Assembly: GCA_937132085.1 (NCBI GenBank)
Contig: CAKZNV010000162.1
Coordinates: forward strand, 1 to 49,063
Source: an uncultured Rubritalea sp.
GTDB lineage: Bacteria; Verrucomicrobiota; Verrucomicrobiia; Verrucomicrobiales; Akkermansiaceae
Length of the DNA stretch: 49,063 bases
Direction: 5' to 3'
The notes beneath the pieces were generated by a model, which was given only the letters and a program-made list of their open reading frames with translations, ran no database searches and had not been told where the DNA came from. Positions 1-49,063 of this stretch are shown one piece after another. The stretch's first letter is position 1, and each line of letters starts with the position of its first letter. Made by a program: the position numbers and the translations under genes.

Positions 1-110
1 CTTGTGGAATCAGAGATTTAGACTACCTATACGCTCGATTGAGGTATGAGTCGATCATGCTTCACGTGTGAAGAACCGAATATAAGCAGATTAAGCAAGG
101 CCAGAATGAC

Positions 111-1805
111 TTGTTGATGAAGCTAGAGCATGCTCAAACTCAAGAGAGAGAGCTCAAATTGGCTCTACAAGATAGCCAAGCCAAGTTTAACCAAGTGATT
201 GGTGAGCGTGACGCAATCAATAAGCACCTTAACGAAGTTAGAGCTGAACTACATCAAGTTACTTCTGAAAGAAACGGTCTGCAGCAAACCTGTAATAAGC
301 TTCAAGCTACGATCGCAGAGCTAGAGGGGCAGCATAATCAGAGTGAAAGAAATCACCATGCTGAGATGCAATCGCTGGAGTCAAGATTCCAGCGGAGGCT
401 AGCGGATGGAGACAAGGTCATTCCATTGACCGTGAATGATGCAATCGAAACTCAAGAGGCTACCAAGAAGGTTGCAAAGTCTACTAAACCATTCGAGACA
501 TTAGACACTTCCATGTTTGATGAGAAGAGAACTGATGCTGAGGACTTCAATTCTCCGGACGGTGACAATCTCTATCAAAGCACTAAAGTCGGTAGACTAC
601 GTAAATTTAAAGGTCATAAGAAGACCGCTGACATCGAAGCTAAGGAGAATGAGGCAGAACTAAACCGAGTTGAAGGTGAAACGACACCAAGTGTTGAAAA
701 TGCTGAAACTAGTGAAGTCGAAAATAAGGAAATTGAGAAAAGTAAAGCTTACTCACCAAACCGCTCATTCGTAGATCTCTTAGAAGATAACGATCGTCTA
801 AAGAAGGAACAGAAGCCAGTAGATCTAGAATCACAGTGGAGTGAGCTAGACGAACTGCCAGAAGAAGAGCTGCTAGAAGATTCAGGTAGTCTTAAGCCAT
901 TGCTAATCGGCGGAGCTGCTGCTGGTCTTGCGGTTGGTTGTGCTGCATACTTCCTCTTTACTGGTAAGCAAACTCCTGATACTCCGACTACTATCGCTAA
1001 TCCTCATACACCAAATTCAGGTGATCAGTTAGTCGATCCAGATCTATCAGACTCTGGCCCAACTGTTCCAAGTTCACAAAAGGAGGAAGAAACCAAGGCG
1101 CTAGAGGAAGAAATACTAGCAGTGTTAAAAGACTTTTCGGCAGCAAACGATTTTGCAACGAAATCAAAACTCACAAGATTACCTAATCGTAGTCTCAAGG
1201 ATATGAAAGTCTATGCGGCTTCACATAGCCAAGATTTCACAGTGGAAAGTGTTAGGCTTAGCCCTAAGAAGGTGAAGCATGGAGGCATAGAGTTCATCAA
1301 AGCGATCGCAACAGTGGTGGAAAATGATGAATCCTCTAAGAAATCAGTTTATCTAGTGCTCAACGAACAAGGAGAGCTTCTGATTGACTGGCATACATAC
1401 GTTAACTTTGAAGTTGCTCGTTGGGATAAGTTTTTGAATTTCGACGAAATCAAGGATGCTCAAAACTGGAATGTAACGATCAAGGTGGAGCCAAACGACT
1501 ATGACAAGTTCCCTGAAGATAAATTCTTAAGTATGGTGGTGCGTAGCTCTAACCCAGATTCCTACGGCAGTGCCTATGCATACCTTAGTAAAGATGATCC
1601 GATGTATCAGCAGTTAATAGATCTTTACAAAGATTCAGAAGGTCAAAGTAATAAATTCATCCTTCGTTTACGTCATGTTGGAGATGGATCACAAGCTTTG
1701 ATTGTTGATGAGGTTATCTCGCTTAGTCAGTTCTATCTAACTGATATTGATCCTACTGTGAGTTCAAGCTACGGAGATATCTCTTTTGGTGACTCTTCGT
1801 ATTGA
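111..1805 (+). CDS. Coiled-coil single-span membrane protein, unknown function
   Basis: I do not recognise a named family. The 564-residue product has four parts. Residues 1-100 are a Glu/Gln/Lys-rich heptad-like coiled coil. Residues 100-260 are an acidic, low-complexity linker. A hydrophobic Gly/Ala-rich segment at about 262-284 is a likely single transmembrane span. Residues about 320-564 form a folded, probably periplasmic domain with the segment LLIDWHTYVNFEVARW. The start is uncertain: TTG at 111 follows a weak AAGG, ATG lies at 117, and the frame stays open upstream to a TGA at 69-71. The stop overlaps the TTG start of the deacetylase-like gene by four bases, so the two are probably translated together. 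Topology (cytoplasmic coil, exported C-terminal domain) is inferred from the span and charge. Confidence 0.75.
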   Translation: MLMKLEHAQTQERELKLALQDSQAKFNQVIGERDAINKHLNEVRAELHQVTSERNGLQQTCNKLQATIAELEGQHNQSERNHHAEMQSLESRFQRRLADGDKVIPLTVNDAIETQEATKKVAKSTKPFETLDTSMFDEKRTDAEDFNSPDGDNLYQSTKVGRLRKFKGHKKTADIEAKENEAELNRVEGETTPSVENAETSEVENKEIEKSKAYSPNRSFVDLLEDNDRLKKEQKPVDLESQWSELDELPEEELLEDSGSLKPLLIGGAAAGLAVGCAAYFLFTGKQTPDTPTTIANPHTPNSGDQLVDPDLSDSGPTVPSSQKEEETKALEEEILAVLKDFSAANDFATKSKLTRLPNRSLKDMKVYAASHSQDFTVESVRLSPKKVKHGGIEFIKAIATVVENDESSKKSVYLVLNEQGELLIDWHTYVNFEVARWDKFLNFDEIKDAQNWNVTIKVEPNDYDKFPEDKFLSMVVRSSNPDSYGSAYAYLSKDDPMYQQLIDLYKDSEGQSNKFILRLRHVGDGSQALIVDEVISLSQFYLTDIDPTVSSSYGDISFGDSSY

Positions 1806-2752
1806 CCGATGCCAGAGTAGCGTTTATGGCTAGAGGCACGATGAAGTGCTTCCACAGCCAAGCGTTACCTACGCTCTTGCAAGATGAGTCTTCCCTACCG
1901 TTATGGAAAGGGAAGATTTCTTGTGATATGCTACTGGATGAGAACATCGTCACCTCAGCTGAGATTATTGATTGTCAGCCTCTGCCTTCCGAGGTGATAC
2001 GCTCTGCTCACTCGAGAGCCTATCTGCATAAGATTCTTAGTGGCCAGATGGATCTTAAGGAGCAGCTCTTACTCGGCTTTAAAGTCACTCCAGCAGTTTA
2101 CCCATTGGTTTCATCGAGTGTGAATGCCTCTATCAGCACATGCTTGACTGCACTTGCTGAGAAGGTCGCTGTCTCTTTGTCCGGTGGGATGCATAATGCT
2201 TACGAGGATTTCGGTCTCAATTATTCCATCTTCAATGATGTTGCTATTTCAGCTAAAATCCTGCGTCAAATGTATCCACAGATCAAGATTCTGATCATTG
2301 ATACAGATGCGGATCATGGGGCAGGGACAAATTCTCTGCTTAAAGATGATCCGCTGACTAAGACGTTTTCATTCCACTCATACGGAAGCCGTAAACCTAG
2401 CTTCATGAGTGATTATGATGTGACTGTTGCTCGTTATATCGAAGGCAATTCTTACATTGATCTCTTGATGGACAGGCTTGCTACGGCGCTAGAGCGCTCA
2501 ATGCCGGACTTGGTCATCTGGGTGTCTGGAGTCAGTGGCCATTACCTAGATCAGAGCAGATTGATGCGCTTGAACTCTGAAGACCTGTTCTACCGTGATA
2601 TTCTTATCTCCAGAGCAATGATTAAAAACAAGATACCTCTAGCTGTTCTGTTAGGTGGAGGTAATAATGAAAATTCAGTTCTTACTGGTAAGCTGCACCG
2701 AAACACGATTGCGGCTGTGAAGCATAATGCACGTGCTTACGCTTCAGGTTAA
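1802..2752 (+). CDS. Histone deacetylase-fold protein, probably catalytically inactive
   Basis: The 316-residue protein aligns with the bacterial GGTHHA class of the HDAC/AcuC arginase-deacetylase fold: GGMHNA at 128-133, SIFND at 142-146, DTDADHGAGT at 167-176, SFHS at 190-193, GVSGHY at 243-248 and LLGGGNN at 283-289. Several catalytic positions differ from the family. The second active-site His is N132, the zinc-ligand His is D171, the zinc-ligand Asp is S245 and the catalytic Tyr is N288; only the ligand D169 and H131 remain. I infer a pseudoenzyme or a changed metal site that may bind rather than hydrolyse acyl or polyamine substrates. The TTG start at 1802 overlaps the previous stop and gives the N-terminus expected for the family (ARVAF); ATG 1826 is the alternative. 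Confidence 0.8.
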   Translation: MTDARVAFMARGTMKCFHSQALPTLLQDESSLPLWKGKISCDMLLDENIVTSAEIIDCQPLPSEVIRSAHSRAYLHKILSGQMDLKEQLLLGFKVTPAVYPLVSSSVNASISTCLTALAEKVAVSLSGGMHNAYEDFGLNYSIFNDVAISAKILRQMYPQIKILIIDTDADHGAGTNSLLKDDPLTKTFSFHSYGSRKPSFMSDYDVTVARYIEGNSYIDLLMDRLATALERSMPDLVIWVSGVSGHYLDQSRLMRLNSEDLFYRDILISRAMIKNKIPLAVLLGGGNNENSVLTGKLHRNTIAAVKHNARAYASG

Positions 2753-2774
2753 CTCGCTAGACGAGTAGTAAGCA

Positions 2775-2888
2775 CTAGTCAGTAGCCTCAATCTCAGTGC
2801 TAGAACTGGAGAGGTAAACGATGACTGAGGTGCCTATAAATCCTACTAAAACGATTAGGACGATAAGCATAGCGAGGCATGACTTCAT
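2775..2888 (-). CDS. Small single-pass membrane protein (37 aa)
   Basis: A short reading frame lies alone in the gap between the deacetylase-like gene and trpD, on the opposite strand. It starts with ATG and encodes MKSCLAMLIVLIVLVGFIGT followed by SVIVYLSSSSTEIEATD. The pattern is a short positively charged start, about 22 hydrophobic residues and a polar acidic tail: a classic N-in single-span small membrane protein. There is no strong Shine-Dalgarno sequence upstream, and other genes here also lack clear ones. The composition is unlikely for random noncoding DNA, but I cannot test conservation. Function unknown. Confidence 0.5.
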   Translation of the reverse strand: MKSCLAMLIVLIVLVGFIGTSVIVYLSSSSTEIEATD

Positions 2889-3052
2889 AAATGTGGATAG
2901 TAGTGAGGATTGTAGTCACGTCCAGTGTGAATTCTATATTTTTTTTGATGCGGTTTGAAATGGGCTGCGGCTAGAAAAGTATTAAGCTGACAGGGGTTTG
3001 TGCTGAAAGTGCTGGTATTTATCTCGCTGGCTATGTTATATCTGAGCTTGAA
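2889..3052. other. Intergenic region upstream of trpD
   Basis: This stretch separates the divergently oriented small membrane protein and trpD. It contains an A/T-rich block near 2940-2950 and a TTGAAA at about 2953 with a TATTAA roughly 19 bases further on, which could be a weak promoter for trpD. I see no leader peptide, attenuator hairpin or riboswitch fold. Confidence 0.3.
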
Positions 3053-4096
3053 ATGGATACGTTATGCAAACATTTACAGGATGGAAAAGAGCTCAGTCAA
3101 AAAGAAGTGCAGGTAGCTGTAGAAATGCTTCTTGATGAGACAGTGTGTGATACTAAAAAAGCAGAGTTTCTCAGCCTGCTTACCAAGAAAGGTGAGACTG
3201 CTGAAGAGATTACCTATTTTGTAGAAGCTTGTCTTGAGAGAGCTGTTGACCCAGGGCTGGATGCAATGTCATTCGACGGTCCGACTATCGATGTCTGTGG
3301 CACAGGTGGGGATAAACTAGATTTATTTAATGTTTCTACTACTAGCATGTTCGTTATTGCCGCTGGTGGAGCGACTGTAGTGAAGCATGGAAACCGCGGC
3401 ATTACCTCGAAGAGCGGCGGAGCTGATGTGCTCGAAGCTCTCGGTATCAAACTCGATATTTCAACGGCAACCTTTAGAGAATGTCTGGGACAAGCGGGAG
3501 TAGGCTTTATGTATGCACCTGCTTATCACCCAGCATTCAAGGCGATTGGGCCAGTGCGTAGAATACTAGCCGAGAAGGGGATTCGCACTATTTTTAATCT
3601 CATAGGTCCACTACTAAACCCAGCTAAACCTGAATGCCAACTTGTTGGGATTTGTCAGGATGGATACCTGCAGACGTATGCAGAGATTTTACAACGTCTC
3701 GGCAGAGATAGTGCTTGGGTTGTTCACGGTAAGACAGCTGCTGGAGAATCAGTAGATGAACTCAGCCTCATGGGGGAGTCACATATTTGCAAAGCTGGAG
3801 CCTACCAAGATTTAGTTGATGAAGTTCTAGTCCCTGAAGACGTAGATTTGACTAAGTGCTCAGTCGATGATCTCAAGGGTGGCGATGCTCAGGTGAATGC
3901 TAAGATCCTAGAAGACATTCTGTCTGGTAAAGAACGTGGTCCTAAGCGTGAGATGGTGCTTCTGAATGCAGGAGCAGGTCTCGACTGTGCGGGGCTGGTA
4001 GATACCTTGGCTGAGGGGGTCAGACTCGCGGCTGAACTCATCGATAATGGTTCAGCGCTAGAGCGTCTGCGTAAGCTTCAGCAAGTAGCAGTTTAG
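3053..4096 (+). CDS. trpD: Anthranilate phosphoribosyltransferase
   Basis: This enzyme transfers phosphoribose from PRPP to anthranilate, the second committed step of tryptophan synthesis, in the cytoplasm. The 347-residue length is normal. The PRPP-binding glycine-rich motif CGTGGDKLDLFNVST starts near residue 82, and the family segment KHGNRGITSKSGGADVLEALG spans 111-131, with FMYAPAYHPA and RTIFNLIGPLLNP further on. ATG 3053 fits the family start. No other trp gene lies nearby, so trpD is unlinked here and is preceded by an opposite-strand gene, giving it its own promoter. Its stop codon lies inside an inverted repeat shared with the convergent L,D-transpeptidase gene. Confidence 0.97.
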   Translation: MDTLCKHLQDGKELSQKEVQVAVEMLLDETVCDTKKAEFLSLLTKKGETAEEITYFVEACLERAVDPGLDAMSFDGPTIDVCGTGGDKLDLFNVSTTSMFVIAAGGATVVKHGNRGITSKSGGADVLEALGIKLDISTATFRECLGQAGVGFMYAPAYHPAFKAIGPVRRILAEKGIRTIFNLIGPLLNPAKPECQLVGICQDGYLQTYAEILQRLGRDSAWVVHGKTAAGESVDELSLMGESHICKAGAYQDLVDEVLVPEDVDLTKCSVDDLKGGDAQVNAKILEDILSGKERGPKREMVLLNAGAGLDCAGLVDTLAEGVRLAAELIDNGSALERLRKLQQVAV

Positions 4097-4119
4097 AGGA
4101 ATCTAAAACTGCTTACTTG
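4082..4119. terminator. Inverted repeat at the trpD / L,D-transpeptidase convergence
   Basis: The two arms, 4082-4097 and 4102-4119, are inverted copies apart from two single-base bulges, with a core of AGTTTAGA against TCTAAAACT around a short loop. The hairpin contains the stop codons of both convergent genes. It has no long T tract on either strand, so it may act as a two-way 3' end or mRNA-stabilising hairpin rather than a canonical intrinsic terminator. Confidence 0.5.
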
Positions 4120-5300
4120 ATAATCACTGTTGCGCCTGGGCGGACGAGTGTCGGTATATGCACTACGTCCCAGTTGGCCATACGGATGCAGCCAGATGAT
4201 CTAGCTCTGCCGATCGTTCTAGGGCTATTAGTGCCGTGAATGCCGATTCCTGATTTCGTGAGACCTAGCCAGAGGACACCGACAGGGTTGTTAGGCCCAG
4301 CAGGTATGCTGAGACCATTCTTACTACGGACGCCTGTCTCTAAAAGTGATTTGTCATAACGCCAAGAAGGGAACTCGATAGCATTCTTAATCTTCCATGC
4401 TCCGTAGTGGATAAACTGTGGCTTGCCTGGTGTGATCGGGAAGGCAGCTATCATCTTCGCCTTAGATTCATCCCATGGCTTGTAGTCTTCCTCTACGATC
4501 ATTGCTTTCGGGGCAGCGTCGTCAGGCTTAGGTTTGATTCTTTCAAAACGTGCCTCGAAAATACGTAACTGAAGTTTCTTAGTGTCGATGACTACCCATC
4601 TTCGACTTAGATCATCATCAGATTTGAAACTTCTGCCATTGGCTAGGCTTTCGATTAAAAATGGAGCCACGTTAGGCACACGAATAGCTGACCGAACACC
4701 AAGGTTTCTGACTTTTTTAGATCCATTGAGGGCGATTAAAATATCTTCTGTCGTGTGATATCGCTCCGCCATAAATTCAGCCATGGAGCGGTAGGACATC
4801 TGCTTTTCTTTCGACTGAGCTTCCCTTTTATCATTGGTAGGTAGTTCAGCATTGATGAATTTTTTAGCAACGCTAGGCACTGTTGCCATCGCGAATACAT
4901 GAGTGACTTCCTTCTCGGCGTCACGCTTCACCGATTCCCAATCACTGAGTTCACGGCCCATCTTCATGTTGTATGCCTCGATAGCCATTTTGGTGTAGGT
5001 GCCGACTTTTCCGTCCAGCACGCCTGGGCCAAATTTCTGCTGATCGAGATAGATTTGTAATCGAATATTCTCTAGCTGTTTAGCTGGGAGTAGTGAAGAC
5101 TTAGCTTTCGGCTTTTTAGCGGGCTTGGCTTTGGGTTTAGCCTTCGGTTTAGCTTTTACCTCCTTTTTTTTAGGCTGTATTTTAAGCGCAGGTTCTTGTT
5201 CCAGGCCCTGTTCTTCTGAAGGGATAGCAGTGGGTGCAGGAGCCTGAAATGAATATGCCGTTGAGCAGAGAAAAAGTAGTATGGAGAGAGGGCGTAACAT
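4113..5300 (-). CDS. L,D-transpeptidase (YkuD domain) with peptidoglycan-binding region
   Basis: This is a probable envelope enzyme that makes 3-3 peptidoglycan cross-links or attaches proteins to peptidoglycan. The YkuD catalytic motif is at the C-terminus: HGTNSPRTIG followed by SSGCIRM, with catalytic Cys 371 counted from the chosen start. Before it are a signal peptide (MLRPLSILLFLCSTAYSF), a Lys/Pro/Ala-rich spacer with KPKAKPKAK-type repeats that could cross the periplasm or bind the wall, and a peptidoglycan-binding-like helix region (FGPGVLDGKVGTYTKMAIEAYN). I chose ATG 5300 because it begins a clean signal peptide; the frame extends to 5327. It is convergent with trpD. Confidence 0.9.
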   Translation of the reverse strand: MLRPLSILLFLCSTAYSFQAPAPTAIPSEEQGLEQEPALKIQPKKKEVKAKPKAKPKAKPAKKPKAKSSLLPAKQLENIRLQIYLDQQKFGPGVLDGKVGTYTKMAIEAYNMKMGRELSDWESVKRDAEKEVTHVFAMATVPSVAKKFINAELPTNDKREAQSKEKQMSYRSMAEFMAERYHTTEDILIALNGSKKVRNLGVRSAIRVPNVAPFLIESLANGRSFKSDDDLSRRWVVIDTKKLQLRIFEARFERIKPKPDDAAPKAMIVEEDYKPWDESKAKMIAAFPITPGKPQFIHYGAWKIKNAIEFPSWRYDKSLLETGVRSKNGLSIPAGPNNPVGVLWLGLTKSGIGIHGTNSPRTIGRARSSGCIRMANWDVVHIPTLVRPGATVIIK

Positions 5301-5388
5301 AATGTTTATATACGCTACACAATACACTGACTTATCAATTTAGCAAGTTACTATGACTGGAGGGTTTGCTAATTTGATGAACTCTCGT

Positions 5389-6297
5389 TTAGTAGCTGAA
5401 GTCGACCTCTTGCCACCATCGAGCTTTGTAGAACCTTGCTCCATCGATTGTGTGACGAGTCTCATCATCATCTTTTATTAAACGAATGATAGAGTCACTT
5501 TGCCAGTCACTAGCGCCCTCTATACGTTTACTCTCACTTATCCAGATGGATTCATCTGAATGTTGGCTAGCGCTTTTGATGTTTTTCAAAAGAGAGAGGG
5601 TTTTAAATTCTTGCTTTTCTATATCAAATAGAAAAAGACCTTCGTTATTAGTCACTAGTAACTTGGCTTCCTTCCTTAGAGGAAATAGATCATGACCGGT
5701 GGGGGACAAGGGAAGTTTGAATTTTTTATTAAGGGTGAGGTTGCCTTCTTTGTAGTTGAATTGGTAGAGTAGGTCACCTAGCGCCCAGAGGCACTGACGT
5801 TTTTTATCCCAGGTAGCTCCATGTGCGTAGGGCAGATCATAGTCGACAAATGTGTCGCTCGATCTATGTAATCGTAGTTTGCCGTGATTGCTGCTCACGC
5901 TGACAATTTGACCATCTGGTAAAAGCTCCGCAGAGTGACAGCTACCGTAGGATGAATAGTCTTTGATCAGTTTTTTGTCACTATAGCGGATTAGTCTGAC
6001 TCGTCCATGATAGGCAGCTAGGATGAAGACTTCTTCATTTAGTTTTACTCTCTTAGCGTCTGTTGGGCGATAGGTGAGTTGCTCTTGATTCATGGCAGGG
6101 TAGCTCCACAGAACCGACTTACTTTTATCGGGTTCGGAGGGGGTTACTAGTTTGATTCGAAAGTCAGCTTGCTCGGCACAGAGTATGGCTAGAGGTAAAG
6201 TTGGCAGTTCTTTTTTTTGTGCTTCCACCTTAGTTTCATCGCACGAAGCTGCAATTGTGAGAGTAACTATGCTAAATATTATATTTCGAAGCTTCAT
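5389..6297 (-). CDS. DUF6528-like lipoprotein with predicted beta-propeller
   Basis: The product has a lipoprotein signal (MKLRNIIFSIVTLTIAASC), so it is probably anchored in a membrane. The rest resembles the uncharacterised DUF6528 family as I remember it: conserved patches HSAELLPDGQIVSVSS, HGATWDKKRQCLWALG, PTGHDLFP and IKSAS occur in order. The regularly spaced short strands suggest a six- or seven-bladed propeller. Function is unknown; family members often sit beside carbohydrate-use genes, but none is next to it here. It lies between the L,D-transpeptidase and a small secreted protein, all on the minus strand. Confidence 0.8.
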   Translation of the reverse strand: MKLRNIIFSIVTLTIAASCDETKVEAQKKELPTLPLAILCAEQADFRIKLVTPSEPDKSKSVLWSYPAMNQEQLTYRPTDAKRVKLNEEVFILAAYHGRVRLIRYSDKKLIKDYSSYGSCHSAELLPDGQIVSVSSNHGKLRLHRSSDTFVDYDLPYAHGATWDKKRQCLWALGDLLYQFNYKEGNLTLNKKFKLPLSPTGHDLFPLRKEAKLLVTNNEGLFLFDIEKQEFKTLSLLKNIKSASQHSDESIWISESKRIEGASDWQSDSIIRLIKDDDETRHTIDGARFYKARWWQEVDFSY

Positions 6298-6344
6298 TTG
6301 ATCTATTTACTCATTGGGAAACGATGAACAGGCAAGCTGGCTAG

Positions 6345-6863
6345 TTATTCTTCTGGCTCTTCTTTTTTCGGTTGCTTCGGCATAACGAATTTCTCTGGGA
6401 TATTTGGGATCATCGCTTTTATTTGTGCCAATGTTTTGTCCGTTAAGTCAACGTATGCCCAGTCCTTAGCATCAAGGTTCTTTATACCCATTTGTATCGT
6501 TTGAGTTGGTTCCACTCTCTCTCCGCTCTTCAGAGTCAATAGGACGTCGACATAAAAACACTCTGTAGTTTCATTCGCTACATATCCTTTAATCTCAGAA
6601 ATTTTAGCTGACTCAAATGAAATGCCCGCTTGTTTGAAATACGCTACAATTCGCTTAAATAGATTATGGTAATTCTCTTTTCCTTCTACCATGAGGATAA
6701 TATTTGGATGGGTGTGCTTATGCAGCACTTCAAAATTACCGTTATACAAAGACTTGATCACGCTAGTTAGTTCAGTAGAGACTTTAGCTTGCTCTGGCTT
6801 TTCAGCCATCGTTAGGTTTACTAGTGAAAAAATCGTTAGGATACAGGATAGAATAAGTTTCAT
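6345..6863 (-). CDS. Small secreted protein, possibly NTF2/SnoaL-like
   Basis: The 172-residue product has a signal peptide (MKLILSCILTIFSLVNLTMA) and is therefore exported. The mature part begins with a helix (ELTSVIKSLYNGNFEVLHKHTHPNI) followed by alternating strands, a layout reminiscent of NTF2-like cone folds, and ends in a Lys/Pro/Glu-rich tail (PKQPKKEEPEE). I do not recognise a specific family and see no catalytic residues. It sits 33 bases after the hflX stop on the same strand and could be cotranscribed with it. Confidence 0.65.
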   Translation of the reverse strand: MKLILSCILTIFSLVNLTMAEKPEQAKVSTELTSVIKSLYNGNFEVLHKHTHPNIILMVEGKENYHNLFKRIVAYFKQAGISFESAKISEIKGYVANETTECFYVDVLLTLKSGERVEPTQTIQMGIKNLDAKDWAYVDLTDKTLAQIKAMIPNIPEKFVMPKQPKKEEPEE

Positions 6864-6896
6864 ATTTATAGGGTTGGTTGTGGGTTTGTGGGGCAG

Positions 6897-8192
6897 TTAT
6901 TCTTCTAGATATTTCTCCAGTCTCCCCGCGATCATCGCTGGCACGATGGCGTTAATTAGGACGTCGTTGCCTTCGTAGTCAGTGGAGAGGACTTTTGCTT
7001 CTGCATGGAGCAGGTTAGTGAGTTGGCCTTCTGACTGAGGAATGCGGTAGGTGTTGCGTTTGACTCTGTTGCTTAGAACATCTGTGCAGGCTTTGAGAAT
7101 GTCATCTACTCCTTGACCAGTGGTCGCTGAGGCTAGCACTACATTAGGGAAGCGCTCTGTTAAGTCCGCGATGATTGCTTCGTCTTCAACAAGGTCGACT
7201 TTGTTTAGCACCGTGATCATTGGCTTGTCTGCAGCTCCGAGCTCGCCGAGGACGTGCATGGTGGTTTCAAAGAATTTGATCGCTTCAGGTGAGTTGGCAT
7301 CGAGCACATGGATGAGGAAATCTGCTAACACAGCTTCTTCCAGTGTTGCCTTAAATGCTTCTACCAGTCTGTGCGGAAGGTTTCTAATAAATCCAACCGT
7401 ATCTGTGAGTAGTAGTGTCTGCCCATCGGGAAGTAAGATGCTTCTAGTCGTCGTGTCTAGCGTAGCAAAGAGCATGTCTTTTGCCATGATGTCTGAGCCT
7501 GCTAGTTGGTTTAGCAGAGTAGATTTTCCTGCGTTCGTGTAGCCTACGATTGCTGCATGAGCGGTATCAGTTTTCTCTCTCTCCTTGCGTCGAGTCGCTC
7601 GCTGAGTGCGCACGGCTTCGAGATCTTTCTTTAATTTATCAATACGCTTACGAGCGAGTCGTCTGTCTACCTCGATCTGCATTTCTCCCATACCTCGGGA
7701 GGAACCACCACCGCCGCCGCTAGTTCCACCGCCACCTTCTCGGTCGAGGTGTCCCCACATTCTGGCCATTCTTGGTAGGGCGTATTGCATGCGAGCTAGC
7801 TCTACTTGGAGAGTTGCTTCTTTGGTCTGAGCTCGTTGAGCGAAAATATCGAGAATGACTTCTTCTCTATCGATCACGCAGATCTGCGCTAGTTCTTCCC
7901 ACTCACGTTGCTGTGAGGGAGCTAGTTCGTTGTCAAAGACGATGCAGTCGCACTCATGAGCGTGAGCAAATTCTACGATCTCCGCAGCCTTGCCTGTTCC
8001 ACAGAGATACTTTCTGTGCATGGATCTGGAATAGGCTAGATTTTGCTCAACGACACCAATACCTAGAGTCTTCACTAGCTCATCGAGCTCTTCTAGTAGG
8101 CTGATATCTTCGTCCTCTTCCTTTTTATTAAATGCAAGCCTGACTAATAGGGCTCTTTCAACCATTTCTGGCTTATCTCTTACTTCAAACAT
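6897..8192 (-). CDS. hflX: GTPase HflX
   Basis: HflX is a ribosome-associated GTPase that splits stalled or stressed 70S ribosomes. The 431-residue protein has the HflX N-terminal nucleotide-binding-like domain, the glycine-rich linker (about residues 153-170, GMGEMQIEVDRR) and the G domain with the P loop GYTNAGKST at 217-225, DTVGF at 264-268 and NKVD at 330-333. The Gly linker is expanded to GGGGTSGGGGGSSRG. The first ATG gives a normal length. It heads a minus-strand run and is divergent from the secreted hydrolase at 8272. Confidence 0.96.
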   Translation of the reverse strand: MFEVRDKPEMVERALLVRLAFNKKEEDEDISLLEELDELVKTLGIGVVEQNLAYSRSMHRKYLCGTGKAAEIVEFAHAHECDCIVFDNELAPSQQREWEELAQICVIDREEVILDIFAQRAQTKEATLQVELARMQYALPRMARMWGHLDREGGGGTSGGGGGSSRGMGEMQIEVDRRLARKRIDKLKKDLEAVRTQRATRRKEREKTDTAHAAIVGYTNAGKSTLLNQLAGSDIMAKDMLFATLDTTTRSILLPDGQTLLLTDTVGFIRNLPHRLVEAFKATLEEAVLADFLIHVLDANSPEAIKFFETTMHVLGELGAADKPMITVLNKVDLVEDEAIIADLTERFPNVVLASATTGQGVDDILKACTDVLSNRVKRNTYRIPQSEGQLTNLLHAEAKVLSTDYEGNDVLINAIVPAMIAGRLEKYLEE

Positions 8193-8271
8193 GGCTGTTA
8201 GTAATGCCCTTTATTTACCGCATTGAACAGATTTTTTTTGTATCTCATTGCTGGCTGTGTTTCTCTAGAGC

Positions 8272-9669
8272 ATGATTAAAAACTTTGCGCCATTCAGATC
8301 TGCGGCCTTGGTCACTATCTTGACTACTGGGTTCTGCCTAGGTCAGGAGACAAAAGAGAATTCTGCGGATGATTTAAAAGCTGAAACTCATCAATCATGG
8401 TTTCAGAAGGAACTTGTAAATCCTGCTACTCCTGACTTTAAAAGCAGCCAGGTTCTCACTAAAGAGGAAGTCGCTGGTATGCGCCAGAAGGTCTACAAAT
8501 CTTATAAGTATGCAGCAAGACAAGCTGGCTGGAATAAACATATCCTACCTAACCAGAAGCTAGTCAAAGGAGCTAAACCAAAGATCGAAGCGGCTATCTT
8601 TGAACAAGATGGTAAGAAAATGCCTTACACCGTGATTGTTCATGGTCAGCGTCCAAAGGGTGGTTATCCACTGTTCTTTTCGATGCATGGCGGAGGAATG
8701 TATAGCGGGAAAGAGGAGCTTAAAAGCCCTCACGGCTGGGGAGTAAATACGAACGAATGGCAAACTCAAATGAAGTTTGCAGTTGGTGGAGTCTATCAGC
8801 CAGCTGGTGTTTATTTCATTCCTAGGATGGCGGATGATAATTTAGGTAGATGGTGGCATCCATTTAATATAAAAATCTTTAAACGAGCGATCCGACTCAC
8901 CTCACTCTTCAATGATGTGAACCCTAACAAGGTGTATATGATGGGGATTTCGCAAGGTGGCTACGGAACATGTCATATTGCACCCTTCATGGCAGATCAT
9001 CTGGCAGCAGCAGGTGCGATGGCAGGTGGGATGATGACTCAGACAGAAAATCTAAGAAACCTTCCATTCAGATCGGACATTGGTGAAGGGGATACCGCTT
9101 ATAATCGTATTAAATTGGCGAAAGCTCTCCATGCAAAACTCGATGAAAATAAAGCTAAAGATCCAAAAGGATTCATCAATAAGCTCAATATCCAAGCTGG
9201 AAAAGGCCACGGAATTGACTATAGGATGACTCCTGTCTGGCTCGCAAAGTTTACTAGAAATCCTTATCCTAATAAAATCGTCTGGAGATGTTTTTCTAAG
9301 AAAAATTACTACGCTAAAAACTTCTACTGGCTATCTTTAAGCGATACTCCAAAGACTGGAGAGTTTAAGGTCACAGCTGTTGTGAACAAGAAGACGAATA
9401 CAATCAATGTGTCTGCCGAGGAAGTCATCCCAGCTAAAGAAAAAGGTAGTAAGGCTACTGAGAAGGCATTGCAATCCTCAGACCTGATTGTTCACCTTAA
9501 CGATAGAATTATCAATCTAGATAAACCAGTCACGATCAATGTGAACGGCAAGCAACTATTTAAAGGAATAGTAGAAAGAAAGCTCGCTAACATAGTCAAT
9601 AACCTGTCAGACCGTGGCGACATCAACTACGCATTCCCTGCGCAGGTAACCATTAAACTTAAAAAATAA
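8272..9669 (+). CDS. Secreted alpha/beta hydrolase (esterase/peptidase-like)
   Basis: A signal peptide (about residues 1-25) directs export. The alpha/beta-hydrolase core carries an oxyanion-type FFSMHGGG near 135-142, and the nucleophile elbow GISQGG places the catalytic Ser at 227. A later GHGIDYR may hold the catalytic His. The N-terminal region (DFKSSQVLTKEEV) and the C-terminal strand-rich tail of about 110 residues are typical of extracellular polyester or feruloyl-type esterases, but the substrate cannot be read from sequence. It abuts the next gene with no gap. Confidence 0.85.
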   Translation: MIKNFAPFRSAALVTILTTGFCLGQETKENSADDLKAETHQSWFQKELVNPATPDFKSSQVLTKEEVAGMRQKVYKSYKYAARQAGWNKHILPNQKLVKGAKPKIEAAIFEQDGKKMPYTVIVHGQRPKGGYPLFFSMHGGGMYSGKEELKSPHGWGVNTNEWQTQMKFAVGGVYQPAGVYFIPRMADDNLGRWWHPFNIKIFKRAIRLTSLFNDVNPNKVYMMGISQGGYGTCHIAPFMADHLAAAGAMAGGMMTQTENLRNLPFRSDIGEGDTAYNRIKLAKALHAKLDENKAKDPKGFINKLNIQAGKGHGIDYRMTPVWLAKFTRNPYPNKIVWRCFSKKNYYAKNFYWLSLSDTPKTGEFKVTAVVNKKTNTINVSAEEVIPAKEKGSKATEKALQSSDLIVHLNDRIINLDKPVTINVNGKQLFKGIVERKLANIVNNLSDRGDINYAFPAQVTIKLKK

Positions 9670-11244
9670 GTGAGCGATAGAATAGAAAAAGTAGACATTA
9701 ACTTGTCTCTGGAGGCGTCTGAAGATGATGCTGCAAGACGTAAATCAATTTCGAGAAAACTCAGAGTTAAGCCAGATGAGATTCAAGAAATGCGTCTGAT
9801 CAAGCACTCTATCGATGCACGTAAGAGGGAGATTAGAATTCAGCTCAGAATGGAAGTCGCTATCGGATGTAAGCTTCCTGAATATGTCGCTCCACAGCCA
9901 GACTATCCATCACTCAGCGCTGGTGCTAAGAAGGTGGTCATCGTGGGCTGTGGCCCTGCTGGGATGTTTGCCGCTCTACGCTGTATCGAACTCGGAATGC
10001 AACCTATCATTCTAGAACGAGGTAAAGATGCTTCAGCGAGACGATTTGACCTAGGACCTATCATGCGAAAAGGCCAAGTCATCGAAGATTCAAATTATTG
10101 CTTCGGCGAAGGTGGTGCTGGCACATACTCAGATGGTAAGCTCTACACACGTGCTACTAAGCGTGGACCAATCAAAGATGTTTACGATGTTCTCGTGGCA
10201 CACGGAGCGCCTCAGCAGATCCTCACAGATGCTCACCCACACGTAGGCTCTAACTTGCTACCGAATGTGGTAAAGGCGATGCGTGAATCTATTCTCAAGG
10301 CTGGTGGTGAAGTGCATTTCCAGACTAAGGTGAATGACTTTTTGTTAGATGGATCAGGTAAGAAGATGGTAGGTGTTTCTACTGTCGATGGGTCAGAATT
10401 TACTGGTGAAGCTGTCATCTTGGCAACTGGCCACTCGGCTAGAGATATTTATAAATTGCTCGCTAAGAAGAAGATTTTATTAGAACAGAAGCCATTCGCA
10501 GTAGGTATGCGAATCGAGCACCCTCAGCCGCTGATCGATAGTATCCAGTATACTTATGAGCGTGGCACCGAGAGGCCAAGAATTCTCCCAGCAGCACGCT
10601 ACAGTCTAGCGACGAAAATCGATAACAGGGGAGTGCATTCATTCTGCATGTGTCCAGGTGGATTCATTGTTCCAGCAGCGACTGAAAACGATGAGGTAGT
10701 GGTCAACGGAATGTCCCTAGCGAGACGAGACTCACCATTCGCAAACAGCGGAATGGTCGTCACTGTCGAGCCTGAAGACACGAAGGAATTCCAAAAAGAA
10801 CATGGTGTTCTCGCTGGAATGGCCTATCAGAAAGATCTAGAAGTTAAGGCTAGCATCGCAGGTGGTGGAGTGCAGAAAGCTCCAGGTCAGAGAGTCAGAG
10901 ACTTTATCAAAGGGCAGCTGTCCGACTCACTACCAGAGACAAGTTATTTCCCTGGTCTGACTAGCAGTAGGCTTGATGAGATTTTACCAGATGCGATCAC
11001 ATACCGTATGAAAATCGGCTTGCTGAAATTCGGCAACCAGATGGTAGGATACCTCGGAGAAGAAGCGAATCTGTTAGGTTTTGAAACCAGAACTAGCAGC
11101 CCAGTTAGAATTCCAAGAGATGGAGTAACTCTCCAGCACCCAGAGATCGAAAACTTCATCCCATGTGGTGAAGGCGCAGGCTACGCAGGAGGCATCGTCT
11201 CCGCAGCAATAGACGGAATGCGCTGTGCTGAAGCTGTGAAATAG
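9670..11244 (+). CDS. FAD-dependent dehydrogenase (NAD(P)/FAD oxidoreductase family)
   Basis: The 524-residue flavoprotein has a N-terminal extension of about 85 residues, then the dinucleotide-binding motif VVIVGCGPAGMFAALR (GxGxxG at 93-98), the family patch FGEGGAGTYSDGKLYTR and a C-terminal FAD-contact segment (CGEGAGYAGGIVSAAIDGMR). This matches the widespread cytoplasmic FAD-dependent dehydrogenase-like family related to the YhiN/HI0933 group; physiological substrates are not known. GTG 9670 is the start because it directly follows the TAA of the hydrolase and gives the usual N-terminus. Cotranscription with the hydrolase is likely, though a functional link is not obvious. Confidence 0.88.
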   Translation: MSDRIEKVDINLSLEASEDDAARRKSISRKLRVKPDEIQEMRLIKHSIDARKREIRIQLRMEVAIGCKLPEYVAPQPDYPSLSAGAKKVVIVGCGPAGMFAALRCIELGMQPIILERGKDASARRFDLGPIMRKGQVIEDSNYCFGEGGAGTYSDGKLYTRATKRGPIKDVYDVLVAHGAPQQILTDAHPHVGSNLLPNVVKAMRESILKAGGEVHFQTKVNDFLLDGSGKKMVGVSTVDGSEFTGEAVILATGHSARDIYKLLAKKKILLEQKPFAVGMRIEHPQPLIDSIQYTYERGTERPRILPAARYSLATKIDNRGVHSFCMCPGGFIVPAATENDEVVVNGMSLARRDSPFANSGMVVTVEPEDTKEFQKEHGVLAGMAYQKDLEVKASIAGGGVQKAPGQRVRDFIKGQLSDSLPETSYFPGLTSSRLDEILPDAITYRMKIGLLKFGNQMVGYLGEEANLLGFETRTSSPVRIPRDGVTLQHPEIENFIPCGEGAGYAGGIVSAAIDGMRCAEAVK

Positions 11245-11259
11245 AATCTAATTAGTAGT

Positions 11260-11727
11260 ATGGATATCTATAGATTTAGTAGTAGAGAAAAGCAGTTCGT
11301 ATTTCGGATGCTTGGATACACTATTGTAGCTTCATATATAGTTTTTAAAATCGCTAGCTCAATCTATCTATCTGGAATTCCTGAAAGTATTATTTCTTTA
11401 ATTCTCCTAATCGTCTCGACGCTAGTTGCTATATTGACTTTCAATTTATTCTTTGCGGAACTGAAACTATTTATCAAAAATCAAGACTACTATTTGAGTA
11501 TTGAAGGAACAAAGTTATCAGCAAAATCATTAGCTATTCAAGGTGAGCAGGTATTTAACCTTAGCCAACTAAAGTCATACTCGATCAAGGGTGGAGGTAA
11601 GAAGCTTACTTTAACCTTAACTCACAATTGGGGGAAGCATGATAAAGTAATCGTATTGCTCGCCAAAAATGACCCTAGACTAGAGCTGTTAAAGGAGAAG
11701 CTCAATACGATGATTGGACGAGACTGA
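11260..11727 (+). CDS. Two-span membrane protein, unknown function
   Basis: This is a 155-residue protein with two hydrophobic segments, about 18-38 and 42-68, then a polar domain of about 85 residues rich in short strands (YYLSIEGTKLSAKSLAIQGE), resembling the PH-like tails of small bacterial membrane proteins. I do not recognise a family. It starts 15 bases after the oxidoreductase stop on the same strand and may be the last gene of that run. Confidence 0.65.
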   Translation: MDIYRFSSREKQFVFRMLGYTIVASYIVFKIASSIYLSGIPESIISLILLIVSTLVAILTFNLFFAELKLFIKNQDYYLSIEGTKLSAKSLAIQGEQVFNLSQLKSYSIKGGGKKLTLTLTHNWGKHDKVIVLLAKNDPRLELLKEKLNTMIGRD

Positions 11728-11757
11728 ATTACTGAGTCGTATTGAGATGGCAATAAA

Positions 11758-11801
11758 GGCTGAAGGCCAGCTATATATTCAGCCCATGGTGAAGCCATGG
11801 G
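11758..11801. repeat. Palindromic intergenic element (two adjacent perfect stems)
   Basis: There are two overlapping hairpins. GGCTGAA (11758-11764) pairs with TTCAGCC (11778-11784), and CCCATGG (11783-11789) pairs with CCATGGG (11795-11801) around the loop TGAAG. The following DNA to about 12000 is noncoding. It has a repeated AGCGCT near 11830 and 11850 and the direct repeat AATTGACAA at 11812-11820 and 11987-11995. The compact palindromes resemble the dispersed REP-like elements seen in many Verrucomicrobiota and Planctomycetota genomes; that assignment is inference from one copy. Confidence 0.5.
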
Positions 11802-12022
11802 TGTGGAGATCAATTGACAAGTAGAGCGCTGTAAGTGTGATAGATGCTTGAGCGCTTTCTCTATACAAGATAAGCATGTGTCAGCCTTTGAGGCCTTGAT
11901 CTTATTCTATTCAAGGTCCTAGGGCTTGCTACGCGGCACTCTAGGCTGGACTATTTGTCAGGCTTACAGCCCTTTGACCCTCTATGAATTGACAAAAATA
12001 ATCGAGGTGATACCTATTATCT

Positions 12023-12727
12023 ATGAGATTATTGTATGTGCGTAGTATTTTAGCCGCGGGAGCTTTAAGTTTGTCGCTGACTAATTGTGAGGACACTAAG
12101 GTTCAACGCGATCAATCAAGAGATTCATCGGAGACGATAATTTTATTTTCTAAGGATGTTAGTGAAAATCTTGATTCTACAGAGAATTCAGCAGTGATGG
12201 GTAATTTTCCAAGGCTGTTAATAGATGGGGAAATGAAGATGGTTCCTGTTAAAGATTATATAGCGGCGAAGCTAAAAGGAGTAGAGACAAAGTATCATGC
12301 AATTGCTGTTCCTGATGGATGAAATACAGATTGCTACCTGGTCGAGGTAGTTAGTGGTAAAGTGTTATTTTCTTTCTCAGGGTCAACTGGAACGGAGCTA
12401 GTAGCAGATGTTTCGATGGATAATAGATATCTAGCAGCTCCACCGATATTTAGTCAAAATATTGATCTGCGACTAATTCCTACTGGAGCGGTAGAGAGGC
12501 AATTTGTCGGGTTGAAATCATTTCCTAAGATTGTTCGGTTCTCAAAAGATGCCTCAAAAATCATAGCTTATTCAGCACAAGGCGTATTGATGATTTGGGA
12601 GGTTCAGACGGGTAATGTTTTGTTTGAGAAGATAATAGATAAAGTTCAAAAAGTAAGTTTTACTTCAGATTCAATGATCAACGTGGTGAACATGGCTGGC
12701 GAAGAATTTACTTATTCTATGCAGTAA
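12023..12727 (+). pseudogene. Lipoprotein-like WD40/propeller gene interrupted by an in-frame TGA
   Basis: Two open stretches, 12023-12322 and 12362-12727, lie in the same frame and join through a single TGA at 12320-12322. Read through, they give about 234 residues: a lipoprotein-like signal (MRLLYVRSILAAGALSLSL followed by TNC), then a propeller-like body with FPKIVRFSKDASKIIAYSAQ and GVLMIWEVQTGNVLFEK. The residues around the stop (VPDG stop NTDCYLVEV) read smoothly, suggesting a Trp codon TGG changed to TGA. A GAGGTGA at about 12004 is a good ribosome-binding site. Either the gene is recently inactivated or this base is a sequencing error. The Cys-Glu-Asp-Thr-Lys start of the mature part resembles that of the DUF6528-like lipoprotein (CDETKV). 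Confidence 0.7.
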
Positions 12728-12787
12728 TTATTCTGATTTCTGAAGAGGGCCTAGGAGTAGAGATTCTAGATCAGAGTTTAGACTCAA

Positions 12788-13276
12788 TTATTGCACGAGG
12801 CTGAACTCGTGATTAATTAGAATCTCTTTCACCTTTAGTCCGCCAGCATAGCCGGTTAGTTTGCCGTTTTTGCCGATGACTCGGTGGCAGGGGACGAAGA
12901 TGGAGAGTGGGTTTCTGCCATTGGCTGCACCTACTGCTCTGACCGCTTTAGGGCGGTTGATCTGTTCAGCTATATCGCCGTAGCTTCGGGTTTCGCCGAA
13001 GGGGATGGTGGTGAGGGCTTGCCAGACTTCGCATTGGAAATCGGTGCCTACAGGTGCTAGCGGTGTTTTGAAGTCACTGAAGCCTGATTGGAAATACTGG
13101 TCGAGCTCAGCGATAGCCGATTTTATGACCGGATGCTCAGAGTCTTCGATCCAAGAGGCGTCTGTAGAGTCTTGTTGGTTCACATGATCCAGAGCGACCA
13201 AGCCTGAATTGCTAGCACGAAGCCTGATTTTACCAATCGGACAGTCGTAATAGCAAAAGTAGGCTTGTGTGCTCAT
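12788..13276 (-). CDS. ogt: Methylated-DNA--protein-cysteine methyltransferase
   Basis: This suicide repair protein takes the alkyl group from O6-methylguanine or O4-methylthymine onto its own cysteine. The 162-residue protein has the hallmark IFVPCHRVIG with acceptor Cys 130, the helix-turn-helix segment around PFGETRSYGDIAEQINRPKAVRAVGAANGRNP, and the C-terminal TGYAGGLKVKEILINHE. It has no Ada-type N-terminal domain, so it is the stand-alone Ogt/MGMT form. It lies 12 bases downstream of purL on the same strand and is probably in the same transcript. Confidence 0.96.
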   Translation of the reverse strand: MSTQAYFCYYDCPIGKIRLRASNSGLVALDHVNQQDSTDASWIEDSEHPVIKSAIAELDQYFQSGFSDFKTPLAPVGTDFQCEVWQALTTIPFGETRSYGDIAEQINRPKAVRAVGAANGRNPLSIFVPCHRVIGKNGKLTGYAGGLKVKEILINHEFSLVQ

Positions 13277-13288
13277 GGAATCGGTTTC

Positions 13289-16200
13289 TTAGAGGAAGTA
13301 ATCTACTCCAGCTTTGAATAGTGGCTGGTGCTTATTTCCTGGGACGTTCTTGGCTACGTTGGTTCCACGTCTTTCGGTGTGGCCCATCTTGCCGAGGACT
13401 CTGCCGCATGGTGAAGTGATGCCTTCGATAGCGAATACTGAGCCGTTCGGGTTGTGGGCTATGTCCATGCTTGGGTTGCCTGCTAGGTCAGTGTATTGAG
13501 TAGCGATCTGGCCATTGGCAGCTAGTGCTCTGACATCTGCTTCAGAGGCGATGAATTTTCCTTCGCCGTGTGAGAATGGGATGTTGTGGAGATCACCTAC
13601 TTCTGTGTTAGCAAGCCATGGTGACTTGTTAGACGAGATGCGAGTAGTTGCGTAGCATGCGATGTGGCGGCCGATGTCGTTGAAGGTAAGAGTAGGGACT
13701 CCAGCTTTTGGGTCACGGATTTCACCGTAAGGAACGAGTCCAGTTTTGATGAGGGCTTGGAAACCATTACAGATACCTAGGACGAGTCCGTCACGGTTCT
13801 TGATGAGGTCCATGACTGCGTCGCTCACTTCTGGATTTCTAAGAACGGTAGCGATGAATTTACCTGAACCGTCTGGCTCATCACCAGCTGAGAATCCACC
13901 TGGGATCATGAGAATCTGTGATTCACGGATCTGTGCAGCGAGTGCTGAAAGTGATTCCTCTACGTGCTGAGAAGTGAGGTTACGGAAGACTTCGATATGA
14001 GCACTGCCTCCCGCTTCATTGAACATCTTGGCTGAATCATATTCAGAGTTAGTGCCTGGGAAACATGGAATGATGACCTTAGGTTTAGCGCTAGAGTTAG
14101 ATGCTGACTTTCTGCTGACTTCACCTGTGTAGGTGAATGTGTCTAGCTCGGTGTGAGCTACTGTGGCTTGCGTAGGGTAGGTGCTTTCTAGAGTTCCTGT
14201 CCATGCTGCTAGTAGTGTGTTGAGGCAGACTTTGTCGCCGTTGGCATCGATGCAGTTGTCGGGTGTTGTGGTTCCGATCTTCTGGGCATTGAGTGATGCT
14301 GGGAGTGTTTCACCTGCTTTGACTTCTACGATCCAGTTGAAGTAACGCTCTTGGTAGAGATCTTCTGTAGTATCGAGTTTAGCGCCGATCTGGTTACCGA
14401 ATGCCATCTTGGAGATGCCGACTGCGATGCCGCCTTCTGCTAGTGAGTGGATGGCGTTGAGCTTGCCTTCGATATTCACTGCGTAGAGGACAGATGCGTA
14501 TGTCTTGAGAGTTTCAAAGTCTGGGCAACCATTCTCGTCACGAGGTGTGATGACGAGGTAGAGGTCGCTGTCAGTGGCTTTGAGTTCTGGTGAGACTGCT
14601 AGTGTCGCTTTACCAGGGGCTACTGCGAATGATACGAGTGTCGGTGGGACGTCGATGTCATTGAATGTTCCAGACATGGAATCTTTACCACCGATAGCTC
14701 CGAGGCGGAGTTCGTTTTGGGCGGTGAAGGCTCCGAGTAGTGCTGCGAATGGCTTGCCCCAGCGTGATGGTGTCTTGCCGAGTTTCTCGAAATACTCTTG
14801 AAGTGTGAGGCGGATGTCATCGATGTGAGCACCAGATGCTACGACCTTGCAGACAGATTCAGTAACTGCGTAGAGTGCGCCGTGGTATGGTGACCAGCTT
14901 GCGATGTTAGGGTTGAAGCCCCAAGCCATGTGAGAAGTTGTGTCAGTATTTCCTTCTGTTAGAGGTATCTTAGCGACCATTGCATCGACAGGTGTGAGCT
15001 GGCGTTTTCCGCCGAATGGCTGAAGAACTGTGGCTGCTCCAACAGATGCGTCAAACTGCTCACCGAGACCTTTTTGGCCAGCGGAGTTGAGGTCTGAGAG
15101 TGCTGTTGTGAATTTATCCACTGTGGTAGTAGCGGCTGCTACTGATGCAATAGATTGGTTCAGCGGTGAAGCTGTTGTCGGTGAGTTGACTTCGATGTCT
15201 GCGCTCTGAGTGACTCCATTTGTTTCTAGGAATGCACGTGAGAAGTTAACGATTTCTTTGCCTTTGAATGTGATGATGAGTCGGCCGCTGTCGGTGACAT
15301 TGGCGACGTGTGTGCATTCTAGGTTTTCTTTGTCGCACTCAGCTTTGAAGTAGTCCACCTCTGATGGATCTACGCAGATTGCCATGCGCTCTTGAGATTC
15401 TGAAATGGCTAGTTCTGTGCCGTCGAGACCTTCATATTTCTTAGGAATGTCATCGAGGAAGATATTGAGTGAAGGAGCGATTTCTCCGATAGCTACGGAG
15501 ACTCCACCTGCGCCGAAGTCGTTACAGATTTTGATTTTAGGAGCGAGTTCTGGGTTGCGGAAGAGTCGCTGGACTTTACGCTCAGTAGGGGCATTTCCTT
15601 TCTGGACTTCAGCTGAGTTATCGAGAGCTGTGTCAGTGTGTTCTTTAGATGAACCAGTGGCTCCGCCTACACCGTCACGGCCAGTGCGTCCACCGATGAG
15701 GAGGATCACATCGCCAGATGCTGGGCTGCCACGGAAGACGTTCTTCTTGGGAGCGGCAGCTACTACGGCACCGATTTCCATGCGCTTAGCGACATAGTTA
15801 GGGTGGTAGACTTCTGAGACTTGACCAGTGGCTAGGCCGATTTGGTTTCCGTATGATGAGTATCCGTCAGCGGCACCTTGGCAGATGACTCGCTGTGGGA
15901 GCTTACCTTCGAGAGTCTCGCTGAATGGTGTGCGAGGGTCGGCTGCTCCTGTGACACGCATTGCTTGGAATACGTAGGAACGGCCAGAGAGTGGGTCACG
16001 AATACAACCACCGAGACAGGTCGCCGCTCCACCGAATGGTTCGATCTCAGTAGGGTGGTTGTGCGTCTCATTCTTAAACATGAGGAGCCACTCTTGGTCA
16101 GTTCCGTCTACATCGACAGGGATGACGATAGAGGCTGCGTTGATTTCTTCGGAAATTTCTACGTTGTCGAGTTCGCCAGTTTTACGAAGTTCTTTCATGC

Positions 16201-17029
16201 CGATGAGGGCGATGTCCATGAGTGTCTCAGGACGAGTATCGATCTTCTCACCGTAGACGTCTTCACGCGTCTCTTGGTATTTTACGTATGCTTTATTGAT
16301 GAAGTCTGTTCCTGAGTTGAAGGTGACATCGTTGAATTTAGTAGCGAATGTGGTGTGACGGCAGTGATCTGACCAATAGGTGTCGAGCATCTTGATCTCG
16401 GTGATGGTCGGGTTGCGGTTCTCATCGTCACGGAAGTAGTCACGAGTGAAACGGAAGTCTTCTGGGCTCATTGCTAGGCCTAGAGCAGCTCTGCGGGCTT
16501 CGAGAGCGGCATCGTCTTCTGTGATGAATCCTTCGAGAACTTCTACGTCTCCTGGTGCTTCGACCTTGAGCTCTAGTGAGTCTGGTTGATCCATGCTTGC
16601 TTCACGTGAGTCGACTGCATTGATGTAGAAGGATTTGATCTGGCTGAGTTGGTCAGCTGAAATTTCTCCTTCGAGGATGACTACTTTAGCAGAGGCAACG
16701 AGTGGTTTGCTTTTCTGAGTGAGGATCTGCACACACTGAGCGGCAGAGTCAGCACGTTGGTCGAACTGTCCTGGAAGATATTCTACTGCGAATGCTGTTT
16801 CATTGCCTGCTGTCTCTAGCTGGTCGAAAATAGTAGCGATCTGTGGCTCTGAGAGGATGAGGTGAGATGCTTGTTGGAATTCCTCATCTGATAGTCCGTC
16901 TACATCGTAGCGCTGGATGATGCGGACTTTGTTGAGTCCATCGAGATTAAGGTTTTCTTTGAGGTCTGCGAATAGTGAGCGAGCCTCAGCATTGAATTCA
17001 GTTTGTTTTTCTACGAATACGCGGTGCAT
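13289..17029 (-). CDS. purL: Phosphoribosylformylglycinamidine synthase (large, clade II type)
   Basis: This enzyme makes FGAM from FGAR, glutamine and ATP in de novo purine synthesis. The 1246-residue chain contains both the ATP-dependent synthetase part and a C-terminal class I glutaminase, so no separate PurQ or PurS is needed. In the glutaminase the nucleophile is Cys 1087 (GICNGFQ), with the HTER motif at about 1217-1220 giving the His/Glu pair. The synthetase includes FKNETHNHPTEIEPFGGAATCLGG and GGIAVGISKMAFG. The opening VFVEKQTEFNAEARSLF and the overall length fit the clade II PurL found in Clostridia and Bacteroidetes rather than the gamma-proteobacterial form. Confidence 0.97.
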   Translation of the reverse strand: MHRVFVEKQTEFNAEARSLFADLKENLNLDGLNKVRIIQRYDVDGLSDEEFQQASHLILSEPQIATIFDQLETAGNETAFAVEYLPGQFDQRADSAAQCVQILTQKSKPLVASAKVVILEGEISADQLSQIKSFYINAVDSREASMDQPDSLELKVEAPGDVEVLEGFITEDDAALEARRAALGLAMSPEDFRFTRDYFRDDENRNPTITEIKMLDTYWSDHCRHTTFATKFNDVTFNSGTDFINKAYVKYQETREDVYGEKIDTRPETLMDIALIGMKELRKTGELDNVEISEEINAASIVIPVDVDGTDQEWLLMFKNETHNHPTEIEPFGGAATCLGGCIRDPLSGRSYVFQAMRVTGAADPRTPFSETLEGKLPQRVICQGAADGYSSYGNQIGLATGQVSEVYHPNYVAKRMEIGAVVAAAPKKNVFRGSPASGDVILLIGGRTGRDGVGGATGSSKEHTDTALDNSAEVQKGNAPTERKVQRLFRNPELAPKIKICNDFGAGGVSVAIGEIAPSLNIFLDDIPKKYEGLDGTELAISESQERMAICVDPSEVDYFKAECDKENLECTHVANVTDSGRLIITFKGKEIVNFSRAFLETNGVTQSADIEVNSPTTASPLNQSIASVAAATTTVDKFTTALSDLNSAGQKGLGEQFDASVGAATVLQPFGGKRQLTPVDAMVAKIPLTEGNTDTTSHMAWGFNPNIASWSPYHGALYAVTESVCKVVASGAHIDDIRLTLQEYFEKLGKTPSRWGKPFAALLGAFTAQNELRLGAIGGKDSMSGTFNDIDVPPTLVSFAVAPGKATLAVSPELKATDSDLYLVITPRDENGCPDFETLKTYASVLYAVNIEGKLNAIHSLAEGGIAVGISKMAFGNQIGAKLDTTEDLYQERYFNWIVEVKAGETLPASLNAQKIGTTTPDNCIDANGDKVCLNTLLAAWTGTLESTYPTQATVAHTELDTFTYTGEVSRKSASNSSAKPKVIIPCFPGTNSEYDSAKMFNEAGGSAHIEVFRNLTSQHVEESLSALAAQIRESQILMIPGGFSAGDEPDGSGKFIATVLRNPEVSDAVMDLIKNRDGLVLGICNGFQALIKTGLVPYGEIRDPKAGVPTLTFNDIGRHIACYATTRISSNKSPWLANTEVGDLHNIPFSHGEGKFIASEADVRALAANGQIATQYTDLAGNPSMDIAHNPNGSVFAIEGITSPCGRVLGKMGHTERRGTNVAKNVPGNKHQPLFKAGVDYFL

Positions 17030-17106
17030 TATATTGATAGTGTTAGAGATGTATTAAAAAAATGATTTAAGAAATGGTGATTGGGAAATAGTGATAGTCT
17101 GAGGAA

Positions 17107-18060
17107 TTATTCTGATACTGTTTTTGGCTCAGCCTTCTTCTCTGTGCCTATGCGAATAGGTTCGATAGGGGCGTGGCCAACTTCGTTAAACTTGTTTGCA
17201 TTGGTTTCACCGCTAGCAGCTTCTCGGATAGAGATTGTCCAGCGGTCTTCATTTTGAGTTCGGTAGTATTCGAAGCTTGAGAGGTCTTTGTAGCCATCAG
17301 TTCCATAGAGCGTAACCTGGTTTTTGCCAGTGGCGACAAACTTTCCGTCTACGAAAGGTAGTGGGAATGGATCACCTTTCGCTCTTGGTTCTCCGTTGAT
17401 ACCCTCTTCATAGGAGTAAAATACAGCTCTGAGTGTGCCTGATTTAGAGTCGCTGCCGAGTGTGATCGTGACGGCAGGGACGAGTTTTACTCCAAATTTT
17501 GTGTTATTGCTCTGAGGGACTGTCCACCAAGTGTCAACTCTGTCAATTGATACGTATTTGCCTTTGGCTGGGATGTTGGATGCCCAATCATGATCTTGTT
17601 TGACATCAAATTTGTCATTAAGATAGGAGATGAAAAACACAGCGAATCCGATAAGTCCTAGGAAACAAAGTGGCACCATGATTTTCTCTAATGGAGTGCT
17701 TTTCTTCTTATCACTGACGACTGCGACTGGGGCAGGATCTTCTCTAAAGGTGTCTAGCTCTTCATCTGTGAGCCCGTGCTCAGAGGCTAGCTCAGCTCTG
17801 GCTTGCTCAGAGTCTAGTGTGGAGATGACATCTTGCTCATCGATCGCTTTGATTTCTAGCTCAGAGTCTGAAAGATTCGTAATTGGCTTTGCAATGGGTG
17901 TAATATTGATTTCTTTATTAAGTTCGTCCTGAATCTCTTCGAGGTCGATAGAGTCAAGATCAGTATCCGCAGTGCTTTGGTTGATCTCCCAGAAGTCTGA
18001 CTCGTTTTGGGATGGGTCTTGAAGAGGTTTCGAGTCGTTGTTATTTGCGTTGTCTGCCAT
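17107..18060 (-). CDS. Single-span membrane protein with acidic cytoplasmic region
   Basis: No family is recognised. The 317-residue product has an acidic low-complexity N-terminus (1-125, rich in Asp/Glu/Ser), one hydrophobic span at about 127-147 and a C-terminal domain of about 165 residues beginning DHDWASNIPAKGKYVSIDRVDTWW, probably periplasmic and strand-rich. The layout (acidic cytoplasmic tail, single span, exported domain) is like that of the 564-residue protein at the window start, although I see no clear sequence similarity. It lies upstream of purL on the same strand, 77 bases away, and is divergent from the ferredoxin gene. Confidence 0.7.
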   Translation of the reverse strand: MADNANNNDSKPLQDPSQNESDFWEINQSTADTDLDSIDLEEIQDELNKEINITPIAKPITNLSDSELEIKAIDEQDVISTLDSEQARAELASEHGLTDEELDTFREDPAPVAVVSDKKKSTPLEKIMVPLCFLGLIGFAVFFISYLNDKFDVKQDHDWASNIPAKGKYVSIDRVDTWWTVPQSNNTKFGVKLVPAVTITLGSDSKSGTLRAVFYSYEEGINGEPRAKGDPFPLPFVDGKFVATGKNQVTLYGTDGYKDLSSFEYYRTQNEDRWTISIREAASGETNANKFNEVGHAPIEPIRIGTEKKAEPKTVSE

Positions 18061-18229
18061 GCTTTTTTAGTGCCTTTGTTGTGGGTCTTGTAGCCATGAA
18101 ATATGAGTTTGGCGAGTGGTAAAAGGAAGGATTTTTCAAGATTTTGGCAGTTTAGAGTTAAAAATGAGTTGATTAAGTGATAATCCTAGTCAATCAATGA
18201 GTCGTCTACAAACAAAACGACAAAATTTT

Positions 18230-18463
18230 ATGGCAGATAACGAAGATAAGAACCCAGAGAACGTAAAAGGATTATTTTACGTAGATAGTCAGTGCATCGA
18301 TTGTGATCTGTGCCGTGAGACAGCGCCTAATAACTTCACTAGAGAAGATGACGAGGGCTATTCATACGTGATGAAGCAGCCTGAAAATGCTGAAGAAAAA
18401 GAGCAGTGCATTGAGGCTATGGAAGGCTGCCCAGTAGAGGCTATTGGTGAAGATGGGGAGTAA
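18230..18463 (+). CDS. 4Fe-4S ferredoxin
   Basis: This small cytoplasmic electron carrier has one cluster. The motif CIDCDLCRETAP supplies Cys 22, 25 and 28, and CPVEAIG supplies Cys 67 (numbered from ATG 18230). An extra Cys 60 could pair in a disulfide, as in other single-cluster ferredoxins. I prefer ATG 18230 (MADNEDKN); the frame also opens at 18197 with a basic, unlikely extension. It is the first gene of a plus-strand run whose members overlap, and its stop overlaps the start of the DUF721 gene by 11 bases. The redox partner is not evident. Confidence 0.92.
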   Translation: MADNEDKNPENVKGLFYVDSQCIDCDLCRETAPNNFTREDDEGYSYVMKQPENAEEKEQCIEAMEGCPVEAIGEDGE

Positions 18464-18854
18464 TCCACGAAAGTATAACAGTTTTAACAAGGGCTCGCGT
18501 TCAGTGCAATGGATGCGAGCTTTGACGTTGCGGCAGTGGCGTCATGGGGATCCAGTAAAGGATCCTATAAGAAATATTCACCATGCTGGTGAGCACATCG
18601 ATGAACTGCTTAAAGAGCTCGGTGCATCTGGTGAATTAGAGGCCGCTCAGCTGAATGAAGCTTGGGTTAAGGTGGCAGGAGGATTTATCGCTAAGAATGC
18701 GAAACCAGAGTCTCTGAAAAAGGGAGTGTTGGTGTTGAGGGTGGTGCAGCCTACGTTGAAATTTCAGCTAGAGCAGATGAAGGGAAAACTACTACAGAAC
18801 TTCAAGCGTGAGCTGGGTGAAGGTGTGGTGAAAATGATTATTTTAAGAATATGA
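18453..18854 (+). CDS. DciA-like DUF721 protein
   Basis: DUF721 proteins include DciA, the ancestral loader of the replicative helicase DnaB in bacteria that lack DnaC/DnaI. The 133-residue chain has the typical KH-like core: LNEAWVKVAGGFIAKNAKPESLKKGVLVLRVVQPTLKFQLEQMKGKLLQNFKREL. Its basic N-terminal extension (MGSNPRKYNSFNKGSRSVQWMRALTLRQW) may bind DNA or helicase. I chose ATG 18453; GTG 18447 and TTG 18444 are in frame upstream. It overlaps the ferredoxin gene at its start and the next gene by four bases (ATGA). Confidence 0.8.
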   Translation: MGSNPRKYNSFNKGSRSVQWMRALTLRQWRHGDPVKDPIRNIHHAGEHIDELLKELGASGELEAAQLNEAWVKVAGGFIAKNAKPESLKKGVLVLRVVQPTLKFQLEQMKGKLLQNFKRELGEGVVKMIILRI

Positions 18855-19837
18855 AAAAGCATTGGATTTTTGATTGGTCAGGGACTGTGGTTGATGACTT
18901 GGGCTTAGTGGTTTGGTCCACTAACTATGTTCTGGGGAAATACGGGAAGCCAGAGTTGGATCGTGAAGAATTCAGGCGTTCATTTTGTCTGCCTTATGCA
19001 GACTTTTATAGGCAATATGTTCCTGAGGGGGATATGGATGAGGTGGAGGCGCTTTTCCGAGAGGGATTTGATGTTTCTGATGTGAAGGTGACTGTGTTGC
19101 CTTATGCGAGAGAGTTTCTAGATCTGCTGAAAAGTCGTGGATGTAAGCTGTATGTGCTGTCTAGCATGTGCGCTAAGGCATTCTCTGAGCAAGTTGTGGA
19201 GTTGGGCATGGATCATTATTTTGAAGAGACTTATGCTGGTGTGCTAGATAAGCGCGAAGTGATCGGTGAGATGATGCAGGTGCATGGCATGGGGCAGGAG
19301 AACACTGTTTTTGTGGGTGATATGACTCATGATGTGGATACTGCGCATCACGCTGGAATCATGAGCTTGGGTGTGCTCACTGGTTATAATCATTCTGCTG
19401 CTCTGGCTGAATCTGAGCCGACGATGATGGTGAAAGATCTCAATGTAGTGGCTAAGATGTTAGGATCGGATTTAGTAGAAAATACTAATGAGTTGGTGAA
19501 AATCAGAGGGTTAGATCTACCAACATTTATCGGTGTTCCTGATGAAGAGAGGGCTGAACAGCAGGTGCTGAAGGTGCATGTGGATATGACTCCTGAAGTG
19601 AAATTTTCAGCAATGAATGATGAGATAGAAGGTGGAGTGGATTACTACCAAGTGTCTCTACGTCTCAATACCGTAGCTCTTGAGAAACCACGTAAATTGA
19701 TAGAGACCTTAGCAGCTGATTTAGCTGATGTGATTCTCAGTGAATACCCAGTGACTAAGGTTAGAGTGGAGATAGAAAAGTTTATTATGTCGAACACTGA
19801 TCACGTAGGAGTGGAGCTGTTTCGTAGTAAGGTGTAG
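18851..19837 (+). CDS. HAD-superfamily hydrolase fused to dihydroneopterin aldolase (FolB)
   Basis: The 328-residue protein joins two domains. Residues 1-205 are a HAD hydrolase: nucleophile D8 in DWSGT, motif II VLSS at 102-105, motif III K134 and motif IV VGDMTHD at 155-161. The usual +2 Asp acid/base is Ser 10; phosphonoacetaldehyde hydrolases likewise have a small residue (DWAGT). Residues about 217-326 match FolB, which cleaves dihydroneopterin to 6-hydroxymethyl-dihydropterin plus glycolaldehyde. The FolB catalytic positions appear intact: E233 in GVPDEE, Y265 in GVDYY and K310. The order phosphatase-then-aldolase mirrors the folate pathway, where dihydroneopterin monophosphate must be dephosphorylated before FolB. 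It overlaps the DUF721 gene by four bases. Confidence 0.88.
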   Translation: MKKHWIFDWSGTVVDDLGLVVWSTNYVLGKYGKPELDREEFRRSFCLPYADFYRQYVPEGDMDEVEALFREGFDVSDVKVTVLPYAREFLDLLKSRGCKLYVLSSMCAKAFSEQVVELGMDHYFEETYAGVLDKREVIGEMMQVHGMGQENTVFVGDMTHDVDTAHHAGIMSLGVLTGYNHSAALAESEPTMMVKDLNVVAKMLGSDLVENTNELVKIRGLDLPTFIGVPDEERAEQQVLKVHVDMTPEVKFSAMNDEIEGGVDYYQVSLRLNTVALEKPRKLIETLAADLADVILSEYPVTKVRVEIEKFIMSNTDHVGVELFRSKV

Positions 19838-19935
19838 AGCTGAAAATGGCTGTGATCTGATAGAGGTCACGACTGTCACACGAATCCTGCATTTGCCTCT
19901 TGATCAGTGTGGGCTCTATGGTTCAGTGTAGTGCT

Positions 19936-20763
19936 ATGTTAATCAAAGGATCAAGTGAGCGATACGTGGTGAAGCCTGGTGATAAGGTGAATCTCAATGA
20001 GATGAGCACCAGAGATAAAGCTCTATTCGAAGCTGGGAAAGACGAGCACTATGAGAAGCTGCATGAGCTTAGAGAAGAACTCCGTGAGATGCAGAATCTG
20101 CTCTACGCTGAGGGTAAGAACAAGTTGCTCGTGGTGATCCAAGCGATGGACACAGGTGGTAAAGATGGCTGTGTTAAGAGTGTCTTTGCGAGAGTGGATC
20201 CTCAAGGTATTAACGTTTCTGCATTTAAGAAGCCTACTGAAGAAGAGATGGCTCATGATTACCTCTGGAGAATCCATCAGCATACGCCTAGGAATGGAAT
20301 GATCTCAGTGTTTAATCGTAGTCACTACGAAGATATTATTGCCGTGAAGGTGAAGAAGATCTTTCCAGAGTCAGTCTGGAGTAAGCGCTACAGGCACATT
20401 GTAGAGTTCGAGAGAATGCTTGCTGAAGAGGGGACGACGATTGTGAAAATCTTCCTTAATATTTCAAGAGACGAGCAGCAAGAGAGATTACAAGCTAGAC
20501 TGGATGATTCATCTAAACACTGGAAATTTAATCCAGATGATTTGAAAGATAGAGCGAAATGGCCAGAATTTATGGATGCTTATTCTGAGCTTATCGAGCG
20601 CACTAGCACTGAGCATGCGCCTTGGTATGTGATCCCAGCAGACAGAAAATGGTATCGTAACCTGACGGTTACTCAGATCATGATCGATGCGCTCAAGACG
20701 CTAGATATGAACTATCCTGAGATTGATTGGGACCCAAGTGAGATGAAGTCAGAACTAGAATAA
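19936..20763 (+). CDS. Polyphosphate kinase 2 family protein
   Basis: PPK2 enzymes transfer phosphate between polyphosphate and nucleoside mono- or diphosphates, linking polyphosphate stores to ATP/GTP. From ATG 19936 the protein is 275 residues with the Walker A motif QAMDTGGKDG at about 69-78, the lid/polyphosphate segment VFNRSHYEDI at 125-134, and RLDDSSKHWKFNPDDLKDRAKW followed by the APWYVIPADRKWYRN signature. It is the one-domain short form; the AMP-versus-ADP class cannot be set by eye, but the sequence resembles class III. An in-frame TTG at 19900 is less likely. It starts about 100 bases after the FolB fusion gene. Confidence 0.93.
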   Translation: MLIKGSSERYVVKPGDKVNLNEMSTRDKALFEAGKDEHYEKLHELREELREMQNLLYAEGKNKLLVVIQAMDTGGKDGCVKSVFARVDPQGINVSAFKKPTEEEMAHDYLWRIHQHTPRNGMISVFNRSHYEDIIAVKVKKIFPESVWSKRYRHIVEFERMLAEEGTTIVKIFLNISRDEQQERLQARLDDSSKHWKFNPDDLKDRAKWPEFMDAYSELIERTSTEHAPWYVIPADRKWYRNLTVTQIMIDALKTLDMNYPEIDWDPSEMKSELE

Positions 20764-20766
20764 AAT

Positions 20767-21057
20767 ATGAAAAAATATATTACTTTTGCAGTCCTCGCTG
20801 CGATTATGGTGGTGGCTGGCTTAGCTGTGCAGCATTTTTGCTTTAGATATCCTACGGAGGATGAGTTGAAGAGATTTCATGAAGCTAAGCAGTCTACTAG
20901 TGTTGAGTCGTTAGAGACGGTTGAAATTAAAGAAGGGCTTAAGCATATGAGGGTGAAGCACAGTAATACTAGTGGATTCAGTGAAGCATATAATGTAGAG
21001 GCTCCTAAGCGCTGGGTGATGCCGTGGAACGATTACCAATGGATGTTAAATAAATGA
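20767..21057 (+). CDS. Small membrane-anchored protein, unknown function
   Basis: The 96-residue product has one hydrophobic N-terminal segment (ITFAVLAAIMVVAGLAVQHF) that is either a membrane anchor or an uncleaved signal, followed by a polar, charged region ending KRWVMPWNDYQWMLNK. I recognise no family. The start is three bases after the PPK2 stop, and the end overlaps the thioesterase start by four bases (ATGA), so it is embedded in an operon. Confidence 0.65.
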   Translation: MKKYITFAVLAAIMVVAGLAVQHFCFRYPTEDELKRFHEAKQSTSVESLETVEIKEGLKHMRVKHSNTSGFSEAYNVEAPKRWVMPWNDYQWMLNK

Positions 21058-21449
21058 ACGGATACAAACATAGAATAGTAGTGCCATTCCAAGACACGGA
21101 TATGGCAGGGGTCGTGCATTACACGAAGCTGTTAGGTTACGTGGAGCAGGCTGAACATGCAGCGCTTGAGAGCATTGATGTGCCGGTGATTTCTAGTAAA
21201 GGAGGTTTTCCTAAAGTCCATATTGAGTGTGACTATAGAGCACCTGTTAGATTTGGCGATGAGGTCGATGTAGTTATCACACTGCGTGAAATCTCAGATA
21301 AATCACTACACTGGGGTTATCTGTTAGAGCTAGGCGGACGCTCCCTAGCAGGCGGCACTATGGTTACGGCTATGGTGGATATAGAAGGGAAACCAAAGGT
21401 TATCCCTCTAGACTATAGAGATAAGTTGAGGCTGCTCTGTAAGGAATAG
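21054..21449 (+). CDS. Hotdog-fold acyl-CoA thioesterase (4-hydroxybenzoyl-CoA thioesterase/YbgC type)
   Basis: The 131-residue protein has the hallmark of this family, VPFQDTDMAGVVHYTKLLGYVEQA, in which the Asp of the DTD segment (general region 14-20) is the catalytic residue. The later GDEVDVVITLREISDKSLHWGYLL is a typical hotdog strand region. It hydrolyses acyl-CoA thioesters; substrate length is not predictable. The ATG overlaps the previous stop and a strong terminator follows, making it the last gene of the plus-strand run. Confidence 0.9.
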   Translation: MNGYKHRIVVPFQDTDMAGVVHYTKLLGYVEQAEHAALESIDVPVISSKGGFPKVHIECDYRAPVRFGDEVDVVITLREISDKSLHWGYLLELGGRSLAGGTMVTAMVDIEGKPKVIPLDYRDKLRLLCKE

Positions 21450-21468
21450 TTTTTTCTATAGAATTTTG

Positions 21469-21501
21469 AAAGGTCGCTACTGTTGTGGTGGCCTTTTTTT
21501 T
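21469..21501 (+). terminator. Rho-independent terminator after the thioesterase gene
   Basis: The 12-base arms 21469-21480 and 21485-21496 pair around the loop TGTT, including three G-U pairs, and are followed by a T run to 21501. Because of the wobble pairs the hairpin is stable only in the plus-strand transcript, which matches the gene direction. Confidence 0.85.
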
Positions 21502-21601
21502 CGTGTATACCTTCTTATTATAAGTGAGATGTGATTAATTCTCATCGCTGTGATTGAAAATGTAGTAGTCTCTTTTATGAAATCAATGTATATTAATAGT
21601 C

Positions 21602-23341
21602 GTGAGGTCAAGATATTCAAGTCTGGGGCTGTCTGCTTTATTATACATAGTGGCTGGCTTTGAGGATGCGTGTTCTTCTACTAATTGGGTAGGAGGAAGC
21701 TCTGATATTGGCGTGAACTCAAACTGGAGTAATGGTTTGCCTACATTTACGAACGAAGGGACAGTGGGCGGAGCAGCAGTTGTGAATTATAATTTATCTT
21801 CTGCCTTGAACAGCATGACCCTGACTCTCACTGATTCTTCGACTCTAGGAGGAGGGAACTTGTATATAACATCGAGTGATTTATTTGTGAATCAGACCGC
21901 TGAACTAGCTGTTTCGAGTGATCTAAGAGTGGGGGCTGCTAGTTCGTCACAAATCACTAAAATTAGTCTAACAGATGCAGCTGGTCTCATTGTGAATGAT
22001 GATGTGTTTTTGGGCTATAACTCTGTAGCTGAGATCAATCAGGCAGGGAGTTCTTATTTTAGCGTGGGTGGGGATCTGATATTGGGTGAGAGAGCTGGTG
22101 GGGCGGATAGTCTCTACAGTTTATCAGGCGGAACTTTAGAAATAGCTAAGTCATTAGAAATCCTGCGAAGCTCTGAGTTTAAGATGAGTGGTGGAACTGT
22201 TGTGGTTGATGAAAATTTTAAAACTAAGGGTAGTGGTTCATTGTTAGAAGTATCACAAGGCTCACTGTCTGTGGGGAACGATCTAGAGCTAGATGATCAG
22301 GGTGCTGCTATTATCTCTGGAGGAGATATCGATGTTGGTGATGATGTGAAGCTCAAGCATCAGAGCACGTTTACGATTACAGGAGGAGTTCTTCAGGTGG
22401 ATGATAAATTTGAAGTAAAGGGGGGTAGTGATGTTACTCAGAGCGGAGGGATTATCGGTGTTGGTAATAAATTGGTTCTTAAAGACTCAGGTTCTACTTA
22501 CACTCAGTCTGGTGGTAGCTTAGGAGTGGGGGGATTGGAGGTAGCTTCTAAGGCTAAGTTTTTTCAGACAGGGGGAGCGACGACTGTGGTAGGTGATGTC
22601 ACGGTAAAAGACTCTGAATTCCACCAAAGTGATGATGTGAGTATTGGTGGAGATCTTGTGATTTCTAAAAAGGGTGTATGGTATGCGAATGGAGGTGTGC
22701 TTAATGTTGGTGATGATCTTATTTTGAAAGATTCTAATAGTGAATTTGTGCAGACCAATGCGGATGTAATAGTAGATGGCTCATTGGATCTTAGTAAGAA
22801 TGCGAAGTATTATCTAGAAGGAGCCGGAAGTTTAAAGGTCGCAGATGCTATTGTGATCGATAAGGCTCAGAATTTCATCTGGAAAGATGGAGGGACGCTA
22901 GCAGTCCATACTGCGGCTAATGTTATCAATGTGATCGGTGACGTGGATACCTCTAATGGTGCTATCCTGGATTTAATGGGTAAAACGGAATTTCTGGATG
23001 TCAGTAAGACTATTGATATTCAGGATCTAGAGGTGAGCGGCTATGATTTAGATCTTGATGCTCAGCGTGATATTACTGTGCAGACCGGGTGTTATTTATT
23101 GATAGAGGCGGATACTATCGTGGGTGCTAGTAATATTTATTTCACTGGTTTTACTGGGCAGGATGGGGCTGTTTTGATTGCTGATGGCGCTATATTTAAT
23201 CCTCTTTTGGAGGATGTTTATTGGTTCGAATCATCAGCAACGCAGGTTCATGTCTGCTGGAGTTTGACGCCTGTTCCTGAGCCTTCTAGCTTGATGCTAT
23301 TAGGAATGAGTTCTTTGGCTCTTTTGGTGCGAAGACGATAG
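21602..23341 (+). CDS. PEP-CTERM repeat surface protein (beta-solenoid)
   Basis: The 579-residue exported protein ends in VPEPSSLMLLGMSSLALLVRRR, the PEP-CTERM sorting tail (VPEP, hydrophobic span, Arg cluster) that is cut by an exosortase. The body is a run of short repeats of about 20-25 residues built on patterns such as SGGxLxVGxDLxLKDxS, giving a predicted right-handed beta-helix like autotransporter passenger domains. The N-terminus begins STNWVGGSSDIGVNSNWSNG, typical of this group. GTG 21602 starts a plausible signal peptide (about 1-25); a TGA lies in frame upstream at 21577-21579. It is probably linked to exopolysaccharide at the cell surface, an inference from the sorting signal. 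Confidence 0.88.
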   Translation: MRSRYSSLGLSALLYIVAGFEDACSSTNWVGGSSDIGVNSNWSNGLPTFTNEGTVGGAAVVNYNLSSALNSMTLTLTDSSTLGGGNLYITSSDLFVNQTAELAVSSDLRVGAASSSQITKISLTDAAGLIVNDDVFLGYNSVAEINQAGSSYFSVGGDLILGERAGGADSLYSLSGGTLEIAKSLEILRSSEFKMSGGTVVVDENFKTKGSGSLLEVSQGSLSVGNDLELDDQGAAIISGGDIDVGDDVKLKHQSTFTITGGVLQVDDKFEVKGGSDVTQSGGIIGVGNKLVLKDSGSTYTQSGGSLGVGGLEVASKAKFFQTGGATTVVGDVTVKDSEFHQSDDVSIGGDLVISKKGVWYANGGVLNVGDDLILKDSNSEFVQTNADVIVDGSLDLSKNAKYYLEGAGSLKVADAIVIDKAQNFIWKDGGTLAVHTAANVINVIGDVDTSNGAILDLMGKTEFLDVSKTIDIQDLEVSGYDLDLDAQRDITVQTGCYLLIEADTIVGASNIYFTGFTGQDGAVLIADGAIFNPLLEDVYWFESSATQVHVCWSLTPVPEPSSLMLLGMSSLALLVRRR

Positions 23342-23356
23342 CAGGGGAGGAAGAAA

Positions 23357-26116
23357 CTAAGTGATGATCTTTTCGATCGAGTGAAGAAGTTCGTCCAGCT
23401 TTTCTTTATCGAGGACTTTACTTCCGTCTGGGTAGGTGACGTAGATGGTGTCCATGGCAGCGCCTTTTTCTGTGCAGATGCGAGCGTGGACTGTGGCTAG
23501 CTTACATTTTCCGATAGCGTAAAAGAGGTCGTGCAGTAGTGCGATGCGGTCGAGAGCTTGAATCTCGACTGCGGTGCAGGTTTTACTGAGGTAGTTGTTG
23601 GTGTTTACTCTAACAGGGAAGGGGATTGCGCCTTCGTTCGGGTCTTTGCGAAGATAGTTTTTCTTGCGTTTGAGGTATTTAGTCGGATCGTAGGTATCGA
23701 GTAGGACGAGCTCTTTGAGCTTTGTTGCAACGCGTTTTTGCTTCGCTTTGTCTGTGATGGGTTGGTGATCTAGGGTGCAGACGTGGATGATGTCGCAGAC
23801 GATATTATCTGTCCTTGTGAATACATCCGCAGAGATAATGCTGAGTTCTTCAGAGGCGAGAGCGCAGCAGATTTTTTCTAACAAGAGTGGTGTGTTCCAG
23901 CAAGTGACTTGGATTTCAGTGTAGCCTCTGTCCTTTCGGGTGATCCATTTAAGCTTCCCACTGCGATCATGATCCGCTTGTTTGTCTATCTCTAGAAATT
24001 TGCCAATAGTCTGGATGTGTGAGGCTATATTATCGGGTTGTCTAAATCTAAAGTAACGCTTTGGCATGCGTTCGAAGTGATCATTGATTTGGTTTTCGAA
24101 GTCTGGGCCGAGTTTTGTTTTGATTGTAGTTTTCAGCTTAACAACATCCTCTTCCATGGATTCTTCATACCTTTCTTTACCTTCATCTAAGTATTGATAG
24201 GTGGAGCGATAGAGCTGAAGCATGAGCGATTCCTTCCAAGCTGACCAGCCTTCTTCGTTGGTGCCGTTGGAGTCTGCGTAGGTGAAGAGTAGCATGTAGG
24301 ATAGCCGCTGCTTGGTGCCCATGGTTTCTGCGAATTCCTTGATCACAGCAGGGTCTTCTAGGTTTCTGCTTGTGGCGTATTTCCAGAAGGTGAGGTGGTG
24401 ATCTACTAGGAAGGTAATGAGTGAGCGACGACCTCCGCTAATCTTTAATCTGGTGCAGACTCTGGACGCTAAGAGTGCTGAACCATCTACGTGATCACGA
24501 GCATTTTCAGCTCTGCCTGTATCATGCAGTATTAGCGCTAGATACATGGCGTATGGGTCTTCCATGTCTTTGAAGATCTGACGGTAAATTTCTGTCTGAC
24601 GATCTTCCGTATCTAACAAAGCGTCTAATTGATCAATGCATCTGAGGGTGTGTTCATCAGCAGTGTAGCGGTGGAAGAATTCGTGCTGGACGAGGCAATC
24701 GAGCGCTCCGAACTCAGGGAGGTAAGCTCCGAGAGCTCCTACACGATGCATGCGACGAAGGTTCATGGCGACATCACCTTTACGCTCTAGCATTGCACGG
24801 AAAGTTTCTCTATTTGATCTGCTGTAGCGGAAGTCCTTGCTCTTGACGTTTTCGATCTGTGATTTGATGAGTTTTCGCATCTGCGGGCTCATGTGGAGAC
24901 CCTTGATCTGGCAGTGCTGGAACATGCGGAAGATGCGGTTTGAATCATCCTTGAAAATGTCCGGGTTTTCCGGGTAGATGAGTCCAGCTCTGGAGTTGAA
25001 GCCATCAAACTTGGCACGTTTACGTGAAGTGTGGAATAAGCGTTTCCACGATCTTTTCTCAGTTTCCTTCTGTTCGAGTCGAAACATTTGGATGAGCGAG
25101 TTGGTGTGGTTAAAAATGTTTCGCGTGTGAGTGTAGTAGTCCCGCATGAATGCTTCACAGCGTCTTAGTATGCTCTTCTGAGGATATTTGAAATTAGTAG
25201 CGACTATGCCCTGAAGTCTAAGCGTGAGGATGTCTGTTGAGGACTGAGTGTGGTAGTGGAGTTCATTGCGGACTCGGTGTAGGAACTCAAATGCTTCGTT
25301 GATTTCTCTCAATGCGCGCTTAGTGAAAAGTCGCTCTTTGACGAGTATGTTGAGGTCACGTGTGTTGCGTTCGACTCGAGTGATCCAGAGGATATTATGG
25401 TAGTCTCTGAGTCCGCCACAGCTTTCTTTGACGTGAGGCTCTTGTAGAAATACTGTGTAAGAATATTTCTTATGCTTACTACGCCTGTCTTGGACTCGGA
25501 GGTTGAGGAATTTTTCCTTGTCCACGAGGGTGCACTTTTGCTCAAACTCGTCCTCGAAATTGAGGTATAGATCCTTGTCGCCAGTGATGAGTCTGGCGTC
25601 CATCATGGCGGTTTTAGATACTTGTTCCGCTTTAGCTTCCGCAAGACACTCAGAAATGGTGCGGGTAGCGTGACCTACTTTGAATCCTGTGTCCCAGAGC
25701 AGGTAGAGGATGTTCTGAATGAGCTCAGTGAGTTCTTTTGGCTTACTGGTGGATGGCTTATCGAGTAGGAATAAAATATCGATATCCGAGCCTGGGTTTA
25801 AATTACCACGGCCATAGCCACCTACAGCGATCATGGCGAGCCCTGAAGCTGCTTCAGGATCCGAGAGTTTCGCTACTTCGGTAGAAAATGCTAGCTGTAG
25901 AGCTCCGTCGATCAATGCTGATCGGTAACCAGAGATAGTCAAGCCGGCTGCACCTTTAGCATGTAGCTCGGCTATAATTTTATCCTCAGATTGGATGAAT
26001 TTTTTGACAGCATCAGCCCTATCCTGTCTCGCTGTAGGATCGTTTAGAGAGAGTGCGAGCAAGGGAGTGAGCGCAATTTTCGTGCGCTCACGTTGGGCTT
26101 TGATGAAGTCTGACAT
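23357..26116 (-). CDS. glnD: [Protein-PII] uridylyltransferase/uridylyl-removing enzyme
   Basis: GlnD adds or removes UMP on PII protein in response to glutamine. The 919-residue chain has the nucleotidyltransferase motif VGGYGRGNLNPGSDIDILFLLD (Gly-Ser at 109-110, Asp 111 and 113), the GlnD linker region, an HD domain with ALILHDTGRAEN near 530, and two ACT domains in the last 200 residues (first near ITRKDRGYTEIQVTC, second near TAVEIQALDRIALLHDLFYA). The HD metal motif is present, so both activities are plausible. The PII gene is not in the window. It is the downstream partner of purB, 9 bases away. Confidence 0.95.
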   Translation of the reverse strand: MSDFIKAQRERTKIALTPLLALSLNDPTARQDRADAVKKFIQSEDKIIAELHAKGAAGLTISGYRSALIDGALQLAFSTEVAKLSDPEAASGLAMIAVGGYGRGNLNPGSDIDILFLLDKPSTSKPKELTELIQNILYLLWDTGFKVGHATRTISECLAEAKAEQVSKTAMMDARLITGDKDLYLNFEDEFEQKCTLVDKEKFLNLRVQDRRSKHKKYSYTVFLQEPHVKESCGGLRDYHNILWITRVERNTRDLNILVKERLFTKRALREINEAFEFLHRVRNELHYHTQSSTDILTLRLQGIVATNFKYPQKSILRRCEAFMRDYYTHTRNIFNHTNSLIQMFRLEQKETEKRSWKRLFHTSRKRAKFDGFNSRAGLIYPENPDIFKDDSNRIFRMFQHCQIKGLHMSPQMRKLIKSQIENVKSKDFRYSRSNRETFRAMLERKGDVAMNLRRMHRVGALGAYLPEFGALDCLVQHEFFHRYTADEHTLRCIDQLDALLDTEDRQTEIYRQIFKDMEDPYAMYLALILHDTGRAENARDHVDGSALLASRVCTRLKISGGRRSLITFLVDHHLTFWKYATSRNLEDPAVIKEFAETMGTKQRLSYMLLFTYADSNGTNEEGWSAWKESLMLQLYRSTYQYLDEGKERYEESMEEDVVKLKTTIKTKLGPDFENQINDHFERMPKRYFRFRQPDNIASHIQTIGKFLEIDKQADHDRSGKLKWITRKDRGYTEIQVTCWNTPLLLEKICCALASEELSIISADVFTRTDNIVCDIIHVCTLDHQPITDKAKQKRVATKLKELVLLDTYDPTKYLKRKKNYLRKDPNEGAIPFPVRVNTNNYLSKTCTAVEIQALDRIALLHDLFYAIGKCKLATVHARICTEKGAAMDTIYVTYPDGSKVLDKEKLDELLHSIEKIIT

Positions 26117-26125
26117 TATATAGTT

Positions 26126-27550
26126 TTATAGAATAGAACCTGGTGTGTAAGCAGCAGCTTCTGGGTATTCTGCAGCTAGCTTGGCGATCTGCTTGTTGAA
26201 TGCAGTGACTTGGAGACGAGCTGTTCCAGCATTTTCTTTACCTTCCGTCATGAGTGCGTTGAGCTGCTCTAGAGTGAGTGGGATGCGGTCATCGCTAGCT
26301 AGTCTTTCTACGAGATTGTTTTCACGGACTGCACCTGTGCGGAGGTCGTTGACTGTAGCTACTGCGTTTTCCTTGATTGCTTTGTGTGCTGTCTCTCTGC
26401 CTACGCCTGCTTTTACAGCTTCCATCATGATAGTAGTAGTCATGAGGAATGGTAGGTAGTGATTGTTCTCAGCTTCGATGACTGCTGGGTAAGCATCCAT
26501 CTGAGAAAGGATAGTGAGGAATGTCTCGAACATACCATCACATGCGTAGAATGCATCTGGAAGCATGACGCGGCGCACTACTGAGCATGAGACATCACCT
26601 TCGTTCCATTGGTCACCAGCGAGGCCTGTAGCCATAGTGAGGTAGCCTTTGAGGATAGTTTGGAAGCCGTTGACTCTCTCGCATGAGCGTGAGTTCATCT
26701 TGTGAGGCATAGCGCTTGAACCTGTCTGGCCTTTAGCGAATCCTTCAGACGCGGTTTCGAGTCCAGCCATGAGGCGGAGTGTGCGGCTCATGGATGATGG
26801 TCCAGCTGCGAGATCTGTGAGGATAGATACTGTGCGGAAGTCTAGTGATCTTGGGTAAACCTGACCAACGTTGGTGTAAACTTCTGGGATGCCGAGGTGA
26901 GTGCAGACCTTTTGTTCTAGTAGTGATACTTTCTCTAGGTCAGAGTCGAAGAGGGAGATCTGATCCATCTGAGTTCCTACAGCTCCTTTGAGTCCACGCA
27001 CTGTGTAAGTGGCAATGTGGTGATTCAGTGAGCTGAGTGCTCCTAGTAGTTCTTCGCCGAACATAGCGAGTCTTTTACCGAAGGTAGTAGGCTGAGCGGC
27101 TACGTTGTGTGTGCGAGCTGTGATGACGAGGTCTTGCCATTGCTCTGCACGCTTGCTGAGTCCTACTAGTGCGGAAATTGTTTTGTTTCTGAGAACTAGG
27201 AGTGAGCGGTATACCTGAAGCTGCTCTACGTTTTCAGTGAGGTCACGAGAAGTCATGCCCTTGTGGATGTGCTGGTGTCCAGCGAGGTCGCAGAATTCTT
27301 CGATACGAGCTTTAACATCGTGTCTAGTGATGCGCTCACGCTCCATGATTGAGCCGAGGTTTACCTGATCCTTAACTGACTCATAAGCATCGATCGCTTC
27401 TTGTGGGATGTCTAAGCCTAGGTCCTTCTGAGCTTTCATGACGGCGATCCAGAACTCACGTTCTAGGACGATGCGGCCTGATGCTGACCAGATATTAGAA
27501 ATAGCGGAGGATGCGTAGCGCTCGGCGAGGACGTTAGGTATAGATGTCAT
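26126..27550 (-). CDS. purB: Adenylosuccinate lyase
   Basis: PurB removes fumarate from SAICAR and adenylosuccinate in purine synthesis. The fumarase/aspartase signature GSSAMPHKMNSRSCERV lies at about 277-293 from the chosen start, the first catalytic region is ITARTHNVAAQPTTFGKR, and KGMTSRDLTENVEQ precedes it. ATG 27550 (MTSIPNVLAERYASS) gives the family-typical N-terminus and 474 residues; a further 19 codons upstream are open but do not look native. The order purB-glnD is compatible with one transcript, and purB is divergent from rpmJ. Confidence 0.96.
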   Translation of the reverse strand: MTSIPNVLAERYASSAISNIWSASGRIVLEREFWIAVMKAQKDLGLDIPQEAIDAYESVKDQVNLGSIMERERITRHDVKARIEEFCDLAGHQHIHKGMTSRDLTENVEQLQVYRSLLVLRNKTISALVGLSKRAEQWQDLVITARTHNVAAQPTTFGKRLAMFGEELLGALSSLNHHIATYTVRGLKGAVGTQMDQISLFDSDLEKVSLLEQKVCTHLGIPEVYTNVGQVYPRSLDFRTVSILTDLAAGPSSMSRTLRLMAGLETASEGFAKGQTGSSAMPHKMNSRSCERVNGFQTILKGYLTMATGLAGDQWNEGDVSCSVVRRVMLPDAFYACDGMFETFLTILSQMDAYPAVIEAENNHYLPFLMTTTIMMEAVKAGVGRETAHKAIKENAVATVNDLRTGAVRENNLVERLASDDRIPLTLEQLNALMTEGKENAGTARLQVTAFNKQIAKLAAEYPEAAAYTPGSIL

Positions 27551-27681
27551 GCGGCGGAGTGTGCTAGATGTTGTTAAAAATTCAAGGCTGGAGAGTGTAA
27601 TTTGCATTTTTTTAAAGAATCGGCTTTACAACGGCCCCATTCTGAGTAGTTTTCGCCCTCCAAACCAAGATTTCCAACATT

Positions 27682-27846
27682 ATGAAAGTTCTCTCATCAC
27701 TAGCTTCAGCGAAGCGCCGCCACGAAGATTGCCAAGTAGTTAAGCGTAAAGGCACAGTTTACGTTATCTGCAAAACTAACCCTAAGTTCAAAGCTCGTCA
27801 GGGCTCAACTAAGGGCACTAAGCTTTCTAAGAAAGGCATCAAGTAG
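27682..27846 (+). CDS. rpmJ: 50S ribosomal protein bL36 (zinc-ligand-poor form)
   Basis: This 54-residue gene is easily missed because of its length. It reads [20 protein letters not shown] then [20 protein letters not shown], a clear match to the alternative bL36 (the C-minus, YkgO-like form) of the large ribosomal subunit. The canonical zinc site Cys-x2-Cys...Cys...His is incomplete: one Cys of the first pair and the His are missing. A Lys/Ser/Thr-rich tail of about 13 residues extends beyond the usual end (KARQG). A strong terminator follows within 50 bases, so it is probably a single-gene unit, divergent from purB. Confidence 0.93.
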
Positions 27847-27888
27847 TAGCTCGCGTCTTGAAGACGCCTGATTAAATTAAATATTTTT

Positions 27889-27926
27889 AAAAGCTCTCTT
27901 ACCTAACCGGTGAAGAGAGCTTTTTT
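27889..27926 (+). terminator. Rho-independent terminator after rpmJ
   Basis: The perfect 12-base arms AAAAGCTCTCTT (27889-27900) and its complement (27913-27924) are separated by a 12-base loop, with six T ending at 27926. It points in the rpmJ direction. Confidence 0.9.
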
Positions 27927-28287
27927 CGTGTTTAAGATTGTGACTGTAATTTTGCAAAAAAGAGTTACTTGGTCCTTTTGGAAGTTAGTCGACGGGGGAG
28001 TTCCATCTTTTGCTGAAATCGGTAAAGCTGCTTCCTGGAAGCTAGCGCAAAGCAAATAGCTTTCTAGCTGGTCGTGGCATTGAGATGCAATGTAGTGCTA
28101 AAGTTGTCTCGAATGAAATTGGGTCATTATTCCAGATATAGCGCAGGGTTTAGCAGATGTCTTTCCGAGAGGTAAGTTGATCTATTAAGTTTACTTAGAT
28201 TGAGTGAAGCTTGGTAGCCCTCGTCCCTAGTGGAGAGGGCTGGTAGTTGATTGAGCCTGGAGCTCTTTGAACTGGTGAGAGAGCTTG
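27927..28287. other. Intergenic region between rpmJ and a lipoprotein gene
   Basis: No convincing gene is present. A GTG-initiated plus-strand frame, 27928-28059, encodes 43 residues (ending GVPSFAEIGKAASWKLAQSK), but it begins at the rpmJ terminator and has no ribosome-binding site. A 7-bp stem, AGCCCTC against GAGGGCT, lies near 28216-28241 downstream of the minus-strand lipoprotein gene but has no T tract. I see no RNA gene or repeat. Confidence 0.3.
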
Positions 28288-28719
28288 TTAGTGTGAATGA
28301 CCTTGGCCGAGATCTAGCACATTTAGGCTTCCTGACATATCACGATTTACTCCGGCAGGAGTTTCTATTAGACTCCAGGTTTTGGCATTAATGTCAGCAT
28401 CGAATATGCCTATTACACCGTTAGCTAAAGGTCCACCACTGTATTGAAATCTAACTCTAGAGTTAGATTCTTCTAGCACTAGGAGATTATGAAGTTCGCC
28501 TTTGAGTAGCAGTCCATCGCTTCTTTCTATTAGTAGAAGAGATGCCCCTACTGGTTGGCCTACTCCAGTGTTGTTAGTGTTTACCAATAGCTGGAATGAG
28601 GATAAAACATTTGGCTGCTGATTGCTCTGGCTTTCGCTATCATCATCACACGATGAGAATAATAAAGAAGCAGCTGTAGTCGAAGCAATAACAATACTCT
28701 GTTTGAAAAATTTTTTCAT
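28288..28719 (-). CDS. Small predicted lipoprotein, unknown function
   Basis: The 143-residue product has a signal ending LLFSSC followed by Asp-Asp-Asp, a plausible though weak lipobox. The mature part is short strands (SFQLLVNTNNTG, GASLLLIERSDGLLLKGELH) and the tail is Gly/His-rich. I recognise no family. It is separated from the sulfatase gene by about 120 bases that hold a fragment of another gene's 3' end. Confidence 0.6.
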   Translation of the reverse strand: MKKFFKQSIVIASTTAASLLFSSCDDDSESQSNQQPNVLSSFQLLVNTNNTGVGQPVGASLLLIERSDGLLLKGELHNLLVLEESNSRVRFQYSGGPLANGVIGIFDADINAKTWSLIETPAGVNRDMSGSLNVLDLGQGHSH

Positions 28720-28761
28720 AGGGACGAGGTATAGTGTTAAGGATTTAATTCAAGTAGCTTT

Positions 28762-28801
28762 CGTTGAAATAATCGATATCGGCTGAGCGAAGAAGAGGAG
28801 A
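28762..28801. repeat. Imperfect direct repeat, copy A (relic of the VOC gene 3' end)
   Basis: Bases 28781-28801 match 32576-32596 at 20 of 21 positions (GGCTGRGCGAAGAAGAGGAGA), and the flanking 28762-28776 matches 32546-32560 at 12 of 15. On the minus strand the shared core encodes LLFFAQP, the C-terminus of the VOC protein. Copy A has no gene attached, so it looks like a broken duplicate that brackets the sulfatase gene with copy B. Confidence 0.55.
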
Positions 28802-28839
28802 TGAGCTAAATGCGTGGTCTGATTCATTTGAATACAAGG

Positions 28840-31800
28840 TCACTTTAAATTTACCTTAAGGCGGTTAAATACTTTATCTGAATTAGGCATTGTAGGCTGC
28901 ACATTTACCCCTGCAGGGGTTGTTACCAAGTGCTCAGTAGGCCAATCTAGCAGGTCTGTTGAGAAGAGAATGCGATAATCAATAACCGAGGTGTCTCGCA
29001 CTGGTGTGAAGTTTAACTGTATTTCAGGGTTATGCGTGTAACTAAAGATCGACCCATAATCTTTAACCAGGGGATCAAGCCCTAGGGCAAACTCCATCAA
29101 ATTCACGTAACCATCTCCGTCAGGGTCATCTGATTGACCAGTGTCTAAATGACCTGACCAAGGGATGGTGCTACTCCAGAAATCATATACAGATAAGGTC
29201 TCCGTATCAAAGTCATAGGAGAAATACTCAATTTCTGCCGAATCACTCGCTCCCCAATTTGTATTGAGGGTATTGCCAATAAACTTAAATGCCGAAAATC
29301 CACCCGTCGCTGCCGGATCTACTGCGACCGAGGGTAAAGTCACCACTGCGGCTCCACCTATCGACATCTCTGACTCGATCATTCCTGTATCTAAATCGAG
29401 GGTCGCTCTTATCAGAATATTCGCAATTTGCTGCACAGATACTCCGCCATTACTGAAATCGTAAAGCGTGGTGTTTCCTGCGGTGCGGGCTTCGAGAATC
29501 AAGTTGCCTCCCGTTTCCTTGAGGCGCAATGTTCCATAGTCTGTATTATTCGTCACGTCCCGGAAGCCGAAAGCGACCATCGCTCCTGAATTACTTCCTC
29601 CGGATAAATCAAGCGAGTTCACTAAAAACTCAAGCGTTACTCGACCCGTAGTTTTGGGAGTAACCACCACGTTGTCGGATGTTCGACTGTGGTTCTTCGT
29701 GTCCTGGCTAAGTATGAGCTGACCATTACCATTGGTTGCCACCTGTGCTGAAGTTACTCCTGTCCAACTATCTCCTGAGGTTGCGAATGTGCCCTCTAAC
29801 TGAGTTCCGGTTACTTCATCAAAGTGCCATTTTTCACCCATCGAGCTCGTCTGTAAGGCGATCGGTAGGATCAGGTTCACCGTGCCCGTCGCAGTCTGAG
29901 CTGCGCTATCCTGAATGGTATAAGTAAAGGTCTCTGCTCCTCCAAATCCTGCTGGAGTATCATAGTAAATATACACACCGTCAGTCACGACAGTTCCAAG
30001 GTTCGGCTGAGTTAGCGACGTGATTGTCAAAGTTCCTTCACCTTCATCATTAAGGGTCGGTTTAAAGACGCGTGTCTCGTCAGGAATCACGGTCACTTGA
30101 TCGGTGTTTGCAATAATCGGGCGTGGCGTTCCAGAACTGAGTGTATGAGTGGTGTTTCCTGTGTTAGTTGTTCCATTGACAGTATTGAGGGTAGAGAACT
30201 CTCCACTCGCATCTACGGTCGATCCATTCCAGCCTGCTAGATTTTCGACTTCCACACGGTATTTATATTTCTCTCCTACAGTAGAAATGAACGAGGTGTC
30301 GATCCAGCTTGTTTGTGAAATGGGAACATAGGCCACCTCACGATAAGTATCACTTCCTCCGTTGAAATTACGCTCATCAACTCCGCTTCGGTAAATCACT
30401 GCATGAGTCGCATTCGTTGCATTTACAGTCCAGTCAAGCTGTAGAGCTTTCTCTGAAATCTGGGTTACGCTCAGTCCGCTCGGAGCAGCATCAGGAGGAC
30501 TAGGTAAAGTCGTCACTCCATTGCTTACAAGAACTTCTTGCTCACTACGCCAGCTATTGGATCCAGGCTTGGGCATCTTTGCCCCCGTGCTCAAATGTTG
30601 AGTATATACTGCCTGCAGCATCTCCTCTGCTATATCTGGACGTATCTTCGACAAATCATTCTTTTCATAGGGGTCAGAAGCGAGGTGATATAGCTCGACT
30701 CGGCGCTGCACCATAAAATAAAGTAACTTGTAATCGCCCTTGCGGTAACAGGCGATAGCTGGATTTCCTGTCCCTGTGCTAGCATTGGTGAAAAAGTGAA
30801 ATTGCTCATGCCGTGCCGCGTTCTCCTGTTTCGCCACAGGAAGCATAAAGCTTTTCGAGTCTACAAAACCCGTCGAAGGCGTAGCTCCCGTAATATCCGA
30901 AAAAGAGGAAGCGAAGTCAGCCCCATGCACAAAGGCATCCGTCTCACCACCGCCATCTGTTAGCCCAGGATAGTAGACTATGAGCGGAATTTTCAAACCT
31001 CCCTCATAGACCCAAGTTTTTCCCAAACGGTAGGGATAATTCGCAGTAGGATAATTACTATAGGCATTAGAGCTCCCATTGTAGCTCACTGGATCTGTAG
31101 CATCGTCTTCCTGGGATTTACTCGGAGTATTTCCACTCCCGTATGCAGAAGACGACTTCCCTCCGTGGTCCGAAGAAATGACAATGACCGTGGTTTCCGA
31201 AAGCATCTTCCCTGGGTTCAACGGGTCAGCAGTCGCAGCTAAATAATCACGCAATTCTTGCAGGCTATCATCGTATGATTTCATCATCCCCGCATAGACG
31301 CGGTTGTCCTGAATCATGCGCACTGCGGATGAGCTATCACGCTCTAGCGGACTAGCCGACTTCGGATGGTTTGCAAAACTCATTCCTGCTTTTTTAGTTG
31401 TAAAATAGGTTATATCACTGGCTTTAGCCTCTGCGGGGGTGTGCACTGCATAGTGAGCCAATGTCAGGAAAAACGGCTTTGAGTGATTTGTAATCGTATC
31501 ATGAATGAAGCCCTTCGCCTTTTTCGTCAAGCGATCGGTTAAATACTCACCGCTCGCAGTCACTGCGGCTTCGCTTGGTAGCATATAGCTCGCATCATTA
31601 ATAATGCTACCGTGGAGCCCGTAGGTGAAGTTTGTAGGATCTGCCGGGTCAGCTAGGGCAAAGTAACTCACTGGAGGGGCGCCCTCATGACCGGCTGCGA
31701 TCTCCACATCAAACCCCTGATTAATTGGTCCTCTTAAAGATGCTCCACCCTGTGGAACGTCGTCAGAAGCTCCCATATGATATTTTCCAATGTAACAGGT

Positions 31801-32463
31801 GCGATAGCCTGCTGCCTGAGCGGGTGATGCATAAGTGTCACTATCTCCAGGGATTCCGCCTGCCGTTTTTAGCCCCGTAACAGGATCGAGGTAATCATTA
31901 GCATTTCCAACGACTTCGGGTCGCCAATCATACTGCCCTGTTAGAATACTCCTACGTGCCACTGCGCAACGCGGACCAGAGCAGTATGCATTATTAAACA
32001 CTCTGCTATTCTCAATGATCTGATCCAGTGCAGGAGTCTCATAGAGGGTAGGTCCGTCAATCTCAGGATCGCGTAAAGCTACGATATCCTTATAGCCCAT
32101 GTCATCTGCAAAAAAGAAAATCAGATTCATCTGTGCCGTGGTCGAGGCCGACACGCTCCCGCTCCATGCTGAACTCCCCGTCGCATCCTGTCTTAGCATG
32201 CGGTATTCATAGCTCTCCGAGCTCGATAACCCACGATCATAATATGCTCTATCCGCTACAGGAACTGTCGCGACTGCCGTCCAGTTGCCGCCATCCAGTT
32301 TCTCAATCACCACATCACCAGTATCCCCGGCAGTCATTCCCCAGGAGATTACGACACTCCTGGACCCCGCAGGCGTCGCCGCTGGATTAAGCGCCTCACT
32401 AGGAGCGGCTTGCAAACAAAGGGAAAGAAGCCCCGTTAAACCTATTATTGATACGAATCTCAT
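28840..32463 (-). CDS. Modular secreted sulfatase (formylglycine type)
   Basis: The 1207-residue exported protein has a signal peptide at 1-20. Fibronectin III-like region about 20-110; sulfatase domain about 112-640 with ADDMGYKDI at 119-127 (metal Asp pair), the activation site CAVARRSILTG (Cys 166 to Arg 170), SSDHGGKSS and TWVYEGGLKIPLIVYYPG. A second fibronectin III follows, then a cadherin-like region (GGAETFTYTIQD), a concanavalin-like region and a calcium-loop segment DDPDGDGYVNLMEFALGLDP. It probably desulfates marine polysaccharides outside the cell. The activation motif is CxVxR rather than the standard CxPxR. The gene is flanked by repeats, and its third codon positions look more G/C-rich than neighbours (qualitative). 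Confidence 0.92.
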   Translation of the reverse strand: MRFVSIIGLTGLLSLCLQAAPSEALNPAATPAGSRSVVISWGMTAGDTGDVVIEKLDGGNWTAVATVPVADRAYYDRGLSSSESYEYRMLRQDATGSSAWSGSVSASTTAQMNLIFFFADDMGYKDIVALRDPEIDGPTLYETPALDQIIENSRVFNNAYCSGPRCAVARRSILTGQYDWRPEVVGNANDYLDPVTGLKTAGGIPGDSDTYASPAQAAGYRTCYIGKYHMGASDDVPQGGASLRGPINQGFDVEIAAGHEGAPPVSYFALADPADPTNFTYGLHGSIINDASYMLPSEAAVTASGEYLTDRLTKKAKGFIHDTITNHSKPFFLTLAHYAVHTPAEAKASDITYFTTKKAGMSFANHPKSASPLERDSSSAVRMIQDNRVYAGMMKSYDDSLQELRDYLAATADPLNPGKMLSETTVIVISSDHGGKSSSAYGSGNTPSKSQEDDATDPVSYNGSSNAYSNYPTANYPYRLGKTWVYEGGLKIPLIVYYPGLTDGGGETDAFVHGADFASSFSDITGATPSTGFVDSKSFMLPVAKQENAARHEQFHFFTNASTGTGNPAIACYRKGDYKLLYFMVQRRVELYHLASDPYEKNDLSKIRPDIAEEMLQAVYTQHLSTGAKMPKPGSNSWRSEQEVLVSNGVTTLPSPPDAAPSGLSVTQISEKALQLDWTVNATNATHAVIYRSGVDERNFNGGSDTYREVAYVPISQTSWIDTSFISTVGEKYKYRVEVENLAGWNGSTVDASGEFSTLNTVNGTTNTGNTTHTLSSGTPRPIIANTDQVTVIPDETRVFKPTLNDEGEGTLTITSLTQPNLGTVVTDGVYIYYDTPAGFGGAETFTYTIQDSAAQTATGTVNLILPIALQTSSMGEKWHFDEVTGTQLEGTFATSGDSWTGVTSAQVATNGNGQLILSQDTKNHSRTSDNVVVTPKTTGRVTLEFLVNSLDLSGGSNSGAMVAFGFRDVTNNTDYGTLRLKETGGNLILEARTAGNTTLYDFSNGGVSVQQIANILIRATLDLDTGMIESEMSIGGAAVVTLPSVAVDPAATGGFSAFKFIGNTLNTNWGASDSAEIEYFSYDFDTETLSVYDFWSSTIPWSGHLDTGQSDDPDGDGYVNLMEFALGLDPLVKDYGSIFSYTHNPEIQLNFTPVRDTSVIDYRILFSTDLLDWPTEHLVTTPAGVNVQPTMPNSDKVFNRLKVNLK

Positions 32464-32545
32464 GTTTGAGATCCTAGGAAAAGTTTCTCTTCATAAGAAT
32501 CACCAACCCCAATGAAATTCACCATCATAGCAATGTAGAAACGAA

Positions 32546-32596
32546 CGCTAAAATAATCAAATCTCAATCTAAATAGGCTGGGCGAAGAAGAGGAGA
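32546..32596. repeat. Imperfect direct repeat, copy B (3' end of the VOC gene)
   Basis: This is the intact partner of copy A at 28762-28801. It includes the last codons of the VOC gene (LLFFAQPI stop) and about 25 bases beyond. Copy A lacks about 12 of the intervening bases. Together they flank the 3.6-kb sulfatase gene in direct orientation. Confidence 0.55.
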
Positions 32597-32934
32597 ACTC
32601 CGTCTGGGTCTTCGATGTGGGCTTCTCGCATTCCGTAGGGTTGGTCGAAGGGGGCTTTGGTTTTGTAGGGGATGTTGTTTGATTCCACTAGTGCCCATAG
32701 TGCATTCACATCGGTGACTTCGATATAAATATCTGTGTGTCCACGTGTCGCATCCAGCACAGATTGGTCAGATGCGAGCATGAAGTGAATGGTATGACCG
32801 TCTTTTTCAACTACGGCGTAGTTGTCTGTAGAGATGGTCGTGTTGAATCCTAAGACGTCAGTGTAGAACGCTGTAGTCACACTGATATTCGCCACCGCTA
32901 TCATTGGGGAGATTCTTTTGGTCGTGTAGCTCAT
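32569..32934 (-). CDS. VOC-superfamily protein (glyoxalase/bleomycin-resistance fold)
   Basis: The 121-residue cytoplasmic protein has the paired beta-alpha-beta-beta-beta modules of the vicinal oxygen chelate fold: ISPMIAVANISVTTAFYTDVLGFN at the start and EAHIEDPDGVLLFFAQPI at the end, with TRGHTDIYIEVTDVNALW between. H68-like and E-containing positions (GHTDIYIEV, EDPDG) are compatible with a metal site. The substrate is unknown. Its 3' end is partly duplicated at 28762-28801 on the far side of the sulfatase gene. Confidence 0.85.
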   Translation of the reverse strand: MSYTTKRISPMIAVANISVTTAFYTDVLGFNTTISTDNYAVVEKDGHTIHFMLASDQSVLDATRGHTDIYIEVTDVNALWALVESNNIPYKTKAPFDQPYGMREAHIEDPDGVLLFFAQPI

Positions 32935-32955
32935 AGTGTTTACTAATTAACTAAT

Positions 32956-33477
32956 TTACTCACCCCGAGGTTCATCAAGTAGTTCTGAAACTTCTTTCTG
33001 AATCTCTTCTACTTTATCAAGCGGGATGTTGGGGTCTCGGATGATGTAGATTTCTCCAGTTTTCTTGTGTTGGTAGATGCGGAGAATGCTGGTGGGGGTT
33101 TGTTGGGTGTCAGTCTCTACGAGAAGCTTCTTGCGCTCTAGCATGAGGGCTAGAATGTAGCGGGCGTTTTCTGTGTGCTCGGCGTCGTCTTCGATGAGAC
33201 GGCTGAGGATTTCTTCAGCAGATTCCTTGGTGACGACTTCTACTTTTTCTTCGGTAGCTGGTGGTTCGTAGTGAGACTGCCAGGATGAGAAGGGGTGTAG
33301 CCATTCTTCTGTGCGGTCTTTCCAGGCTTGTGCGCAGAAGTCCATGCGGAGGTAGCCGCTTTCTTCTGGGTGTGGATAGATGGCGGTGTAGAAGAGTTCC
33401 TTTATCTTGAATTTGTGCTCAGTGACAGAGCAGTGATGTGCTCTGGATTTGATGGACCAGGATTCGGGTAGCGGCAT
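32956..33477 (-). CDS. Hypothetical protein, unknown function
   Basis: The 173-residue soluble protein has a strand-rich first half (KIKELFYTAIYPHPEESGYLRMDFCAQAW) and an acidic helical second half (ESAEEILSRLIEDDAEHTENARYILALMLERKKLL), finishing with EIYIIRDPNIPLDKVEEIQKE. I recognise no family. I chose ATG 33477, 11 bases past the LptF/G stop; a longer frame back to 33597 would overlap LptF/G heavily and looks like an out-of-frame shadow. It sits in a run ABC ATPase, LptF/G, this gene. Confidence 0.65.
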   Translation of the reverse strand: MPLPESWSIKSRAHHCSVTEHKFKIKELFYTAIYPHPEESGYLRMDFCAQAWKDRTEEWLHPFSSWQSHYEPPATEEKVEVVTKESAEEILSRLIEDDAEHTENARYILALMLERKKLLVETDTQQTPTSILRIYQHKKTGEIYIIRDPNIPLDKVEEIQKEVSELLDEPRGE

Positions 33478-33488
33478 GATGAGTGGGT

Positions 33489-34856
33489 CTAGTTTCCGGG
33501 GAGGAGGTTCTTGATGGTCTGATAGATCGGCTGACCAGTCATGCGGCGATAGAAGAAGGTGAGGGCGATGAGGGTGAAGAGTATATTGGTCGCCCAAGCT
33601 GCTACGAATGGAGGTAGGTGACCAGATTCTCCAAGTGTGGGGAATACGGTGGAACAGAAGATCATCCCTGCGCAGAGGAAGATGGCGACAGCGACACCTC
33701 CGCCTACTCCACGACGGGTGAAGACGATGCCTAGGGGGGCTGCTAGCAAGATGATGATGAGGCAGATGAAAGGCTGGGCAAATCTGTAGTAAAGGTGGGT
33801 CTGATAGGAGCGACGGTCTGAGAGCGGGTGATCACGGTTGTTTTTGAGCCAGCTTTTGAGTCCAGGTATGCCGAGGTAGGGTGGCTTGAGTCCTGGCTTG
33901 ATGATTTGGTAGGGAGTTTCTTTCCAGTCTTTGGTGATGCTGCCTTTGTGGACAGTGACTAGAGGCATTTTGTATTTAGTCTCGTTGACGAGGTCGAACG
34001 TGATTGGGTTTTTGAGTATCCAAGTTTGCTTTTCGTGTGACCAGAGCGCTTCTTCGGCAATGGTTTTACAGGTGGCTTTGTGGTCGACTAGTTCAGTGAT
34101 TTCTACTGACTGGAGTGGTTCGCCCTGTGAGTGGTTGAAGGGGAATTTTCCAACAAGCCAATGTCTGGTGTCAGTTCTATTTTGGTAGGCAACTGAGGTG
34201 GCGGCAGTGAGAGCTTCGCCTTTTGCTTCACGGAGTATTTGCTCTTCTTGGCTGTCGGCATGTGGTGCCCAGTGGTAGTTGAAGATAAGGCAGATGAGGG
34301 TGCAGACGAGTCCAACTCCGACGAATGGTCTGACTAGTCTCACGACGCCTCGGCCAGTCTGGATAATGGAGACGACTTCTTGGCTTTTAGACATTTTACC
34401 CAGTGCCCACAGTAGTGAGAGCATGAGAGAGTAGGGGAGGATGAATACAATGAGAGCAGGTAGCTTAATAATGTAGTGCTTGATTATCAGTGAGCTAGCT
34501 TGTGAGGACTGCATTAGGTCGGAGAGGTTGTCCTGCACGTCTTCGAGCATCATGATGAAGAATAGCGCTCCAAAGCAGATGAGGAAACAAGTTAAGAAAA
34601 TGCGAATTGAGTAGCGGTCTAGAGTATCGAGTCGGTAGTAGACGACGCTGCAGATGAAGGGCAGGAGGCACATGATTCCGAGTAGGTAAACACGGATCTG
34701 ATGAGCTTGTTTATCAGAGTCTGGGTAACCAATGAATTGTGTCTCAACAGAGCTCTGCTCGTAGGGGATTAGCTGGCTAGCTACTCCGGCTCCTAAAATG
34801 AGGAGGAGGAGGGGAATGAGGTATTTCTTGTAGGCAGCCATTTTCAGATGAAGCAA
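33489..34856 (-). CDS. LptF/LptG-family permease (YjgP/YjgQ)
   Basis: This is an inner-membrane subunit of the ABC machine that extracts lipopolysaccharide toward LptA. The 455-residue protein has membrane spans near the N-terminus (YLIPLLLLILGAG, YLLGIMCLLPFICSV, FLTCFLICFGALFFIMMLED), a large periplasmic region, then three spans from about 355 on (FICLIIILLAAPLGIVFTRRGVGGG). ATG 34841 is an alternative start. It lies 12 bases after an ABC ATPase gene, but that ATPase belongs to the CcmA/GldA type rather than LptB, so the pair is not an obvious complex. Confidence 0.9.
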   Translation of the reverse strand: MLHLKMAAYKKYLIPLLLLILGAGVASQLIPYEQSSVETQFIGYPDSDKQAHQIRVYLLGIMCLLPFICSVVYYRLDTLDRYSIRIFLTCFLICFGALFFIMMLEDVQDNLSDLMQSSQASSLIIKHYIIKLPALIVFILPYSLMLSLLWALGKMSKSQEVVSIIQTGRGVVRLVRPFVGVGLVCTLICLIFNYHWAPHADSQEEQILREAKGEALTAATSVAYQNRTDTRHWLVGKFPFNHSQGEPLQSVEITELVDHKATCKTIAEEALWSHEKQTWILKNPITFDLVNETKYKMPLVTVHKGSITKDWKETPYQIIKPGLKPPYLGIPGLKSWLKNNRDHPLSDRRSYQTHLYYRFAQPFICLIIILLAAPLGIVFTRRGVGGGVAVAIFLCAGMIFCSTVFPTLGESGHLPPFVAAWATNILFTLIALTFFYRRMTGQPIYQTIKNLLPGN

Positions 34857-34867
34857 AGCATGGATGA

Positions 34868-35800
34868 TTAGTCCTTTCTGGTCAACTCTACAAAGACGTC
34901 TTCTAGTGTGCCTTTGCGGCGATGGAGTGTTCTGATCGGCCAGCCGTATTGTGAAGCTAGCTCACTAATGCGTTCACGAGTATCGGTGCCAGAGTCGCAG
35001 AGAATGTCGAGTTGGTTCCAGTCTCCTTCTAGCTCAGTAGAGGTTACTTTTTTGACATGATTGAGTCTTTCTAGTGCTCCATGGATAGTTTCGCCGTCAC
35101 CTTTGATTTCTAGAGTAATTTTGCCAGCAGCACGCATGCCGTCGATGAGGTTTTGCGGAGTGTCTGAGGCTTTGATTTGTCCTCCATCGATGATTACGAT
35201 GTAGTCAGCGATCATTTCGACCTCACTAAGAATGTGGCTAGAAACCAGGATGGTGTGGGTTTCACCAAGTTTTTTGATGAGCTTGCGGATGGAGCGGATC
35301 TGGTTAGGGTCGAGTCCATTAGTTGGCTCATCGAGGACGAGTAACTGAGGTTTGTTGATGAGTGCATCTGCTAGGCCTACTCTCTGACGGTAACCTTTTG
35401 AGAGGGTCTTGATCATGCGCTTACGCATGTGAGTGAGGCCGCAGGTTTCGAGGACTTCTGTTAAATGTTGGCGGGCTTTTGAGCCTTTGAGGCCTTTGAG
35501 CTGAGCTCGGAACATGAGGTATTCTTTGACTCTCATGTCGTCATAGAGTGGGACATTTTCAGGCATGTAGCCGATCTGAGCGCGAGCCTTGATTGAGTCC
35601 TTGTAGATATCGTATCCGGCGATAGATGCTGTGCCGGATGTAGGAGGGAGGTAGCCTGTTAGCATTCTAAGAGTGGTCGTTTTGCCTGCTCCGTTGGGGC
35701 CGAGGAAACCGACCACTTGGCCTTCTCCGACTTCAAATGAAAGATCATTGACTGCGGTGAAACGGCCATATTTTTTAGTTAAATTTTTGATTTCGATCAT
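34868..35800 (-). CDS. ABC transporter ATP-binding protein (CcmA/GldA-like)
   Basis: The 310-residue ATPase has Walker A GPNGAGKTT at 34-42, the Q-loop region YMPENVPLYDDMRVKEYLMFR, the signature LSKGYRQRVGLADAL, Walker B LLVLDEPTNGLD and the switch SSHIL. The C-terminal extension of about 90 residues is typical of ABC-2-type export ATPases, including gliding-motility GldA. No ABC-2 permease lies in the window, so its membrane partner is elsewhere or is the adjacent LptF/G-like protein. It is divergent from the PI-PLC-like gene at 35922. Confidence 0.92.
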   Translation of the reverse strand: MIEIKNLTKKYGRFTAVNDLSFEVGEGQVVGFLGPNGAGKTTTLRMLTGYLPPTSGTASIAGYDIYKDSIKARAQIGYMPENVPLYDDMRVKEYLMFRAQLKGLKGSKARQHLTEVLETCGLTHMRKRMIKTLSKGYRQRVGLADALINKPQLLVLDEPTNGLDPNQIRSIRKLIKKLGETHTILVSSHILSEVEMIADYIVIIDGGQIKASDTPQNLIDGMRAAGKITLEIKGDGETIHGALERLNHVKKVTSTELEGDWNQLDILCDSGTDTRERISELASQYGWPIRTLHRRKGTLEDVFVELTRKD

Positions 35801-35987
35801 GAAATTTGATGCATTTAGTCATTGCTGGGACTTACGGTAACTCCCGACGCCATTGTTGTTTATGGAATAGATGAAGAATTAGCAAGCCAATCGTGTTTTG
35901 ATGCTGGTCTTATGTAAATAAATGAAGGTCTCGATGGTATTTATAATACCGTTGACACTCATGGGAGGTTCTCTGTTGTATAAGAGC

Positions 35988-36803
35988 ATGATAAAGACGC
36001 TGATAGCATTACTTCTAGTGCTGGGGATCAAGGCATCTGGTTTGCCTCGCTATGATGAGGTGAGCTGGCTCTGCACTCACAATTCCTATAACGCAAGTAA
36101 CTCTGGATTCAGGTTTGCGAATCACACTCTGAGTATTAAAGAGCAGCTCGATACTGGAGTTAGAGCTTTCATGTTAGATGTTCACCTAGTGGATAAAAAA
36201 ATAGTCCTAAGCCATGGCTCAAAAGGTCTTTCCTTTATCGGTTCTACCCCTCTGGAGGCTGAACTTAAAGTTTATCATGATTTCCTCACTAAAAATCCTG
36301 AAGCTATTGTTACGCTAATATTTGAGTCTTACGTTCCTGCTAAAGATGTGGCAGGTGTGATTTCTGCTACTGGATTAGAGAAATTCGCCCATAGTCAGGA
36401 TGCTAGTAAGCCTTGGCCTTCACTAGCGGCGTTGCGTCAGTCGGGGAAGCGGCTCATTATTTTTTCAGATCGGGTTAAAGGTAAAGGTAGCCCTGCCTGG
36501 TATCATGATGTTTGGGCGCACTGCACAGAGACTCATTGGTCTAACAAGACGCCAGTAGATCTAATGGTTAATCGATCTGGGAGAGGTGATAAAGAAAACC
36601 CTCTATTTATACAAAATCACTTTCTGCAAAATCCCTTGGCGTCACCATCGCTTGCTAAAACTGTTAACAAGCTCGCTTTCTTCAAGAAGCGTCACCTCGA
36701 GTTCCAAAAAGCTTATCCTAAACGTCGGCCTAATTTCATCACCATTGATTTCTCCAGTATTGGAGATGGTCTCGCATTTGTGGATTTTCTCAACGCTAAG
36801 TAA
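35988..36803 (+). CDS. Secreted PI-PLC-like phosphodiesterase (PLC X domain)
   Basis: The exported protein has signal peptide MIKTLIALLLVLGIKASG and a PLC X-type TIM-barrel start: SWLCTHNSYNASNSGF with the first catalytic His, then DTGVRAFMLDVHLVDKKIVLSHG, with the second His in LSHG. The two-His pattern is that of bacterial phosphatidylinositol-specific phospholipase C, which needs no metal. The substrate in this organism is unknown. I chose ATG 35988 because it starts the signal peptide; the frame is open to 35922. The downstream 289 bases before sucA hold no gene that I can see. Confidence 0.85.
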   Translation: MIKTLIALLLVLGIKASGLPRYDEVSWLCTHNSYNASNSGFRFANHTLSIKEQLDTGVRAFMLDVHLVDKKIVLSHGSKGLSFIGSTPLEAELKVYHDFLTKNPEAIVTLIFESYVPAKDVAGVISATGLEKFAHSQDASKPWPSLAALRQSGKRLIIFSDRVKGKGSPAWYHDVWAHCTETHWSNKTPVDLMVNRSGRGDKENPLFIQNHFLQNPLASPSLAKTVNKLAFFKKRHLEFQKAYPKRRPNFITIDFSSIGDGLAFVDFLNAK

Positions 36804-37092
36804 TTTTAATTATCATAACTGGCTTAAGTTTGGTGTAAAATGTGTTCTATATGTCGTTGGGGGTTAGAAAAGAGCTGTTTTTACGATTTCGGACTCACTT
36901 TTCGATTGTTGAAATTGGTCATACAGCTTGCGCGTGCCGGTATTCGATTCCTTATAAATCTGAGAAATGTGACAATTTTGTAGATGTGTTATTGACTCTT
37001 TAGCATCTGACTTCTAAGTAAATACATCTTTTACGTGAACTAGGCAAAAACTGCTTTGGACGTGGAAGCTTTTTAATTAAATCACAAAACTT
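36804..37092. promoter_or_regulatory. Leader and promoter region of sucAB
   Basis: This noncoding region precedes sucA. It is A/T-rich, with a TTGACT near 36992 and TA-rich DNA about 17 bases on, but the -10 match is poor. No riboswitch or terminator is evident. It must contain the sucAB promoter because the previous gene ends here. Confidence 0.3.
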
Positions 37093-39882
37093 ATGAACTC
37101 ATTTGTTTCCCCAAGACTCAATGCAGATCTTCTCGATGAGAAGTATGCGCTATGGTGCAATGACCCACGATCAGTAGACAACGAATGGTCTGCGTTTTTT
37201 GAAGGTTTCGAGCTGGGTAATGCTCAGACTAAAAAGGAAAAAGCTGAGGCAGCTGCTTCATCAGGAGCTGCGGCAGTGCCAGCAGAATCTCCTAGCACTA
37301 CTACCGATGGTGATCACAATCTGAGTTTCAGAGGGAAATGTGTTAGCTTAGTCTATAACTACAGAACTTTAGGACACACACAGGCTTATATTAACCCACT
37401 ACAAAAATCAGCTGAGAAGAACCCGCGTCTCGCTCTTGACCAATTCGGTCTTTCTGATGCTGATTTAGATCGTGACGCTTCTACTCAGTTCTTCCGTGGT
37501 GGTAAGAAGATGACTCTTCGAGAAATGCTTGCTGGACTTGAAGAATGCTATTCTAACAAGACTGGTTTCGAATTCATGCACATTCACAACACAGAGGTGC
37601 GTAACTGGATTCGTGGTAAAATCGAGCATCGCTTTGAGGGAATGAAGAGCGATAAGGCTCAGAAAACAAAGATATTAAATTACATCCTAGAAGCCGAACT
37701 ATTTGAGGAATTCCTCGGTAAGAAGTTCCTTGGAGAGAAGCGATTCTCACTCGAAGGTGGAGAAGGAACAATGGTTCTACTTAACACTATTCTGGAGAAC
37801 TGCCCTTCTAACACAGTGCAGGAAATCGAGCTAGGTATGGCTCACCGTGGACGTCTTAATGTTCTACGTAATTTCCTTAAGAAGACACTAACTACTATTC
37901 TATATGAGTTCACACCAGACTATGTGCCGGCTATCGTAGCGGGTGATGGCGATGTGAAATACCACCTCGGCTATGAGAAGGTGCGTGAGCTAAAAGATGG
38001 CAAAGTTCGTCTCAGTCTCGCTGCTAATCCATCTCACCTAGAGGCGGTTAACCCTGTGACTGAAGGTAAAGCGAGAGCTAGACAGAGACTTATCGGTGAT
38101 GACGTGGAGCGCAAGAAGGTGCTACCAATCCTCATCCATGGTGACGCTGCATTCGCTGGTCAGGGCTCAGTAGCAGAGGTGCTAAACCTCTCACAGCTAC
38201 CTGGATACCGCACTGGTGGAACGATCCATATCGTGATCAACAACCAGATTGGTTTCACAACGATGCCTGAAGATGCTCGTTCATCCTCTTACGCTACTGA
38301 TGTGGCTAAAATGATTGAAGCACCTATTCTCCACGTTAATGGTGAATCACCAGAAGATCTTGTTTGGGCAGCTGAGTTCGCTCTTGAGTTCAGACAGAAA
38401 TTCGGTCGTGACATCGTGTTAGACATGTATTGCTACCGCCGTCAGGGACACAACGAAACTGATCAGGCTGCATTCACTGCGCCACACATCTATAGAAACA
38501 TCAATTCTCGTAAGACTTTTGGTCGTGCATATTTTGCACAACTCGTGGAAGAGGGAGATCTCACTCAGCAAGAAGCTGAGGCAGCGCATGCTTACATCTG
38601 GAATGAACTAGAAGTAGGTTACCAGAAGATGCTTAAGATGCAGGAAGCTGGCGATCGCTCAGCATTCAGTGGCTCTACAGCAGATCCACAACCTCCATAT
38701 AGTCACTCACCAGTGAATACTGGTCTTAGCAAAGAAGTGGTTAGCCACATTGGTAAGACTCTAACAACTCTACCTGAAGGCTTCAAGATGCACCCTACAT
38801 TGGCTAAGAGATTTATCCCACGTCGTCAGAAAGCGTTTGAAACTGGTCAAGGATTTGATTGGGGAATGGGTGAGGCTCTAGCTTGGGGTGGTCTACTACT
38901 AGAAGGTCATCCAGTAAGACTATCTGGTCAGGATGTTAGACGAGGAACTTTCTCTCATCGTCATGCAGTATTCTACGATGGTGATACTCGTGAGCGCTAT
39001 ATCCCACTAAAGAACCTCTCTGAAGATCAGGCTAAGCTATGTATCTATAACAGTCTGCTCTCTGAGTATGCTGTCCTAGGATTTGACTACGGTTACTCGC
39101 TAGAATGTCCTAACATGCTGAACATGTGGGAAGCTCAGTTTGGTGATTTCTCTAACGGTGCACAGGTGATTATTGATCAGTTCATCTCATCAGCAGAATC
39201 TAAGTGGCAAACTCCGAGTGATATCGTGATGATGCTACCACACGGCTATGAAGGAATGGGACCTGAGCACTCAAGTGCTCGACTCGAAAGATTCCTCCAG
39301 CTCTGTGCTGAGAATAACATGCAGGTCGGTAACTTTACCACACCAGCTCAGTATTTCCATGCGCTCCGTAGACAGAAGAAGCGTGCATTCAGAAAGCCAT
39401 ACATCATCATGACTCCTAAGAGTCTGCTCTCACGAGCAGAGGCAGTATCTCCTATCGAAGACTTCCTTGACGGAACTTGTTTCCAGGAAATCCTACCTGA
39501 TATTAAATCATTCGAGAACCCTGAGAAGGTGGAACGCATTATCTTCTGTTCTGGTAAGGTCTTCTACGATCTAAATCAGTATCGTAACGAAACTGGAATC
39601 GAAAACGCAGTGATTCTCCGAGTGGAGCAGCTGTATCCTTACCATGATGAGATGGTAAAGGCGCTTGTTAGCCAATTCCCAAATGCCACGAAGCATGTGT
39701 GGTGTCAGGAAGAGCCTCAGAATATGGGCGCTTGGACATTTATCGCACCTCGTCTCATGAACTCACTCAACAGTGCGATCCGCTATGCGGGTAGACCATC
39801 CGCATCAAGCCCAGCAACAGGTGCTAAGGCGATGCATAAGCGCGGACAAAAGCAACTTGTAGAAGCTGCATTTAACGTATAG
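37093..39882 (+). CDS. sucA: 2-oxoglutarate dehydrogenase E1 component
   Basis: This is the thiamine-diphosphate-dependent E1 of the 2-oxoglutarate dehydrogenase complex: it decarboxylates 2-oxoglutarate and reductively succinylates the lipoyl group of E2. The 929-residue length is standard. The N-terminal E2-binding segment (NADLLDEKYALWCNDPRSVDNEWSAFFEGF) is present, as are FEEFLGKKFLGEKRFSLEGG, ELGMAHRGRLNVL, ILIHGDAAFAGQGSVAEVLNLSQLPGY and QIGFTTMPEDARSS. The C-terminal part has DRFLQLCAE-type and EEPQNMGAW segments typical of E1o. The start at ATG 37093 follows the intergenic leader. sucB follows 34 bases on. Confidence 0.97.
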   Translation: MNSFVSPRLNADLLDEKYALWCNDPRSVDNEWSAFFEGFELGNAQTKKEKAEAAASSGAAAVPAESPSTTTDGDHNLSFRGKCVSLVYNYRTLGHTQAYINPLQKSAEKNPRLALDQFGLSDADLDRDASTQFFRGGKKMTLREMLAGLEECYSNKTGFEFMHIHNTEVRNWIRGKIEHRFEGMKSDKAQKTKILNYILEAELFEEFLGKKFLGEKRFSLEGGEGTMVLLNTILENCPSNTVQEIELGMAHRGRLNVLRNFLKKTLTTILYEFTPDYVPAIVAGDGDVKYHLGYEKVRELKDGKVRLSLAANPSHLEAVNPVTEGKARARQRLIGDDVERKKVLPILIHGDAAFAGQGSVAEVLNLSQLPGYRTGGTIHIVINNQIGFTTMPEDARSSSYATDVAKMIEAPILHVNGESPEDLVWAAEFALEFRQKFGRDIVLDMYCYRRQGHNETDQAAFTAPHIYRNINSRKTFGRAYFAQLVEEGDLTQQEAEAAHAYIWNELEVGYQKMLKMQEAGDRSAFSGSTADPQPPYSHSPVNTGLSKEVVSHIGKTLTTLPEGFKMHPTLAKRFIPRRQKAFETGQGFDWGMGEALAWGGLLLEGHPVRLSGQDVRRGTFSHRHAVFYDGDTRERYIPLKNLSEDQAKLCIYNSLLSEYAVLGFDYGYSLECPNMLNMWEAQFGDFSNGAQVIIDQFISSAESKWQTPSDIVMMLPHGYEGMGPEHSSARLERFLQLCAENNMQVGNFTTPAQYFHALRRQKKRAFRKPYIIMTPKSLLSRAEAVSPIEDFLDGTCFQEILPDIKSFENPEKVERIIFCSGKVFYDLNQYRNETGIENAVILRVEQLYPYHDEMVKALVSQFPNATKHVWCQEEPQNMGAWTFIAPRLMNSLNSAIRYAGRPSASSPATGAKAMHKRGQKQLVEAAFNV

Positions 39883-39916
39883 AACTACTCTTAATTAAAT
39901 TTACTAAATAAAAAAC

Positions 39917-41371
39917 ATGTCATTTGAAGTAATCATACCCAATGCAGGTGAGTCGGTAACATCGGCCAACGTAGCCCAGTGGCACAAAGCTGATGGAGAA
40001 GCCGTAGCGAAAGGAGATATCCTCCTTACGATCGAGACGGACAAAGTTTCTCAAGAAATAGAAGCTGAAGCTGAAGGGACACTACAAATTGTTGTTCCCG
40101 AAGGTGAAGAAGTAGCGATTGGCACCGTAGTGGCTAAGATCGCAGGTGGCGCTGTTAGCTCAGCTCCAGTATCTACACCAGCTCCAGCTGTAGTGGCTGC
40201 ACCTGTTGCCGCTGCACCTGTATCTACACCGGCACCAGTCTCAACTCCTGCGCCTGCTTCAAGTGGTAGCGGTGAGGTGATCGACGTTATTGTTCCGAAT
40301 GCAGGTGAGTCAGTGACTTCTGCTAACGTAGCAAACTGGACAATTTCATCAGGTGATACTGTAACTAAGGGAGACATTCTTGTGACTCTTGAGACAGATA
40401 AAGTTTCCTCTGAACTAGAAGCAGATGCTTCAGGCACTATCGAGATTATTGTAGAAGAAGGCGAAGAAGTAGGCATCGGCGCAGTGATTGCTAAGATTAC
40501 TACAGGCGCAGGGAATGCTGCATCAGCTCCAGCACCAGTAGCTGCTCCTACTCCGGTAGCAGCGCCAGTTTCAGTTGCTACACCAGCTCCGGTAGCGACT
40601 CCTGCACCAGCTAAAGTCTCAACACCAGCTCCTAAGCCAGCAGCTCCAGTAGCGGCACCGGCTGACGATAGCGGACGCACGACTCGTAAGAAGATGAGCA
40701 TGCTCCGTAGAAAGATCGCTTCACACCTCGTGAACGCTCAGCAGACAGCAGCTATCCTGACTACATTTAACGAAGTGGACATGACTGAGATCATGAAGCT
40801 ACGTAAAGGAGTTCAAGAAGACTTCGTCAAGAAGCATGGCTGCAAGCTAGGTTTCATGTCACTCTTCGTAAAGGCTGTGACTCAAGCTCTGAAAGATGTT
40901 CCTTCTGTGAATGGACGCATCGACGGAACAGACGTTATTCAGAACCACTTCTACGACATTGGCGTAGCAGTTGGCACTGAAAAGGGTCTCGTAGTTCCTG
41001 TTCTCCGTGATACGGATAAGAAGGGATTTGCAGAGATCGAGAAAGATATCATCGGCTATGCAGAGAAAGCTCGTGATGGTAAAATCCAGATGTCAGACCT
41101 ACAGGGCGGCGTCTTCACTATCTCTAACGGTGGTGTATATGGATCACTTCTCAGCACACCTATTCTTAGCCCACCACAGAGTGGTATCCTAGGAATGCAC
41201 ACCATCCAGCAGCGTCCTATGGCGATCAACGGTAAGGTGGAAATCCGCCCAATGATGTATCTAGCACTCAGCTATGATCACAGACTTGTGGATGGAAAAG
41301 AAGCTGTGACATTCCTCATCAAAATCAAGGATTGCCTTGAAAATCCTACTCGCATGATGCTTGATATGTAA
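39917..41371 (+). CDS. sucB: Dihydrolipoyl succinyltransferase E2 with two lipoyl domains
   Basis: E2 passes the succinyl group to CoA. The 484-residue chain has lipoyl domain 1 (residues 4-76, Lys 43 in ETDKVS) and lipoyl domain 2 (124-194, Lys 162), which agree at about 49 of 71 positions by my count. Ala/Pro-rich linkers follow each. The catalytic domain starts about 253 ([17 protein letters not shown]) and has [12 protein letters not shown] with His 455 and Asp 459. The peripheral-subunit-binding domain that normally separates lipoyl and catalytic parts is missing: the second linker runs straight into the catalytic domain. A terminator follows; the E3 gene is not in the window. Confidence 0.95.
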
Positions 41372-41393
41372 TCCAGAATTGCTAACAATTTCC

Positions 41394-41429
41394 AAAGCTC
41401 TAACTGATTCGTTCGGTTAGAGCTTTTTT
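41394..41429 (+). terminator. Rho-independent terminator after sucB
   Basis: The 14-base arms 41394-41407 and 41413-41426 pair with one G-U pair around TTCGT, and T continues to 41429. It is one of the strongest terminators in the window and ends the sucAB operon. Confidence 0.93.
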
Positions 41430-41564
41430 CTTGTTAGATCTTGTCTCAAATCGCAAATTTCAAATCTCCGATTCGGGATACTAGCGAGAGCTAGTGTTCT
41501 GCTTAAATGCTAAAATACCTGCAATCTAGGTTGACTCTCATGCTTATTCATCTAGATTCTTTAT

Positions 41565-42332
41565 ATGAAATTAAAAAATAGCGTTCGTATCTTCCGATTA
41601 CTAGGGGCAATGAGTCTCGCAGTGGGAGCCACGGTATTGAGTTCATGTGTAGATCCTTACATTTATGGAAATCAACGAGGCGGTCAGCCTGGTGCAAACC
41701 GAGGAGCTGAAGCGTATAAGGCTTCTCTTGTGCAGGCTATCACTAGGGCGGATAAAATTGTTATCAAAGAGCATTCGAACCAAGCAGATTTCAGTGAAGT
41801 AGTTTCAGATATTAACTCAGCTCCCTATTATAAGTATGGCAGCACTGAGCTGACATTAGCAGAGAAGAATGGTTTGCTCAATAATGTGCAAAGAATGAGT
41901 AGCAGAGCTAAGAGTGAATACACACTGTGTGCCTTCACTCCTCACCATACGATTGAACTCTATGAGCAGGGTAGACTGGTAAGCAAAATACGTGTCTGCT
42001 ACGAGTGTAGCGATGTGAAATGGAATGGAACAACTAGTCAAGTGCCGGCAGATCTTATCAATGCGCTGTCTCCTACTATCAGAAGAGCTGGATTTACCAC
42101 TAATAAGAGCTGGAAGGCAGAAGCTGCTAGCCGATACACTCCGCCAAGACCCGAGCCAAAGCCAGATCCAAAGCCTACTGGCCCACCAACTGCTAAGAAA
42201 ATCCCTGGCAAGCCTGGACATGTTTATAATCCATTTAATCAAAATGAAGTGGACGTAGATGGTATCCCTTCAGGCACAAAGGTGAGAGATCCTCATGATC
42301 CTGATGAGACTCATATCTTTAAAGTCCCGTAG
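41565..42332 (+). CDS. Predicted lipoprotein, unknown function
   Basis: The 255-residue product has a lipoprotein signal ending VLSSC, then a mixed domain with a Cys pair (VCYEC) and a Pro/Lys-rich region PPRPEPKPDPKPTGPPTAKK that may cross the wall or periplasm, followed by a short tail containing NPFNQNEVDVDGIPSGTKVRDP. I recognise no family. TTGACT at 41531 with TAGATT 16 bases on could be a promoter very near the start codon. A terminator follows directly. Confidence 0.65.
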   Translation: MKLKNSVRIFRLLGAMSLAVGATVLSSCVDPYIYGNQRGGQPGANRGAEAYKASLVQAITRADKIVIKEHSNQADFSEVVSDINSAPYYKYGSTELTLAEKNGLLNNVQRMSSRAKSEYTLCAFTPHHTIELYEQGRLVSKIRVCYECSDVKWNGTTSQVPADLINALSPTIRRAGFTTNKSWKAEAASRYTPPRPEPKPDPKPTGPPTAKKIPGKPGHVYNPFNQNEVDVDGIPSGTKVRDPHDPDETHIFKVP

Positions 42333-42353
42333 GTCGTTCTAAGACAAATTTTC

Positions 42354-42385
42354 ATCCACTACCTTCGTTGGTAGTGGATTTTTTT
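42354..42385 (+). terminator. Rho-independent terminator before mutL
   Basis: ATCCACTACC (42354-42363) pairs with GGTAGTGGAT (42370-42379) around a six-base loop, and a T run ends at 42385. It separates the lipoprotein gene from mutL and shows that the longest in-frame mutL start (42368) would lie inside a terminator. Confidence 0.9.
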
Positions 42386-42433
42386 GTGGGTGGTGTTGAC
42401 CTTGTGGTTGAAAACATATTAGCTTGTGCAGAG

Positions 42434-44221
42434 ATGCCGAAGATAGAGATACTACCTGATGTTTTAGCCAGCCAAGTGGCAGCCGGTGAGGTGGTAGAAC
42501 GCCCAGCCAGTGTGGTGAAGGAGATGGTGGAGAACTCGATCGATGCTGGAGCTAAACACATCGAGGTAGAGATCCAGAAAGGTGGAGCTACTCTTATTAA
42601 GATCACAGATGATGGTTGCGGCATGACGAAAGAAGATGCTCTGATGTCGCTAGAGCGTCATGCTACCAGTAAGCTGAAAAACTCTCAGCAGCTAGCTGCG
42701 ATCACGACGATGGGATTCCGTGGAGAGGCTGTGCCGAGTGTGGCCAGTGTTTCTAAAATGCGCATCGCTACTCAGGAGACTAATGCGGTTGAAGGTAGTG
42801 AGATTATTATCGATGGCGGAGTGGTCAAGGATGTGCGGGTGACTGGGATGCAGTCGGGCACTGTGTTTGAGATTAAGAATCTATTTTTCAATATGCCTGC
42901 GAGGCGTAAGTTCATGCGCACCGAGAGCACTGAGTCTGCTCATGTAGAGCACCAGCTCAAGCTACATGCGCTGGCGTATCCAGAGGTGAGGTTTACGTTT
43001 AGAAAAGATGGCAGAGTCGTGTTTGATGTCCCTGCTACCAGTGATCGCAGAACGAGGATCGCTGGCTTGTCTGGTAATGATATTGGACGTTCATTGATCG
43101 AGGTTCCACATACTGAGCAGTCTAGTATGGAGGTGTTGGGTTATGTTTTGCCAGCGGAATTTGCGAGAAAGGGCAGGAGGCAACAATTTGTTTTCCTCAA
43201 TGGTAGACCAGTGGAAGATGCGGCGATTAGCCGAGCTATTAAGGATGGATTTAAAGGTGCGCTTGTTGAAGGAATGAATCCGACAGCATGGCTCTGGATC
43301 TCGATGGATCCAGCGTTGGTCGATGTGAATGTCCACCCTGCAAAGAAGGAAGTGCGCTTCCATAAGCCCTACGATGTGAGGAATTTGGTGCTAACGGCAG
43401 TGGAGAACCGAGTGGTGGATATTCCTACTCAGGTAGCTCGCGGTGAGGCTAAAATTATTTCAAGAAAGAGTGGCGAAGTTGTTCCTGTTAGAAAGCCATT
43501 CTCTGAGCCAGCGTCAGCGGTAGAGATAGCTCCAGAGAAGACAGCTGTTGCTCAGAGTTTAGCTGCAGAGGTTCAAGCTAAGCCTGTTAGAGCTGAGTTT
43601 CCTCAGCCAATAGCGCAACAAGAAGAGTTAGAGGAAATCAAGGAAGAGCGACCAAGGTTTAAGATTTTAGCACAGCTGCATCGCACTTATGTGCTGATGG
43701 AAGGGGATGATGGACTTGTTCTGTTAGAGCCTAAGGCTGCAAGAGAAAGAATCGTTTATGAGCAAGTGATCGCCGCTGCGGATAGCGATGGCGTCCAGAG
43801 TCAAGGACTTTTGGTTCCTGAGGTATTAGATCTGGATAGCAGAGATTTAGATGTGGTGATGGCTAATGTGGAGAATTTTTCTGAGGCAGGGATTTCGATT
43901 GAGCCATTTGGGGGGGGCTCCATTCAGGTGAGCAGTTTGCCTGCTGTTCTGAAGCTTGAAAATCCACGAGAATTTATCACTAAGGTCATCGATGAACTGA
44001 TAGAAACTCAGGGCAGTAGACGAGGTAAGCAGATCGCATTTGAAGTGTTTGCTGAAAATGTGGCTGGTAGAGCTGCTAGATATCAGCGTGTGGATCTGAG
44101 TCAGGTGAATCATCTGTTAGACGAGATGTTCCTCTGTGATCTGCCGTATTGCACACCAGATGGTCGACCTACCTTGATCCAAATTTCGATGAAGGAACTT
44201 GAGAAAAAATTTACTAGTTAA
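42434..44221 (+). CDS. mutL: DNA mismatch repair protein MutL
   Basis: MutL links mismatch recognition by MutS to strand removal. From ATG 42434 (MPKIEILPDVLASQVAAGEV) the protein is 595 residues. The GHKL ATPase motifs are intact: VKEMVENSIDAGA, DDGCGM, MGFRGEAVPSVASVS and GTVFEIKNLFFNMPARRKFM. The C-terminal dimerisation part includes FLCDLPYCTPDGRPTLIQIS. The metal-binding endonuclease motif DQHAxxE is replaced by EPKAARE at about 432-438, so this MutL probably lacks nicking activity, like E. coli MutL. The stop shares one base with the next start. Confidence 0.95.
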   Translation: MPKIEILPDVLASQVAAGEVVERPASVVKEMVENSIDAGAKHIEVEIQKGGATLIKITDDGCGMTKEDALMSLERHATSKLKNSQQLAAITTMGFRGEAVPSVASVSKMRIATQETNAVEGSEIIIDGGVVKDVRVTGMQSGTVFEIKNLFFNMPARRKFMRTESTESAHVEHQLKLHALAYPEVRFTFRKDGRVVFDVPATSDRRTRIAGLSGNDIGRSLIEVPHTEQSSMEVLGYVLPAEFARKGRRQQFVFLNGRPVEDAAISRAIKDGFKGALVEGMNPTAWLWISMDPALVDVNVHPAKKEVRFHKPYDVRNLVLTAVENRVVDIPTQVARGEAKIISRKSGEVVPVRKPFSEPASAVEIAPEKTAVAQSLAAEVQAKPVRAEFPQPIAQQEELEEIKEERPRFKILAQLHRTYVLMEGDDGLVLLEPKAARERIVYEQVIAAADSDGVQSQGLLVPEVLDLDSRDLDVVMANVENFSEAGISIEPFGGGSIQVSSLPAVLKLENPREFITKVIDELIETQGSRRGKQIAFEVFAENVAGRAARYQRVDLSQVNHLLDEMFLCDLPYCTPDGRPTLIQISMKELEKKFTS

Positions 44222-45987
44222 TGAGTGTTCTACTGATAGTCAGAAGTGAAGTTCACAGAGAGAAGCTGCTCAAGGTCGCTGAGAAAGTGGCTCAAGCTAA
44301 AAACACGGAGCTTTATGTGTTGTTAGTTGAGGAGGCTTTGCCGAAAAATGAGGCGAAAGAGATGGAGTGGCAAGAGGTGGAGAACCGATTTGAGAGTTCT
44401 ATTAAGAGTCTGAACTGCACCAAAGTATCTTTAACTGTAATCGATGATTTAAAGCCAGAAATGCTGATTTTGCAGGATGCGGAGAGTCATTCAGCGGGGC
44501 AAAAAGAAGGTGTGAATGAGCTCATGGAGGAAGTGAGCTGTGAGGTGATGGTGATCAGAATGGGGTCTAAACCTCTAGATGAGTTAGGTGAAACTGGCTT
44601 AGGCAAAATAATGGTGCCTAGCTCTGGAGGTCGTCATTCCAGGTTGGCTCTGAGGATGGCTACTCAGCTGGATTCTGAGCAGACGACTGCGCTTTTTGTG
44701 GAGCCAGATGTGGATGAAGTTTCAGAGTCAGTGGGCTTTGCTCATTTACATCGTTACATCCGTAGAGCAGGGATTTCTCTGGATGATATCCGTTGTCATG
44801 TTGAGCTAGATAATAATCCATTTAAGGGAATACGTAGAGAGGCTGAGCGTGGTGCTTATGGTCTGATTATTATCGGAGCAAGTAGCCATAGTTCCGTAAG
44901 GAGGAAATTATTCGGCACGATTCCTGATAAGCTGTTGCACGGTGACAGTGGGGTGAACATAGCCGTGGTTCGAGCTGCGACGCCGATTGGTGATCAGTTT
45001 AAGGTGAAGCTGGAGAATCTGGTCAACCTGAGTGTGCCGCAGCTATCTCGTGAAGAGCGAGTTGCTCTGTTTGATGAGATCGAGGAGAAATCTCGTTGGT
45101 CATTTGATTTTGCAGTGTTGATGATTTTAGCAACGTCGATAGCGGCTTTAGGTCTATTGGCTGATAGTGGGGCTGTGGTGATTGGAGCGATGCTAGTAGC
45201 GCCGCTCATGATGCCGCTTCTCGGTGGGGGACTTTCTCTAGTTCAGGGAAACTGGCCACTCTGGAAACGGAGTCAGAAGGCAGTGATTTTAGGTTTTTTA
45301 AGTGCTCTGGGAATCGGTATCTTGATGGGGCTAGTGGCGAAATTCCTAGGAATGCCACTGACTGCGCAACTTGCCGCTAGAGGTGAGCCTAGCACCTTGG
45401 ATCTAGGTGTAGCATTCATTTCGGGAATTGCCGCGAGTTACTGTCTAGCGCGGCCTAAGCTTAGCAGTGCTTTGGCTGGTGTGGCGATTGCGGCCGCTTT
45501 GGTTCCACCGATTGCGACGACTGGTATCTGTATCGCTCTAGGAGATTTCGCAGTGGCTCAGGGTGCTGCATTACTTTTCGGAACGAACGTGGTGGCGATT
45601 GTGTTCGGTGCAGCGATGAATTTCTACCTAGCTGGAATCCGTGGTAAAAAAGCGGCTGATGGTGTTTGGTCGAAACGATTCCTTATTGTCTTCGCTCTGA
45701 TGATGGCTGGATTAGTTGTTCCATTGACTTCAGCGTTGATTGGTCGAATTGCTGGTCCGCAGGAGGTTGAGAATGTGCTGATAGAAAAAGGTGAAGACCT
45801 AGGCGTCACGATCAAGAGAGTGCGCCGTGGTGCTTATGAAGATGGCTTGCAAGTCATCGAGCTGAGCGTAGAGGCTCCTGCTCCGTTGAGCCAAGAGACA
45901 CTGCAGATTCTTAAATCTAGCATTGAGGCCAAGCTAGGTGAGAAAGTGAAAATCAAGGTCAGGACGATCTTGGTGGATCAGCTTTAG
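44221..45987 (+). CDS. Universal stress domain fused to DUF389 membrane domain
   Basis: The 588-residue protein combines two modules. Residues 1-270 form two USP-like domains: the second carries the ATP-binding pattern IIIGASSHSSVRRKLFGTIPDKLL, while the first is degenerate. Residues 295-520 match DUF389/TIGR00341 with about eight membrane spans (LMILATSIAALGLLADSGAVVIGAMLVAPLMMPLLGG, FLSALGIGILMGLV, VALVPPIATTGICIALG). A cytoplasmic tail of about 65 residues follows. DUF389 proteins have no proven transport role; the fusion suggests nucleotide or stress control of a channel or transporter. ATG 44221 shares its A with the mutL stop. Confidence 0.9.
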   Translation: MSVLLIVRSEVHREKLLKVAEKVAQAKNTELYVLLVEEALPKNEAKEMEWQEVENRFESSIKSLNCTKVSLTVIDDLKPEMLILQDAESHSAGQKEGVNELMEEVSCEVMVIRMGSKPLDELGETGLGKIMVPSSGGRHSRLALRMATQLDSEQTTALFVEPDVDEVSESVGFAHLHRYIRRAGISLDDIRCHVELDNNPFKGIRREAERGAYGLIIIGASSHSSVRRKLFGTIPDKLLHGDSGVNIAVVRAATPIGDQFKVKLENLVNLSVPQLSREERVALFDEIEEKSRWSFDFAVLMILATSIAALGLLADSGAVVIGAMLVAPLMMPLLGGGLSLVQGNWPLWKRSQKAVILGFLSALGIGILMGLVAKFLGMPLTAQLAARGEPSTLDLGVAFISGIAASYCLARPKLSSALAGVAIAAALVPPIATTGICIALGDFAVAQGAALLFGTNVVAIVFGAAMNFYLAGIRGKKAADGVWSKRFLIVFALMMAGLVVPLTSALIGRIAGPQEVENVLIEKGEDLGVTIKRVRRGAYEDGLQVIELSVEAPAPLSQETLQILKSSIEAKLGEKVKIKVRTILVDQL

Positions 45988-45991
45988 AAAA

Positions 45992-47188
45992 CTACTCAGC
46001 TGAAATGCCTGCGATTGTGACGGTAAGGCAGATGATGGCTAAGACTGAGAATAGAATAGCGTTGAGGAGATGTGTCTTCTTTTCCTTAATGACAGCGAGA
46101 GCTACTATGCACTGTAGGAAGTAGTAGAAGGCAAATGCTCTGGATGCGTAGGCGATGATCTGATTCACATCAGCTATCCATGTGAGGGCTACGGTGAGCA
46201 GGAGGATCATCAGATAAGCGTAGCGAATCGGGATCTTGTTGTGAGTGATTTCCTCAATGAGTCCACCCGCACCTTCATTATCGGCTACAGCTGCGGTAAA
46301 TTGGCTACCAATGGCGGCTATCACGATAAGTATCGGTAGGATCGTGGCCACTGGTCTAACGAGCTCTATAATGGCTGTGACATCGCCAGACATGCCTGGC
46401 TGGAATAGGACGGTGATGAGTGAGAGAAAGATGATATAGATGATGCTAGAGATGATCTGTGCCCAGCGCATGGTCTTGATGCGTTCTTCTGCTGAGTGTG
46501 TATCACCAAGGTAACGTGAAGTTTCAAAACCCTGCACTACGATAAGAAGTCCTAGGAGAATACGAATATCTGTGAGGTCTATCTCAGTGGAAACTGCTGG
46601 TAGTTTCCAGTCGCCAGTTGAGAAGAGTGAAACATTGTAGTAAGCTAATGCGATAATGAGTGACGCAATCATCGCTAGATTGAGGGCAACGGCATATTTT
46701 TCGATAGACTCTAGGATAGATAAGCCCTTCCAGATGCCGATAAGACCAATCGTTGTGAGGAGGCCAGTTGTTACAAGGTTAGCAGTTATTTCTGAGTTGA
46801 TGCCTAACCTAGAGAGCAAAAAGGCAGAGAGCAGCTGCAGATAAAAGGTGATGGAGATAAAGTAAGCTAGGGCTAGGAAGATCTGTGAAGTCTTGGCTAT
46901 CTTCTTAGCCTTACTTGGATGGTTGGCAATGGGCTCAAAGTGCTGAATGTTGTAGCGAATTACGGAGCCTAGACCATAGGCTATGATTAAAAGCCCTAGC
47001 ATGCAGAAGGTGGCATAGTAGCCGACGATGCCACCTAGAAGCGGTGCGCTTACTAAAAATCCGCTGCCCATGATAGAGGCGAGGGGAGTGATCGTTGCTT
47101 TCCATGCAGTGGAGTTTCGTAGTCGTTTAGAAAATGACAAGTAAACTGCGATAGCTAGCGTGAAGAGGATGATCGTGATGTTCAACAT
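45992..47188 (-). CDS. APC-superfamily-like membrane transporter
   Basis: The 398-residue protein is mostly membrane: ten to twelve spans by eye. The first span region, ATITPLASIMGSGFLVSAPLLGGIVGYYA, has the broken-helix Gly-Ser-Gly of LeuT-fold transporters, and VVQGFETSRYLGDTHSAEERIKTMRWAQI resembles the Q-G-F-E-x-S-R loop of APC/NCS permeases. Substrate unknown. It is convergent with the USP-DUF389 gene (four bases between stop codons) and follows the rplK terminator on its own strand. Confidence 0.75.
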   Translation of the reverse strand: MLNITIILFTLAIAVYLSFSKRLRNSTAWKATITPLASIMGSGFLVSAPLLGGIVGYYATFCMLGLLIIAYGLGSVIRYNIQHFEPIANHPSKAKKIAKTSQIFLALAYFISITFYLQLLSAFLLSRLGINSEITANLVTTGLLTTIGLIGIWKGLSILESIEKYAVALNLAMIASLIIALAYYNVSLFSTGDWKLPAVSTEIDLTDIRILLGLLIVVQGFETSRYLGDTHSAEERIKTMRWAQIISSIIYIIFLSLITVLFQPGMSGDVTAIIELVRPVATILPILIVIAAIGSQFTAAVADNEGAGGLIEEITHNKIPIRYAYLMILLLTVALTWIADVNQIIAYASRAFAFYYFLQCIVALAVIKEKKTHLLNAILFSVLAIICLTVTIAGISAE

Positions 47189-47229
47189 AACAGAACACTT
47201 CTATACGATGGACTGAGAGGTGAAGAAAC

Positions 47230-47263
47230 AAAAAACCGCACATGCCAGTGGCAAGTGCGGTTT
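47230..47263 (-). terminator. Rho-independent terminator after rplK
   Basis: AAACCGCAC (47233-47241) pairs with GTGCGGTTT (47255-47263), with a further inner TGCC-GGCA pair around AGT. Read on the minus strand the stem is followed by TTTTTTG. It closes the nusG-rplK transcript. Confidence 0.9.
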
Positions 47264-47302
47264 GAAATTGTTTTGGTTGAATCAGTGATTCAACTCAGAG
47301 GA

Positions 47303-47731
47303 CTATAGACCTGTTACAGTGATTCCCATCTGGCGACAAGTTCCTGCGAGGATCTTGCATGCTGCTTCAGGGTCGTTTGCGTTAAGGTCAGGCATCTTGA
47401 TCGCTACTACTTCGAGGAGTTGCTCTTTAGTAAGAGTCGCAACCTTGATCTTGTTAGGCTCACCAGAACCAGACTTGAGTCCAGCTGCCTTCTTAAGAAG
47501 AACTGCTGCTGGTGGCTGCTTAGTGATGAATGTGAATGAGCTGTCCTTGTAAACTGTGATTTCAACTGGAAGGAGATCTCCTGCCTTAGCCTGTGTTTGG
47601 GCGTTGAAGTCCTTACAGAAGGCCATGATGTTTACACCTGCTTGACCGAGTGCTGGGCCTACTGGTGGAGATGGATTTGCTTGTCCAGCGTTGATCTGGA
47701 GTTTAAGAACTTGTTTGATTTCTTTAGCCAT
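47303..47731 (-). CDS. rplK: 50S ribosomal protein uL11
   Basis: The 142-residue L11 binds 23S rRNA helices 43-44 at the GTPase centre. It has the proline-rich hinge [27 protein letters not shown], then [30 protein letters not shown] and the C-terminal RNA-binding [10 protein letters not shown]. It lies 88 bases downstream of nusG on the same strand. In most bacteria rplA (uL1) follows at once; here a terminator does. Confidence 0.98.
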
Positions 47732-47819
47732 GGTTTTGCTAATTGTTAGTATTTGTTGTGGTTAATGATTCCGCAATTTGCGGCTACATAAGTGATTGTT
47801 GTGAGGTAAATAAGTTGGC

Positions 47820-48392
47820 TTATTCGCCAGCTTCTACCTGCCAAAATTCGAGGTCTACTGGTGTAGCACGACCAAAGATGGTCACTGACACGCGTAGTTT
47901 GCCTTTTTCTTCGTCTATTTCTTCCACGATGCCTGTCTGGCTCTGGAATGGACCGTCTGCTACCTTGACTTCGTCTCCCACTTGGAAGGCGACTGCTGGG
48001 CGGACGTTTTCTTCACGCTCCTTGATCTGAGCGAGCATTGCATCCACTTCACGTTGACGCATAGGGATTGGTTCATTCTTAGTTCCTGCGAATCCGATGA
48101 TGCCATCAGTTTCTTTCATGAAATACCAAGTGTTCTCAACGAGCTGATGATCCTCTGTGTAGAGGTTCATGTTTACGATGATGTAACCTGGGTAGAATTT
48201 ACGCTTAGATTCAGTTTTCTTACCTCGCTTAACTTCAGAGATGACTTCTTGAGGAACGAGAACTTCGTAAATGAAGTCGCCCATTTCTTCTGCTTCTACC
48301 ATACGCAAGATACGGTCACGAACGCGTTGTTCTTGACCTGAGAGCACATGCACTACATACCATTGCTTGTTTGCTGGTGGAATAATTGCCAT
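47820..48392 (-). CDS. nusG: Transcription termination/antitermination protein NusG
   Basis: NusG is an RNA-polymerase elongation factor that couples transcription with translation and Rho. The 190-residue protein has the NGN domain (QWYVVHVLSGQEQRVRDRI, then PGYIIVNMNL) and a C-terminal KOW domain (FQVGDEVKVADGPFQSQTGIVEEIDEEKGKLRVSVTIFGRATPVDLEFWQVE). It lies 52 bases after secE, with rplK next, the standard order. Confidence 0.98.
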   Translation of the reverse strand: MAIIPPANKQWYVVHVLSGQEQRVRDRILRMVEAEEMGDFIYEVLVPQEVISEVKRGKKTESKRKFYPGYIIVNMNLYTEDHQLVENTWYFMKETDGIIGFAGTKNEPIPMRQREVDAMLAQIKEREENVRPAVAFQVGDEVKVADGPFQSQTGIVEEIDEEKGKLRVSVTIFGRATPVDLEFWQVEAGE

Positions 48393-48444
48393 CTGATTAG
48401 TTTAAATTATCGATTATAAGAGTATTGAGAAAAGTTTCTAGAGA

Positions 48445-48669
48445 CTAGAAGAGTTCTGAGACGAACTTAATAGCGCTAGAAAGTAGAAGATCAGAGACTG
48501 CAACAAAGCCGCCTAGAAGGACAATAGCGATCATGACTACCACTGTGGAGTCGACGAGCTCTTTGTATTTCTTGAAGCCTTTAGCTTTTGGATCTGAATC
48601 CCATGGCCATGTGGCCTTACGGAGTTCACCTCTTACTTCGCCGATGAATGTTGAAATCTTCTGAAACAT
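48445..48669 (-). CDS. secE: Preprotein translocase subunit SecE
   Basis: The 74-residue subunit stabilises SecY. It has the amphipathic start ISTFIGEVRGELRKATWPW and one span (VVVMIAIVLLGGFVAVSDLLLSS), the single-span form common outside gamma-proteobacteria. Its place between tRNA-Trp and nusG confirms the assignment. Confidence 0.95.
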   Translation of the reverse strand: MFQKISTFIGEVRGELRKATWPWDSDPKAKGFKKYKELVDSTVVVMIAIVLLGGFVAVSDLLLSSAIKFVSELF

Positions 48670-48700
48670 GTTTATTTATTATTAATTTTTGAAGGAGTGG

Positions 48701-48773
48701 CAGGGCCGGAGAGACTCGAACTCACAACCAATGGTTTTGGAAACCACTACTCTACCAATTGAGCTACGGCCCT
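48701..48773 (-). tRNA. tRNA-Trp (anticodon CCA)
   Basis: This is a complete 73-base cloverleaf on the minus strand. The acceptor AGGGCCG pairs with CGGCCCT, with discriminator G at 48701. The D loop is TAGCTCAATTGGTAGAG, the anticodon loop is TTTCCAAAA with CCA (plus bases 48738-48740 read TGG), and the T arm contains GAGTTCGAGTCTC. CCA is not encoded. It lies between tuf and secE, the usual place for tRNA-Trp. Confidence 0.96.
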
Positions 48774-48850
48774 GTTTATGATTACTACTCCTTACAGTGT
48801 TTCCACGTTCACATTGCTGTGTCAGTGGGCAGTCCTTTTAGTGCGAATGT

Positions 48851-48884
48851 GGGGCACTTCAAGCTTTAAAACTCAAAGCACCCC
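48851..48884 (-). other. Long strand-specific hairpin between tuf and tRNA-Trp
   Basis: On the minus strand all 17 base positions of 48851-48884 can pair end to end (G-C, A-U and five G-U pairs). The wobble pairs become A-C mismatches on the plus strand, so the structure makes sense only in the tuf-direction transcript. There is no following T run. It could be a processing site, a 3'-end-protecting hairpin or a Rho-dependent boundary. Confidence 0.55.
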
Positions 48885-48943
48885 AGAAATCCAGCTTTTA
48901 GCATCCTAAGAGGCTAAAACCTAGCGCATTAAAAAAATTGAAT

Positions 48944-49063
48944 TTAGTCGTGGATTTCAGCTACACGGCCAGCTCCAACTGTGCGTCCACCTTCACGGAT
49001 AGCAAAGCGCATGCGCTTCTCCATCGCGATCTTAGTGATGAGCTCAACTTCCATTTGAACGTT
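48944..49063 (-). CDS. tuf: Elongation factor Tu, C-terminal fragment (truncated by window end)
   Basis: The last 39 residues of EF-Tu are present: [20 protein letters not shown] then [19 protein letters not shown] before TAA at 48944-48946. This is the extreme C-terminal beta-barrel (domain III) of the factor that delivers aminoacyl-tRNA. The rest lies beyond 49063. The order tuf, tRNA-Trp, secE, nusG, rplK on one strand is the conserved bacterial cluster. Confidence 0.97.

Follow-up and report, generated by a model that had tools for sequence, protein, structure and literature searches.

A HAD domain fused to dihydroneopterin aldolase in an uncultured Rubritalea: a candidate phosphatase for dihydroneopterin monophosphate

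On the way from dihydroneopterin triphosphate to 6-hydroxymethyl-dihydropterin, the textbook order of enzymes is Nudix, phosphatase, aldolase. The window analysed here (the whole stretch of 49,063 nucleotides from contig CAKZNV010000162.1 of an uncultured Rubritalea sp.) contains a gene in which a phosphatase-like domain of the HAD superfamily is joined to the aldolase, FolB, and this raises the question of what the HAD domain does for its partner. Parts of published accounts describe the conversion of dihydroneopterin triphosphate (DHNTP) to 7,8-dihydroneopterin 3'-monophosphate (DHNMP) by a Nudix enzyme, and of the latter to dihydroneopterin, the substrate of FolB, by a non-specific phosphatase (PMC1971073, PMC5526541, PMC6451014); there, the monophosphate step is left to such a non-specific enzyme for bacteria and plants in 2007 (PMC1971073) and for plants in 2019 (PMC6451014). 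In a literature search that had most subscription papers outside its scope, no earlier report of a HAD-FolB or HAD-Nudix-FolB association was found among the titles and abstract openings of the matches listed. We suggest, from sequence and gene context, that the HAD domain is probably a dedicated phosphatase for DHNMP. The features on which the argument draws are these:

18197-18463: ferredoxin-like gene near the fusion (Pfam)
18444-18854, + strand: DciA-like gene (Pfam DciA, 2.5e-14), its 3' end overlapping the start of the HAD-FolB gene by 4 nt
18851-19837, + strand: fused HAD-FolB gene, 328 aa from ATG to stop (Pfam HAD_2 and FolB; AF2 mean pLDDT 95.0)
18851-19465, + strand: HAD domain, residues 1-205, C1-capped, with a phosphoglycolate-phosphatase-like fold (Pfam, structure match)
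18872-18886, + strand: DWSGT motif, D8 to T12, with the predicted nucleophile D8 and with Ser10 at the site of the normal +2 Asp (conservation in relatives)
18896-18898, + strand: D16, an invariant Asp (143/143) where the cap hinge begins, the putative stand-in for the +2 Asp
19250-19252, + strand: K134, the lysine of HAD motif III (143/143)
19319-19333, + strand: D157-M-x-H160-D161, the predicted metal site of HAD motif IV (D157, M158, H160 and D161 each 143/143)
19466-19495, + strand: interdomain linker, residues 206-215, of low model confidence (AF2 pLDDT <50 at 209-211)
19496-19819, + strand: FolB (dihydroneopterin aldolase) domain (Pfam), the sole FolB match in the genome
19900-20763: PPK2 gene, downstream of the fusion (Pfam)

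Both domains lie in a single frame, as the initial annotation had claimed, with HAD_2 at residues 6-175 (2.2e-22) and FolB at 216-323 (4.3e-21), each above its Pfam cut-off; the residues it had singled out (D8, S104, K134, D157 and D161 in the HAD part, E233, Y265 and K310 in FolB) are all found at the positions given. No other frame of at least 80 aa exists on either strand inside 18851-19837. The same frame recurs in fused form in five relatives at 65-76% identity across the full protein, and comparison of the window protein with these five indicates strong purifying selection on both domains (pN 0.13-0.23, pS 0.69-0.80, the latter saturated). The HAD-FolB fusion is a real gene, neither an assembly artefact nor a chance open reading frame. 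The ferredoxin-like, DciA-like and PPK2 genes around it, as assigned by Pfam, include no folate gene. Further along the window, at 21602-23341, there is a 579-aa frame rich in G/S/D repeats, the C-terminal end of which resembles a PEP-type sorting signal as judged by eye.

The genome that the window comes from is of Rubritalea type, 4.46 Mb in size and 98.7% complete; a contig search for near relatives of the fusion returned three at 69-75% identity, two from Rubritalea and one from Verrucomicrobiales. A second, stand-alone folB, the existence of which had been raised as a point to settle for this locus, was searched for in the genome and not found; the fusion is its sole FolB match. FolE2, FolK and FolP (DHPS) are present, and FolE of type I, which was also looked for, is absent from this genome. 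The one PTPS of the genome resembles QueD, with a Cys-type motif and a score under the QueD cut-off. Elsewhere, GTP cyclohydrolase type I (PF01227) occurs in 2 of 17 genomes (G091 and G254), both of which are without FolE2 (PF02649).

The HAD part is most similar in structure to 2ah5 (Z 25.1, rmsd 2.2, 204 residues aligned), a C1-capped, phosphoglycolate-phosphatase-like protein, and the AF2 model has the features that place it among the C1-capped members of the HAD superfamily, a Rossmann-like core and a helical cap between motifs I and II. The motif set of the superfamily (Asp nucleophile, Ser/Thr of motif II, Lys of motif III, acidic motif IV) is also present: D8, K134, D157 and D161 are found in 143/143 unique HADs, and position 104 is S in 91 and T in 52 of them. 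Among the positions examined, the residues without exception in all 143 are D8, W9, G11, T12, D16, N25, F41, F45, L47 and P48, followed by K134, G156, D157, M158, H160, D161, G178 and P190. The NCBIfam equivalog cut-offs for HADs are all far from reached, and the Foldseek and VIA-align lists for the window protein contain no family that settles the substrate of the HAD.

The feature that departs from a classical HAD phosphomonoesterase is residue 10. The Asp at the +2 position from the nucleophile normally protonates the leaving group in these enzymes, and a Ser removes that residue; here 142 of the 143 unique HADs have Ser at this site, one has Cys, and none has Asp. This is the chief chemical difficulty and it counts against our reading. 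The DWSGT motif is found in 140/141 unique sequences and is thus a signature of the whole family rather than a local oddity; since practically all members keep it, it looks selected and not like a decaying site. The anomaly noticed in the initial annotation is real. The sole unique member with Cys at +2 (DWCGT, at L166:3926-5497 on the + strand) is a HAD-Nudix-FolB triple fusion. The residue aligned to D16, eight positions after the nucleophile, is Pro in 3sd7 and Ser in 2ah5 and 2go7; because D16 is invariant in the window's family and located at the cap hinge, it may have taken over the acid/base duty. A further hint in the initial annotation was that DWSGT might point to phosphonatase-like chemistry. 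Phosphonoacetaldehyde hydrolase carries DWAGT, has a lysine in its cap and acts on a small aldehyde, and the resemblance of the motifs stands; the HAD does not qualify as a PhnX, with a score of 20.7 bits against an NCBIfam cut-off of 220 and with no invariant or near-invariant lysine in the cap (residues 16-80) across the relatives.

What the HAD does is indicated by the company it keeps. In the HAD-search set, folB is fused to the HAD in 21 of 93 loci (in one of them together with a Nudix domain), is found on the same strand at a distance of up to 100 nt in 55 and of up to 1 kb in 8, and is not nearby in 9; the HAD is thus fused to or near folB in 84/93 loci across the class. As a rule there is one FolB per genome, and the linkage of HAD and folB is therefore far beyond chance. 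Counted over all 143 unique HADs, there are 41 HAD-FolB and 4 HAD-Nudix-FolB fusions. In 79 further cases folB lies no more than 100 nt away and in 8 no more than 1 kb; 9 have no folB nearby, and 2 are located at contig ends. These numbers are biased toward linkage because loci from the FolB search are included. Where the FolB frame is short, the same HAD is often found directly upstream. The two genes overlap in 56 of the 94 split pairs, which come from both searches without de-duplication, and in 30 of these the overlap is exactly 4 nt. Recoding at a TGA inside the HAD was considered for six listed matches and rejected: in five the HAD stop lies in a 4-nt overlap with the start of folB, and in the other (L174) it comes 63 nt before folB begins. 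Neither arrangement is unusual.

The HAD-search set (L075-L178) consisted of the 46 best matches, fetched automatically, and 58 hand-picked stretches, mostly one or two per family; it yielded 95 unique HADs, from which two at contig ends were left out to give the 93.

A quick tree of 132 HADs, moderately supported (of its 129 inner branches, 35 are starred and 48 open), requires at least eight changes between the fused and split states and 13 changes in Nudix presence. Split pairs (L036, L037 and L103) occur in the window's own genus too, and the clade of its fused members is nested among these. That the same partners have been fused time and again is strong evidence for a shared pathway, and together with the linkage in 84/93 loci and the Nudix domain carried on the chain in many genomes it upholds the earlier placement of this HAD in the pterin branch. 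The nine HAD loci without a nearby folB count against the DHNMP phosphatase; folB lies elsewhere in the genomes concerned (G064, G100, G316, G521, G439, G302, G320, G293 and G318). At seven unlinked places scanned for neighbours (L100, L124, L138, L153, L169, L178 and L171, the last carrying the same HAD as L120; L099 and L172 lay outside the scan), none of the ten neighbouring ORFs is a folate gene, six having other Pfam families and four no Pfam match. Also counted against it is G374, which has a HAD-Nudix gene and no FolB match, on a contig that ends soon after the gene.

The Nudix partner is found at the C-terminus of the HAD protein in many relatives (for example P0003, Pfam 9.5e-23), and in triple fusions it is placed between HAD and FolB (P0002, 2.7e-20; L166, 7e-22). 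Four unique HAD-Nudix-FolB proteins were found, three in one genus of family f4 and one in f46, families that are far apart on the HAD tree; in the AF2 model of a triple fusion the linker and FolB part are of low confidence, with block means of 31-80. The Nudix box residues G, E, R, E, E and E are invariant in 14/14 aligned sequences, while the last Gly varies. A profile of the linked Nudix domains scores 56.9 bits with NudI, compared with 35.8 for Nudix hydrolase 1, the Arabidopsis enzyme, and 35.4 for the E. coli DHNTPase (NudB). By sequence, the linked Nudix is in a family shared with known DHNTP pyrophosphatases; orthology to these does not follow from that. The nearest solved structure is that of NudI, and the greater closeness of NudI than of the E. 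coli DHNTPase counts against the DHNMP reading. So does the situation in the window's own genome, where a domain of the linked type has no near relative (best score 46.7 bits, as opposed to 232-236 in two HAD-Nudix genomes).

FolB matches are present in 265/288 genomes of the order, and among the matches listed the frames are ~320-415 aa long in the window's genus and several other genera, and short in others. At 1e-20 the HAD profile matches 219/286 genomes of the class, a figure in which strong matches and ordinary HADs are mixed, and 97/240 genomes of the phylum sample. The searches were limited to the window's phylum, with at most 10 candidates scored per genome in the class search and at most 13 in the phylum search; among the matches listed, those with at least 235 bits all belong to the window's class, beyond which the highest score is 107.4 bits. 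The DWSGT HAD family is thus seen only in this class among the sampled genomes. Within the order, 15 of 16 hand-picked genomes of one family lack a strong HAD (G027 is the exception) though all have FolB; together with six genomes that have a KF-type FolB, described below, these count against the DHNMP phosphatase, as they indicate that FolB can do its work without the HAD, which is hence not universally required.

In a hand-picked set of 63 genomes, folK and folB are neighbours in 23 of the 51 that have no strong HAD and in none of the 12 that have one, a complementary pattern that we count in favour of the DHNMP phosphatase. Among the same 63, FolB is absent in 12 and FolK in 9. Two near-complete genomes of genus code g2 (G057 and G073) are without both FolB and HAD and retain FolK and FolE2, with FolP in G057; their pterin branch seems to be defective or to rely on another enzyme, and PTPS-III might bypass FolB there. 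PTPS-III has Glu at the Cys site of the CxxxHGH motif. The single PTPS of G000 and that of G010 have the Cys-type motif, and their QueD match is under the cut-off, as is that of the PTPS of G057.

The FolB domain of the window scores 76 bits with Pfam (cut-off 31.8) and 65.2 with the TIGR00526 domain model (cut-off 45.05), and its structure matches that of V. cholerae FolB with a TM of 0.90 (target length). E233, Q238, Y265, E285 and K310 are invariant in 149/149 FolB domains, whether HAD-linked or not; by the positions in solved enzymes, E233, Y265, E285 and K310 are the catalytic Glu, Tyr, Glu and Lys. The NCBIfam folB equivalog cut-off of 72.15 bits is not reached by the whole window protein (64.1), by the domain alone (67.3) or by P0004, a stand-alone, HAD-linked FolB (69.8). 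With individual models, the window domain scores higher for FolX (43.4 bits) than for E. coli-type FolB (34.1); a profile made from 25 FolB domains of the HAD-family type is nearest to ordinary FolB structures (80.6 bits), with FolX at 61.8. None of the 25 aligned HAD-family FolBs has the sequence KP after the catalytic Lys, the place of Pro being taken by F, R, Y or H. From 20 FolB loci fetched, 18 belong to genomes without a strong HAD; 12 of these are canonical, with KP, and the other 6 (L224-L228 and L230) have a KF-type FolB similar to those of HAD-linked lineages. The contrast between the 12 and the 25 belongs to the complementary pattern that we count in favour of the DHNMP phosphatase. 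Another arrangement was seen in G316 (L234:2953-3861, - strand), a 303-aa frame with FolB at the C-terminus and a cpYpsA SLOG domain at the N-terminus (PF12694, 1.8e-54), in a genome where the HAD is located elsewhere.

Several other roles for the HAD can be weighed on the same evidence. Phosphoglycolate phosphatases are nearest to it by both fold and profile, and this would also suit a pathway in which FolB acts as a dihydroneopterin-phosphate aldolase and the HAD dephosphorylates the glycolaldehyde phosphate that is released. An aldolase of this type (EC 4.1.2.60) is reported from Chlamydia, and Chlamydiae are distant relatives of the window's phylum; the likeness of DWSGT to the DWAGT of a small-aldehyde enzyme, the unusual residues after the catalytic Lys and the preference of the window domain for the FolX model would be in line with this as well. 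We nevertheless consider it unlikely, as the broader profile of 25 domains is closest to ordinary FolB and the cap is without the conserved lysine that phosphonoacetaldehyde hydrolase has. It is quite improbable that the HAD is a pyrophosphatase which removes the pyrophosphate set free in the Nudix step and so pulls the pathway forward: the better NCBIfam matches include PpaX (47.1 bits), the structural matches include a Bacteroides HAD pyrophosphatase, an enzyme with a cap glutamate (Z 21.6), and Ser or Thr at +2 suits anhydrides, P-type ATPases having Thr, but the PpaX cut-off of 218 is as distant as described for the equivalogs above, and lineages that have no Nudix on the chain, the window included, still keep the HAD together with FolB.

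The lack of a Nudix on the window chain, and of a close relative elsewhere in the genome, might instead mean that the HAD acts on dihydroneopterin tri- or diphosphate and alone produces dihydroneopterin in such lineages; a good leaving group could be compatible with Ser at +2. This seems very improbable to us, since the family keeps all its motifs with or without an attached Nudix, and the job of the HAD thus appears to be the same in both. We give hardly any credence to a regulatory or incidental link between FolB and a HAD that acts elsewhere; the nine of 93 HADs away from folB and the ten neighbouring ORFs without a folate gene would agree with it, while linkage in the other 84, at least eight changes of fusion state and the triple fusions speak against it.

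The three kinds of activity needed for these steps are just those brought together in a chain or operon with Nudix, HAD and FolB, and from this we infer the role of DHNMP phosphatase for the HAD. In many relatives the Nudix domain, either mid-chain or at the end of a HAD protein beside a separate folB, would first remove pyrophosphate from DHNTP. The HAD domain would then strip the last phosphate off DHNMP, and the FolB domain of the same chain would cleave dihydroneopterin to glycolaldehyde and 6-hydroxymethyl-7,8-dihydropterin, the latter for FolK; one chain or operon could in this way span all steps from the product of FolE2 to the substrate of FolK, and intermediates might be channelled. 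In the HAD active site, D8 would be the nucleophile, with K134, D157 and D161 handling phosphate and Mg2+; with Ser at +2, the invariant hinge residue D16, possibly together with the invariant H160, would supply the acid/base. More tentatively, and with the odds somewhat against so complete a picture, we speculate that the HAD-Nudix-FolB chains and operons are self-contained machines for making 6-hydroxymethyl-dihydropterin from DHNTP, and that the acid/base of the DHNMP phosphatase has shifted from +2 into the cap hinge (Ser10/D16), which would make the enzyme a catalytically new form of HAD.

Operons, recurrent fusions and triple fusions that include Nudix tie this family to FolB and make the monophosphate gap testable with one protein, and the conserved +2 Ser would test how HAD enzymes work without the usual acid/base residue. 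Folate synthesis is in addition an antibiotic target, and the family also seems to be present in gut-associated relatives (genus code g2, probably Akkermansia).

In relation to known systems, the window FolB has the domain and the four catalytic positions of the dihydroneopterin aldolase FolB (EC 4.1.2.25), from which it differs in being fused to a HAD, in lacking the Pro that follows the catalytic Lys in canonical FolBs and in scoring under the equivalog cut-off. The chlamydial route (EC 4.1.2.60) is reportedly likewise an alternative around the missing phosphatase; there the aldolase accepts the phosphorylated substrate, whereas here a phosphatase-like domain is present. The DHNTP pyrophosphatases FolQ of L. 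lactis and NudB of E. coli carry out the preceding step of the pathway, and the linked Nudix keeps the catalytic residues of their box; unlike them, it is nearer NudI by profile, is missing from the window gene, and is physically joined to HAD and FolB where it occurs. Domain fusion within the pterin branch is also described for Bifidobacterium longum, with FolK duplication together with FolB, and in the part of that account bearing on these fusions no HAD or Nudix partner is mentioned, in contrast to the present family (PMC1971073). With the phosphatases of the phosphoglycolate phosphatase and PpaX type (2ah5, 2hsz, 2nyv), finally, the window HAD has in common the fold, the cap type, D8, K134 and D157/D161; it scores below their equivalog cut-offs and is distinguished from them by Ser in place of the +2 Asp, by the additional invariant residues D16, N25 and H160, and by its coupling to FolB.
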